DNA from: Owenia fusiformis
Lineage: Eukaryota; Annelida; Polychaeta; Sabellida; Oweniidae
Length of the DNA: 64,000 nt
Assembly (NCBI GenBank): GCA_903813345.2
Contig: CAIIXF020000003.1
Coordinates: 24,195,248 to 24,259,247, forward strand
Reading direction: 5' to 3'
Shown here in pieces: positions 1 to 64,000 of this stretch. The translations under genes were made by a program, and so were the position numbers. The notes beneath the pieces are model-generated. The model saw only the letters and a list, made by a program, of their open reading frames with translations, searched no databases and had not been told where the DNA came from. The stretch's first letter is position 1; each line of letters begins with the position of its first letter.

Positions 1-346
1 TTTGTATCCTCCAACACATGTTTATAAGGATTTACAAAAACAATTGAAATAATTCAAAAATTAGATAACGATGATTAAACGCTTCAATTAAATACTTTCA
101 TTTCTCAAAAAATAATCTAAAAATATTTTTTCCCAAAGATAATATTCTAATGTTTGGAGAATACAAAATATTGGACAGTCTTATGTAGACAACTTGAATT
201 CACAACAAAAATATCAACACTCAATCATATATCTCCATTGTCTGCAATTTAAGATAATTTATTAAAATACATTTTCTGGCCTAGCTTTCACTAAATTATG
301 TATCAATAGTGTATATTAATATGGCCAATGTGTTGGAGGATACAAA
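1..346. repeat. MITE-like element with ~20-bp terminal inverted repeats
   Basis: The first 20 bases (containing gtatcctccaacacatg) are matched in reverse complement at 327-346 with about one mismatch. The 307-bp interior is AT-rich and has no open frame of note. A related internal motif (tttggagaatacaaa) occurs near 155-169. The left flank is outside the window, so a target-site duplication cannot be tested. No known family was recognised; the inverted ends suggest a non-autonomous DNA transposon. Confidence 0.6.
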
Positions 347-726
347 TATTTGACAAATCGTACATGTATTTGAAAACATACTTAATTATGTGTCTAAGAC
401 ATATCAAACATCCTGCTTTCAAGAGCTGGTTGCACATACATTTTATTAATGCCGTAAAATATCATCGCAATTAACACATAATAGGTTAAGAAATTCGAGT
501 TTATACAGTATTTGCCGAAAAAATAAAATGTTTGTTAATTGTCTAAAAATCCATTATTCAAGCGATATTTTAAAAAAGGATAAGCAATATCCCAAACAAA
601 TATATACCTTGTGGAAATGATAAATGGAAGTCTTGTCAACAAAAAATAACACATTGCATGTCCATGAAATCAACGTATATGTCGCAGTATCTAGTAAGAA
701 AACAGATTTTTAAGATATCAATTATC
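347..726. other. AT-rich intergenic DNA, nothing recognised
   Basis: No open frame, repeat or motif stood out on either strand. Confidence 0.5.
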
Positions 727-1333
727 GCAAAGGAGCACGTAGGTTATCGCAAACAATTTCAAACGATTCTAACTTGAATTATGAATATTTTCTGATCATG
801 AACATGGGTGTATCTTTTAGATCCATTCATTATCTTCAAGAAAAGTATATATAATGATAATTTAGTTAATCAGACCTAAGTGATATTGAAGGGGCAATGG
901 ACCAATCAACATACTTTTTCAAAAATGTTGACCTAATTTTCACCAAAAATGCAACCTATTATTATATTGTTGAATGCATAATTAGAATGTGCTTTGAGAC
1001 ATGTTCGATTTCCTAAAAGGAAAATTTGATTGCTCCAGGGACCTTAAAGATATTCAATTTGGATGACCAAAATGAACTGAAACCAATGGATAGCATGAGA
1101 TTTTTCAATGAAGAAATAACATGGGGAACACTTATTCTAATGCAATTAAGTTTTTCTTTCAAGAACTATTTGATACATCAAAATAAAGAATAGTAATGCA
1201 TTAAACATTGTAAAAAATGATTGCATTTTTGTGAAAATGGGGTCAACATCTTTGAAAAAGTGTGTTGATGGGTTAATTGCTAGTTAAATATCTCCTTCTG
1301 AAATTGTTTGCGATAACCCACGTGCTCCTTTGC
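727..1333. repeat. Fold-back element, ~35-bp ends plus an inner inverted repeat
   Basis: The outer ends (727-761 and 1300-1333, core gcaaaggagcacgt) are inverted copies. A second inverted pair lies inside at about 892-950 and 1222-1280 (core gttgacc.. / ..gtcaac, about 85% alike). The left arm has roughly 110 bp more than the right, so one arm has gained or lost sequence. No coding capacity was seen. This is a non-autonomous fold-back DNA element of unknown family. Confidence 0.65.
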
Positions 1334-1545
1334 CCATAAATGGTTAACAATGATAATTTTAAAATTCGCAGCATTTTTGACCTCTTTTAACGACATGCAT
1401 AATTCAGCCTAAAAGCCGGAAGTTTATTAAACGGTTATGATAAAAATTATTAGGAAACATATGTAGGTATGTTAATGTTAGGTCAAATATCGCTGCGCTA
1501 TAGTCAAAAACAGTTAAGATCTGCACTTTTAACCCAAACCGTTTA
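1334..1545. other. Short intergenic stretch, nothing recognised
   Basis: AT-rich sequence between a fold-back element and the 3' tail of the LINE. No feature seen. Confidence 0.45.
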
Positions 1546-4466
1546 TGTCAATTCAATCAATTCAATTTCAAAATAATTTATTTCAGTTTTCATTACAAAA
1601 ATTACAAAATTATACAGGCTATGACACCCCAGGGGGTGTATGACTGCCCATAATTAAATTTACAATAAACATGATAAACTGTGAACATTTAAAGTGGTAC
1701 ATAGGTCAATACAATAATATAATATAAATACAATATACAAATACAGTGTGTCCCAAAAAAAAAGGAAACCAGCAATAGATTGCTTATTTCTCAAATATGA
1801 ATAATAATAGGAAAATTTCACAGCTACCATCTGATAGGTTATGATGTCCTTTTTCTTATGATACCAAAGATGTTTATTTTTCTTCACGGATGACTGAGTT
1901 CTAAGAGATTTAAGTGACCATGTCAGAAATTGGTTTGTGCCACTTTTTCTGTCATGAATGGCTGAACAATGAGGGATTAAAATGGCTATGCAAGACCATG
2001 TCCTATTCGAAATACACATTTATGAACAAGCATTCAACATAGCAAGTTCATGCAGCTGTCCCAAGATCAAAGAGTATTCGTAGTGCTCCTCCTCATCGTC
2101 GGATTATCGTTCGGGACAGATTAAGGGCGCTGTTCAACAGAAGAGTGATTGCCTTGAACCACGAGATTGAGTGGCCACCAAGATCCCCAGACCTGACAGC
2201 CTGCGACTTCTTCCTTTGGGGTTATCTTAAGGGTAAAGTCTTCACAACACCACCAAGAGACGTTGATGATCTAAGGGCCAGGATTGTCGCAGCAGTAAAG
2301 GATTTAAGGTGACAGAGAGACATCATCGGGGATGCAGTACATGCTATGAGATCATGGGGAGACATTTGCATTGAAAGGAATGGGGGTCATGTTGAAGGAC
2401 ACTGGGGTTAAAACAACTTTAAATGGACATTGGGATTTAAAAGGGGTGTTAAATATGATATGTGTAATTTTAATTGGAATAAATGAGTAAAAGAGTGATA
2501 TTCTTATGTTTGTTGTTACCTATCACTTTGTTATGATGGTGAAATTGACTTGGCTGAAAGTGGTACAAACTCATTTCTGACATGGTCACTTAAATCCCTT
2601 ATAACTCAGTCATCCGTGAAGGAAAATAGACAACTTTGGTATCATAAGAAAGAGGACATCATAATCTATCAGATGGTAGCTGTGAAATTTCCTATCATTA
2701 TTCATATTTGAGAAATAAGCAATCTATTGCTGGTTTCCTTTTTTTGGGACACCCTGTACAATAATATGAGACAATAAAGAAATGAAATAAATGTTTTGGT
2801 TACTCTGTACTCAGGAGGTCAATTTTCAAACGAGATATGAGTGAATTTAATGGTTTATTTCTAATATCTTCATTGAGGGAATTCCATATATATGAACCAT
2901 GGACCTTAATAGAATTTTCACCAATTCTGGTTCTATGTTTAGGAATATCTAAGTTATGACCAAATCGAGTTATACGTTGATGTATGTTTTCTCTAGTTTT
3001 GAAATAGTGATCGTATAATTTTGAAGGGAACTGTGCAGATTTGCTTATAACTTTTTTCATGAATGAAACAGTTTGGATTGTGTGAATATGATAAATATTA
3101 AGTATTTTAAGATCTTGAAAAATTGGGAATGTGTGAGCTAATCTATCTGAATTTGTTATTAATCTAACAAATTTCTTTTGCAATATCAGTAGTTTATTTA
3201 ATAGATTCTTACAAGCATTTCCCCATAAAATATTACAGTAATTAAGATGAGAAAAAATCAGAGAGTTATATATTATCATCTTTGAATTTAAAGTGTGAGC
3301 ATAATTTGTTCGATATAACATTCCTATAACATTTGAAACTTTTCTATGAAGAGCATTGATATGGGGAGCCCAAGATAATTTTGAATCAATAATTACTCCC
3401 AGGAATCCTATCTCATCTACTTTTTCAAGGTTAGAATTTGCAATTTTTATTTCATTGTTCACAGATATATTTCTTTTATTTCCAAAGACCATGTATTTTG
3501 TTTTCTTAACATTTAAAGTGAGTTTATTGGCCAACAACCAATCATTGATGTCACACAGTTCAGAATTTACTGTTGTGGTCAAATTAACAAGATTGGAATC
3601 ACTACATAATATATTAGTGTCATCCGCATAAATCACCAGTTTGAGTTTATCAGAAACTAGATAGAAATCATTTACAAATATGATAAATAGGAGGGGGCCT
3701 AGAACAGACCCTTGGGGTACTCCACAGTTAACGATTGCTTCTTCAGACAAATATTTCTCGGATAAACTTTTAGAGTATTCAGTTTTCATTTTTCGATTTG
3801 ATAAATAAGATGAAAACCATGAAAGTGCAATTCCTCTTATACCATAATGTTCCATTTTTTTAAGTAATATTGCATGATTAACAGTATCAAAAGCTTTTGA
3901 TAGATCCAAATATATTCCGATACAATATTCTTTGTTATCTAATGAATGTCTGACATTTTCAATAAATTCTAGGAGTGCCATGTAAGTTGATCTATGTTTC
4001 CGAAAGCCGTACTGGTGTAAATACAATAATTCATATTTCTCTAGAAAAGTAGATACTTTGTCATGCATTATTTTTTCAAACATCTTAGCAAATACACTTA
4101 AAATAGATATTGGTCTATAGTTTGTGAATTTATCATGTTCCCCCTTTTTGAAAATTGGAATAACTTTAGCAAGTTTAAGTTCTTCAGGAAAAATACCTGT
4201 GGTCATAGAGAGGTTATAAATGAAAGTAAGAGGATCAGCTATATGATCATGTAATACTTTAACAACTTTTGGTTTAATATCATCAATGGCTGCGGCTGAG
4301 TCCTTTTAGTTCTTGATTTGGTTTTGGACAGTATTAACATCAACAGGTGCCAAGAAAATTGAATTAATATTAAGTTCGATTTTATTAACATTATCAAGTG
4401 GGTCTTTATCCGAGTTAATTTCATTAGCTAGCTTTTCACCAATTGTGCTAAAAAAATTATGTAACT
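1546..4466 (-). mobile_element. 5'-truncated LINE of the Jockey/CR1 group, split by a mariner-like insertion
   Basis: A non-LTR reverse transcriptase reads leftward from about 4464 to a stop at 2800-2802. Visible RT blocks in order: IPIFKKGEHDKFTNYRPIS, GFRKHRST, IYLDLSKAFDTVNH, GVPQGSVLGPLLF and the catalytic YADD. A connection-type tail ends in YIWNSL. The frame also contains NFFSTIGEKLANEIN upstream. One in-frame stop (4306-4308) interrupts it, and nothing of the endonuclease remains, so the copy is dead on arrival, as is usual for 5'-truncated LINEs. The 3' UTR continues beyond the mariner insertion (1744-2756) to a hairpin (acaccccctggggtgt) and an ATTGA-type simple tail near 1546-1570. 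Placement in the Jockey/CR1 group is inference from the motif style. Confidence 0.88.
1744..2756 (+). mobile_element. Mariner/IS630-type DNA transposon, internally decayed, ~205-bp inverted repeats
   Basis: Ends begin CAGgGTGTCCCAAAA and are flanked by TA on both sides (1742-1743, 2757-2758). The two arms (1744-about 1950 and about 2550-2756) are inverted copies about 93% alike. Between them, on the plus strand, about 2110-2410 encodes the C-terminal part of a DDE transposase: WPPRSPDLTACDFFLWGYL, in which the D of SPDL is the expected third catalytic acid, followed by an R-stop-QRDIIG break. The N-terminal DNA-binding part is missing. The element sits inside the 3' UTR of the LINE and is therefore younger than it. 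Confidence 0.85.
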
Positions 4467-6219
4467 AAAGTGAGGGATTAAATCGACGATTCTGTTGTCT
4501 TCTGAGCTATTTTTTCGCAAACATGAACATTTTCTAAAACATATGATACTGATATACGTTTGTGAGAAAAAACGTCGTGGAGATTCTGCCTACAACGCGT
4601 GAAATAAGGAAAAAAGAAAAATCGTACCTTCGACGTTCCGACATTTTGTTACCAAAACGAACCGTTTCGGTAACCAGCGTAATCGAGTGGATCACCAGTG
4701 ATAGTGTGCTACCAGCTCCTTTATTAGACGTCGTACAGATTTCATAGCATGGACTATTAGGCTACAAAAAAACCAAACAAATTCTTTTCGCAAATGCGCT
4801 TGGTTTTGCTTTGTATGTCAGTCCGATCATTTTAAAATAAAAATGGGAACTTTTTTTTTTATTTCAAAGACTCCTCACACATGAACGAAATTCTGTTCAG
4901 ATATCTCAACTTATTTTTTCAGATAACAAAATTAGAAATTATGCATTCAACATTTTTCACTTTCTGTTCTTTGCTGTTTTTTTTTATCACAATCTCACCT
5001 TAGACCCGCAAGCAAAACATTTACATTGATTGCACTGTTTCTACTAGTATATAAGAATACAGTTACAATAAGTCAAAGCCATTTAGCGCGTGTATGACCC
5101 ATGTGGCCAATGGATTAATTTCTAATCAAAAAAGACTGCAGGACTGACGTTAATCCTCTTAGCCCTAGGCCAAGGGAGTGTATTCAACGATATTACCCCT
5201 GCTATGAGGTCTATATTACCTATACGATTCGAACATGAAAACTCACCAAAATGTTTCGAATATTCATTATGGTCCGCCATTACTATGACCCGCCGTTATG
5301 GCGTCACACATTACACGTATTTCCAGGGGTATTCTTCGCGAATATACACCGGGTGAAATGTTGACTTTGTTTACAGTTTATAGAAGGCGTGAATACAGTC
5401 ATGTTCGAATAAGATTTTAATCAGCTTAAACTCGAGTAAACTCACCTTAGTTAACTTCATCTTGATTCACAAGGTTTCAGTTGTTATAACACCTTGGAAG
5501 TCGAAGCTGTGTTATCTGGAATCTTACGTCAACTTGTTGAGACGTGGGTGACGCGGTTGCTACAGTAACCAGTAGCAAGAATTGAAACAATAAATCGTTG
5601 CATCTTTTTTAAGCAAACTCAAAAATGCAAACCAAGGAATCGCTACGGTGTCCACTATATGTGTCTGTTTTTTATAAATAAAGTAGTCACTCACCACTGT
5701 GAAAAGGGGATGGAAATGGAAACGTAAATGTGTTGCCGGTTCTTAGTCTGGCCTCTTGTTTATCAATTTTGCTGATTTTTTCAGAAAACATTTGTTACCT
5801 GTAGCTGGCTTTTGAAAATTTGAAGATCCTACCTACGAATAGCAGACTTAAATATACTTTTATTTTTACGACCGACGAGAATTACTTTTACAGAAGAACA
5901 ATAATATTTTGAAAGCCGCCAAGAATGTTAAAACTACATGCATAAGGAATGCTATAAAACAAGTAATTATAAAAGTGATGTAAATGGCGCGTTTCCTTAT
6001 ACGTACTTAATTACACGTAATATGATTTACCCATACTAATAGGTGAACATCAGTTTTTCTCACACTGTCAAAATAACGCAGTTTTAACACAAGGGAGATT
6101 AAGGCATGCGTTTTTAAGAACAAGTACGTGAACTTATCATTATTTTAAATGGAGGGTTTGACCACCGCTCTCCGGCAATTCATTTTTTCGGAGACTCTAT
6201 TTCAGATATTTTCCATATA
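4467..6219. other. Intergenic DNA, no gene recognised
   Basis: A few short open frames (longest about 61 codons, at 4562-4747) show no domain, codon bias or splice context. Some moderately GC-richer stretches near 5250-5560 could be regulatory, but nothing specific supports that. Confidence 0.5.
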
Positions 6220-6946
6220 CAGGGTGTTCCAAAAAATGCAACCCAAAGAAATTGCTATATCTTGAAAATACTCGTTCAATTATGTTCATTTTTTCAGGAA
6301 AGAAAGAAGAGACTGTATGTATAGCTCCTGTAGATGGATAGTTGTAAAACATGATGCCTTGGACACCTGCTCAAAAGACATTTGTACTAGGGAAATACGG
6401 GAAACACAGTCAGAGGTGACTGCAAACGAAAAAACCAAAAACTTCCTAACCATAGTGTTTTGGCTCTTCAAATTTGGCAAAAATTATCTTCATTCACTGT
6501 ATGGTAAATCTGTAGAGTGATTTTGATTTCACTCTACAGATTTACCATACAGTGAATGAAGATGATTTTTGCCAAATTTGACGAGCTGCGTTTTTCATAT
6601 TTTCCTAGTTCAACTGTCTTTTGAGCAGGTGTCCAAGACATCATGTTTTAAAACTAACTAGCAACAGGAGCTATACATACACAGTCTCTTATTTCTTTTC
6701 CTGAAAAAATGAACATAATTGAATTAGTATTTCCCAAGATATAGTGATTTTCCATTCGCGTTTTTCATATTTTCCTAGTTCAACTGTCTTTTGAGCAGGT
6801 GTCCAAGACATCATGTTTTACAACTAACTAGCAACAGGAGCTATACATAAACAGTCTCCTCTTTCTTTTCCTTAAAAATGAACATAATTGAATTAGTATT
6901 TTCCACAAGATATAGGATTTCTTTGGGTTGCGTTTTTAACACTATG
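6220..6946. repeat. Mariner-type fold-back MITE with a duplicated right arm
   Basis: The left end starts cagggtgttccaaaaaatg after a TA; the right end is degenerate and followed by TA (6947-6948). The sequence folds about 6525, where ctctacagatttaccatac repeats in reverse. The right-arm segment (gcgtttttcatattttcc to the aagatata block) occurs twice in tandem, about 6589-6745 and 6759-6915. No transposase is encoded; the two open frames over it on opposite strands are consequences of the palindrome. It shares the CAGGGTG-type end with other mariner-like elements here. Confidence 0.75.
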
Positions 6947-8692
6947 TACCTTGATCAAATGTTAGGGAGGTTAAGCTACACGTTTTAAAAACTTATATAG
7001 TAATATGTGAACATTTAATATTCACGTATATTACCGTCTACCATTCAATTGATTTTTCGAGGGACTTTATTACAAGTATTTTCCATATACGTGTATACTC
7101 AATCGGCCAAGTAAATACTTCGAAGGGGAAGACTACATGTAGTTCTTCGAGTCCCCAGAGGACCATAATTCTTCACGTTCATGTACACGTTTTAAAAAAC
7201 ATATAGCTTAGCCTCCCTATCGACTAGGCAACCCAATGTTGTTGTTTTTTAGACAAACATTGATAATTAACACCTACTGGTTATGGTATCTAATGAGTTA
7301 TTATATTATTCATATTTGATAAACAGACTTTACCAGATTGAAAAATAAAAACATAAAATATAACATATCAAACATCATAAGTCTAATTTAGTATAATGTG
7401 TCTTTAGTATAATGTGTAACTTAATAAGTTTGAATCTGTGTTGTCTATGTTGTCATGGAAACTTTCCTGGAAACTCACACTGGGACAGTTTGATAATGAT
7501 AACTGCCATCATTTTTGGACAATATCAACATCATAAGTACTTTTGTGATAAAACTCAAATAACATAATTGTTTTATAAACTCTGACAAAATAATGAAGAA
7601 TTGACACCAATGGAAACCTTAAAATCAAAGGGCATTTTAAAAATTGACTTTTGAGCACAACTTGTTCTCCTCCTAAAAGGCATAGAGTGCCTGATTTATT
7701 TATTGGTCATTTATTGAGCATCACTCAAAAAGCAGCTAAATAAAATATTATAGCTCAAAAATATAATTAAAAACAAAATTGGATGATAGAATACATCATG
7801 AAACAGTGATACCATTTTAAGTAAAAAATAAAAAATAGGTTGGGATATTTCACTGAAAAGGCTCCAGTTAAAACATCTAAACCATATACATTTTACAAAA
7901 TGTAAGCGTATAGCCTTGCCTAATATTGTATTGCATATGTTATTTTTGAAATAAAAAATGAAAGTAAAAAAGCTTCAAAGAGGAAATGAACTTATAGATG
8001 GACAGGAAGATTATCTAATCACTATTATACTTTGTGATATCAGTTTACATACTTTAAAAATAACACAAATAAGTATATGAACTCTGTCATTCCACTAACT
8101 GGCATAATCATGGCACAATGTTATGGCACTATGTAAACTGAACTAAAAGAGTTTTCCAGAATAACTTATTGTATAGACATGTACTCGCTATACAAGGATG
8201 CCATCTTTTAAAGGAATCCAATACTAGATTCATTGAAAAATATATGCACCCTCATTTTTTGCACAGTACTTATTGCACAGTAGATAATAACCATAGATGA
8301 AATAAGAATCTTTTGCTTTAAAACAATGATATCTACCCACATTCAGGACTTTTCCTTTATACTGTAATTCTATTTAATTTGGCAGGACTTATTTTGGAGG
8401 ATTCCCTGTTTTGAACATTTGGCAGCTACTTAATTTGGCAGACTTGCAATATTAAAATGTACTGACTATACATATTTATGATTGAAATATGATATTTCAA
8501 TTTGAAGGCGACTTACATGTAATTTGGCGGATTTTAACGTTCTAAAGCTTAAGACTAAAGCTTCAGGAACATGAGTGTTTCACTTTGTAAAAGAGATAAC
8601 CCCAAGATATAAGTTCCCCTTTTAGTTGTAACTTATATGTTGGAGTGTCCTATTCTTTACAATCATTGCCCATTCCAATTCATAAAAAGAAA
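6947..8692. other. AT-rich intergenic DNA, nothing firm
   Basis: No gene-like frame. The words aatttggcag/aatttggcgg recur around 8380-8530, which may be a degraded repeat. Confidence 0.5.
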
Positions 8693-10208
8693 CTATCGCA
8701 TTACTGTAATGTTACTATTGTAGTTCTAGTGTCCAAAATTTCCTGGAATGCTTTTAATATTGACTTATCGAATTACTGTAATGTTACTATTGTAGTTCTA
8801 GTGTCCAAAATTTCCTGGAATGCTTTTAATATTGACTTATCGAATTACTGTAATGTTACTATTGTAGTTCTAGTGTCCAAAATTTCCTGGAATGCTTTTA
8901 ATATTGACTTATCGAATTACTGTAATGTTACTATTGTAGTTCTAGTGTCCAAAATTTCCTGGAATGCTTTTAATATTGACTTATCGAATTACTGTAATGT
9001 TACTATTGTAGTTCTAGTGTCCAAAATTTCCTGGAATGCTTTTAATATTGACTTATCGCATTACTGTAATGTTACTATTGTAGTTCTAGTGTCCAAAATT
9101 TCCTGGAATGCTTTTAATATTGACTTATCGCATTACTGTAATGTTACTATTGTAGTTCTAGTGTCCAAAATTTCCTGGAATGCTTTTAATATTGACTTAT
9201 CGCATTACTGTAATGTTACTATTGTAGTTCTAGTGTCCAAAATTTCCTGGAATGCTTTTAATATTGACTTATCGCATTACTGTAATGTTACTATTGTAGT
9301 TCTAGTGTCCAAAATTTCCTGGAATGCTTTTAATATTGACTTATCGCATTACTGTAATGTTACTATTGTAGTTCTAGTGTCCAAAATTTCCTGGAATGCT
9401 TTTAATATTGACTTATCGAATTACTGTAATGTTACTATTGTAGTTCTAGTGTCCAAAATTTCCTGGAATGCTTTTAATATTGACTTATCGCATTACTGTA
9501 ATGTTACTATTGTAGTTCTAGTGTCCAAAATTTCCTGGAATGCTTTTAATATTGACTTATCGCATTACTGTAATGTTACTATTGTAGTTCTAGTGTCCAA
9601 AATTTCCTGGAATGCTTTTAATATTGACTTATCGAATTACTGTAATGTTACTATTGTAGTTCTAGTGTCCAAAATTTCCTGGAATGCTTTTAATATTGAC
9701 TTATCGCATTACTGTAATGTTACTATTGTAGTTCTAGTGTCCAAAATTTCCTGGAATGCTTTTAATATTGACTTATCGCATTACTGTAATGTTACTATTG
9801 TAGTTCTAGTGTCCAAAATTTCCTGGAATGCTTTTAATATTGACTTATCGAATTACTGTAATGTTACTATTGTAGTTCTAGTGTCCAAAATTTCCTGGAA
9901 TGCTTTTAATATTGACTTATCGCATTACTGTAATGTTACTATTGTAGTTCTAGTGTCCAAAATTTCCTGGAATGCTTTTAATATTGACTTATCGCATTAC
10001 TGTAATGTTACTATTGTAGTTCTAGTGTCCAAAATTTCCTGGAATGCTTTTAATATTGACTTATCGAATTACTGTAATGTTACTATTGTAGTTCTAGTGT
10101 CCAAAATTTCCTGGAATGCTTTTAATATTGACTTATCGCATTACTGTAATGTTACTATTGTAGTTCTAGTGTCCAAAATTTCCTGGAATGCTTTTAATAG
10201 TGACTTAT
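8693..10208. repeat. 72-bp minisatellite, 21 near-identical copies
   Basis: Twenty-one head-to-tail 72-bp units that appear identical except at one site, which is c or a (cgcattac versus cgaattac), at 8699+72n. The state by copy is c,a,a,a,a,c,c,c,c,c,a,c,c,a,c,c,a,c,c,a,c. From copy 11 on, the pattern a-c-c repeats, so a 216-bp trimer was amplified after the 72-bp unit. Because 72 is a multiple of three, a long plus-strand frame stays open through it; that frame is not taken as a gene. The array ends 50 bp beyond the APRT stop codon. On the APRT strand every unit contains ATTAAA. Confidence 0.95.
10193..10198 (-). terminator. Candidate APRT poly(A) signal (ATTAAA)
   Basis: Reverse complement of tttaat, 60 bases past the APRT stop. 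It is the common variant hexamer, and it lies in the array copy nearest the gene, whose edge (aatagtg) differs from the other copies. Further ATTAAA hexamers follow every 72 bases in the minisatellite. Confidence 0.45.
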
Positions 10209-10257
10209 TCCTCATGTCACTTTTCTTCATGAAATCCAGCTATTGTTTATACAGGAG

Positions 10258-13200
10258 TTATTCTCCTTCATACTCCACAAGGGACAACAATTTTGCAGGT
10301 ACTTTGTCTCTACCTTTCAAGTCAACAAGTTCTATGAGGACTAAACAGAGCACCACATTTCCTTGCTGCTTTTTAACCAATGAACAGGCTGCATTCATCG
10401 TCCCTGGAAATAAAGTAAATTATTTATACTCTTTTTTACACATTGTGCACATTCTAGTTATAGGTTGGTTTGGGGGTATCACCCAGACAGATGAATGAGC
10501 AAACTGGCAGGCATGCAGGCAGCGGGCAGGTACAGACCCATAGCCGGAGGGGGAGGGGGGGGGGGGCAACAGGCAACCAGGACAAACAGACGAAGGGAAA
10601 GTTTCAAAAATTCAACCTTGAGGTACAAAATGTTAATAATTTTTCTTTATCATTATGCCATCAATATTTTGAAATCTTCCTCAATGAATTGCAAGTAATA
10701 TTACAGTTTGAATCTTACCCATCTCAAATGCAAACTTCATCTCCTTCTGTAGGAGATTGAATGAAGAATGAATGTTAAAGCTAAGAAATATACAGTATTG
10801 TTATGATTTTCTATCTGGATATTGGCTCAACCAAAGCATTGGGCATATCTCAAATTATTGTAAAGAGTAGAGAGAGGCCTTGGTACAAAACTACTAAATT
10901 AATGTGAAGCAGTTCTTACCCCCAGTTGCTATCAAGTCATCAATGATAAGTGCATTCTCTCCAGGCAAGATGGAACCCTCTTGCATTTCAAAGCAGTCCT
11001 GAATTATACAACAAAACACAACTCAATAAAAAAAAACATAAAAACACAAGGCCATGAGTGCTTTACAATACAATGAAACACAACATGGAACAATATAACA
11101 CATTATCGTATGATCCGTAAAATGAAGCCCTCTGATTGGTCAGTTCTTGTGCTGTACCAATCTGTATTGCTACTGAGATTGTCCCCGTTGATCAGCTCCG
11201 TAGCAATACAGAAAATATTTGTACGGAGGGGACAATCTCAGTAGCAATACAGAGGATCACACGATAAAAACGTTATTGAATGATATGAAGTGCAATACAG
11301 GATATATTCTGTCTCGATATTCTGTATTGGTACTCGACTTCGTCTCGCTCCAATACGGAATTTCTCGAGCAGAATATATCCTGTATTGCACTTCAAATCA
11401 TTCAATAACTTATAATGTCGTTGCGGGCACAAAACAGTACAATGAAACAAACACATTACAATTCAATAAAATACAATAAAATACAAGAGGAGTACTAGCA
11501 TTACATCATCTTTAGGTCATTGTCATCCTAATGTTCATACTACATTATTCAAAGCAAAGGGACCAGAAGATGAATCCAGATTGTTTTTTCTCATTCCATG
11601 TTTTGACTTTTTCTGGAAAATAAAAAAATTAGGACTTTCAATTTTAAATAAAAGAACTTAAATTTTAAACAATGTTCTCTACCATACCATGTGAATATTC
11701 ATTTAAAATATTAAAATTTTACCTAATTCACTAATTATTGGTAATCATATTCGTGAAAGTAACAAAAGAATAATGTTCATCATGCACATCTACATTTTCA
11801 TTGCTGTACTTTTATTGTGCACTTTTCATTTGACTATTTCTCCTTTAAGAAGTCACATTTTTGAAACTTCAAATACAGATGTATTCTGTTCTCTATGAGG
11901 CAATATTAAGTAGTGATGCTACCATTCCAAAAAAATTAATTGCACCACTTACTCTTGATTTCCACCAACCAACTTAATAAACATTACCATCATTTTACAT
12001 TGGGCCTCTAATACACTGTTTTAAAAGTATGATCACCCACAAAATTTGATCAACATTTCCATCATTCATGTAAGCATGGGCTATGATGTAAGTAAATAAC
12101 TCTGTGCCCCTTTCCATCAGATTTGGGATTGTATGTCCAAGTGAAAGTGCACTTTATACACTTAATACACTAGCTAAAAATGCTAGAGTGATTCATAGCC
12201 CATTTACTGCAATAATAGTGGTGACCTTGGCAATAACCTGGCAGATTTTAGTACAAAAATGCTAGAGTGATTCATAATCCCCTACATTTAAACAACTCCC
12301 ATTTACTGCGATAATAGTTGTGACCTTGGCAATAAGCTGGCAGGTTTTAGTACGTAAAAGGACAAAAAGTTCATGCAAGTTAAAATTGTAAGATTATCCT
12401 ATTATTATCGTATTACGTTTATGTGCTTTAAACCGATTATGTAATGAATTGGCTGAAAAGGTGTGTGTGGCTTATTCTTTTTTACTTTTTCTGTTATATC
12501 ATACCAAGCCATCTGAGGTACAAAATATGAATATTGGCCATTTTAATTGTGTAGAGTGTCAATAAAACACCCAAAAATAAGCAATCAAGAGACCCGATAC
12601 TGCAATATTAGAAAAATACAATCATATTTTAAACACAAAATGTTTGTATCTCTCGGATTGGTTGTGGTTTGGCTAATTAAATGTGTGGCTCCTGAATTTG
12701 ATGCTTCTCTGACATGTCATTTTCAGAAAAATTAACTTGGCTGAAATTTCTCAATTACAAAAGGCCTCAAGTTTATTGCACAAAGAACTAATTTATCTTA
12801 AATATACAAACGTTTTGTGATTTGCGAGGATGAAAACAGTTTTGAGATGATGAAGTGGTCCCGAAAAGTGGCTGATAATGCTAGAGCAAAGCCACTGCAA
12901 AAAAGGAAAGTAGTCTGGATTTGAATTCACAGTGTACTGAGGCAGCATTGAAATATAAAAATGGTCAATAAATGGCAGTCTAGTTTATTACCATAAAATA
13001 ATAATAATAATACCTCTCCATATTCCAGAACGTATGTCTCCTTAATGGTGGGCCCTGGGAGTTTTCCTCGTTTTCTCACAGGCACAAATGAGGTTCCAAG
13101 ACGCTGGGCCAATAAGGGGCCAAATAAAAATCCCCTCGCATCTAATCCAACTATGACATCTACTTTTGAGCAAGTTTCTCTAACGATTTCTTCAAACAGT

Positions 13201-13582
13201 GATGTTATCTCCGCAACTATTTCTGGACTTCGGAAGACAGGAAACATATCTCTGAAAGAAATAATAAATCTTACTTATCTGTGCTAGTTCATGATTCACA
13301 AGGGTTATCAAATTGAAAATACATGTGTTTGTACATACAATTCAGTCCGATTAATTTATTAATCAATATATGTCATACTATTAAATGCTACATCTTATTT
13401 ATTTTTTATGGTACTTGGCTCTGTCTGATTTACTCTTCATCTATTTTCTTCATTCATAGTCTCAAATACATCTACATCAAAATTCACACATACCTAAACA
13501 TGATGCCAGGTTTTGGCCAATCGGGGAAAGTTTTAAAATGTTTTTTAACTTTTGCGATCCGCTCTGCTCTTGAGGCTGACAT
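10258..13582 (-). CDS. APRT: Adenine phosphoribosyltransferase, complete, 4 coding exons
   Basis: Purine salvage enzyme of the cytosol: adenine + PRPP gives AMP + pyrophosphate. Coding exons on the minus strand are 13582-13494, 13251-13014, 10998-10920 and 10403-10258. All introns are GT-AG and phases join exactly, giving 183 residues (human 180). Signatures: [20 protein letters not shown] at the N terminus, [18 protein letters not shown] (about 65-82), [10 protein letters not shown], and the PRPP loop [13 protein letters not shown] (about 125-137). It ends [10 protein letters not shown]. The 79-nt exon 3 and its phase match a human APRT exon, while exon 2 corresponds to two human exons fused. 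The start at 13582 gives MSASRAERI. The frame stays open 23 codons upstream to an acceptor at 13651, so an upstream exon exists and may be 5' UTR. Intron 2 carries fold-back repeats. Confidence 0.96.
11161..11408. repeat. Two adjacent inverted repeats in APRT intron 2
   Basis: A perfect 26-bp inverted repeat pairs 11161-11186 with 11228-11253 (core gctactgagattgtcccc). A second, 38 of 39 bp, pairs 11273-11311 with 11370-11408 (core gtgcaatacaggatatattc). Both contain variants of the word caatacag, suggesting one fold-back element or nested copies of one family. The small opposed open frames over it are palindrome artefacts. Confidence 0.75.
12181..12353. repeat. Tandem duplication of ~95 bp in APRT intron 2
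   Basis: Two units each run from tgctagagtgattcata through tttactgc(a/g)ataatag and gtgaccttggcaata to ggcag.ttttagtac. The second copy carries a small insertion (cctacatttaaacaact). Confidence 0.75.
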
Positions 13583-13933
13583 AATGATGTCAATATCTAG
13601 GTGCTTGTAGATGTCAGCTGACAAAAGTTGACAGTTCAAGATGTTAGTTCTCTGCAACAGAAAAGAAGACACATCTGTATGTGTTTGAATAAACCTATTT
13701 ATATGTGACAGGTTTAACATAACAGAAATAAATTAGTTTTGAGGTTCATATTTTGTTAAATTCCTGTGTTGCCATAAATATACAATTGTACATCCAAGGA
13801 CTCCTTACACCATGACCCAAACCAAGAATCCAAATGGCACTGATTAAATTCAAAGTTTGGATACACTGCAGATGCCAGGGGAGAACATAGAGAAAAGGTT
13901 AAGATTCGACTAAGGTAAAAGTATTACATATAT

Positions 13934-13965
13934 CATGGGCTTTCAATCAGAGTTGAAAGCCCATG
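13934..13965. repeat. Short hairpin, catgggctttc family, copy 1
   Basis: catgggctttca and tgaaagcccatg are perfect inverted arms around an 8-base loop. Similar hairpins occur at 20496, 21812 and 46451 with different loops and flanks. Confidence 0.7.
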
Positions 13966-13987
13966 CATACATGTATTAGGAAAGTGG

Positions 13988-14362
13988 CTACCCTGCGTGC
14001 AGAGTCTAGTTAAACTACACTCTGCCTAGTAGAAGCCATAATACAATTTAGTAGCCCCACCGGCCCACCCCCACGACGGGTACTGGTGACAGTTCGGATA
14101 ATAAATCACTTCTGACCTACGCGCTGACCTTTCTTCCACCAATCAGCGAGCTTGAAGAAACACACGCCAAAATAAATTTTGAATTATCATTTGTCAATTC
14201 CGGGCTTAACGATGACGTCAGAAGGAATGACCATATATAGAACTTCGGTCAAATTTGGCCGACGAGCACTGATTGGCAGGGTGAGTTCACAGGTTTATTT
14301 TAGTTTGAAAGAGTGAAGACGGAGCTCTCTTTTAAGAAGTGAAGTCGAACGAATGCAAAGGG
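13988..14362. repeat. Dispersed ~370-bp repeat with promoter-like motifs, copy 1
   Basis: Shares about three quarters of its bases, in the same order, with 19181-19520: taccctgcg.gcagagtctag at the left, accaatcagcga in the middle, and gaagtga..tc.aa.gaatgcaaaggg at the right. This copy holds a CCAAT box, a perfect TGACGTCA (14213-14220) and a TATA-like word (catatataga). It lies about 400-780 bp upstream of the APRT start codon. The element class is unknown. Confidence 0.65.
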
Positions 14363-15460
14363 TAGAAAGTGGCCGTTTGAAAAAAGGTAATAGTGGTAAA
14401 CCTAGAACCATTGCATTACATGTAGCTGTAGAAAAAGAAGATGAAGTTCATAACGTCCAGTGGTGTAGCCAGGATTTGACAGGAGGGGGTTCGAATATTT
14501 TTGGCAAAATTTCTTTTAAAGCCATCTTACGGTAAATTTGGTGAAAATTGTTTAATCTCTGCCTAATTTGCTTAAAGAATGGGTATCGATATGGCGAACT
14601 TTTTGAACACACGTTTCTCTTAAACCAGTCATCAAAAATTTTTGAAAATCTTACAAATTGTCAATTTAATGGCCATCTTTTGAATGGTAACAATATAATT
14701 TGAAATAGATATACATACTTTCATCTATATTGTTTTAAAAAACACATGAAACACTTGTTTTGTTCTTGGTATCATGTTTCCAGAGTGAAATGAAACATCT
14801 TTGCGAACCTCATTGGGACAAAACGACATAAACATGTTTAGATTTTTATCTATTTTTGGGGGATTTTGTTTTAATTTTTTGAATACTTTTTAAAATCAAC
14901 CATAAATTCCTTTGTATAATATTGAGAGGTCTAAAAACATGTTGTATATGCTACATGTATTTTGTTCTAACAAGGTTCTGAAAGACATTTTATATCATTC
15001 CCAAGAATTGGTAGAAACGAGTAAAAACAATTGCACTTAAAAAAAAAATGTTAACAAAAACAGTTATATAAAATATTTCTAAATAATTTTCGCATTAAAT
15101 TGTTGTCAATCAGTCAACATTACATAAAATACCATGATTTTTACAGAATGTTTTCAATGATTGGTTTAAGAGAAAAACATTGTTGAATTCAGTTCTCCAT
15201 ATCGATACCTACATGTATCTTTTTGCCAAATTTGCTTCAATTCTGTTAAATTTGCTTAAAATTTGCTTTATTCTATTAACTTTTGCCAGTTTGCTGGAAT
15301 TTTAAGTTTTACCTTTGCCAAACAATTGCAAGGGGAAAATCATAAGACAAGTGAAATATCCAAATTTTTTACCAATTTCGTTCATTTGGAACATTTATGG
15401 GCAAAAATCTAGAAATTTTTTCAACAAAGGCCTGTTAAAATCCCTTTCGATTTTATGTGC
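14363..15460. other. Intergenic; degraded hAT-like left end at 14458
   Basis: cagtggtgtagccaggattt followed by a G run and ttcgaat at 14458-14500 resembles the left end of the MITEs at 18655 and 20075. No matching right end was found. The rest is AT-rich with no frame of note. Confidence 0.4.
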
Positions 15461-15529
15461 ATGGGCGTAGCACTAATTTTCTAAGTAGTATGCCACCACT
15501 GCAGGAACAAGAGTTGATTGAATCAAAAA

Positions 15530-16115
15530 CGAGCATTCAGGGGGTTTGGGGGTAGGTGTAAATATTTTCGAAACAAATGTGTGATGTATACACATATTTT
15601 GTACCAAATGCGTGACATAAATGGCAATCGCGTGCAAAGACCGAACGGAATGCGTTCACCTTTTTTCGGTATTTTACCGTGTCGGCATTTCACAAAACAC
15701 GATTTTTAAAAATATCAACAAAATGCGTGATTTGCGTGATATTTGATCATACACGCTAAATTGATGCGTGATTTCTATTTTTCCAGCAAATGCGTGACAA
15801 TCACGCCTAATGTGTGAGGGTTGACAGGGCAGATGATGTGTTTACCACTTTCTGGATAGGTCAGAAATATAAATCCAAAATATGCGTGACTGGTCAATTT
15901 TGGACTCCCTAAAATTTTTCCCGCTTGCTAACGCTTGCATTTCACAAGTCCGGCAATCGCGTGCAAAAGCCGAACGAAATGCGTTTTTTTCACATATTAT
16001 AAAAAATGTTTTTTAAAAATATCAACAAAATGCGTACACGCTAAATTGATGTGTGATTTCTATTTTTCCAGCAAATGCGTGATAATCACGCTTAATGCGT
16101 GAGTGTTGACAGGGT
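15530..16115. repeat. GCGTGA-rich repeat, two diverged ~200-bp copies
   Basis: Segments at about 15619-15830 and 15952-16112 share ggcaatcgcgtgcaaa, aatatcaacaaaatgcgt, ctatttttccagcaaatg and gtgttgacagggt or close variants. The word aatgcgtga recurs many times. No coding content was seen; function and family are unknown. Confidence 0.6.
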
Positions 16116-17204
16116 TGCTTGCGGAACTTAAAAACACCTATTACATTGTGACGGTTATGCCAGGCATAAGTCTAGCAACAGATAGGGTCTCTACTCTCTA
16201 TTCGTGTGAAAATCCGGAACCAACTATGTTTTTTTTGGCATTCGATTTCAATACACAATTAGTAGTTGTGGGGGTGATTTGATAAATCAACCCCACTTTT
16301 ATGGGGGTATCCATAGTCTATATCCAATAGACTGAATATCCCAATTTTAAAAAATTTCTTGAAGGTGTGGCACATGATACAGTATACTTATCAGTATAGT
16401 GTAGAATTAGACAGTTGTCTCATCTCTAGACTAATTGATTACTTTTGAACACTACAAGTTTCAATGAAAATACGTACCTCTTTTATATAATAAGCTCATC
16501 AAATGCACTAAATTACAAAATAAAGTAAAATTCACAAATAATTCCAAAATTTAAATGTCCGACATTTTAGGTCACATGACTATCACGTGACTTGAGGTAA
16601 ACAAATACTGTTTCACTCTTTTAAAGATGTTAAACAAACAAACAAGCATAAATATTTCTTATGTAAATACAAAAGACAAGACAGCACAATTTCTGCAAAT
16701 CTGGCAGTAGTTTGTCATTTAACATCACTGCAAATTGCACTTTGTCAAAATATAAGTAAACAGTGACGTCACCAGCAAACATAAAAGTACAGTCCAGAAA
16801 CTTACGCTGAAGTGAAAAGGTAAGACAAGATTTCTTCTTGAAATACTGCTCAACATGTGAGTGAATCTACTTTTTGTTATGGACTATTCGTTAAGCTATA
16901 AACGAGGATACCTAGCTAGGTTTTGTGCATTTCTCTTTCGAACATGTACTATTAGTTTACACGCATTTCACTGACTGTAGATCTGTAAAACTCATGGCAT
17001 GCTAAATAAATAAAAAAACAGGTTTTATGTTTACAAATGGATGTTAGACCCAGAGAGCAATTTGAATCTCACAAAACTAGTAATTTTATTTTGCACAGTG
17101 AAAGTATGAAGGTTGTTACACCAAGGGTATAGTTTGGGCCCCCATAGACTGGTTTACCAGTTGACTAAAGGATTCTACCAATATTGCCAGTGCAGCGAGT
17201 ACAT
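16116..17204. other. Intergenic DNA, nothing firm
   Basis: No gene-like frame. A perfect TGACGTCA at 16764-16771 and a CACGTGAC word near 16585 are the only motifs noted. Confidence 0.45.
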
Positions 17205-17310
17205 TTAGGTCATATCAAGTACATGTACCAAGGTAGTTCAACAAGTTAAACCTAGTCTGGGCCTTATTTCTTATCTGACATATCTTGTGGACTGCCCTAG
17301 GTTTAACGTC
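17205..17310. repeat. Dispersed repeat also found upstream of the TEP gene
   Basis: About 17245-17300 (ttaaacctagtctgggcct..ttcttatctgacat) matches, in reverse complement, about 38205-38265. Each copy is next to tacatgtacc. Class unknown. Confidence 0.55.
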
Positions 17311-17718
17311 CGTGCCTATTCTGCCCTTGATGCAAAAAATTTAATGGTGGCCTATAGCAGCGCATGGAATTCCATGTGCGTCTTATTAATAATTGATAGT
17401 GAGAATTTGCAACCAATGAAAGCATAGCACGGAAGTTAAACCCAATAACGACAACATTAACATTCAGATTAATAAATAAAAGCCGTGGTATTGGGTTTAA
17501 CTTGTTGAACTCGAGAGTAGCCATCAATTGTCAAAGGGGTGCAATTTTTGGGGTTTGCATCAATGCGAGCGAAGCGGGGAGCGAAGCAAGCCCCAAAAAG
17601 AGGGTTTGGGGATTCACTGGAAATTAAAAAAATTTACATTATACAAGGTGCATTCTAAGCATTTCAAGCTATAATTTGTTTTTCAACAAATTTTACGAAA
17701 TTGCTTTTTTCGTTCGCA

Positions 17719-17742
17719 ATCATACCTACCCTGTGGCTACGC
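17719..17742. repeat. Possible right end of a hAT-like element
   Basis: tgtggctacgcccatg resembles, in reverse complement, the end catgggcgtagc at 15463. Whether these bound one 2.3-kb element is uncertain, since no clean target duplication was found. A GCGAGCGAAGC-type word at 17567-17588 lies just inside. Confidence 0.3.
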
Positions 17743-17899
17743 CCATGTATATATATAGTTGCGGGTGTCAACTCAGGGTCGGAGTGTCAATGAAGTGGTC
17801 TCTAGTGTTGGTTGGTTTAATCACAGGAGCTAGTTTCAAGTGTTGTAGTATGCTGCTCTTGATTTTAGTAGACTGTTCCTTTTTGCCGGCACTTAAGGC

Positions 17900-18263
17900 C
17901 AGGGTGCATGTTTGGAATTTTCCTGCATTCCTCAATTGAGTCACATTTAATTTTTCTAACAGTAATCATTCCTTCTACACTTTGTCTACATCTTCCAGTT
18001 TTGCACAAAGAGTGCACTTATGTGCCTAGAAAAGACTGGTGAGAAGATTTGTTTTGTAGAATGTATAAAAAACGAGAAAATTCTATTTTCTTTTTTATAC
18101 ATTTTATCAAAACATTCTTCTTTACATTCTTTTCTAGGTACATTAGTGCACTCATTGTGCAAAGGTGAGAGATGTAGACATTGTGGGGAAGGAGTGATTC
18201 AAATTTGAAAAATAACATGTGACCCTATCGAGGGTTGCAGCAAAATTCCAAACATGCACCCTG
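17900..18263. repeat. Fold-back MITE with ~175-bp arms
   Basis: The ends cagggtgcatgtttggaatttt and its reverse complement bound a near-complete palindrome. The arms share gtgcact.atgt.cctagaaaag and the tatacatttt centre, about 80% alike. Opposed open frames of 62-66 codons over it are palindrome artefacts. No target duplication is obvious. Confidence 0.75.
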
Positions 18264-18654
18264 ACCATAACCTTCATCCAAGGACATCTCTTAATAATGT
18301 AGTGGTTATTCAGACATGGCAGACCAAAATATTGGTGAAATCTTTGTAATCAGCCACCTTTTACCATGGGTTTAAGGTTCTAATAAATCTGGGATACAGT
18401 AGGGAGGGGGTAGGCACAAGAAAATATTAAATTTAAGCCACACACCCTTAAGTTACATATATACAAATGTCTCCCATTGAGGCATTTGGATATTCAACTT
18501 AAAATCTGAGTTGACTATCAGCATTTATAGTTCATATACTGAACAATATGAGTCTTAGCAATTAAGCCATTCAATTAAACAACAAATGATGATTTCTGAG
18601 CTGAGGTACATACTGAATAAGAGGAAAGATGTCCCACAGGGGGAGTGTCATACC
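18264..18654. other. Intergenic DNA, nothing recognised
   Basis: AT-rich, no frame, no repeat noticed. Confidence 0.45.
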
Positions 18655-18861
18655 CAGGCCCGTAGCCAGGATTTGCCAAGGGGGGGTTCAGTTTTCAAAA
18701 ATTTCCAGGGGGGGGTTCACATTTGACAATTTTGGCCCAAATATGGCTAAAATCACTTGAGAAGTGCTCAAAATGGTGAAAAACTGCATGATTTTGAAAG
18801 AATTTTTGGCCAGGGGGGGGGTTCGCCCGAACCCTGCGAACCCCCCTTGGCTACGGGCCTG
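18655..18861 (+). mobile_element. hAT-like MITE (CAGGCCCGTAGCCA ends), copy 1
   Basis: Inverted ends CAGGCCCGTAGCCA and TGGCTACGGGCCTG are flanked by the 5-bp direct repeat ATACC. The interior has three G runs of 7-9 and the block caaaatggtgaaaaactgca. A CAG...CTG terminus with a 5-bp target duplication fits the hAT5 group, which is inference from family rules. No transposase. Confidence 0.75.
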
Positions 18862-18881
18862 ATACCTGTGCTTATTATCCC

Positions 18882-19180
18882 AACAAACGAAGTTCAGTAG
18901 GGATATACTGTAGTGAAGCCCTCCGTCAGTCTGTCCGTCCATCAGTCCGTCCGGAAGATAACTCAAATACTAATACCTGACAGTTTTCTTCATATTTGGT
19001 GGAAAGATGTATATTGGTGAATAGTTTTAAGCCTTAAAAATGGCGGGAATTTTTTGCAGAAATCTTATGTTTTTCATTTTAAACCATAATAATAAATATT
19101 GTTATTTGAAATTTTGATAGTATATTCAAATCATCTATCTATTTCACATATATTCCATGTTTTTCACCCTGACCCCCTAC
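18882..19180 (-). repeat. GGAC-microsatellite dispersed element, minus orientation
   Basis: Read on the minus strand it runs: caaatatgaagaaaa, a ttgagttatc block, a short GGAC-type run (ccggacggac), tatatccctactgaacttcg, then ttgggataataa. This is the same order as the copy ending at 53672. It is a truncated member of a family whose 3' end is GAACTTCGTT-rich. Confidence 0.6.
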
Positions 19181-19520
19181 CCTGCGCGCAGAGTCTAGTT
19201 AACTACCCTTTGCCAAGTATAGACTATATTACAGTTTAGCAGCCCTGCCCCAAAGATTGGTGCCTGTCACAGCCCAGGTAATAAATCATTTCAAATCTAC
19301 CACGCTGACCCTTTCTCTACCAATCAGCGAAGTGGAAGGAACACATGCTAAATATAGGCTCATTAACTATGCGGTGATGTCATAGTAAATGACCATATAG
19401 AAATTTGTCTGTATTTCGACGACAAATTCTGATTAGCTCGGTAAGATCAGAGATTTATTGTAAACTGAAAAAGTGAAGACAAAGCTCTCTTAAGAAGTGA
19501 AGTCAAATGAATGCAAAGGG
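19181..19520. repeat. Dispersed ~370-bp repeat, copy 2
   Basis: Counterpart of 13988-14362 (about 75% alike). The CCAAT box (accaatcagcga) is kept and the TGACGTCA has drifted to tgatgtca. It abuts the GGAC element on its left. Confidence 0.65.
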
Positions 19521-20074
19521 TATGACTCCCAGGGGCAGTGAATGGGGGTCAGGAAAACAGAAATTGGCATTAATTTTGAGATGTTTTTGAAGTATAGCTT
19601 TATTATACTCAAATGAAAGGCAATTTAGAGTAGAGTGCTAATATTGTATTGTTTTTCTGATTTGGGCCTCGTAAAATTCAAAATGGCTCCCTAATGTGGG
19701 AATTCGCAATTATTTTCTGATCTCTTGAAAGTATGGCTATATTATACTCAAATTGAAGGAATTTTAGAGTATGTTAAAGTAGGTTTACATGATACTTCAA
19801 TGATCTCAAATAGTAGATGGTAAATGTTACATTGTGACTGTACAGATTTATATGATGTTCGTTGGGATTTGCTACTCCGTGGAGTTGCCTTTTTCTAGTT
19901 TGTACTCAAAAAGCCCATGATAATATCCATAGACACTAAATATATAGCAAGAACATTATTACCTGGTGTGCAAAATTCCCATGTTAATGATCACGCAAAA
20001 ACTGTGATTAGAAAATTATGTTGGAGCAATTTATATTAACTCAAATGTCACAGTTATTAACTACCTATATATGT
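19521..20074. other. Intergenic; internal imperfect duplication
   Basis: A block with ttgaa(a/g)tat.gct.tattatactcaaa..gaa.g.attttagagta occurs twice (about 19588-19645 and 19725-19770). The word aagcccatgat near 19911 matches one arm of the catgggctttc hairpin. Confidence 0.4.
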
Positions 20075-20268
20075 CAGGCCCGTAGCCAGAATTTTTCAAG
20101 GGGGGGTTCGCTTTTCCAAAACATTCTAGGGGGGGGGTTTACTTTGGCAAATTTGGCCAAAAATCACTCAAAAAATAGTCAGAATGGTGAAAAACTGCAT
20201 GGTTTTGAAAGAAATTTTGGCCAGGGGGGGGGGGGGGGTTCGCCTGAACCCCCCTGGCTACGGGCCTG
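20075..20268 (+). mobile_element. hAT-like MITE (CAGGCCCGTAGCCA ends), copy 2
   Basis: Same termini and interior as the copy at 18655, flanked by the 5-bp direct repeat TATGT. It contains G runs of 7, 9 and about 16, and the shared gaatggtgaaaaactgcatg block. The two perfect but different 5-bp duplications show independent insertions. Confidence 0.8.
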
Positions 20269-20495
20269 TATGTAACATATATGAACACCAATCCTTGCAA
20301 AATATCAATCAAATGTTAGGCATCTTTGGTTTCAATTGTAACAATAACTAGAGAGATTTTGCAACTGGCGAAATAGCATGTTTATTACTTAATTATAATG
20401 TATAACTTATGAAGCTTTGATTATATCTGATTTTGCGATTTGCTGATCTCTGGTTGCTGATGATGACGTAATCAAACGCTTCATACGTTATATAT

Positions 20496-20519
20496 CATGG
20501 GCTCTCTTGAAAGCCCATG
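20496..20519. repeat. Short hairpin, catgggctttc family, copy 2
   Basis: catgggct and the complementary agcccatg arms with a very short loop, directly left of a possible element whose end begins near 20569. Confidence 0.6.
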
Positions 20520-21811
20520 GTTATATGGAAATAATAAATATGCTGAAAGTGAGTTGTGGAATCTCTCTATTCACCTTTCCATAAAGTCAGCTCATGAATA
20601 TTATAATGAGCCGCTTAAAAATCTGTGACGTCAATGGGAGAAACTTTTTCCCGCGAAAAACAAATGCAATTGAGTTTACATGTAAATCCTCGGTTGATTG
20701 CTGTAAGGTTTACCTCTTCAAATGTGCAAATTATCAGTAAATTACTGACGGATTTTTTATTGAACGTCAAATTGACATTTATCTACGCCTTCTAAGCGAT
20801 TTAAATATTAAATTTCTGTTCATAATGAGTAAATAAATTGAAGAGAATTACTCCCGGTCATTTTTCAATCATAATGGGAACTGCATGTGAACAGGTGAAA
20901 TTATCATAATCATTGGTTCACCAACATTATAACATGTCTCTCATGCATAAAAATATATAGATAGACAATCTATTTTAAGTTAATCTTTTGTGTCATTTGA
21001 TGAATGACCTGTTCAAATTAAAAACATTTGCTCTTATTCATTTAATCATTGACTTCACTACTCCCATAATTCAATTATCTAATCACGATTACTTCCTATC
21101 TATTTCTGCAAGTCATATATAAGATCGTATCTTGAAAATATTATACATGAAAACATCGGAATATAGAATTGATATATTCCAATGTATATTTCCCGCTGCG
21201 TATCTCCCGATCCAAATATTCCCGGGAAAATGTTTTTTATTCAGTGTAGAAACAGTCAATTTGTTAGAATATCTTGCTAAAGCAAAACTGTCAAAATAGA
21301 TCCAGCAGACCGTAGAATTTTTCTTAGCCAAAATGATGATGGATTTCTCGAAAATAATGAGGACGCTTAGAAAACAAACCTGAATATGCAGGGTGTCCTG
21401 AAAACTTCACTTGTGAAACCTCACTTGTCATAGGATAAATTAGTTATGTGATGATCGGTTTTGAATAATGATCACCGGAAAGATTTCAAAGAAAGAGCGT
21501 ATATCTATAATATTTATTGATGATATGTTGACATTGCTGATCGTTATTGACATCGCTGATGGCGAATTAATACCAAAAGATATATCGTATATGTACTATG
21601 AACAAATTTCATTTGGTAAATAATAAAGTAATAGTTTAAGTCTAGCTTCTTGGCTTCGAAGTTATCTTTTTTAATAGCCAATGGGCGTTCTCCAAGTTTG
21701 GACGATGAAATGAAGGTTTTTTAATGAGGTCCGGTTGCGTTTAGCGAGAAACCCGTTCTGCGTTTTACTGAAATTGCAACTGGAAAAAGTTCCAATTAAA
21801 GTTAGTTTAGT

Positions 21812-21841
21812 CATGGGCTTTCATGATCTTGAAAGCCCATG
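21812..21841. repeat. Short hairpin, catgggctttc family, copy 3
   Basis: catgggctttca and gaaagcccatg arms around a short loop. Confidence 0.65.
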
Positions 21842-21909
21842 GTTTTAGTTACCGTAACATATTCATGCATGCTTTTGAAAATATTTTGTTAATGTGTATT
21901 ATGGAGATG

Positions 21910-21933
21910 GGATCGATCCCCGGGGATCGATCC
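21910..21933. other. 24-bp perfect GC-rich palindrome
   Basis: Two 12-base half-sites meet at the centre ccccgggg and equal their own reverse complement. The surroundings are AT-rich. No flanking direct repeat was found. Confidence 0.8.
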
Positions 21934-22654
21934 TCAATAACAAAGTCAAACAAATCGTGTTTCAATTCGATTGGTTTCGTTTGCGCGAATGTCACTCATG
22001 GTGAATTTCTGATGGAACTTCTTACTACGACATATAACCATTTAACAGAATATTGTATGACCACTATCAGATAATTTAACCGAGTTGTTTGTAACTTCAC
22101 AATTTACATTTTTTGTTTACAATCGCACGAGATATGTGAGCCCGGGTATGTGAAGCTGATCTCAGAAGTCTTAATAAACAATAGTTCTGTCAAAAAATGA
22201 TTAATTTAAATAACATAAGGTTCGGAATCAAAGTGCCCCGTCCATATTTCATATTTGATTAAAAATAATTTGTGCATTTGGCAAATAGAATCCTTTTTAT
22301 TGTAGTTTATTCAAAATATTCCTATGCTGGCTGTACTAATTCTTCAAAACTTTCTACCATTGACGTCATTGATTTGACTCATTTGCATACAACCAATCAG
22401 CGCGCCGGAAATTATCGATTTTCTTTACTTTGTGGAAAGGTGAATAATCACAAATAAAACACTCATGATTATTTATAGGATATGACATTGCCAAAAGTGA
22501 CATAAGTCAAGATGATCTCATATCTGTTTTGAAATTATTGGTCATCATTCAAATTTATTTTCTTATTTACCTCAAATGTTTGTCAAGAATGACTATACAT
22601 ATTTGTTGTATTACTAAAGGATTAACAGTATTTACAGATTAAAAGTTAGTTAGA

Positions 22655-23565
22655 ATAGTTTATTAAAGTCACACACATATTATACAATTAATAACATAAA
22701 ATAAAATACAAATCAACGAATATGTCCAGCCGCTGCCGACTTATGAGTGACAAAAGGTAAATGTCTCTTTTTTTGTCACATTTTAAAAATAAATTTGCTA
22801 AGAATAAAATTGTTACAAGAAGTCATTATATTGCAATACTGAGCCAGAGTATGAAAATTCAAGATGTCAATTGATCATTATACATACACACTCCAAAATC
22901 TCCCGTCTCAAATCTGTATACTTTCTGCGAAAAAAAAACAACAACCTGAGAATTGCACATTTTGCATAACCTTTCATGCACTGGAGTGGTGTCTTAGGGT
23001 TCGTATATTGTCCTGTTTCAATATTTAAATGAAGTGTACCACACCTTAATATGCTAAAATCTACAGCTACAGGGGCTTGGTAAGTTTGTTTCAACATGAT
23101 TTTCTGTATATAGACTTTGCTTATGTAATCTAAGGTACATATTTTGTTACCGTTTTCAAGGTTTTTCTTATCCCTCCACAGACCTCTGTACCAATGAAAT
23201 TGCTCTGATGCTACCCATTTTTTCTGAAACAATTTCACCACATTTTTTTCCTGTGCTACCATTATTCAGTTAGAGGTGATATTCCTAAATTCATTTATGC
23301 TAAGTATTTTTATATCCCAATGTTGCCGTGATTTTTCTATATTTCTTGACAGAATGATGGCCAACCAATATCACCATTTACAGCACCAGTAAGAGAAAGA
23401 AAAAAATTTATACCAAGAAAAAATCTGGCTGCTCTATTTTGTACACTTGTCAAAATTGCTTGGGTTTGGTGCCCCAAAATCTCACGCCATAAGTCAAAAT
23501 TGGTAACACTGGTGATTTTTATAATTTATCAAACACGTTAAAAGAGAAACCACCTGAGAAACCAG
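22655..23565 (-). mobile_element. 3' fragment of an old LINE, different family from the 4-kb one
   Basis: In shifting minus-strand frames the sequence keeps pieces of a reverse-transcriptase C-terminal region: VLPILTYGV.FWGTKP, FFLGI and GAVNGDIGWPSFCQ (about 23330-23520). A zinc-knuckle-like tail follows: ILRCGTLHLNIETGQYTNP, then DLRREIL (about 22880-23050). Stops and frameshifts interrupt it throughout. The 3' UTR ends in an AT-rich tail near 22655. Family placement is by recall of LINE C-terminal proteins with a NGD.GW block. Confidence 0.7.
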
Positions 23566-23939
23566 TTGAAGATGCCAATGTCTTAAAAGGTTAGATGCTC
23601 ATCAAAAATAAGGTTAAGTAATTGTATTCATTTATGTGTGATTTAAAGTAAAATATTTTTGTTTCTAGTTTTAAATGACGTTGGCAGCTTTAATTTGAAG
23701 CCTAACTTAAAAGAAGCGAGTTTATCAAGTTGTTACTATTCTTTTCAAAAAGCAGTGTTTTTACCAGATGTTTTAAAAATCAAATTCAAGCAGATACCAT
23801 TTTGTGAGGGTTGCATTTCTCAGCACAGGCCTCGATTCTCAATCTGTTAGCGTTTATTGTTTTTCACACAAAATCATGTTTTTATTCAAATTTCTTTTAA
23901 TAACCCTTTTTATTAGTTATCTGATAAAGCTTGGTAATA

Positions 23940-24135
23940 CTATTAAACCTGACTTAGTGAACACCTCCCTAGAGTGAACATCTCTGTCTCGTGAACACCC
24001 CTTCTCCAGTTCTCAGCACATACTCCACTAACAGTCTGACATCTGTATAAGATCACTTCTGTAGTGAACACCTACATACAGTGAACATATTTCTTTGGCT
24101 CCATTGGGGTGTTCACTAAATACAGGTTTTACTGT
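23940..24135. mobile_element. pogo-like MITE, copy a
   Basis: Left end taaacctgacttagtgaacacc, right end gttcact..atacaggttttactg. The interior repeats gtgaaca and catactccac. Member of the CAGTAAAACCTGT-ended family found at seven or so sites here. Confidence 0.65.
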
Positions 24136-24436
24136 GTTCTGATTGTCTATAGGGTGATATGTGTGAAATACTAATTAACAATCTCAGTAGAAAGTATCAT
24201 AAAATGTACAGTTTTTCATATTGTAATAAGACGTCAAATCAGTTGTATGTAACATGATAGGAAGGTGACGATTTAGCAACATGGCTAATTGCATTTATTA
24301 TATACAACAGGTCCTGGATATTATATATAGATATAAATTAATACACTGATAAGGAGAAAATGCTGAACATTCTACATTCCATTGTGTGATTGATCAATAT
24401 TACACTTTGCTTATAATCCGATGGGCACTGTCTGTA

Positions 24437-24600
24437 CAGTAAAACCTGTCTTATTATACCTCTCTAGTGAACACCTGTCTCTAGCGGACACCCTTCATCT
24501 GTACATACTTTACCGACTTCTGTATAAATTATCCTTATGGTAATGTAGACCGACAGTGAACATAATTTTGTGGCTCAATAGGTGTTCACATGAATTGTAA
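24437..24600. mobile_element. pogo-like MITE, copy b
   Basis: Starts cagtaaaacctgtc after TA; the interior matches copies a and c (gtgaacacctgtctc, ttctgtataaatta, ttttgtggctcaatag). The right end is eroded. Confidence 0.65.
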
Positions 24601-25205
24601 ACAAGAATTGATTGTAATACTTAAACAATGTCTGATATAAAAATGACATAATCATTTTGTTGGCTTTAACTTGAATACAACTCTTCATATAGGCTCATAT
24701 TTGAAAATATCAAAGAAAATTTGTGATTCAAGTATCTGTTTTATAAACAAGATAGCTAGTGTTTAGAAAAATGCAAGGCAAAGAGTGTTATGGACAAAAA
24801 AAAATTGAAAAATTACTCTCAACTTGTCGCTACTGTTTGTCCAATTATCAATTTACATGAACACCACAGGATGATAACGCTATAAGATCTATTTTTTAGA
24901 CTACAATGAAATCATAAATTTTTGATATGGTACAGTGATTAGGGAATTGCCATGAGTGAAGTGGTATAGTTATGGGCTGCCATTTAACATAGAATAAGCA
25001 CTTAACTGCAGCAAATCAGAACTCACAAAGGGCAACATTTGAAATAATATAGCTAAATTAATTAGCTGATTGCCAGATACAAACAGTTCAATAAGCAGAA
25101 CTTTATTTTCCTGCTCTCCTACCTAACGACTTAGGAATGTATATGCATATTACGCTATCATCTTATTAATCATCTGATTGAATTGTCTGGTAAATGCTAG
25201 AAGTA
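24601..25205. other. Intergenic DNA, nothing recognised
   Basis: AT-rich, no frame or repeat noticed. Confidence 0.45.
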
Positions 25206-25932
25206 CAGTAAAACCTATCTAATCCAAATGTCACTATAGGATGAGCCTAAAGTGTTCCACTTAGCAGGTGTTCATACTTCAAGGTTTCCAATTATCAAAT
25301 TGGAACAGAGAAAAAGTATTCGCATGGAGATGTGTTCACATTGAGATGTGTTCACATTGAGATTTGTTCACATTGAGATGTGTTCACATTGAGATTTGTT
25401 CATATTGAGATTTGTTCACATTGAGATGTGTTCAGCTATACATGTTTAAATTTACCCTCCAAACATGTTATAATGTTCACATTGAGATTTGTTCACATTG
25501 AGATTTGTTCACATTGAGATGTGTTCAGCTATACATGTTAAAATTTACCTTCCAAACATGTTATAATGTTCACATTGAGATTTGTTCATGTTGAGATGTG
25601 TTCACATTGAGATGTGTTCACATTGAGATTTGTTCACATTGAGATTTGTTCACATTGAGATTTGTTCATATTGAGATTTGTTCAGATTGAGATTTGTTCA
25701 CATTGAGATTTGTTCATATTGAGATTTGTTCAGATTGAGATTTGTTCAGATTGAGATGTGTTCACATTGAGATTTGTTCATATTGAGATTTGTTCAGATT
25801 GAGATTTGTTCAGATTGAGATGTGTTCACATTGAGATTTGTTCATATTGAGATTTGTTCATATTGAGATTTGTTCACATTGAGATGTGTTCAGCTATACA
25901 TGTTTAAATTTACCATCCAAACATGTTATAAT
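25206..25932. repeat. 16-bp minisatellite in a composite array, next to a pogo-like MITE end
   Basis: cagtaaaacct at 25206 is a pogo-like left end. From about 25322 the 16-bp unit (a)ttgagatttgttcaca repeats around 30 times with g/t and c/t/g variants. A spacer of about 41 bp (agctatacatg to aacatgttataat) interrupts it at about 25433, 25526 and 25888, giving a second-order unit. The GTTCAC core is also the interior word of the MITE family, so the array may have grown from a MITE. Confidence 0.8.
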
Positions 25933-28370
25933 CATCTAAGAAAAACATGTGCGGAAACAATAATCATAAATAGATGGTGAATCAAATAGGTTGTTCATAA
26001 ACACACATATCTCCTTCAAGGTAGAGGATGGGTGTAAGTTTATCTATGTTAAAAAGTTTGTCAAAATGAAGAGAGAGTCGGACAACACTGGTAAAATCAT
26101 GTCTAAAAATGACCACCGATAGAGGGATCCATAGATGTATTGCCAAAATAATGTGTGTTGATCATTCTTGCATGTATTTTCATTGGCCTATAAAATATCA
26201 TCAAAATCATTCTACCACTATTTTTTTTCAAATAGCTGCCAAGCAAGTCATTGGAAATGATACTTGCAAATCCCCCCACACTTGCCATGTATACCTTTAT
26301 ATTAATGTATCATCTAATATGATATCTCTCTTGGAGAAAAATGCCTTGAAATGTCATCGAGACCTGCTACATTATTTTCTTGAAAACAAATCAAATTTAG
26401 AAATATGAAAATAAAAGCTTCGAGCTAAACCTGACTTGGCTGTAACAGTTAATGCAGTGCATATTTTTACTGATTTAAATGACTTTTAGACAGACTCTAA
26501 TTGTTCTTATACATCAAGGCGTAGTGTCTAAAAACCTTTGACATGATAATCATTTTTGGCGTAACATGTTTACAGGTTTATTTTTCTCGTATTAATTGAT
26601 TTTCTGCTCAAGGCTTTTTAAGATTTAATTACGACTACTCATGCCCTGGGCAAAATATATTTATTACATAGAATTTTGTAAACATTCATTACTTTCTGAA
26701 TTTTATTACCTTTTGAAATTGAATTTCACCTCCACCTCTATCATATCATCTATCTTTATTTTTAAAGATCAAATTTTCACCAAGGCTGAATTTTCAACTA
26801 GATCATTTTATATTGAGTAAATGAAATGTTGAATGCTAATGATATTTTGATGTTGGTAAGCAAACATATCATCTTGTCAAAAAGATTTATTGGTTTTTTT
26901 TTGGTAAATATTTGGCAAATCACTTGTTTAAATTAACTCTCTCCCATAGAAGTGAAAGTCAGCTTCACATTATGTATATACAATATCCTTGAGTCCAAAA
27001 ATAAAAATTTTCAGCCTATTTGATTGTGAGTACATCATTGGATAAAGAGGATATTTTTTCTTGGAGGTTTCACTCTTTTTCAGATGATCTGTAATGTTCA
27101 CGTTAATTATCAAAGCTTTTGAAAACCAGGATAAATAACATTTAAATCTCACTAAGATATTATAGGGGGTTTTGGATCTCTGTAATTCTCTTTGGCTCTT
27201 GATTATGGTTTTAACTTTGCATGTCGTATAGATGGAAGCCTGGTCAATATTTTACAATGAAGCTTTAAAGGCCCTATGTAAAGTTTAATCACTTTGGCTT
27301 ATATTGTAGTCGTACATATTTTTATCAAGATGTGATAATATTCAAAGGTTGTTTTGAATAAAGTCAGATATGTTGATACACTATACATGCATTCCACAAG
27401 GTTTCAAGAAAAAAGCCCGATGATGCAGTCACTGAATTTGCACCGCCACTTTCCTTTTGGTATGACAGAGTCTGCTATTTTATCACATAAGGTTGTTTTT
27501 ACTTTTGTAAGAAAAATTAATAAATTGCATTTAAGTAACAACTGCAAATTGTAAAATTGCACAGTTTGTATATTTATTTCATAATAAATAGTTAAAGCCA
27601 CTTGTACATGTTAAAAGAAATAAAATTAATGAAAATGACATTATATCCAACGCAGAATTGTCTATTGGTCTGATGATGTCATAATGCTTATTGGCTAGAT
27701 GCTGCCACAGAATAATAATAAATATAGTCAGCCTATTTTGTGTGATATTTACAGTTTATATGAATTTGATGGATAAAATGCATACTTTTTCAAACTTTTA
27801 ACCAATTTGAAAAAATCTTTGCAGTCTGTGCTATGTAAATGATATGTATGTTTGTTTTGTGATCTATATAATCATAACAAAATAAAGCAAAACTGCTAAG
27901 TTCAATGTTTTTATAGAAGCGAGAAACAAGTATAAATTAAATCAACAGGCATGGGCAGTCAATGGTCAATGTATTGGAATACCACAAAATCTTTTTTTCC
28001 TGTTAGAACATTACATTGAACCTACTTGCTCATTAATATACCATTATTTGTTTCACCCCTAATGAAAATCATGAAATATACTGTAAAAGAAGCCCAACAG
28101 GTGAAACGTAGATTCTTCAAAGGGCACATGAGGTATAGATTAATCTTCCATATAAATAGTCTTGTGTAAAGTTGTCTAATTCCCAATATTCTTTTTTCTT
28201 TATAACATATGGAAGTTGTATATATTTCAATCCAGTATATTTGTGCTCTTCTTATAACATGTGGAAGTTGGTGGCATATTTTACTCCACTATATTTTCTT
28301 TTCTTTTAGAACAATCAATTCAGAAAATTTTCTCTTTTCTTGATTTTTTTGTCTTATTAAACTATACTTA
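25933..28370. other. Intergenic AT-rich DNA, no gene recognised
   Basis: Open frames of 60-99 codons (the longest at 26109-26408) show no domain or splice context. A CCAAT-like/TGATGTCA pair lies near 27660-27690. Otherwise nothing. Confidence 0.5.
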
Positions 28371-28758
28371 GGGGCCGGGTCAATGTTTCAATGTCTGTCA
28401 AAAAACATAATTAATTTAGTTAACCCCCCTCTCCCCCTTCTAAAGAAAGTCAAAATATTGATTTGTGCACAGTGTAGATGAGTCAAAGTGTTGATTTGCA
28501 ATATACAAGTACAACCCCAACATGCATACAATATCTGATACTGCTATAAACAACACATTTCAAATTCTCTTTATATATACCTGTTGAGTATTTTTAATTA
28601 TCATACTATGGCTGTCGAACCAGGAATTACATAAGACGAAACGCAGAGAAACTCTAAAAATCAATGTCTGTTACTTAATTAGATAGCGTTAAACCCCCTC
28701 CCCCTTTAACATAATTAATTATGTTTTTTGACGGACATTGAAATTTTGACCCCGCCCC
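28371..28758. mobile_element. MITE with ~50-bp inverted ends (GGGGC.GGGTCAA)
   Basis: Left end ggggccgggtcaatgtttca and right end (tgaaattttgaccccgcccc) are inverted copies. They continue inward through atgtctgtcaaaaaacataa and its complement. A C-rich block flanks each inner arm (aacccccctctccccc and aaaccccctccccc), the second not inverted. No coding capacity. It lies just downstream of the CD225 gene stop. Confidence 0.75.
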
Positions 28759-28847
28759 TTGAAGTTTGAAAAGGCTAAACAATGATCTAACTCAGAATAA
28801 ATACTTTTTTTCGGCAATTTGGACATAAACGTCGATGATCAGGCTTA

Positions 28848-30575
28848 CTATAAGATATTGACCAAAATGAGAGTTAAAATGATGACCACACCAATTAGAC
28901 AACCAGCAATATTGATATTTCGTGCATTTCTGCTTTTCTGTTGTGCTGTTCTCATATCGCCATTAGCTGCTGCTCCACGTGATGCAACTGATGTTATAAT
29001 TGCCCAGATACCTAAAATAAGATAGTAAAATGTATATACATTTGTGAATTATATACAGTAAAACCTGTCTTAGTGAACACCTTTCTCCAGAGAACACTTG
29101 TCCCTAGTAGATACCTCTCTTACGCACATACTCTACTGTCCTTTGTATAAATTACTCTCTCTGTAATGAAAACCTAGATAGAGTGAACACATTTTTGTGG
29201 CTTCATAGTTGTTCACTGTACACAGGTTTTTCGGGAGTCAAATGGTAATTCTCTAAATACATAATTTTTCTATTAATTTTCAAAAATTGAGCCATTTTTC
29301 AAATATTAATGCATAATCTAAAATTGAGACCCAAAATAGCCTATTTCCAGGCATAAAATGAATGCCTTTTTGGAGAAGCTCTGGGAGCCCTGCCCTCTAG
29401 CTCTCTAATCCTAATCCAGCAATGCATCATTTATTTATCATATTATAGCAATTGATATAAACTCACATACCTAGACAAAGACAGCAACACAGTGTAGTTA
29501 TGATAGACCATGGGAGGTAATCAGGAGGAGGGTCGTTATTACTAGCCCATACAGGTGTAGCACCCTTCTCTGTTGTAGGCTGGGCTGTAACAGGTGGATG
29601 TGTATACAAGGAACGGGTTTGACCTGGTGGTGTACAAGGGATACCTTGAACTGCTTGGGGGTATGGGTTACCTTGACTTGGCTGGTTATAGGGACTGCCT
29701 TGACTTGGCTGGTTATAGGGGGTGCCTTGACTTGGCTGGTTATAAGGGCTGCCTTGACTTGGCTGGTTATAAGGGCTGCCTTGACTTGGCTGGTTATAAG
29801 GGCTGCCTTGACTTGGCTGGTTATAAGGGCTGCCTTGACTTGGCTGGTTATATGGGCTGCCTTGACTTGGCTGGTTATAGGGGCTGCCTCGACCACCATG
29901 GAGTTGGGGGTCAGATTGACCTTGAGAAAATGTTTCAGTATCAGCATTGCTTTTTGGAGAATCAACCTTGTCTTTGTCAATATTTGCATCATCTTGACCT
30001 TCCTGGATAAACGGGCCTCCTGGATTTGTGTCTGGATTGGCTTGCCACTCAGTTGGAGAGAACTCAGGTGAAGGCATATAGAGGGCTCTTGGTCCTCCAC
30101 GAGTAAAGGGGTCAATTTGAATTGGTTGTTGAACATGGTCACTGGGAGCTTGAACTCCTTGACCTCTTTTAGCATAAGGACTACCTTCCGATATCCGCAC
30201 ATAAGGATTACCTCCTGGTCCAGGGTCATTTGGATCAAATTCACCTTCTTTGTATACGGCTGGGTAATATCCTGCATGATCTTCATTACCACTAACATTG
30301 TATGCAACAGTGTTATCCTGATGTGGATATTTTCCTGTTTGTGCATTAGTTGCATCCTGATTTCCTGTATTGTCCTCTTTTTTCATATCATCATTTCTTA
30401 AGGGAAAATCCTGGCTTGAGTTTGATGGAAATGGAGGTGTTTGGGATATATGAGGCTCCCTTGACTGGGGGATCCCACCTGCTGGATCATAGTAAGGGGT
30501 ATATGCTGGTGGAGGCTCCCTCACAGGCACTGCCTGGTAGTCATATCCCATGTTTTGTCCTTTACCAGCTTCCAT
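28848..30575 (-). CDS. Proline-rich CD225/dispanin (IFITM-like) membrane protein, 2 coding exons
   Basis: Coding exons are 30575-29471 and 29011-28848 (GT-AG, in phase), giving 422 residues. The long N-terminal part (about 1-350) is proline-, glutamine- and asparagine-rich with PPAY and PPDY motifs (PPxY, known elsewhere to bind Nedd4-type ligases). It holds eight 9-residue repeats SPYNQPSQG. The C-terminal CD225 domain has a membrane-dipping segment YLPWSIITTLCCCLCLGIWA with a three-cysteine cluster (likely palmitoylated, by family analogy). A basic linker SRGAAANGDMRTAQQKSRNA follows, then a final hydrophobic helix ending in NIL. The start chosen has a strong context, gccaccATGg, 11 bases after the exon 2 acceptor. 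An upstream exon at 31557-31548 could add MADDIAT in frame. Family is firm; function (membrane remodelling, antiviral or synaptic) is not readable. Confidence 0.9.
29056..29232. mobile_element. pogo-like MITE, copy c, in CD225 gene intron
   Basis: Starts cagtaaaacctgtcttagtg after TA; ends gttcactgtacacaggttttt. Lies within the 459-bp intron between the two CD225 coding exons. Confidence 0.7.
29665..29900 (-). repeat. 27-bp coding tandem repeat (SPYNQPSQG)
   Basis: Eight units, seven starting with S and one with T, plus a ninth degenerate one (NPYPQAVQG). At DNA level the units are nearly identical, with one or two silent changes (tataggg versus tataagg, tataTgg), so the repeat number is recently expanded and probably polymorphic. 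Confidence 0.9.
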
Positions 30576-30639
30576 GGTGGCAATATCTGAAATATAAAAA
30601 AATTCAGTCATTTTTTTCCTATTGACTGTATCTGTCATA

Positions 30640-32059
30640 AAATTGCATCTGCACTCTGGGGATGCATGCTCTTAAGATAGAATATGGTACCTCCAGCCTT
30701 TATTATGGAGCTGTTACACTTAGGCTGTGTGGGCTCATTGGCTGCGTGAATTCTTTAGGGCAATCAGCAGGGCACAGCATGAATACGTTATGGGCAAAAC
30801 AAATAGTTTTTCAACAAGATATCTTCCATCACACCAAATTCAAAATTTAATTGATTAATTAAAAAATTGATGCCTGAAATTAGCCACATGATGGGGAACT
30901 GTTACCCCATATGGCTAATGTGACAGCTACTTTATAGACATTAAGAAATCCATCATAGCAATTATGACACTGCATGGATGAATATAATATAACAATTTAA
31001 TATAACGATGCACTTTAAGACGTTGCGATATGATGCATTTGATCCATGTAGCATGAACACACATATAGCACTTAATGTGTTCAGATTGTGTACAATATCT
31101 GTTCGATATTTTCAGTTTTCATCGAATTAAACTACTTCATAGTTGACGTTATACTTTGATATTTGAACCAAATCAGGCTTATATGACATAGAACCTTGGA
31201 GTGTAACAATTTGTTCATATATCGTACATGGACGCCACAGTTTGGTCATGTTAGTTTTCAATATGTGGAAACTGGACATCTTAGCTCTCTATTTTAACTC
31301 TCACAAGGTTACCGCATCACCGAATATCAGTTATCTTATCATATGTAAAACTAAAATCCCAGTTACCTTCCTTTAAGCGGTGGAAGATATCGTTAAACTG
31401 TGGTGCCTACTCATGGTACATGAACAAATGATCATACTTCAGAGTTTTCATGTCATGTACATAAGCCTGTGTTCAAATATCGAAGCATTACATCAACTAT
31501 AAAGTGGTTTAATTTGATGAAAAAAACATATCGAGATCAACTCTAACCATCCGCCATCTTAGATACGAAGGTTACCGTCGTTATCTTCACTTGGTACTGA
31601 CCAGTGCTATTGCTAAAATCTCAAGTGGGTGTTTGCCCACTTGCTTTGATGCTAGGGAGATCACTACATGTACTTTGTGCAACCATAAGGAGGTGGTGAT
31701 GACATTATGAAAGGTTGTATCTTGTTATATTCATTTTGCTTTAGATGTCTATTTGTCTATTAGGCTTGCCATGACGCTGACAGGTGGTATGTCTAAATGC
31801 TGTGAATTGATAACCTAGCTGCCATTCCTTTACAGTACATACAACTTGTTGATAGGGAATGGGATTTTCAATGTGTTTAGATATTTAGGTGTATTTTATT
31901 TCACTTTTTAGTAAAAATGTACAATTAAAAGCGTAATTATATTGGAAAAAGTGACTATTGATTTGTTCTAAGGAAATTGATAACTAACCATAATTTTGGT
32001 TGTTATACGTATATGAACATTTAAAAAAAGATAATATATAGAAATTGAGTATTATCTCT
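30640..32059. other. Upstream/intronic DNA of the CD225 gene, with a short CACC-type MITE remnant
   Basis: Mostly AT-rich without frames. 31602-31665 holds ends of the CACC-type MITE family (ctcaagtgggtg.ttgcccacttgc..t.gatgctagggagatcac), a deletion derivative of the copies at 34090 and 42130. Confidence 0.5.
31548..31575 (-). promoter_or_regulatory. Possible first exon and start region of the CD225 gene
   Basis: On the minus strand the sequence reads AAGATGGCGGATGGTTAGAG. AAGATGGCGG matches the initiator-linked YY1 motif. ATGGCGGATG followed by GT would splice to exon 2 (acceptor at 30586) in frame, adding MADDIAT before the MEAG start. The donor GTTAGA is weak, so this is tentative. Confidence 0.35.
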
Positions 32060-32174
32060 AGTCAACATCCTTCCTTCGCACATACTCCACTAACTTCTTT
32101 ATTAATCACTCTCTATGTAGTGAACACTTGCCAACACTGAACACAAAAAATGTTCAGTATACACAGGTTTTACT
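32060..32174. mobile_element. pogo-like MITE, copy d, left-truncated
   Basis: catactccactaacttc, agtgaacacttg and ttcagtatacacaggttttact match the right two thirds of the family. Confidence 0.6.
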
Positions 32175-32523
32175 ATATTAGTAGATGAAGCTATCTTGAA
32201 GACATGAAATCATTCTGTTGCAAAGGATATTTGCAAGTGTGACCTTGATTAACGTCATTAATTTTATGAAGATCTGCAACCAGGTTTTAACAGTTTGCAC
32301 ACTGTGATACTCTGTAGCAACATCTCATGTAACGTGTTATTATGATGTAAAATGAGTATTCTAGCACAGATGCACCAAGCAGTTGAGTTTCATTAATTAG
32401 TATATTGAAAGCTCAGTATGTGTAACATCACTATAATGTCTTCTTAGCCCAAGTTGAGTGGTTCATCACAAACATGTATGCGGAATACATTGTCGGCTAT
32501 TATGATGATTTTATTGACCAAGC

Positions 32524-32701
32524 TTGCATTTGTGAATGCAACATGCGACTGTCAGCTGTCGGATTAACCTTCTATTTTATGACCAACTCATTTGAATATG
32601 AATGGAATAGTAGCAGGTACTATTCATATTTAAATGAGTTGCCCATAAAATAGTATGGAAATCCAGTAGTCGACAGTCGAAAGTTGCATTCGCGAATACA
32701 A
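32524..32701. repeat. Fold-back element with ~80-bp arms
   Basis: tttgtgaatgcaacatgcgactgtc and its approximate complement (gacagtcgaaagttgcattcgcgaa) bound inner matching blocks ctattttatg..caactcattt and aaatgagttgcccataaaatag. The loop is near 32610. About 85% arm identity, non-coding. Confidence 0.75.
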
Positions 32702-33616
32702 TCAACCATTGCAAGGCTTCCTGATTTGACGCCTTCTAAATCCACCCCTAGTATTTCCCATCTTAATGCTAAAATCTAGTTTTCAGCTTGATGGGCCTTT
32801 ATGCAGATCGGAAGGTATCACACAAAATATATTCCCTAACCTGGTAAATAAAATATTCTTACCTCATTAAACAGATCTCTGAATTAAACAAAACCTCTCC
32901 TAATTCAGAGAATGAGCCTGTACAAATCTATCCTTCAATATTCTTGGTTCGCACTGCTGCACTCTGAAAATTTGTTTCTTAACACAGGTAGAACCTTTAG
33001 ATCTCCTGCTACAGCTTACCGATTGTTCTTTGTGTTGAAGAGCATTCCTCATAGTTGCTACAACCATACAACTAAAAACTAATTTACACTTGATGAAAAA
33101 TTGAGTTAAAATGATAAAGAACATATCTCATTTTTTGCATACTGATTTTAGATGCTTTTTAGATTGATTTGAATTTGGTTTTAGTATTTTATAAAAGTTC
33201 TCACATTTTCTTACGAGAGAAGAAATCAAATGTTGCGTGTTAAATTTTGTAAGGGAGATATGGCAAAAACAAATGTGTTTACAACAAATATAACCCAGAA
33301 GCCCATGTAATATATGAGTTAGGGGGTGTTTGTGAGGCTCAATGTTCCTAAGAATTTGCCAGTAGTCAATTAACCTGTCTGAATCAATCAATGGTTTTGT
33401 GTCAGTGGATTTGTTTGTATGAGCTTGGTTTGCATTTTATTGATCTATAAAATTTTTAGTAGGTCAATATTTTTGTGACCTCATTTTAGGTTTTAGGTAT
33501 ATAATCAGGGTCAGTTGCAAGGAAATAACAGGTGATTAACCGTTGTGTATGTATGTGAATGATGTTTATTCTTGGGAATATAAAATGTTTTAACAACAAA
33601 TAGGGTTGACATTTAA
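32702..33616. other. Intergenic DNA, two unconvincing minus-strand frames
   Basis: Frames of 74 and 87 codons at 32900-33124 and 33128-33391 show no domain or splice sites of note. Confidence 0.45.
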
Positions 33617-33998
33617 AGAGAGAATCAGATCTAGCGAGCATGCAGCCTAACAAAAAATTGTTTCAATTTTAGAAAATTTCTGGCTTATGTCATTCATTGT
33701 CATGTCTATTTTCTATTTTCTTTTTTTAAAGTGCACACTTTATTTGAGAAAAACGTAAGATTTTTACAATAATGTATCTTTTTTTTTTCTATTAGAATGG
33801 TTACCATTCTTATTATTTGGGAGAATTTAAACATTTTTCAGACATTTTTTCACTTTGAATCCATAATAACTTCACCAATTTATAACATATCATGAATCTT
33901 TTGGGAGATATTGTATTTGAGATTGTAAGGAATAGATTGGTAGGTCAATTGTACATGTTGCTTGTAATTTTGTCACCCCCATAGATCTGATTCTGCCT
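33617..33998 (+). mobile_element. TTAA-type MITE, copy 1
   Basis: Ends agagagaatcagatcta and tagatctgattctgcct are flanked by TTAA (33613-33616) and CTAA (33999-34002). Shares its whole length with copies at 45888 and 56835. TTAA targets fit piggyBac or Kolobok; the ends do not look like piggyBac CCCT, so Kolobok-like is the better guess. Confidence 0.8.
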
Positions 33999-34089
33999 CT
34001 AAGATAAAGTTAAAAATAATGGATACTTAATGCTGACATCTTATTAAGAATTGGGTAATGCTGGATAAAGTGCAATGTTTATCACCATA

Positions 34090-34289
34090 GTGATATCCGC
34101 AGCATTAAAGCAAGTGGGTGCAGCACCCACCTGAAATTTTGAAAACAGGCTTGTACCCACCTGAAAATCTACTTGCACCCACTTGAAAATGAGAAAATCA
34201 TGAAAATGGGCATATTTTGACAAATTTTTGTCTCAATTGTGAAAATGAGAATTTTGCACCCACTTGAGAAAAAATCCTGTGGAGATCAC
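34090..34289. mobile_element. CACC-type MITE, copy 1
   Basis: Ends tgatatccgcagcattaaag and (inverted) cctgtggagatcac. Interior words are cacccacctgaaaatct and gagaattttgcacccactt. Matches 42130-42331 along its length (about 85%). Confidence 0.75.
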
Positions 34290-34465
34290 TGCACCATGTG
34301 CCATGTTCCTTTTGCCCTGGGTGTCAGGACCTTTGGTCACTATGGTAACCATTTCAATTTAATATTGTTACAATAATTTTTTTGCTAGATCAAAATGTCT
34401 CGATGCATCAAAAATCCCAACACAGAATATTAAAAATAAAAAATGCTCCCTTATACTTTTATTAC

Positions 34466-34593
34466 CTTTTTCCGTCTCATTTTTCATCACATCTCCATAA
34501 ATGTATTTCATCTGATCCATCCACAAGGTTCTGTAATCTGTAATCTGATCAAGTTTCTTATATTTCATACAGATTAATTGATTCGGTGACAAG
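34466..34593 (-). other. Possible orphan coding exon, unrecognised
   Basis: A 42-codon open stretch (contains MKYKKLDQITDYRTLWMDQM) runs from a TATATAG acceptor to a GTAATA donor on the minus strand. Its composition looks protein-like, but no family was recognised and no partner exon was found. It could be an exon of an unseen gene upstream of, or alternative to, the CD225 gene, or chance. Confidence 0.25.
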
Positions 34594-34699
34594 CTATATA
34601 AATGTATGTATATAAAAATGTTATAAAAGACAGATCATATGATATTGGATTTATCCCATGATACTAATTTTTTCCAAAGTAAGACTTATATTTTTCATG

Positions 34700-36187
34700 T
34701 TCTAGTTATTAGACTCCAGATGTCAATCTGGAGTCTATTGTTTTTGCCAGTATTCTTCTTTATTATTATTATTCTTCTACAAACGTTTTCTCCTTAACTA
34801 GAAGACATTGAGTCAAGTCCTGTATATGGTCAATTTAGGTCCAGTATCTAGTTTCTCGGAAATTGGGTCAATTTTTTATCTAGGTCAAAGGTCAAGAACT
34901 AGGTCAAATCTTACATTTTCAACATTCTATCAATTATCTTCGTCGTTATTTATCGAAACGTCTTCGTCTTTTTTTCAACATGTAGCTTAGAAAAAGCCCT
35001 TTCATAAGTGTCCCTGTTTTTTTTAATTACTCTTACCGATTTTGAAATATGGCGTCCAGAAAGTAGGTCAAAACAAAAGTTCTCCAAATTCAGGGTATGA
35101 GTTATGAATTAGGGGTAGAATTTTGTCAGGAATCTGAATCTGCAAACCAAATTTCGATCCGACTTCCGGTTCGGAAGTTATGTCGTTTAAAAAGTTCAAA
35201 AATCGCTAAATTTGGTGCCCATGTTAAGTCAATGGGAAAAAAGATTTTTTTGAAGTGAAGAATAGGAAATATAGACTGAGTTCAGCTTAATTTAATGAAA
35301 GCTTTTAAAAGAAGGGGACCTAAAAAGCCATCTAGCTTCAAAATTTGGACACCAACATGCCTAGGTCAAAATCTAGGTCAAATTCAAAGGTTTTCCTTAT
35401 TTTTGCGATTCTGACACTACACTTCAATTTTATTCTTTGAAATTGTGTATACATGTAGCCAAGAGTGTGCTAATAGTGTTAGCCTTTTGCCGTCAGAAAG
35501 TATTTTGATCCACTTTTGAGATATGGTGTCCGAAAAGTAGGTCAAAAGAAAAGTTCTCAAAATTCAACGTATGAGTTATGAATTAAGGATAGAATTTTCT
35601 CAGGAATCCGAATCTGCAAACCAAATTACGATCCGACTTCCATTTCCGAAGTTATGGCGTGTCCAAAAAGTAGGTCAAAATAAAAATTCGCCAAATTTAA
35701 CGTATGAAATAGGGGTAGAATTTTGTCAGGAATCCGAATCTTTAAATCAAATTTCGATCCGACTTCCGGTTCGGAAGTTATGGCGTTTTGAAATTTCGGA
35801 AAATCGATCTGATGGTATCCTGATAGAAAGTCAAGAGTAGAGAAGAAAATATTGAAAAATTCATCCATTCTTCCTATCTGATCGTATCCTATCCTTCCTA
35901 TCTATCCTTCCTTCGTATCCTTTCCTTCCTATCCTCTCCTATCATATCCTTTCTTCCTATCCTCTCCTATCATATCCTTTCTTCCTATTCTGTTCTATCC
36001 TATCCTTCTTTCTTATTCTATCCTATCGTTCCTTCCCATTCTATCCTACCTTCCTATTTTATCCATCCATCTTATTCTGGATGACTCAGTTTATTCTGGA
36101 TGACTCGGCTTATTTTAGATGACTGGGCTTAAAAAAGTCTAGATCTGGAGTCTGAAATTGAACTTCGTTCAATTTCCAAAGTCTAGT
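34700..36187 (+). mobile_element. Helitron/Helentron-like non-autonomous element
   Basis: Left end region has a perfect hairpin agactccagat-gtca-atctggagtct (about 34709-34734). The same atctggagtct recurs near the right end (about 36143). The right end has a hairpin attgaac-ttc-gttcaat (36157-36173), then CTAG (36183-36186), followed by T. That is the layout of a Helitron 3' end (hairpin about 10 bases before CTRR, insertion before T). The interior repeats a ~90-bp block three times (35099, 35576, 35701) with gatccgacttccg.ttc.gaa, and ends in a TATCCTTCC-rich microsatellite (35875-36070). No Rep/helicase is encoded. Confidence 0.55.
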
Positions 36188-38194
36188 TATTATTATAATA
36201 TTGGGAGCAGCAGTTTCACTAGAACTGGCTAAATAAATGAAAACAACAGGTTGAATTAATGGAAATCATAAACTGAACGGGGAAAAGTTGAAAAGTCCCT
36301 AAAAACAACAGGCGATGTTGTGAAAACAACTGGTGAAATTCGCCTGTTGCCTGCTGCTAATGAAACCCCTGGGGAGGCATGAGAGTGCCTTTGTATCTTT
36401 GAGGAGTTTGGAAATGAATTGTTTCATAAAAGATATGTCTCCCTGACACTCAATTAACATCAGATGAGATATCAACTAGCATTCATATATTTTAGAATTA
36501 AACACGAAAAAACAAAGAACATTTGAAAATATGATCTCATTGATAAAACATGAAAACAATTATAGAAAAAAATGTTTTTTACTGTTCAGAGTAGAATTTT
36601 GTATCAAAATTAATGAAATAAAGGTTGTATGAATATGAAATCTAGGATATATTTCTTGTCATGTCTGTACAATAACAAATGGCTGAAATGAAGGCTATTT
36701 TAAAAGAAAAAAGCATTCTCAAGCTTTTCTATTTGGTTCCATCCCTATCTTGTGTTAATGAAAATATGAATGTATGAAAAGTCTAAAATGGCCTAGAACA
36801 GTCTTAGAACAAGTCACAATTTTCAGTGATGTCCTTGTAGTATAATGAGAATTTAACTATTGCTAAGTTAAAAATAATCAACAGAATAAACCCTATAGGT
36901 TTTAAAGATCATAAATTGTTATTCAAAAGGACAAGGTGCAATTATTGGCAAATATCCCTTTGGTCAAAATGAATCATTCGTAGGTGTAACATGAAGAATA
37001 AAATGTCATATAATACTTTGGAAAATATTAAAGTGCTCGGACACACATAAGCTGAGATAGGGATCATTTTGTTCAGTAAGGCTGTATTGACTTACATGGG
37101 GCTGTGTACCATTGACTTAACATGAGGATATCAGCAGATCCCAATAGAGGCTATTGGTTTCCATTGATTATCACAGAAATACCAAAAATACACTATGACC
37201 TGAATCGATTGCAAACTTAATAATTTCACAATACGACACAAATGGTTGATCTCATCAAATGTGCAAATATGAAGTTTGCAATCGATTCAGGTCATACTTA
37301 AAATTAAAAGATTGTACATTTTTTCATCATTTTTTTCCCTACAAAATGGCTATAGAAAAATGCTCCAAAAACAACTTTTACACTTATCAAATATCATACA
37401 AGTTTGTAAAACCAAAGATTATACTATTATATTTCATTATGTAGTAACATATTTGGATAAGATGCAGGGATGCGTAGGATGTAAATGGATTTTGACAGAC
37501 ACAAAAATACTTCCTGGTTTGGAATCTATGCCTCTACACTTCATGATTGAATTATGACCCTAATAAGTGGCCTATACATCAATACAGTGCTGAATATAGG
37601 TCAACAAGATACTAGTGTGCATATAAATGTAATAATTGAAGCAGAATCCTCATTTTGAAAAATCAGATGAATTATTTTTTCCCCATGGGGAGAACCCAAT
37701 GGAGGGTGTATAAGGTCCTTTTTATGTTTGATGCATAAACAAAGTACTGTTAATATCTATCCTGAGCTGTTCAACATATAGGCAGTCAGTACTTGTACAT
37801 AAATAAATACTGTACATTATACAGTAAGTCTTATAAGTGGTGTCCCCTAATCATTTAATTTGCCCATTGCCTAATTTCTGCGATGTTCGAAAAAATTAAA
37901 TGTCGGAAATATTGTCTTCATGATCTTATCCAATGGGAAGTTTCTTGTCATTAGGAAAATTAAAATTAGGAAATGATAAAATTTGACCATTCGGCAAATT
38001 AACCACTTGGAATAAATACTAATAAATACTGTACATGTACCCCATATAAAATGATGACATAATGCTTGCTTATCCTACTCTCAAACTGCTTTGTTATAAG
38101 TATTTTCTTAATTCTATGAGAAATATGTATGGTATATGCAACATTAGTTCAACATCATTAAACTCAATAACGACGTTCTTTAATACGTATTAGG
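36188..38194. other. Intergenic DNA, one long perfect inverted repeat
   Basis: Apart from the inverted repeat at 37194-37296, no gene-like frame or repeat family was recognised. Confidence 0.45.
37194..37296. repeat. Perfect 25-bp inverted repeat with 53-base loop
   Basis: 37194-37218 and 37272-37296 are exact complements (core gacctgaatcgattgcaaac). About 1.15 kb upstream of the TEP start codon. Confidence 0.85.
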
Positions 38195-38280
38195 AATTTT
38201 CTTGGGGCCGTTCAAAGACATGTCAGATAAGAAACGAGGCCCAGGCTAGGTCTAATGTCGTTGGACTAAATATACATGTA
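38195..38280. repeat. Old dispersed repeat upstream of the TEP gene
   Basis: gtcagataagaaacgaggcc..ggctaggtctaa is the reverse complement, with few changes, of about 17245-17300. It ends about 165 bp before the TEP start codon, so it lies in the presumed promoter or 5' UTR. Confidence 0.5.
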
Positions 38281-38444
38281 CCTTTATATATTTTTTATTT
38301 CACAGAAATGCTTTTTTTCTATCTGAATCGTATATCACCATGAGTGTGAAATTTCATCCAATATACTTTACAGTATATGATACATTAAGTTGATGCTGAG
38401 ATTTTATAAGGTGAATTAATCTTCTTTACTGACATTGTAGCTTC

Positions 38445-41400
38445 ATGTGGAAGATGAAGTGGATATTCATTGCGCTAATGGGATTCCTCCCCCTGAGCCT
38501 GGCTCAAGATGTACCCCCAAAAGAACCGGAGATAGAAGTGACGCCAGCAACGTAAGTGCAACTATTTTTTCCATTTTTGTCAATTATGGTTACGCTTGTA
38601 GGCATCAGCTTCAGGTCCAATATCGCCTCACCTCGCCTAATCTGGAGAGGGAGAGGGGGTATTGGGGCAAAGCTCCCATCCTGAGATGCCCAAGGGATCA
38701 AATGGCACTCCAGTATTTTGCAAAAAAATAGTATTTATGTATTTCTAATGCATAAATTTTGGCATGCCTAATTAATTAATTTATTACAAAAATGACGTGT
38801 TTCTGAAATCAAAAAATAAATTATTGAAAGGGGCCCACTACCCTAAAGATATCCAGATTCTGCCAAAAGAGCCTATGCTATTGTTTGAATAAAATATGAA
38901 TGGGCAAGAAATGGATGACACGTTTGGTAGCACAGACTTCTATTTTAATATCCCAGATGCGAGTAGAAATAATCTTGATTTACGTCATTAAAAATTCACA
39001 ATTCAGTCAAACTGATGTCATATTTGGAATCTACATGTAAAATTACATTTAGAAATGTGGTTTTGAAAAGAGTTTATCAACTTAGAAAATTTAATTTTCT
39101 GTGAAAATGTGACTTCTAGGTCGGGGAGATTCCCCATAGAGCCCATGTTGTAAAACTACAAAAAGTGAAATATCTTTTCTTGTGTTGGGCAGATAATATT
39201 TTCCTTTACTGGACATATTTTAATTGGTATAACTACTAGATACATAAAAGTAATATGAAAAGTGAACCATTAAAACTGATACATATTCAAGTTTAAGGGA
39301 ATTTTGTAATACCCTGCCATGTTAATTCCCCCGAATCAGCCACCTGGTGGCGAAACTGGTAACTACCTACTCGCATCTGAGTAATTAGAGGGAGTGTTTT
39401 GTATGGTAGAGAATAAGACAGTCATGTATGTGCAGTACACTTGCATATTAAAGGCATGTTTAAGATTAAACAGTGCAACTCGACAGGATATTCTCAAATC
39501 GGTGCATTATACACTGACGATACGTCTGTGTAACTAATTTATTCTTTTCTATTTTTTTCTCACATGGTGCAAATGGGGTTTCAGGTGGAAGTTTGCTTAC
39601 TTTCACAATCTCAGGCACATACAGCACCTACTCAGTTTAATTCAATGCTTTATAAAATCATATTTGAAGGTTAAGTTCATTTTACTTCAGCATGCATCTC
39701 AAATGATCTCTCATTAAGTATTTCTTATATTTGTATTCACATTTAAATCAAGTGATGTTTATTCTGAAAAAGTAATTTATTAAAAATTATTAAAAAAATT
39801 TCTCAGTTTTATTAAGGTATCTGGTATCATTTGACATAATTCATTGATATATGGTACTCCAGGGCGTTCAATAAGTAAGGGTTACTTTGCTTTGAAACAT
39901 TTATTTATATTGGATGTCAATTTTGAATGCTGTTTAAACACATATGAGATTTTTAGACACAAATGTTATTTTAAGATGATCTACTTGATGCAGAAAAGTT
40001 TGTCCCATTAACAGTTACTTAAAGTAAATTTTTAAAGTGGAAAAATGTGAACAAGCAAACAAACAAACAAACAATCAAACAAACAAATAAAATTGTGCTT
40101 TGTTATTATACCCACTACCAACAGTTATTTGAAAAAATCCTACCTCTTAAAAGTATTAATTTTCGAACTTTTCAATATGTTGTAATGATGTGTGACTTAT
40201 TAGTTCAAATAAGAAAAAGTCATGTGATCTTTAGAATACAAGGTACAAGGTAAATTGTCTCATTGACCATTCAAAGATAACATAATAAAGATAATTGTCT
40301 CATTGACCATTCAAAGATAACATAATAAAGATAATTGTCTCATTGACCATTCAAAGATAACATAAAGATAATTGTCTCATTGACCATTCAAAGATAACAT
40401 AAAGATAATTGTCTCATTGACCATTCAAAGATAGCATAAAGATAATTGTCTCATTGACCATTCAAAGATAACATAAAGATAATTGTCTCATTGACCATTC
40501 AAAGATAACATAAAGATAATTGTCTCATTGACCATTCAAAGATAACATAAAGATAATTGTCTCATTGACCATTCAAAGATAGCATAAAGATAATTGTCTC
40601 ATTGACCATTCAAAGATAACATAAAGATAATTGTCTCATTGACCATTCAAAGATAACATAAAGATAATTGTCTCATTGACCATTCAAAGATAACATAAAG
40701 ATAATTGTCTCATAATATAACATTTTCCTGATTTAATCATTTTTTAAAAGTCATTTTTTATAAAGAGGACTTTCTTGAATATCACTACAGGGTGTATGCT
40801 AATTTTTAAAGTGGCAGCAAGGCATAGAATAAAATATTGAAAGCAATAATATCCATAAACATGCCAATGTCATTTTGCTCCTTATGATCTCTTAAATAAA
40901 AGAAATAATTTAAGATTCATAGCTATATTAATTCAACAACATTAAAAAAGAAAATCCCAGAATAAATCAACTAACATACTACAGTAAAACCTCTCAGATA
41001 GAATACTGCTCTTGTACCTTGGTCACATTTGCTCGGATTTATCGGCTGGCACCTTGCCGATTGAGAATTTTGTTCAAAATTGTACAGGTTTAACTGTATC
41101 TTCTTTATATACCTAATGGCAGAAACAATCATGTACATCATGCCTAGGATAAATTTGACATGAAACATGTCTCTTATTACTTGTATTATAGCTATGTTAT
41201 AGATAGATAATCACATTTGATTCTTGAGTCGTGCCTGGTTTGTAACCAAGTATTATCGCAATATGTAAATCGGGAGGGAATAAAAGTCATAGCCATTTAG
41301 ATTTGAGCTTTTAGTTTAGATGGTGACCTGTTGCAATCGGTTATTTTTCCACCTGTCTGTTCATCCGTTTGTCTGTCTGTGCATATTTCCTTTCTGGCTT

Positions 41401-44400
41401 ACCTATGATGTTAGTCAGGGGTATTTTCTTTTTATAGTTTATCAATGCAGAGACGCATGTGTAGTATTTATACTTTTTTCAAACATATCACCATCTAAGC
41501 CAAGTACCTATATACTACCCTTCTTACTCTTTTTTCATTGAAATGAAAAACATGATACTGTTATATGATATTATTTTTAATGTTCTAATCTTAGATGGAA
41601 TAGCAATAAGAATTGATGCAATATGAGTAATGCCTTAGAACCATATCATTTGGTAATCATATCACATTTTGTACAATCATTTTTATGTTTTTCCTTTAGA
41701 TATATGGTTACATCTCCAAAAGTGTTGAGACGCGGCACAGATCTTGAGATTGGAGTAACCATTCTCGCTGAAAGTGGACCAGTGCAAGTTACAGCAACAC
41801 TTACAAAAGGAAAGGTGACATATACGTCAGGCTCTGCAACCATTGGTAAGAAAACTGATGAATATTATAAAAGATTTTGCATAAAAGTAGGATTTGCATT
41901 CATAGGAAGTATAAAATATTGTACATTAATACAAAATTAATCAATGAACATTATTAAACTTCAAATAGATAACCATCAAATTATCAAAAATTAATTAAAT
42001 ATAATTTGTTAACATTGTTGACAAGTTCATTTGCATTTAAATGTTCATTTGTATATCTCTAGAATACTCATGATCTGAATTAAACCAAACCTCTATGAAC
42101 ACAATTTGTTAAATTTTTGAATGGCTCCATTGATCTCCCCAGCATTAAAGCAAGTGGGCACAGCACCCACCTGAGATTTTAAAAACAGGCATGCACCCAC
42201 CTGAAAATCCATTTGCACACACTTGAACATGAGAAAAATCATGGAGAATTGGCATATTTTGACCAATTTTGGTCTGATTTATCAAAATGAGAATTTTGCA
42301 CCCACTTGAAAAAATATCCTGAGGAGAACACTTGGCTCTGCATCTGATTTATGTCAACATTTCAGCTTGTGACAAGACATACACCCACCAGGGTGTCATT
42401 ATCACTGATATGTATATATGTTTATATGATTTTAATAAATAAATAAAACAATATATTCATGGCCAATTCAAAATTGAATAAACTACAGCTACTTATGATT
42501 TATCTGTTGCATAAACAAGAAATATGTAACACACTCTTATATCATTTGAATTTACTTTCAGAGAACTCTGCTGTTGTTTCAATACCTGTAAGTAATTTAA
42601 ATCATCATTCTATTAATACTTGTTTGGAGATTATCAGTATCAAAATTGGAATAATTGCATTGTCTGCCTTGCCATAATTCTAATTTTGATTTTTGTTAAA
42701 TTTTTACAACCTTTTTATTCCATGAAGTATGTAAAGCATAGTTTATATTCATTTTTTTAGCAAGGAGATTTTACCCAGCAGGGATAATATTATCACATAT
42801 ATATTGAACTTACGAACACCCATAAGCCCATAACCAGGGTCTAAACTGGGCCTAAGGGAGGGGGAGGGATTGCCCCTCATGTCGAAAATTCTTTCAAATT
42901 TGTGCAGTTTTTCACCATTCTGAGCATTTTTCATTTGGTTTTGCGCCTTAATTGTAAAACTTGAACCCCCTTGGAATATTTAGGAAAAGTGAACCCCCTT
43001 GGCAAAAGCTGGCTATCATTTATGATTTTACTTTCTAGGTTCCTACCAGTGCTGATGAAGGAGCCTATACTTTGACAGTAACTGGTTCAGGAGGTTTAAC
43101 CTTTACTGACTCCGCAACCTTGACCCTTGACCCCCATAGTGTCTCAGTTTTCATACAAACTGACAAGGCCATCTATAAACCTGAGCAGCTTGGTGAGTTC
43201 TGTGTTCTTTATTATTTTATTTCTAAGTTTTTATTAGCTCGCAATTATCACATTATTTGCAAAATAAGTTCAATCAACAGAATGGTTTATAATTAGAGCC
43301 TTACCAAAGGCTAATATGAAATGAAAAAAATCAACAAAATAATGTAACTTTAATTTCTAAGTTAACTACATACATCCATTAGTGTGACAAAAAAATCCAT
43401 TTCACTTAATAATAAAGAACAAAATAACTTATCTGTCACGTTTTTTTTTCTGTATACCCTGATTCTAACAGTGGTCTATAGATCTGTCACTATCATCATG
43501 TCTTATTACTATAGTTACAATTTATATGATGTTTCAGGTATATGTTATAAATGAATGATCGCATTTCAGACAGCTACTTTTATAACACATCAGATTTTAG
43601 ACTTGAGTGAAAGTGTATATGATATCACCATATAAAATGGCATACTATCACATGGCTGTGTTCTTACTAACAGTTGTTTTAACAATTATTTAGAAACAAA
43701 ATGCAACCCACCTAATATTGAGAAATTTCGATTTTGATTTTTCAGTCCAGTTTCGAGTTATGCCTGTAAAGCCAGACCTTACTCCCCTTGGACTACCTGT
43801 GGATATACACATCACGGTAACATTTATTTTAAACACAGATACCATATTCTCTGTAAGTAGCGCCCGGGGCATTTAGAAAATTCAAACTATCTCCTTTAAA
43901 TTTAGACCATTCTAATGTATGGCAAAGAATGTCTAGAAATTCCTTGTTTGCAACATCAGAATTAAGCAACAGCATATTTTACATACAATAATGAAATATG
44001 GAATATGGATTTGTTATTGGGTTGGATAATAAGGATTATAAGGATCAAATTACGATCAGAGTTAATGATTGAGAAGCAATGACAGAAATATCTAAAGTTA
44101 TTTTAACAGAATTACTAATTAATATTTAAAGCGACTGATTAAAATATTCAACATTTTAATTTTCTCTCAAATTATCATCTGTTCACAAATGAATTTTCAC
44201 CATGATGCAGAGTAATTTCAAATATTTTAAACTTGATGACAAATTTTTATGTATTGGAGCTAATTTAATGAGATTTCACATTTTCAATATTTTCTTATAT
44301 AAATCATGAAGAATGAAATGTTTTACTTAAGGGTTTTGCATTCATTTTTAGGATAAGAATGATAACAAAATAAAACAATGGTTGAATCAGACATCAGATA

Positions 44401-47400
44401 CAGGGATCATCTCAAAATCCCTACAACTTTCGGACCAACCTCCATTGGGAGACTGGAAGATAACAGTGAAGGTTTTGGTATGTACCCTAATATTCAGTTC
44501 ATGAGATGAGGGGGAATTCAGCCTAGTTTACTAGTTTTTTGGTTTGTATCCATGAAAACGTAAGAGTCAGTATGGAATATGATTTGAATAATATTGACAA
44601 TATTATATAAGCAAATATTAGGTATAAGTATGATATTAAAGTTCTGAATTCTGTTTATCATTGTATTTAAAAATGTTAAAATTATGAAAATGTTTGAATT
44701 TAGAATTTTTTGAATGATCAAATGTTGTCTGTCTTGTTTGGTTCCCATGCTATCAAGTATATGTACAGTGTGTTTATTCACTGTAATTATAGTGTAATAA
44801 TTATTGACTTTGATGTTTACCTTTTAGGATGAGAAAACAGAGAAGGTGTTCACAGTGGAGGAATTTGGTAAATATGCATCCATCTACTGTATATAGGGAG
44901 GTTAAGTTAGCATTGTTTTGAAAAACATGAACATATAAAATATACTTTTCCCCTTTGTGGTCTTTACCACCCTAATAATGTCTGGAGATTGTATGTACTT
45001 TATGATTGAAAAGGGAAATATTGACTCTGCCTGGGGTCATGATATTACAAGTTCAGATTTTTTTCAAATAAATGTTGTATAATAACGATCTCTCTACATG
45101 TATTATCATAAGTGTGTTCTAATTCAGAAATTTGAAAATAGATGGAATATTGCATCTCTGTCACATGGTTAATAATCAGTTTAGTACATGTTCTTCAAAA
45201 GCAGTGGTGTTACATGTATATCTTTGATTTTTTTTCCATTTTAGTGTTACCCAAGTTTGAGGTGAAAATCAATCCCAGCAAACCATATGTATTAAATGGT
45301 GGAAATGAGGATGACACAGCCATTTCAGGAAACATTGAAGCATTGTAAGTGTAAAAAAGTTAATTTATAAATGTACTAAAATTTTGGATTGTATCGTCCC
45401 AAAAACTTCACTTTCTTCAAAGATTCAATGTACACTAGCAAAATGTCATGAACTTTCAGCCCTTTCCCAAATGTAATAGATAACTTAAGTCAAAATTCAT
45501 TAAACATTGATATTGTCCCTTAAGAACTAACCATATGAGGTCTTAATCGATGTTATCTAATTTTGAATTTGTTGCACTTTTCCAAATTAGCATTTCAAGC
45601 ATCATGGACACATATAAAATTGACAGTCTAAAAAAACATTGCATCAATATTATTATGAGGACATTATGGATCATGTTGAGTTCCTATATTGATATGATCA
45701 AAAAGGACACATTGATTCGAAAATCATGGATGTTCAGATTGCAATTTTGTCACTCTTTAAACCTCTGATTCTAGCATAGAAAGCACAGAGAAAGAAATGG
45801 AAAACATAAATACATAAATGTACACATAAATAATCAGAAAAACAGATGTCTAATTAACTGATGTACACATAATGTCTTTATATTTAAAGGCAGAATCAGA
45901 TCTATGGGGGTGACAAAATAACAAGCAACTTGTACAATTGACCTACCATTATATTCCTTACAATATCAAATACAATATCTTCCAAGAGATTCGCAATATG
46001 TTATAAATTGGTGAAGTTATTAATGATTCAAAGTGCAAAAATGGCTGAAATTCTCCCAAATAATAAGAATGGTAACCATTCTTATAGAAAAATATTACAT
46101 TATTGTAAAAAACGTTAGTTTTCCTTGAATAAAGTATGCACTTTTGTAACTTTTAGAAAATAGACATGACAAGTAATGACATGAGCCAAAAATATTCTAA
46201 AATTGAGACAATTTTTTGTTTAGCCTGCTCGCTATATCTGATTCCCTCTTTTAGGTATACCTATGGAAAGAATGTGAAAGGCAAAGTATCTCTGCAGGTG
46301 TACTTAAAAAATAACAGGAATAAAGTGACAAAAACCTATAAGGTAAAATACCTTAATTTACTTTATGTTCATACCATGTTTTATAGTCATATAATACTGA
46401 TTGTGTTGTAGGCTTAGTCATGTCGGCATATCACTGGAATTTGATATCACCATGGGCTTTCTAGTTGAAAGCCCATGATATCACAAATTGTAGATAACTC
46501 AACCAATTCCACATCCTAGTGCTATGCATGAGAAAATTCTGCGCATAAGTTCTGCATGAAAAAGTCAAATTCTGCACCATATTCGGCATGAAATCCTGAA
46601 TTCCACGATAAATTTTGAAAGCAACATTTCATTTGAACTATCACAAAATTGTGGAGAATTCAAATTTCGTGACATATTAGATGTAATCTTTAAGTGCTAA
46701 AGGCAGAAGTTTGAGCATTCTAAACATATTTCACATTTAACCTTACAACACCGGCTTCTGATGACCAATGACTGTCTAAGGTGTCAAGGTGAGTGACAAG
46801 TATGAGATGTCAGGTGGTTGATTTGAAAAATCAAATATTTTGCGAAATTCCGTGCAATTTTTTTTTATGGAAATTCTATTATTGTTTTATTGAAATTACA
46901 TAATATATACTATAACATGTCTATTGTATAAGGAGGAATGCCCTCCTTATATATTTCTTTTATTGACAAACGTGTCAAAGCATGACACATTACTCTATGT
47001 ACAAAATAAGAAACTAATCTAACTAAAAACTAACTATAAACTATGAGAATACATGGATAAAATTTACTCTGAAATAAAACTACACATAGGAAGGACTCCA
47101 ATTGTCAATTGTAAGTTCTTGGTTAAAGTCTAGATGCACATATTTATATTTCATTTTTTATTTAGATTGACGGTAAAGTGGCGTTTTCTGTTCCAATTGC
47201 TGATCTGAAGAGAGTATCTAGAGAGAATACTATTCACTATTTTGACATTGTATGCATAGCAGAGGTTACAGAAGATTTGACAAACATTAAGCTGTCTTCA
47301 GAAGAATTGACAATACCAATACATCAATATGGGATCAAGCTAAAATTTATGGAAGCATCTGCTGATAATCTTAGACCTGGATTGTCCTATACAGCATATG

Positions 47401-49460
47401 TAAGTGCAGTATAACATATAAAGGTGGAACACCTTGATAAGTGTTCTGCTAACCACCGACTTAATGTAAATTTAACCTCTGTAAGTTGAGCACCTAGATA
47501 AGTGTTCTGCTAACCATCAACTTAATGTAAATTTAACCTCTGTAAGTTGAACACCTTGATAAGTGTTCTGCTAACCACCAACTTAATGTAAATTTAACCT
47601 CTGTAAGTTGAACACCTTGATAAGTGTTCTGCTAACCACCGACTTAATGTAAATTTAACCTCTGTAAGTTGAGCACCTAGATAAGTGTTCTGCTAACCAT
47701 CAACTTAATGTAAATTTAACCTCTGTAAGTTGAACACCTTGATAAGTGTTCTGCTAACCACAGACTTAATGATAATTTAACCTCTGTAAGTTGAACAGCT
47801 CCCAAGTGGAACGTTCAGTTACACAGGTCTTGCTGTGTACAAGGTATTTAAATTTATATTATCAAATTACCATTGTGAATAGTATCATGACATTGAAAAC
47901 GTCTACTACAACCCAGAAAACCATACAAATAAAAACCAAAAACTCCACCAAGTGGAATATTTTTTTAAAATAGTGTATATTTCCTCCATGCTTTTAATGT
48001 TATATCTAAATATACTAAAATATCAGTAGAATAGACAAACCATTACTGCCATCTTTCAACTGTTTTGATAACTTTATCGATCAGAGATTTGAATATTGAA
48101 ATAACAGTATCTTAGTGCCTTATGATATAAACTATAAATTACATGTACTTATATACACCCAGTAAATGTAAAAGAAAATTTCAGTACCTCCCTCTGTACA
48201 ACTCCTATGGAAGTCAAACATCTATATAAGTTCAGAAATTCAAATTGTTTTCAAGTATGAGAACAATAGTCATCATAATTACATCAAATATCCTACAATA
48301 CCATTCAGTCAGCCAGATATACTCAAAGCACTTTACTTGGTGTAATTTAAAGCATTAACCAGGTGAACATCCTCACATCATTTTTGTTAGGTGAAAGCAT
48401 CCAAGCCTGATGGGTCACCCCTTGATGCAGGTCATGGAAAGAGCATCAAATTTTCTGCAACAACAAATTACGAAAATGATGGGTATGGGTAGCAGCTTTT
48501 TACATTACTATGAAGAAACAAGCCGAAAAACACACTGCACCTCTCGGGATTTACTTGTGTTCTCTTGTCACAAAGCTAATGACAAATATTTATTCAATTT
48601 ATTGGATATCATAAATAACAGTCAACCTTTTGATCATTTTGAATTCTGATATTTGAAGGACATTATTGGAGAATCAACAAAATATTGTAAAATAAATCAG
48701 AGGGGGGCTTCAAATAATTACAAAGGCCAATTTGACCCTATGAAAAACTTGGGCACTCACCAAAAAGTTGATACTAAATTTTTCATTTGCTCTATTTATA
48801 GTACTGGTAAATATAAAGAATCCACGACTGTTGACAGCACACATGTCATTCCTGATGCTGGTGTTGTAGTCGTGCCCACTACAGATATCGCCATGGATAT
48901 TAGCTCAATGCGTTTGGAGGTATGTACACTCATCCAAGGTATAGCTCATAGGAATGGCAGACTAGGCTAAATCATCCTCCGATCACAGGGCTTCAAAATC
49001 CAGAATATATTCTTTCTTTTTACCCCCTGTGATAAGCAGTTACCATTTCCCCGATTAGGAACTCGCAATCTGATTGGCTGTCGCAACACTGTGACAGAAA
49101 TTGTGTATAAGTCATTGCGCATAATTAGATCACATGATTCAGTTAAATCGGGCACTTCCAAATTAGTTATAGCAGGGGGGAAGAAGGAGGTACGGATTCT
49201 GGACACCTGCTTAGGAGGATGAGGCCAAATACTCCACATACAAATGAAGTGATATTCAAATTAGCATTGTCACAGATTTGAGAATAAAGTTGATTTAACA
49301 TCATATTGTGTAAATAATTTTAAGTTAATAAATTTTTGCTTAGGCAACACTGGTGTCAAACCGCAACATCCGAGCAGATTCGAAAACTGTTTCGAAATTT
49401 TCGACAAAGACAAATGCAGGGGTCCAGATCAGCTTATTGACGGCACTGGAAAATATGAAG
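38445..49460 (+). CDS. Thioester-containing protein/CD109-like (alpha-2-macroglobulin family), 5' part, 13 exons
   Basis: Exons: 38445-38551, 41700-41845, 42562-42587, 43039-43192, 43746-43816, 44352-44477, 44828-44867, 45245-45344, 46255-46342, 47166-47399, 48391-48482, 48802-48919, 49344-49460. All are GT-AG and join in phase to 473 codons without a stop. Residues 1-21 are a signal peptide (MKWIFIALMGFLPLSLA, then QD). MG1 is about 36-125. MG2 starts with the family hallmark FIQTDKAIYKPEQ (about 131-143). VLPKFEVKI opens MG3 and YTYGKNVKG matches CD109 YTYGKPVKG. MG4 and the start of MG5 follow. The protein is secreted or surface-bound and complement-like. Family members run to about 1400-1500 residues, so the bait region, the GCGEQ thioester and the C-terminal domains lie beyond 49460 and were not found in this window. 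The last donor (gtatgt) is intact. Confidence 0.93.
40251..40712. repeat. 37-bp tandem repeat in TEP intron 1, ~12 copies
   Basis: Unit: ataattgtctcattgacc plus attcaaagataacataaag. The first two copies have an extra taa (40 bp). A few copies differ at one base (atagcat). Near-identity suggests recent expansion. Confidence 0.92.
40982..41096. mobile_element. pogo-like MITE, short form, in TEP intron 1
   Basis: Ends cagtaaaacct and aggtttaactg, flanked by TA on each side. The 115-bp body differs from the longer family members. TA duplication and CAGTAAAACC ends fit pogo/Tigger. Confidence 0.7.
42130..42331. mobile_element. CACC-type MITE, copy 2, in TEP intron 2
   Basis: Begins tgatctccccagcattaaag and ends ctgaggagaacac, with the shared interior of copy 1. 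Confidence 0.75.
42826..43012 (-). mobile_element. hAT-like MITE, degraded copy 3, in TEP intron 3
   Basis: Read on the minus strand: atagccagcttttgccaagg, gggttcac, gggttcaag, cagaatggtgaaaaactgca. This is the order of the copies at 18655 and 20075. Ends and G runs are eroded. It stops about 25 bp before the exon 4 acceptor. Confidence 0.65.
45888..46250 (-). mobile_element. TTAA-type MITE, copy 2, abutting the TEP exon 9 acceptor
   Basis: Inverted relative to copies 1 and 3. Left flank TTAA (45884-45887); right flank TTAG (46251-46254), where a second TTAA would be expected. That AG is the splice acceptor of exon 9 (starts 46255). The element's last bases (tctgattccctctt) form the pyrimidine tract. 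The copy is full length by comparison with the other two. Confidence 0.85.
46451..46477. repeat. Short hairpin, catgggctttc family, copy 4
   Basis: Arms catgggctttc and gaaagcccatg extend outward to tgatatca on both sides, with one mismatch. In TEP intron 9. Confidence 0.7.
46880..47000 (-). mobile_element. LINE 3'-tail fragment
   Basis: Minus strand: a hairpin ggagggcattcctcc followed by an A/T-rich tail with ttcaataaaacaataata. Resembles the hairpin-plus-tail layout at 1.6 kb and 51.65 kb. No coding part remains. Confidence 0.35.
47407..47835. repeat. 61-bp tandem repeat, six copies, inside a pogo-like MITE
   Basis: Unit gataagtgttctgctaacca plus cc.acttaatgtaaatttaacc plus tctgtaagttga.cacct. 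The right border (gttcagttacacaggtct, then tgctg) is the right end of the pogo-like family. The left border (cagtataacatat..aggtggaacacc) resembles its left end. The array begins 7 bases after the exon 10 donor boundary (47399|47400). Confidence 0.75.
48968..49236. mobile_element. MITE in TEP intron 12
   Basis: Inverted ends about 80 bp long, roughly 70% alike: atcatcctcc..caggg..ccagaat and attctgg.cacctgcttaggaggatgag. Inner blocks taccccctgtgataa and tatagcaggggggaag also pair. The minus-strand frame over it has no recognisable product. Confidence 0.5.
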
Positions 49461-50389
49461 GTATGTTACTTGTAAATGGTGTTTTATATTTTTTATGATG
49501 AAACCACCCTACTGGGTACTAGAAACACTAATATATAAGGGGAATTCATGTGAACTCAACTAATGCCTCCCACCAGTCCATCCCAGATTTTCTGATTTTC
49601 TAAATATGTAGGCTCAAGTGCCAACTTGAAAACACCAAAAATGTATACACAACACAGCAAGAAAAAGAAAACATCTGAGAGAACACCGGTCTTAAGGATA
49701 TTAAACCCTAATTATCCAAAATCACAATCCAACAAATTGAGAAAAATTCAGACATTTTTAGAAAGTAATTATAAAATGATTTTGCTTCAAATATGATGAA
49801 AAATTACAGATTCAAATTTGCCATATACATCATGTACCCCTGTCTTTAATAAACAATTACATGTACATCTCAAAAAGTATTGTGAATTAACAGCTGAAAT
49901 TTTATATGTCTTTCTAAAATTGCATTGGGAATATCAGAAAAATCAGAGATGAACTGGTGAGGAAGTTTTGACATGGTTCCCCCAAGTACAGTTTGAGAGA
50001 GACTTTGAGGCACATTCACCAATACAGGTTTTTGTAAAACACCGCCATATCCCATAATTGTTCTTTTACGCTCACATATGATTTCTCATTATTTTTAATA
50101 CAGATTTACATGAATTGAATGCACCAGTTGAAAAAAGGTTTATGTTGAACAATAAACACATTCTTTCATAGAATTATTAATATAAAGATGCCACTAAGGA
50201 ATTAGAATATAAAATATCGACATACAATTAAAGCTAGTATTTACATTGTAGTGATTAGAATTTTACATTGCATTGTAGTGAGTTCTCATATGGGATACTA
50301 AAAGGGAATGGAATTTTTTGTTTTTGAAAGATGCCACTAGTTGTGACTTTTAAGGGAATTGTGCTCTATTTTCTGATTTGATCCATAGC
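49461..50389. other. Start of TEP intron 13, nothing recognised
   Basis: Searched for the next MG5/MG6-type exon on the plus strand; none seen. Confidence 0.4.
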
Positions 50390-50394
50390 TCTCT

Positions 50395-50800
50395 ACTTCT
50401 TACCAGATATGATTTATATCTTGCCACTTACACGATATGATATATATCTTGCTAGATTTGATTTATATCTTGCCTTGGCACTTTTTGCAAGATATGTTAT
50501 ATATCTTGTTAGATATAATTTATATCTTGCCACTTCTTGCAAGATAGATTTATGTCTTGCTACTATTTACAAGATATGATATATATCTTGCTAGATATAA
50601 TTTATATATTGCCACTTCTTGCAAGATATGATTTACATCTTGCCACTACTTACAAGATATGATATATATCTTGCTAGATATAATTTATATCTTGCCACTT
50701 TTGCAAGATATGATTTACATCTTGCTACTATTTACAAGATATGATACATATCTTGCTAGATGTGATTTATATCTTGCCATTTCTTGCAAAATATAATTTC
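50395..50800. repeat. Degenerate tandem array of 'tatcttgc' palindromic units
   Basis: Alternating caagatatgat, tatatcttgctagat and aatttatatcttgccactt form about four composite units of roughly 100 bp. Much of the array is locally self-complementary (caagatat / atatcttg). Confidence 0.75.
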
Positions 50801-50959
50801 CATCCTACCAATTTTTTTTTTACTTTATTTTTATATTTTTTAAAATAATATGAAGCTCTTACCATAATCTTGGTCCATCAACTGGGTAAATGGAAAATAT
50901 TCTAGTTAATACTTTCCCTGGAGGTAGCACTTAAATTTTAACAGCCACAAGTGCTACTC

Positions 50960-51345
50960 AGGTGAATAATGGGAACACTGTGTGTGGGTTGTCCACACCT
51001 GCAGCCACTAATTTGCTCTTAATTTTGGACAGATTTTCTTATTATTTTTTATATACTATACTAATAGCGTTCATGGCTATTCAATGGATACTCAGGGTCA
51101 CACAATACAAAACTGCAGAGGGAGCTCAATATGTAAGCTCCTGTCAACCGAAACCACAGATTTGCTCTTAATTTTAGACCGATTTACTTATTTTTATATA
51201 TATATATATATGTTAATAGCATTCAGGACTATCCAATGGATATTCAGGATCGCACAATACAAAACTGCAGAGGAAGCTTAATGTGTAAGTTCTCACCACC
51301 TCAAACCACAGACGCACAAATTTAAACCTGACTTTTACAGGTTAA
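50960..51345 (+). pseudogene. Two or three decayed copies of the GPCR C-terminal tail
   Basis: 51240-51330 matches the minus-strand end of the GPCR (54305-54400): gcaca.tacaaaactgcagagg, cacctcaaaccacagacgca, then aaatttaaacctga, which covers the last ~22 codons and stop. A second copy (about 51085-51170) has gcagagggagctcaatatg and gaaaccacaga. A third, poorer one starts near 50960. Shared text between them (tttgctcttaattttggacag) shows they are tandem repeats of each other. They run on the opposite strand to the receptor and contain stops; no transmembrane part is visible. Confidence 0.6.
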
Positions 51346-51599
51346 ATTTAATAATGCCATGCATTACATCAGTTGATGAAAATCGGATAAGAACATACTA
51401 TTGATTCCATGAATATTTGTAGTGTCATTTCACAAACTTCTTAAGGTCAATTGATATATTAAGACAACAACATGTATGTTTTTCAAATAATTTATTTCAC
51501 ATAAAGCACTTAAAATAAGCTTCTTATTCATTTTCTTATACAGAAGAGCCTGTCCAGTAATGCCATTATCTTTTTCAAACGATTTAATGTCACATTTAG

Positions 51600-51800
51600 A
51601 ACTTTAAATTTTATTTTTATTTATTATTTATATTCAACTCCTATTTTAGAACCGGTCTCACAAGGCACCTTGGGGTGCACCATACAAATTTAAAATACAG
51701 TTCATCCAAACCAAAAAGCAATATTCATTTTAGTTAAATAATTAAACTAATCAATTAGTTTTGACTTTGCCATCAAAGCAAATTAATTTACACCATTTGT
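51600..51800 (-). mobile_element. LINE 3'-tail fragment
   Basis: Minus strand: gtatggtgcaccccaaggtg, ccttgtgagaccggt, then a tail rich in aataaataaaaataaa. The hairpin gcaccccaaggtgc and tail resemble the LINE end near 1.6 kb. No coding part. Confidence 0.45.
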
Positions 51801-51802
51801 TA

Positions 51803-51836
51803 TCTTTCTTTCTTTCTTTCTCTTTCTTTCTTTCCT
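51803..51836. repeat. TTTC microsatellite
   Basis: Eight or so tttc units with one break. Confidence 0.85.
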
Positions 51837-51839
51837 TGT

Positions 51840-52729
51840 TAGATGAATTTTTTTATTTTACGTACTTGTGTTTGTATATTTCATATACAACATTTATCTA
51901 TATATTATAATAATTTATTCATTTAACTTCTACTGTATTTACAAACCAATAAAATAACCATGGCAGACCAACTCAACTGGAAATATTACCCTATATAAAT
52001 ACTTTTTCTCATAGCTTTTGAGACCTACATAACATATTATTTAGTCTCCATAAGATTTTCTAATCACTTTCTTCAGATGGTTGTTAGGTTAAAAGCTGTA
52101 TGTGTCACTTTTCTATACCTAACCCCTAGAAATGCAAAAGATACTCTGTTGGTCTAATTGTATTGTTTAGTTTGAAAGTACCGTATTAACATCTAACAGT
52201 CTTCCAATAAACAACAATTAATAAGGAACAGACAAATAAAATCAAATAACATAATCATTACTGTTTAGCCAAATGGGTTGCTCATGAAACCAAATGCAAG
52301 GTATAGTTGAGTGATCTGTATATATTACATTTGATATAGCAGTAATTTTGAAATTATCAATTTCTTTGCCATATGATTAGCTGCATGTAGGTGAATATTC
52401 ATTGACATTTCATAATGATTTAGGACAGTAATCTCAAAGGAAACATCACACTACAATATAATTTGGAAAAATAAAACTATAAACTGTGGGATTAAGTGAA
52501 TTCTTGAACACACATCAATTTGTTTTTAATGCACAAAATTTACTTCATACATACACATTTTATCTGTACAATATATATTATTTTTTCTTTAATTTTTTTT
52601 CTTTAATTTCAACAACATTTTGTTAGGATATATAACCACAGACTGTAAGACAATAAAAATGGATAAATTATATACAGTATTTTCATGAATATCAAATTAA
52701 TTACACAGTTTTAAACAGAAAGACATAAG
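51840..52729. other. AT-rich DNA, nothing recognised
   Basis: No gene-like frame on either strand. Confidence 0.45.
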
Positions 52730-53672
52730 AACAACGGCAACGCCAAAGCGTAGCGAATCACATCAAACAGAAATGGCTGGCATTTTTACAAACGAAATAT
52801 ATAGCAAATATCATAAAATAACACACATAAGAAAGGCCACCATTTTCAAAATGGTTGCTCACTAGCCAAGTTGTCATCAGAAGAAGTAATATGCTTTTTT
52901 ATAGTATTCACATATCAAATATGAACGAGTTATAGTAAAATATGTTAAAACCGTAATTGTCATTAGACAGTGTGCCATGCTTATAGTATTCACAGACCAA
53001 ATATGAGCAAAATCGCTCCACTACTTTTTGAGTTATTGTAAAATATGTTAAAATGGCGGCCATTTTCGAAAATGGCGGCCATTTTTCAAAATGGCCACCT
53101 CCTACCAAAAGTGTCATTAGACAGTGAGCCATGCTTATAGTATCCACATACCAAATATGAACAAAATCGCTCCACTACTTCTTGAGTTATAGCAAAAATC
53201 GTAAAATAACGAGTAAAGGCCGCCATTTTTCAAGATGGCTGCCATGTGTTTCTTTAAAATCTACATTTCTAGCTTTATCAATGTCCTATATAATTTTTTT
53301 ACATTTAAAACATATTGCTATTACAGTTTTACATAATGTACCTAAATTACTGTAAGATCGGCACTAAAATGGCCGCCATTTTTAAATGAGCGGCCATTTT
53401 GAAATTCGACTTTCGAGCAGAACTTCTACCCCCATAGGGTATATGTGTACAAAATATGAACAAAATCGGGCCAACGGTATTTGACTTATTGCCCGGACGG
53501 ACGGACGTACGTACGTACGGACGGACGGATGTATGGACGGACGGACGTACGAACGGACGGACGTACGGACGGACGGACGGATGTACGTACGGACGGACGG
53601 ATGTACGTACGGACGGACGGACGGAGGCGTTCCCTATATCCCTCCGAACTTCGTTCGATGGGATAATAACAT
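52730..53672 (+). repeat. Dispersed element with GGCCGCCATTTT blocks and GGAC microsatellite
   Basis: Starts near acataagaacaacggcaacg. It repeats a block ending ccaaatatgaacaaaatcgc, then tccactacttcttgagttat, three times, each paired with self-complementary aaaatggcggccatttt words. It ends in a GGAC/GTAC run, then tatatccctccgaacttcg, then tgggataataa. The ending matches the minus-strand copy at 18882. No protein: the 60-70-codon frames over the microsatellite are composition artefacts. Confidence 0.65.
53495..53626. repeat. GGAC/GTAC tetranucleotide microsatellite
   Basis: Runs of ggacggac interrupted by gtacgtac and ggatgta, inside the dispersed element. Confidence 0.9.
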
Positions 53673-53767
53673 GAAATGAGATTGCTAAAACAGGATCTAG
53701 TAAAAAGTTATGAAAGTCCTGGATAATCTACAGATATGTACAGTAAGAACTAATCTTGACAAAATAA

Positions 53768-53773
53768 TTTATT
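53768..53773 (-). terminator. Candidate GPCR poly(A) signal (AATAAA)
   Basis: First AATAAA noted on the minus strand past the receptor stop, about 530 bases downstream. An ATTAAA variant lies closer (about 54011-54016). Confidence 0.3.
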
Positions 53774-54304
53774 CATTGATTTCTCTTGTTGATAATGTTT
53801 AATTAAAACAAGGGATGCTTTATAGTGAGATAGTTATAGTTTTATAAGCTTTGAGCTGTTTTCTAAATAAAACCCAACTTCTTAGCTTACAGTACAATGT
53901 GTCTTAACAATTCAAACTTCCCCTGATGGTCTTTCGTTGAGAAAACGCATCCAAAACACAAAAACTCATGTTATTGATACCATAGTTGCAAAGCCAGGAA
54001 AATGGCTCAGATTTAATAGCAACGTCTAGATCTAAAACTAAGCACATTCCTTATCCCTGGCTTTATATATCTACTTTCTGTACCATTTTTATCTCTGCAT
54101 GCTAATGACCTGAAAGGGTGAAATCATTCCTAGATATAAGCAAGTCAATACAATGTAGATGTTAATACTATAACTTAGTCCATAAAATGCTTCCTATTCC
54201 CTGATATGTTTCAGTAAAATCATTTTCCCCTAATTTTGATATTCACATATTTAGAACCAATCGTCAATTAGTAAGTTATGTGTACTTCATGTAAAGACTC
54301 AGGT

Positions 54305-55561
54305 TTAAACTTGTGTGTCTGTGGTTTGAGGTGTCGAGAACCTATACATAGAGCTCCCTCTACTATGTATCGCACGGTAGGTTTCCTGACACTGTGATGT
54401 GAACAACTCCCTCATTGTTTTACGGAATGGTATATTTATAATATAATAAAGTATGAAGTTAATTGTGAAATTCACGCTTTGAAGAAAGTTTGTGACAGCT
54501 TCCGCGATCTGGAACTCCATCTTTCTGTCACCATTTCTTGTTTTCAATATCTCATCCACAAATTTTAAGATCTCTGCTGGTGTGACTAGGATCAGAAACA
54601 CGGCTACTATCGCGATGAATGTCGGTGTTAGCTTACATCCAGCATTCGAACAACTTTGATTTGCACTCGTACTTTCACTCAGCATTCGTCGCATTCTGCT
54701 CGACTGATGTAGCGCGCGTATTAGACAGATGTTGCTGATTAAAAGTAGGATAAATGGAATGATTCCACCTAAAAAGCTCCACAATAGGAGGTATGCAGTA
54801 TACCCATCCAATTTCACGATATCGCCAGGCCATGGTGAGTATACCTTCAAACCTCCTGAGCAAGAAAATTCTCGAATTTTCATTGTCCAAAAGCGTGGTA
54901 GTGTGAATAAAACGCAACTTACTGTAACAACTGAGACAGAGATTTTGACTCCCTGTAGACTAGATACCCCTCTAGCATAAAGTGGGTAGCATACTGCGAT
55001 ACATCTTGCAAGTGCCATCGTTACTGTCAACCATGTGCTCATCAAGATGAAAGTATTAACAATGCCAGTATGGAATACTTTGTAGTATAACATGAAATGT
55101 TTTGTTTCGGATAAGACTGGCTGTCCAGCCTGGGAATTCATGAATCCCAAAGGGAATGCAGAAATGCAAAACATCATATCAGAAACTGCCAAAGCGATTA
55201 GTCCAAAATGGGCAGATTTTTCAAGTTCATCTAAATTACTTTTCATTCTTTTCCTTGTTAGTATGATTAGATTCAATATGTTTCCCAAGAATCCAAAAAC
55301 AAGAACAATGGGTAGCATATAGCCAATCACCCGATTTACAATTTGATATGTTTCTTTTGAATTTCCTGACCTAATTAGAGATGCAGTTAAAACTTCCGTA
55401 ATACTGTCAGTTGTTGTGGTAGCAAACGTGCTGTTATAACTCCTCATTGTTGTGAAGGAAGTATTGCTCAATGTTTCTACACCACCAAGGGATAATTCCC
55501 CATATACTTTGAAACATGCATGCATCTGCAATGTCATCATGATCCGTTCTGTTCTGTTCAT
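54305..55561 (-). CDS. Rhodopsin-class (class A) GPCR, peptide-receptor-like, intronless
   Basis: 418 residues in one exon. The extracellular N terminus has N-glycosylation sites (NRT, NTS, NST). TM1 has GFLGNILNLIIL (the GN of the family), TM2 LIALAVSDMMFC (the conserved D), TM3 FILMSTWLTVTMALARC followed by IAVCYPLYAR. TM4, TM5 (P in GGIIPF), TM6 (FLILVTPAEIL) and TM7 (SVNFTINFILYYIINIPFRK) complete the seven. Overall style is that of invertebrate FMRFamide/peptide-type receptors; the ligand cannot be read. Oddities: the DRY motif is ARC, NPxxY is NFILY, and no cysteine precedes TM3 although the second loop has one. The start is the first Met; a second lies at residue 8. Lies antisense, inside the presumed TEP intron 13. 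Confidence 0.92.
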   Translation of the reverse strand: MNRTERIMMTLQMHACFKVYGELSLGGVETLSNTSFTTMRSYNSTFATTTTDSITEVLTASLIRSGNSKETYQIVNRVIGYMLPIVLVFGFLGNILNLIILTRKRMKSNLDELEKSAHFGLIALAVSDMMFCISAFPLGFMNSQAGQPVLSETKHFMLYYKVFHTGIVNTFILMSTWLTVTMALARCIAVCYPLYARGVSSLQGVKISVSVVTVSCVLFTLPRFWTMKIREFSCSGGLKVYSPWPGDIVKLDGYTAYLLLWSFLGGIIPFILLLISNICLIRALHQSSRMRRMLSESTSANQSCSNAGCKLTPTFIAIVAVFLILVTPAEILKFVDEILKTRNGDRKMEFQIAEAVTNFLQSVNFTINFILYYIINIPFRKTMRELFTSQCQETYRAIHSRGSSMYRFSTPQTTDTQV

Positions 55562-56526
55562 CTCTTGGAATGTTTAAGTTTCTGTTCTCAACACCTCTTA
55601 TACTCCTGTCCTTAATGTCTCAATGTTTTATCATGTACTGGTATATTAAAACTGTAAGGTGTAGTTCTTTTATAGTCCTTGACATGTCCATACTTATGTT
55701 TTTCATCTGTCATGTTCAATTTTTTTTACTGTTTGTATGGGTTATATTTGCATTTATGTGATTGTTCTATTTTCCAGTCTGCTCTAACTGTTGATGTCCT
55801 TATTTTGTTACATGCCAGCTTGTCACTAGCCAGCAACTGTCATTGTGACTTTAATTTAGATATGTCTCTTCAGTTTTAATCAGTCGGATAGCCCGTATAT
55901 TCTGCAAGTATAAAAAGCATACAATTTGGATTATATTTGCATGTTCAATGGCTATTTATTCAAATAGAGCCTTATAGTTATACCTGTATTAGTTTGCAAT
56001 AAATAAATGCTTTCAGTAAATGAATTTATGTTCAATACTTGTTTATGAATGACAACTACTATTGCATGTAAGTTTTGATGCTTCTAGCCTTTTGCCACTT
56101 TTCTGATTGCACATGGCTTTTATACATTTACTCTTTTTGAATATATATGAATGCTCTTATTGAGATCAAATTTATATTCAGAATATATTCATAAAAATTG
56201 TTGTTGACTTTGTTAATGGATGGACAAGTATGTACAAAATGATGCACACAAATTGTTGAAATAATTCCTTGCATCCACAATACCTTTTGGTGTTTTTCAT
56301 TCGAAAAAGTTGTTTTCATTGCATCATGTTATATATAATAACTATTGTTAAGTTTTTAATTGCTCTATTTGAATATTGAAGTTCATGCACAAAGAAACAA
56401 TTTGCATAAAGAATGTTTATTTCAAAAATGTACACTTGATTGAATCAACTTTATACATTAAACCATAGGTCCATACTTGATAACATTCACTGTCACACTA
56501 TACTTCATTCATAATTAAGATGTGTA
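55562..56526. other. GPCR upstream DNA, nothing firm
   Basis: Should contain the receptor promoter. No clear TATA or initiator was recognised. Confidence 0.4.
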
Positions 56527-56667
56527 TAATATTAATTTGATACCATAAATTAATTTGGAAATCCACGAGAGCTCATGTGCAAAAATGATCTCATGGTAAT
56601 ATTAATTTGATACCATAAATTAATTTGAAAATCCATTGAGAACTCATGTGCAAAAATGATCTCATGG
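56527..56667. repeat. Tandem duplication of ~70 bp
   Basis: Two units from attaatttgataccataaat through agctcatgtgcaaaaatg to atctcatgg, differing at a few bases. Confidence 0.85.
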
Positions 56668-56834
56668 TTATATCGAGAATATTGCTGTTAATCACACCCT
56701 CTAAGGTAACCCCACTCAAGGAGTAACAAAAGATTCAGAATTAAAAAAGGTATCCCAAATCAATACACTCCTAGAATATTGTTCTGTATCTTTGAAGTCA
56801 CCAAATTTACACAATCAAGTTCAAAGCTTCTTAA

Positions 56835-57199
56835 AGAGAGAATCAGATCTAGGAGCAAGCTAAACAAAGAATTTTTTCAATTTTTACATATTTTTGGCTC
56901 ATATCATCCCTTGTCAGGTCTATTTTCTAAAATCCCCAAAGTGTTACTTTCCGGGAAAAGTAAAGATTTTTACAATAACGTAAATTTTTTATATTTTTAT
57001 GGTTACCATTTTTATTATTTGGGATTATTTAAACATTATCCCCACTTTTGCACTTTAAATCCTTAATGACATCATTTATAACATATCATTGATCGTTTGA
57101 GAGAAATTTATCAAGAAGAAGATTGGTATTCCAATTATACATGTTGCTTGCAATCTTTGTCACCCCCTATGTATAATGTATGTAGATCTTATTCTGTCT
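56835..57199 (+). mobile_element. TTAA-type MITE, copy 3, with intact TTAA on both sides
   Basis: TTAA at 56831-56834 and 57200-57203. Ends agagagaatcagatcta and agatcttattctgtct. Same body as copies 1 and 2 (gttaccattnttattatttggga, caccccc.at). This copy fixes the target site of the family. Confidence 0.85.
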
Positions 57200-57203
57200 T
57201 TAA

Positions 57204-60200
57204 ATTTTCTTTCTCACCTGGCATGTTATTGTGAACACAATGTTGTTTTATTTTTCATGTACTTTTTATGTATTTTCTTCTAATTATGTGTTTCAAGTTT
57301 AAATCGCTGGTATCACTTGATCATCAAGTGCATACACTGCTCATCAAATCCAAATTGTGTATCGAGCAAACCCTACTAAACATTCCATTGACAAATTCAT
57401 TATCAACCTTTATTTGAGTTTTTTAATCGCACATTTAATTGGTTGATCTGTATTATTTTAGGTCATATCCGTGTTCTTATGTTTTTCCAATTGCCATGAC
57501 TTAGCCAATGGCATAATAAGAGAGCCTTAACATCCTATAGTTAATTAAAGGAAACACACATCAACACTTTGACAGAGGATAATCTCAACAAAGGAAGTGA
57601 ATATTTCCAGGTGTGAAGTTGAATAAATCTATAGTGATGTAGATCATCAAAGTCACAGTGCTTATTATTGTTGGATTTACTGACTATTATTTCAACTCAT
57701 TTCAACTGAGTTTGCATTTAACAATATCATCTCAATGCGTTAAACATTATGAAGATGCTCTATATGTGTATCATAGATTATGATACACCCTAGAGTTTAA
57801 TTTCAGGCATGTTAACTCTCTTTATTCTTTATTAATTCAACTCCATTTAGATGCTCTCATGCTCATGAATTAAAAATATGACGTCAATTGTAGTTTATTT
57901 ACAATGTTTCAGGAATCAAATGTTTTTGTTTTTTATTAATCCAGCTAACAGACTATTCCCTTAATACCATACACCACCATACTCCACAAAATGGTCTCCT
58001 TTGTTTCACAGAATTAATTGAGAGAATTTATTTGCCATATCCTATTTTATATTGTTTATTATCTGAGAGTAATTGAAAGCGCCAGCGTTAAGTGTCATCC
58101 TGTTTGTTATTGTAGCTTTGGTATAATGCGAAGGTGCAATTTAATCATAACACTGGGGAAACAATGAAAAATATATACCTGAGAATCAGAATAACACAAA
58201 AATTATATAATATTAAATCATTTCTGAATTTCTGAATGCTTAATTTATTCACCAACTTGCTTCACCAAATGGATTATTCTTTGTAAATAAAATTTTGTTA
58301 ATTAACCTTGCGACTTATAATGTTAAACAAAGTCGCCTTTTTGGAAATATTCTTTTAACATGTATTATTGTATTGAATAAAACATGATAAATAAAAAAAT
58401 CTGAATTCAGAAATGTTCCAAAAATGCTACTCATCAATAATAAATAATACATCACAAAAATTAATTTCATGATAATAATGATGACAAACCTTCATTATTA
58501 TTACCAAAATAATGATGAGCTCAAATACTTGTTTGTAACTCAGATAATGAACACATCCTTCCAGTAGACATAATGATATAGAAGCTACTGATCTACTGAT
58601 TTAAAGTTTCCATTTTTCGAATAATTGCAATGTTAATCATAAACATGTAGATATTAAAAACCTGCTAAGTCTTGTTTAATTTGGCTATCAATACAGACTG
58701 TTACATTTTACATTAAATTGGTATAAATGTGACTGATTAAGATTAATTGTTTAATCCATTTGTAGTTGATACAGAATGTATTTTTGGAGCTTTTTAGATC
58801 TGATAACATTTACATTCATTGTCATTATACCGGACATGGTCACCAGGTGGTATTTTTCTATTTGATTGGAGGGCTTGCTAAATAGCTTTGAATTCTCGTT
58901 CAAGTCTCATTCGAATGAGATTTTAGGAGATCTGCATTTGAATCATTGGAAACCAACATTTAATGGCATACATTGAATTCTGTGTGTAATTTTCTATTAA
59001 GACAACTTTGATTTGAACAGATATTTATCATTTGAATATTCAAATTTCCAGGATTTTCAGGTTTTCTGAAAAAAAGTCAGCTAAATCGCCATTGACACTA
59101 TAATTAATAAAAAATCTTTAAAAGTTCAATTTCTCTTTTAACACTATATATTCAATCACAATTAATTCATGTGTCAACAAGATTATTTAGTTACATGCCA
59201 ATTGCCAGTCGTTATACATTATGAATAGCATTCTGGCCCTACCAACACACATGCAGCCATCTATTTATCCATCATTATATATTTCTATAGCAACTCAAGC
59301 CATTTGCTCCCTTCTATTAAAATAAAGATACAAGACAGAAGACAGCATTTTGCCAAACATTTATTTTTGACATACAACTTTATTTTTTATTTTTTTGAAA
59401 ACAATATCAAAGTCAGAAAAAAATTATTCTGAGATTTCACTGATGTATGCCATGTGTACCCGAGGATTTAACAGTAGATTGTGAATATTATATTGTGACA
59501 TGCATCGGATTCATGAATAATTTCTTTGTCGGGATTTGCTACAAGATAAAGTTGCTGTTTTTGAGTTATATAACATAAGAATTTTTTAATTTGTTTAATG
59601 GATATTTGTAATATCTCGCACATGGATATCCCAATAAGAGACATAACTGATTTCATAAAATAACAAGACCTTCTTAACAACAAAATCAAATCTAATGTGT
59701 CAGGTGGTGAAACTGAATTCAAAACAGCTAGAAAACCATTATTGTTGATTAAACCACTTCAAAACATTTGACACTAACACCAACATACAGATCAACATTA
59801 TTTTCAAATTTAATGGTTAAATAAATTTTGATATTTTGTCTTTGATCATAAAATCTAGAGTTTGATCTGGTCATTGAACTCACAATTTTCTTCAATTATT
59901 AACACTTCTTTTGTTCATATGAGAATCAGTATTTGATAATGCTAATTGAAATGTTACTTGAGTATGTTGTATTATAATAGACATCCACAACCTGTCCACA
60001 TAGTCTCATTTTAAATAATGTTTTGGATCAAGTTGTTGAGTGATAAAATTACATCGTTTGACGTATGAATTACCTCTTGAATATTAGGAGGTATTTTAGG
60101 AGGTATTGCATTCCATATTGGAGAAGATTAATTTATTAAGTATTATGGATGGCATGTCCAAATGATTTTAATTTCTTTTTTTAGTAATCTAGTATTAAAC

Positions 60201-62136
60201 TAGTATGAAATTCCTGTCTTAACATTGCAAAACTGTCATTAAGTATATGTTTTAAAGGAATTTTAAGATAAAGAGGCAGTTCAATTACATCCCAGGACAA
60301 GACCAAACAACATCCAATATTTAGACTGAACAACCTATTTCCGTGATTCAATTATCATCTCAAATATACACACCACATCTAAGCAGATATCAGGCAAATA
60401 AATAACATATTTTTACTCTCTCTAAATCTAAGATATAAAAGCAGAAATGTCCGTACATAAGCAATTTTCCTTTTTTCAAATTCCATTCTATTCGATTTTA
60501 AATGCTTCTTACTGATCCTCAATTGATTAATATGATTTCCATAAGGAACGTTTTGACTTCCTCACTTCTTGAATACAACATTATCACTGTTTTCTTGACT
60601 CAAAAATTTACTTTTGGTTTACCAAGAATAATTTCAAATGAAAAATTTCGTCAACCCTTTTCAATCCTCAGTCTATACAAGGCTTATTTAGGTTCAAATA
60701 TGGACTTTGAATTTGATTCACCAAAGAAGGTTGTAGACCAGGCTATCATGTCTATGGTCAGAAAATTTTATTTTTAAGCATTTTATCCTCTTTGTGTCGC
60801 TGTGTCATAAAATTTATTAAACAAATAAAATAGAATATATTGTATGGAATAAAATGGATGAAATGTTTCAGAAATACAAATGTGATAAGAATAGTGTGCT
60901 CTTTATCTTTGTTCTCCAGTGTGTTGAATTTATTTTTATCTCACTAATTGGAGCTGAAATTGACAGTGATGAATCTCTTATTCTAATACCATTGTGATAC
61001 AACAATAATAATCTCTATTGGATGTAATCGTCTTTGTATTACCTACTTTAGTTAGAGAAGTCTTTGTTGTTTTCTGCTTTTTTCTGTTTTTCCTTGAACA
61101 TTAAAAAGGGACATTTTCGTATAAAATAAATTATAGATTTTAACTTGTTTTCTTTGACATTTCATTTCATTTTTTATGTATTAAATGTATTTTTGTCACA
61201 GATTCATGAATTTGAATTTTGGTGATTGTTTTATAAGCAACTAGTGATATATAATTTAGTAAAGTCTGTTAACCCATAGCCACCATAAAAATGTAGAAAA
61301 CCATAATTGAAAATGAATGGGGCGCAAAATATTTATTTAAAGACAATCTGTGGCACACTTTGATTTTTTCCTTATTTCTAAAGGAACATCTTTGATATTT
61401 TTTTGTAAATTTATGAAGACTATATTTGTGATTTAGTAAGCTATGTGCTTGGCAAATTAAAGCCTTATTAAATGATACATTAATGTGCAAATAAAGTTAA
61501 TTACTTATTATGAAATATTTAATAAAGTTATTTTCTTACCCGGATATTTGTGATCTTTATTTAATCTTATATTTTTAAACCTCTCAATCTTGTACTGTTC
61601 CATCCTGTCTGTTAGCCTGAGTAAGAACATCTTTAAATAGCATTATTTGATGGTTTAATCTCCTTAAGATTGGCTCCTTTATCTTCTCCAATACTTTAAA
61701 CTCAGCTTGCGTTCTTGAGATTAAGAGATTTCAGTGCCTAAGTTACAATTGTAATTAACCGTGCTCCCTTGTTGACAGCATTTCTCTCGCAGTAAGACCT
61801 GCGCTATTGCGAGCCTCATTTATACTAAGCCCATAACTTCAATCAATTTACCTCTCACATGAGCATCAGTAAGGTGTATAATGGATCATGTTTGCAGGTT
61901 TCTACATACACTTCTAATATATATTTAGATAAAGCAAAGGAGTAGAACAAAACACTATTGTATTACAATTATATCAAGTTGATATAGGGTGTCCAATAAC
62001 TCAGCAAATTTTTGGACATCTTATTTCTATTCGATTCAGACCTCTTGCTCTTTACCTTATGACCCAATTAGATATCAATGTTAAGATCAAATTAAGCTAT
62101 ATTCTTCACATGTCAGTGGATCAGATGATATATATA
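57204..62136. other. Long AT-rich stretch without recognised genes
   Basis: A plus-strand frame at 60502-60777 (91 codons) and a minus-strand frame at 59468-59722 show no known domain. Minus-strand text near 60100 (PIWNAIPPKIPPNIQE) faintly resembles a LINE reverse-transcriptase tail. A perfect TGACGTCA lies at 57879-57886. No TEP exon was found here. Confidence 0.45.
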
Positions 62137-63144
62137 CAGGGTGGGCCAAAAAACACCCCTTTTTTTCAAAATGCTATAACTTTTTTAATTTTTGATGGAA
62201 AATCATAATTTGCATAGCAAATGAAACTAGAGGTTGTTATCTAGCCATGGAACATGAATTATACACTTTTACTTGAATAAAATATGTCACCAGTGTCTCA
62301 CTTAAACATGTGGTGTGCCATGAGAAATAAGCATAATTTGCAAAATGTACTGAACTGATATGGCCTCATGACCGCTAATCTAATAGCCCTAATGCAAACC
62401 CCAGTGAGTATAGGGTATGGGAAGATCTCCAGGAGATGGTATGAAGGCACCCAATCTAAAATCGCTCAACTAAAGCTGGCAATTAAGACATGTTGAAAAA
62501 ATTAGCTAACATTTCATTGATACTGCTATATCATTAAGGCGACTAAAACTAAAATCTATCATCAAATAGGGTGAAAGATTGTGAAAAAAGCCCAAACTTG
62601 AATATTGGAGAGGTATCTCTGGCCATGGACATGTTTCTAAAACGTTACACGTATGTGTGTTGTCCCCGGGTGTGGTCAAACGTACACAGTTTTGCATTAT
62701 TGAACATGACCATTGCAAATATCATTCTAGGGAGAACAATCCTTATCAATTATTTGAACATACAAAGGAAAAGAGCAAGTTACAAATATTGTCTTACCAT
62801 CCCGTGCAACATCAATTGTCACCTATTAATTTCAATAGTCAGAGGCATTTAAAGACAATTAGTGAATTTAGGATTCATATTTACGCAAAACATCGATCAT
62901 ATGTCGGCTAAAGATGATTGATCATCAAAATCTTCATCAACAGAAAAAAAAAATCAAATAGGGTAGCGGACCAATTGAAATCCTCTTTAAGATCAAATAT
63001 AATCTCAGTTGAAGGACTTGTTACATTATATTATTACTAAAAACCCTTGGCACTATATAACTGCAAAATTTGGGGTATGTAGGTTGGAAAATAAAAAAGT
63101 AATAGTGTCTTGAAAAAAAAGTGGCGTTTTTTTGGCCCACCCTG
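62137..63144 (+). mobile_element. Mariner-like transposon, decayed, TA-flanked
   Basis: Inverted ends cagggtgggccaaaaaac and (inverted) gtttttttggcccaccctg are flanked by TA. On the plus strand near 62357-62440 a transposase C-terminal block can be read: WPHDR.SNSPNANPSEYRVW then EDLQEMV. Here SPNANP replaces the usual SPDLNP, so the third catalytic D is lost. Several stops and at least one frameshift interrupt it. The element is about 1008 bp, slightly shorter than complete mariners. Confidence 0.8.
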
Positions 63145-64000
63145 TATATTTAGGTTTTTGATGTGGTATGATTTGGAAATAATAATCATTGTTACATTGA
63201 ACACCTGGGAAACACCTTTATATTCAATTAAATATACCCATAAATCTTATGTTTTCCACTGGGAGAACAATTGAACTATAAACAGGACTAATTGATGATC
63301 TACATTTTTAGGAAAGTTGGTCATTCTCAAATGTAATCAATTATGCACCTCCTACATGGGGATGATAGGGAATTAGACGTCGAGTATTGTCTCAGGGGAT
63401 GAGATTTTGACAGGGAACTTCATTTCAGTAGTAGACACATTCGAATTCCATATTCCCAGTTATAAGAATTCGAACTATATTAATTTGATCTGCTATTATT
63501 GCAACTGAAATGGTGAATTTGACTGATTAGGTTGCTCCCGAGAAGGGAATTTGAAAGCCAGATTTTATCACACTTGAAAAAAGAGCTTTAATGTCATCAT
63601 CTTGTGCTAATGGGTAGCCACATGGGTGCCACAACTTAACATGTTATCAAAATTCCAGGAAAATTGCTTGTACAGATTCAAGCCATCTGTCCATCTGTTT
63701 GTTCTTCATCCATCTGTCTGTCTGAATGATAATTTAAATACCGGTTGATTTGATTCAAATTCAATAGGCTTTATGCCTTATGTGTAAAGGACCTCTCCAT
63801 GAGAAGGAATTTTCAATATGGCTGCTCAATTCAAACTGGCCACCATTTCTTGTTAAAAATGTCATGTTTGATGACTCAAATACTGATGGGTTTGATATGC
63901 TGACGCCTAGGGACAAAGGAGCTTTGCTCAGGAAGAGATTTTTAAAATGGCCACTGAATTTCAAAATGGCCACCATTTTTCTTTAAAAGATAATCTTTGA
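63145..64000. other. Intergenic/intronic DNA with a dispersed-element fragment at 63660-63990
   Basis: 63660-63760 has a ccatctgtc microsatellite. 63800-63990 has repeated aaaatggccac words and opposing frames, resembling the GGAC element family at 52730 in minus orientation. Runs off the window. Confidence 0.4.

Follow-up and report, generated by a model that had tools for sequence, protein, structure and literature searches.

A TTAA-targeting MITE has probably inserted into a pre-existing 3' splice site of a thioester-protein (TEP) gene, leaving a hybrid acceptor that consists of a transposon pyrimidine tract and the host AG. The insertion lies at the end of intron 8, within the 64,000-nucleotide stretch of DNA that was analysed (the window), and positions refer to the window unless a contig is named. 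A, B and C are three paralogues of the gene. A slash marks a splice junction. The features of the junction are as follows.

45245-45344, forward strand: TEP exon 8 (68% protein identity to exon 8 of A and B), with donor GTAAGT at 45345
45345-46254, forward strand: intron 8, phase 2, at a position common to A and B
45884-45887, forward strand: left target-site copy, TTAA (register from 39 other copies)
45888-46249, forward strand: MITE copy of 362 bp, from a TTAA-target family with Kolobok-like ends
46208-46223, forward strand: cryptic acceptor within the MITE (acaattttttgtttag, cut after its last base), 31 nt upstream of 46254 (matrix score 8.32 versus 4.66)
46237-46249, forward strand: element end, with a branch-point-like CTGAT (A at 46241) and a pyrimidine tract
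46250-46253, forward strand: right target-site copy, now TTTA and most likely TTAA at insertion (register and change count; TTAAG in 2/3 paralogues)
46254, forward strand: host G, which supplies the second base of the acceptor AG and is not part of the target duplication (register; present in 3/3 paralogues)
46255-46342, forward strand: TEP exon 9 (YTYGKNVKGKVSLQVYLKNNRNKVTKTYK), 69% identical to A and B and 50% to C

Family and register of the MITE copy

The element is a member of a repeat family far beyond chance. Forty matches were scored in its own genome, itself included (2745 first-look candidates), and the nearest other copy matched with E 4.0e-154. The 39 other copies were lined up with their flanks; these are the copies most similar to the one in intron 8 and not a random sample. 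Target copies read TTAA on both sides in 33/39, in keeping with the TTAA-type MITE named in the first-pass annotation. Three copies (L030, L032 and L045) retain TTAA on both sides with the junction shifted by one base, and in three (L016, L033 and L034) TTAA is seen on the right only, the left flank having changed. The left end of L045 is one base shorter and its right end one base longer, yet neither TTAA is disturbed, which resembles a junction moved by one position.

The right end of the family is GATTCYCTCT, followed by TTAA. In this register the right junction of the intron 8 copy reads CTCT, then TTTA, then G. Because the register is fixed from other copies, G46254 is host DNA outside the duplication. 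The last base of the element is 46249 and not 46250, as had been annotated; the MITE does adjoin exon 9, as claimed, but it does not end exactly where the exon begins, the two being five bases apart (end at 46249, exon start at 46255). A duplication of three bases (TTA), which would make the G ordinary flanking sequence, was considered and rejected, because the copies show a 4-bp TTAA.

The ends were compared with those of Kolobok-type (T2-like) MITEs. The TTAA target-site duplication is present, and the terminal bases are RR (here AG), with AGGCAGAATC on the left and, in reverse complement, AGAGGGAATC on the right (AGAGAGAATC in most copies). The motif AGGRR of T2-MITEs is absent (AGGCA left and AGAGG right in the intron 8 copy, AGAGA in most copies), so the element is described as Kolobok-like and is not filed as a T2-MITE. 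PiggyBac-type elements likewise target TTAA.

The intron 8 copy differs from the majority of the 39 others at 19/362 sites (5.25%), the most among the 40, and eight differences are private to it (one of them a gap); since the 39 were chosen by their similarity to this copy, its divergence provides no date. The relatives reported near 33617 and 56835 exist within the window (33616-33998, 83.6%; 56834-57167, 74%), and both are inverted. Two further matches to CTCTTTTAG are L094 and L095.

Paralogue junctions and the empty site

A search of the genome with the translated exons 8-10 located the three paralogues on the same contig, at ~15.684 Mb (A), ~15.790 Mb (B) and ~15.743 Mb (C). Exons 8 and 9, with the intervening intron, are common to A and B; in the stretch of C that was compared, exons 9 and 10 alone were found. 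The bases before exon 9 are TTAATTAAG/GTATAC in A (TTAAG), TTAATTTAG/GTATAC in B (TTTAG) and GTATTTAAG/GTATAC in C (TTAAG). AG/GTATAC is found in 3/3, and A and C (2/3) have an intact TTAA exactly at the position that a target would require. The A/T difference at -3 also distinguishes A from B.

The element was not matched in the compared intron 8 sequence of A, nor in ~1 kb upstream of exon 9 in C. Intron 8 of B holds a MITE-like remnant (L057, reverse complement ~714-998), an older relative of the same family. It was considered as the same insertion and rejected, being 72-77% identical, with a match that stops ~500 bases before exon 9. By eye, the remnant sits in a ~1-kb block absent from A, while the stretch from this block to exon 9 is common to A and B. 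It seems to be a separate insertion of greater age. Because three paralogues with no MITE at this place carry AG/GTATAC, the acceptor AG is older than the insertion.

The fewest changes needed to reach the present junction were counted for four starting points: one for a TTAA target followed by the host G, one for a TTTA target followed by the host G, two for a TTAG target, and two if an A-to-G change in a TTAA duplication made the acceptor. The last two had been offered in the first pass, where TTAA on the left was set against TTAG on the right. The final four intron bases are indeed literally TTAG, with TTAA as the left copy, but the comparison is one base out of register, the right copy being the TTTA at 46250-46253. 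Neither the A-to-G change nor the TTAG target with its left copy altered now appears credible, since two changes are required either way, the G lies outside the duplication in the register of the 39 copies, and AG/GTATAC is already present at three MITE-free paralogue junctions. Unless the register is set from other copies, reading such a junction as TTAA on one side and TTAG on the other can be misleading.

The same insertion into a TTTA target, with an acceptor TTTAG like that of paralogue B and a left copy that later became TTAA, is equally cheap, as the same single change suffices, and B supplies an example of TTTAG. It is nevertheless rather unlikely. None of the 39 copies has TTTA on both sides. 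In the fixed register the right-hand copy of L045 does come out as TTTA, but that junction has slipped by one base and its TTAA is intact. Since TTAA is so general in the family, TTAAG/GTATAC is the best empty site, and a single A-to-T change at -3 most likely followed.

In the history that starts from TTAAG/GTATAC, a Kolobok-like, TTAA-targeting MITE would have entered a ready-made TTAA within an existing 3' splice site (tctttatatTTAAG/GTATAC). After duplication, TTAA would have stood at both ends of the element, the right-hand copy being followed by the host G. Neither the host AG nor the exon would have been broken, while the host pyrimidine tract would have been displaced 366 bases upstream. 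The outward-reading terminal repeat of the element (CTGATTCYCTCT), which is pyrimidine-rich, would have substituted for the displaced tract. At the right copy TTAAG would later have become TTTAG, a change expected to strengthen position -3.

Acceptor strength and condition of the gene

All intron sequence from 45888 to before the last five bases is element. The pyrimidine tract before exon 9 (tctgattccctct) is element sequence, as first annotated, and TCTGATTCCCTCT is the element's terminal repeat; the tract of the host, gtctttatat, is now found 366 bases farther upstream. Pyrimidines fill 13/16 positions from -20 to -5 at 46254, compared with 10-14 in nine other acceptors of the gene (exons 8 and 13 taken one base off). 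Over the final 70 nt a YTNAY motif occurs once, as CTGAT, whose A is 14 nt away from the exon. A branch point at this distance is nearer than usual.

A rough acceptor matrix was made from 14 acceptors of the gene and its paralogues, exon 9 sites excluded. Site 46254 scored 4.66, lower than every training site (7.69-17.04, n = 14) and just above the 95th percentile of a background of 1515 AGs (4.33; 99th percentile, 8.43). The matrix penalises C, because it was built from 14 T-rich sites. Exon 9 acceptors of the paralogues scored 4.87 (A), 9.91 (B) and 2.33 (C); 46254 is a weak acceptor whose score nonetheless falls inside the span of the paralogues. Before the A-to-T change (TTAAG) the same site would score 0.56, and the joined empty site 5.63.

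Among the AGs scanned around intron 8, 46254 ranks fifth. Three that outscore it are in the element (46223, 8.32; 46156, 7.39; 45893, 5.22) and one is in host sequence (45774, 5.39). The AG at the position of 46223 is retained in 38/39 other copies, with TTTAG in 34/39. Splicing at 46223 would read GNIEAFLLAISDSLF and then a stop (eleventh codon), and splicing at 46156 would also give an in-frame stop. Because 46223 is a plausible competing acceptor, exclusive use of 46254 is not to be assumed, and some transcripts probably carry a premature stop owing to 46223. The dependence of splicing on transposon sequence that had been proposed is borne out as far as the tract is the transposon's; the dependence itself holds if 46254 is used. 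The acceptor-like ACAATTTTTTGTTTAG (46208-46223) could also act as a cryptic acceptor in sense-oriented intronic copies of the family.

The joined exon 8/exon 9 reading continues the protein across 46254 (GNIEAL/YTYGK), with exon 9 in frame from 46255 as the first-pass annotation had it. A 307-aa joined exon translation matched Pfam MG2 (E 1.7e-20) and MG3 (E 7.2e-14), of which MG3 covers exon 8 and the following exons. MG2 and MG3 in the N-terminal half place the gene in the thioester/alpha-2-macroglobulin family. The exon 9 peptide alone matched MG3 with E 2.5e-4 and 21.7 bits, slightly below the curated cut-off of 23.1.

Exons 8-10 have an open reading and are conserved. Over 140 codons, dN was 0.187 and dS 1.376 against B (dN/dS ~0.14), and 0.196 and 1.632 against A; dS exceeds 1, near saturation, and could not be computed for exon 9 alone. 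Because the paralogues are this old, most of the selection on these exons predates the insertion.

The TEP exons in the window extend over ~38445-49460 from a signal-peptide-like start, and match B as far as the exon at ~49345-49460 with 68-73% identity. Family searches of the genome gave no BRD, A2M or TED match in the window, and comparison with 9.9 kb of B found no such exons in the window and the next 8 kb. TED had 17 genome matches, 0 in the window. The nearest on the same strand, C3:24735017-24738233, contains GCGEQ and lies ~0.49 Mb downstream of the last matched window exon; same-strand BRD and A2M matches are at C3:24708603 and 24732862. The nearest same-strand exons of these three domains begin ~464 kb downstream. 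Two clear downstream TED pieces are 84% and 69% identical to those of B, and a third is 63% identical with a non-coding edge included, a level close to that of the window exons. A protein search of the genome found no second set of exons 8-10 near the downstream BRD/TED exons. It is likely from these matches that the C-terminal exons of the TEP gene lie ~464 kb away, in one gene with a ~464-kb intron, in a gene split by rearrangement, or through a scaffolding error.

The genome MG2 family search returned 0 matches from 6 candidates and missed even the TEP gene of the window, presumably as the domain is divided among exons. No second allele came up when the left part of intron 8 was used as query; the 5 matches were to the window, to exon 8 of A and B, and to two short stretches located elsewhere. 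Window positions 48952-49260 and L096, from the region downstream in paralogue B (reverse complement ~8576-8970), are ~91% identical in six-frame peptides, more than the gene's own similarity, and this stretch is probably a separate repeat. Downstream of the TEP exons, an open frame of 422 aa (54305-55573, minus strand) resembles a seven-helix receptor by eye.

The insertion may instead have broken the acceptor, so that RNA mainly uses 46223 or 46156 within the MITE, with a premature stop, or skips exon 9, in a defective allele or a decaying gene. Both element sites outscore 46254 and lead to in-frame stops, and no BRD, A2M or TED exons were found in the window. Exons 8-10, on the other hand, are still open and conserved, the matrix that ranks these sites penalises C, and the exon 9 acceptors of A and C score no better. 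A broken acceptor is possible but unlikely, and a host AG served by the element's tract is preferred here.

Chance, further copies and known systems

TTAA occurs 653 times in the 64-kb window, or about five million times per 498 Mb if the window is typical. By a rough estimate, which assumes a few thousand TTAAG acceptors and treats all 2745 first-look candidates as copies, about one or two chance insertions into TTAAG acceptors would be expected without selection. That this MITE landed on an acceptor does not clearly exceed what chance would give, and since chance alone suffices, an adaptive reading is not needed.

Further cases were sought among the TTAAGG copies, at the right end only. There were 69 places matching CTGATTCYCTCTTTAAGG, and 150 bases of each right flank were translated in three frames (207 translations). 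Thirty amino acids were reached in 29/207 frames; Pfam was run on 19 of these, the other 10 being identical or near-identical to those run. No second exon-adjoining copy was found in this screen (Pfam 0/19 frames), which has low power for short exons. The exon 9 peptide, as positive control, matched MG3. A codon score was dropped because it did not separate coding from non-coding sequence (the true frame of exon 9, extended into the intron, scored -3.67). The matches to CTGATTCTCTCTTTAAGG in L068, L069, L070, L076, L082, L083, L086, L090 and L103 have one identical or near-identical translated right flank. Because nine matches share it, that CTGATTCTCTCTTTAAGG end either lies inside another repeat or belongs to one.

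More speculatively, the family ends could be portable half-acceptors, the terminal repeat giving a branch-like CTGAT and a tract and TTAA giving the A of AG wherever G follows. Insertion into TTAAG would then be nearly splice-neutral, so that the family could invade introns up to the exon edge, and the inner cryptic acceptor would produce alternative exons that contain a stop and are unproductive, tuning the host gene, in this case an immune TEP. This extension is held to be improbable.

The case is neat and clean but fairly ordinary. It is a well-resolved example of a DNA transposon inside a splice signal without obvious destruction, in which a TTAA target can form part of an acceptor (TTAAG) and a pyrimidine-rich element end replaces the displaced sequence. 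It yields a clear-cut prediction for RNA (46255 versus 46224), together with a simple rule for locating more cases. In the open literature searched (titles and abstract openings), no description was found of this junction or of a TTAA MITE splitting a conserved acceptor.

Three known systems are close to this case. In Alu and L1 exonization (PMC3629564, PMC2639721, PMC2176070), the element supplies a pyrimidine tract or an acceptor, and elements carry cryptic sites. At TEP exon 9, element sequence likewise provides the tract (located within the element, as in other TE-derived acceptors) together with a cryptic site. Unlike in exonization, there is no new exon; an old, conserved coding exon retains its own AG and gains a new tract. 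The Kolobok superfamily and its T2-MITEs are characterised, according to PMC6004289, by a TTAA target, RR termini and the motif AGGRR; the intron 8 copy shares the target and the termini (AG) and differs in the absence of AGGRR. Introners, according to PMC9860276, are non-autonomous, some with TIRs, and draw all or part of their splice sites from the target duplication or from the neighbouring exon. The MITE resembles them as a non-autonomous element whose splice site comes partly from a target duplication. Introners create new introns, whereas TEP intron 8 is old, with the same position and phase in A and B.
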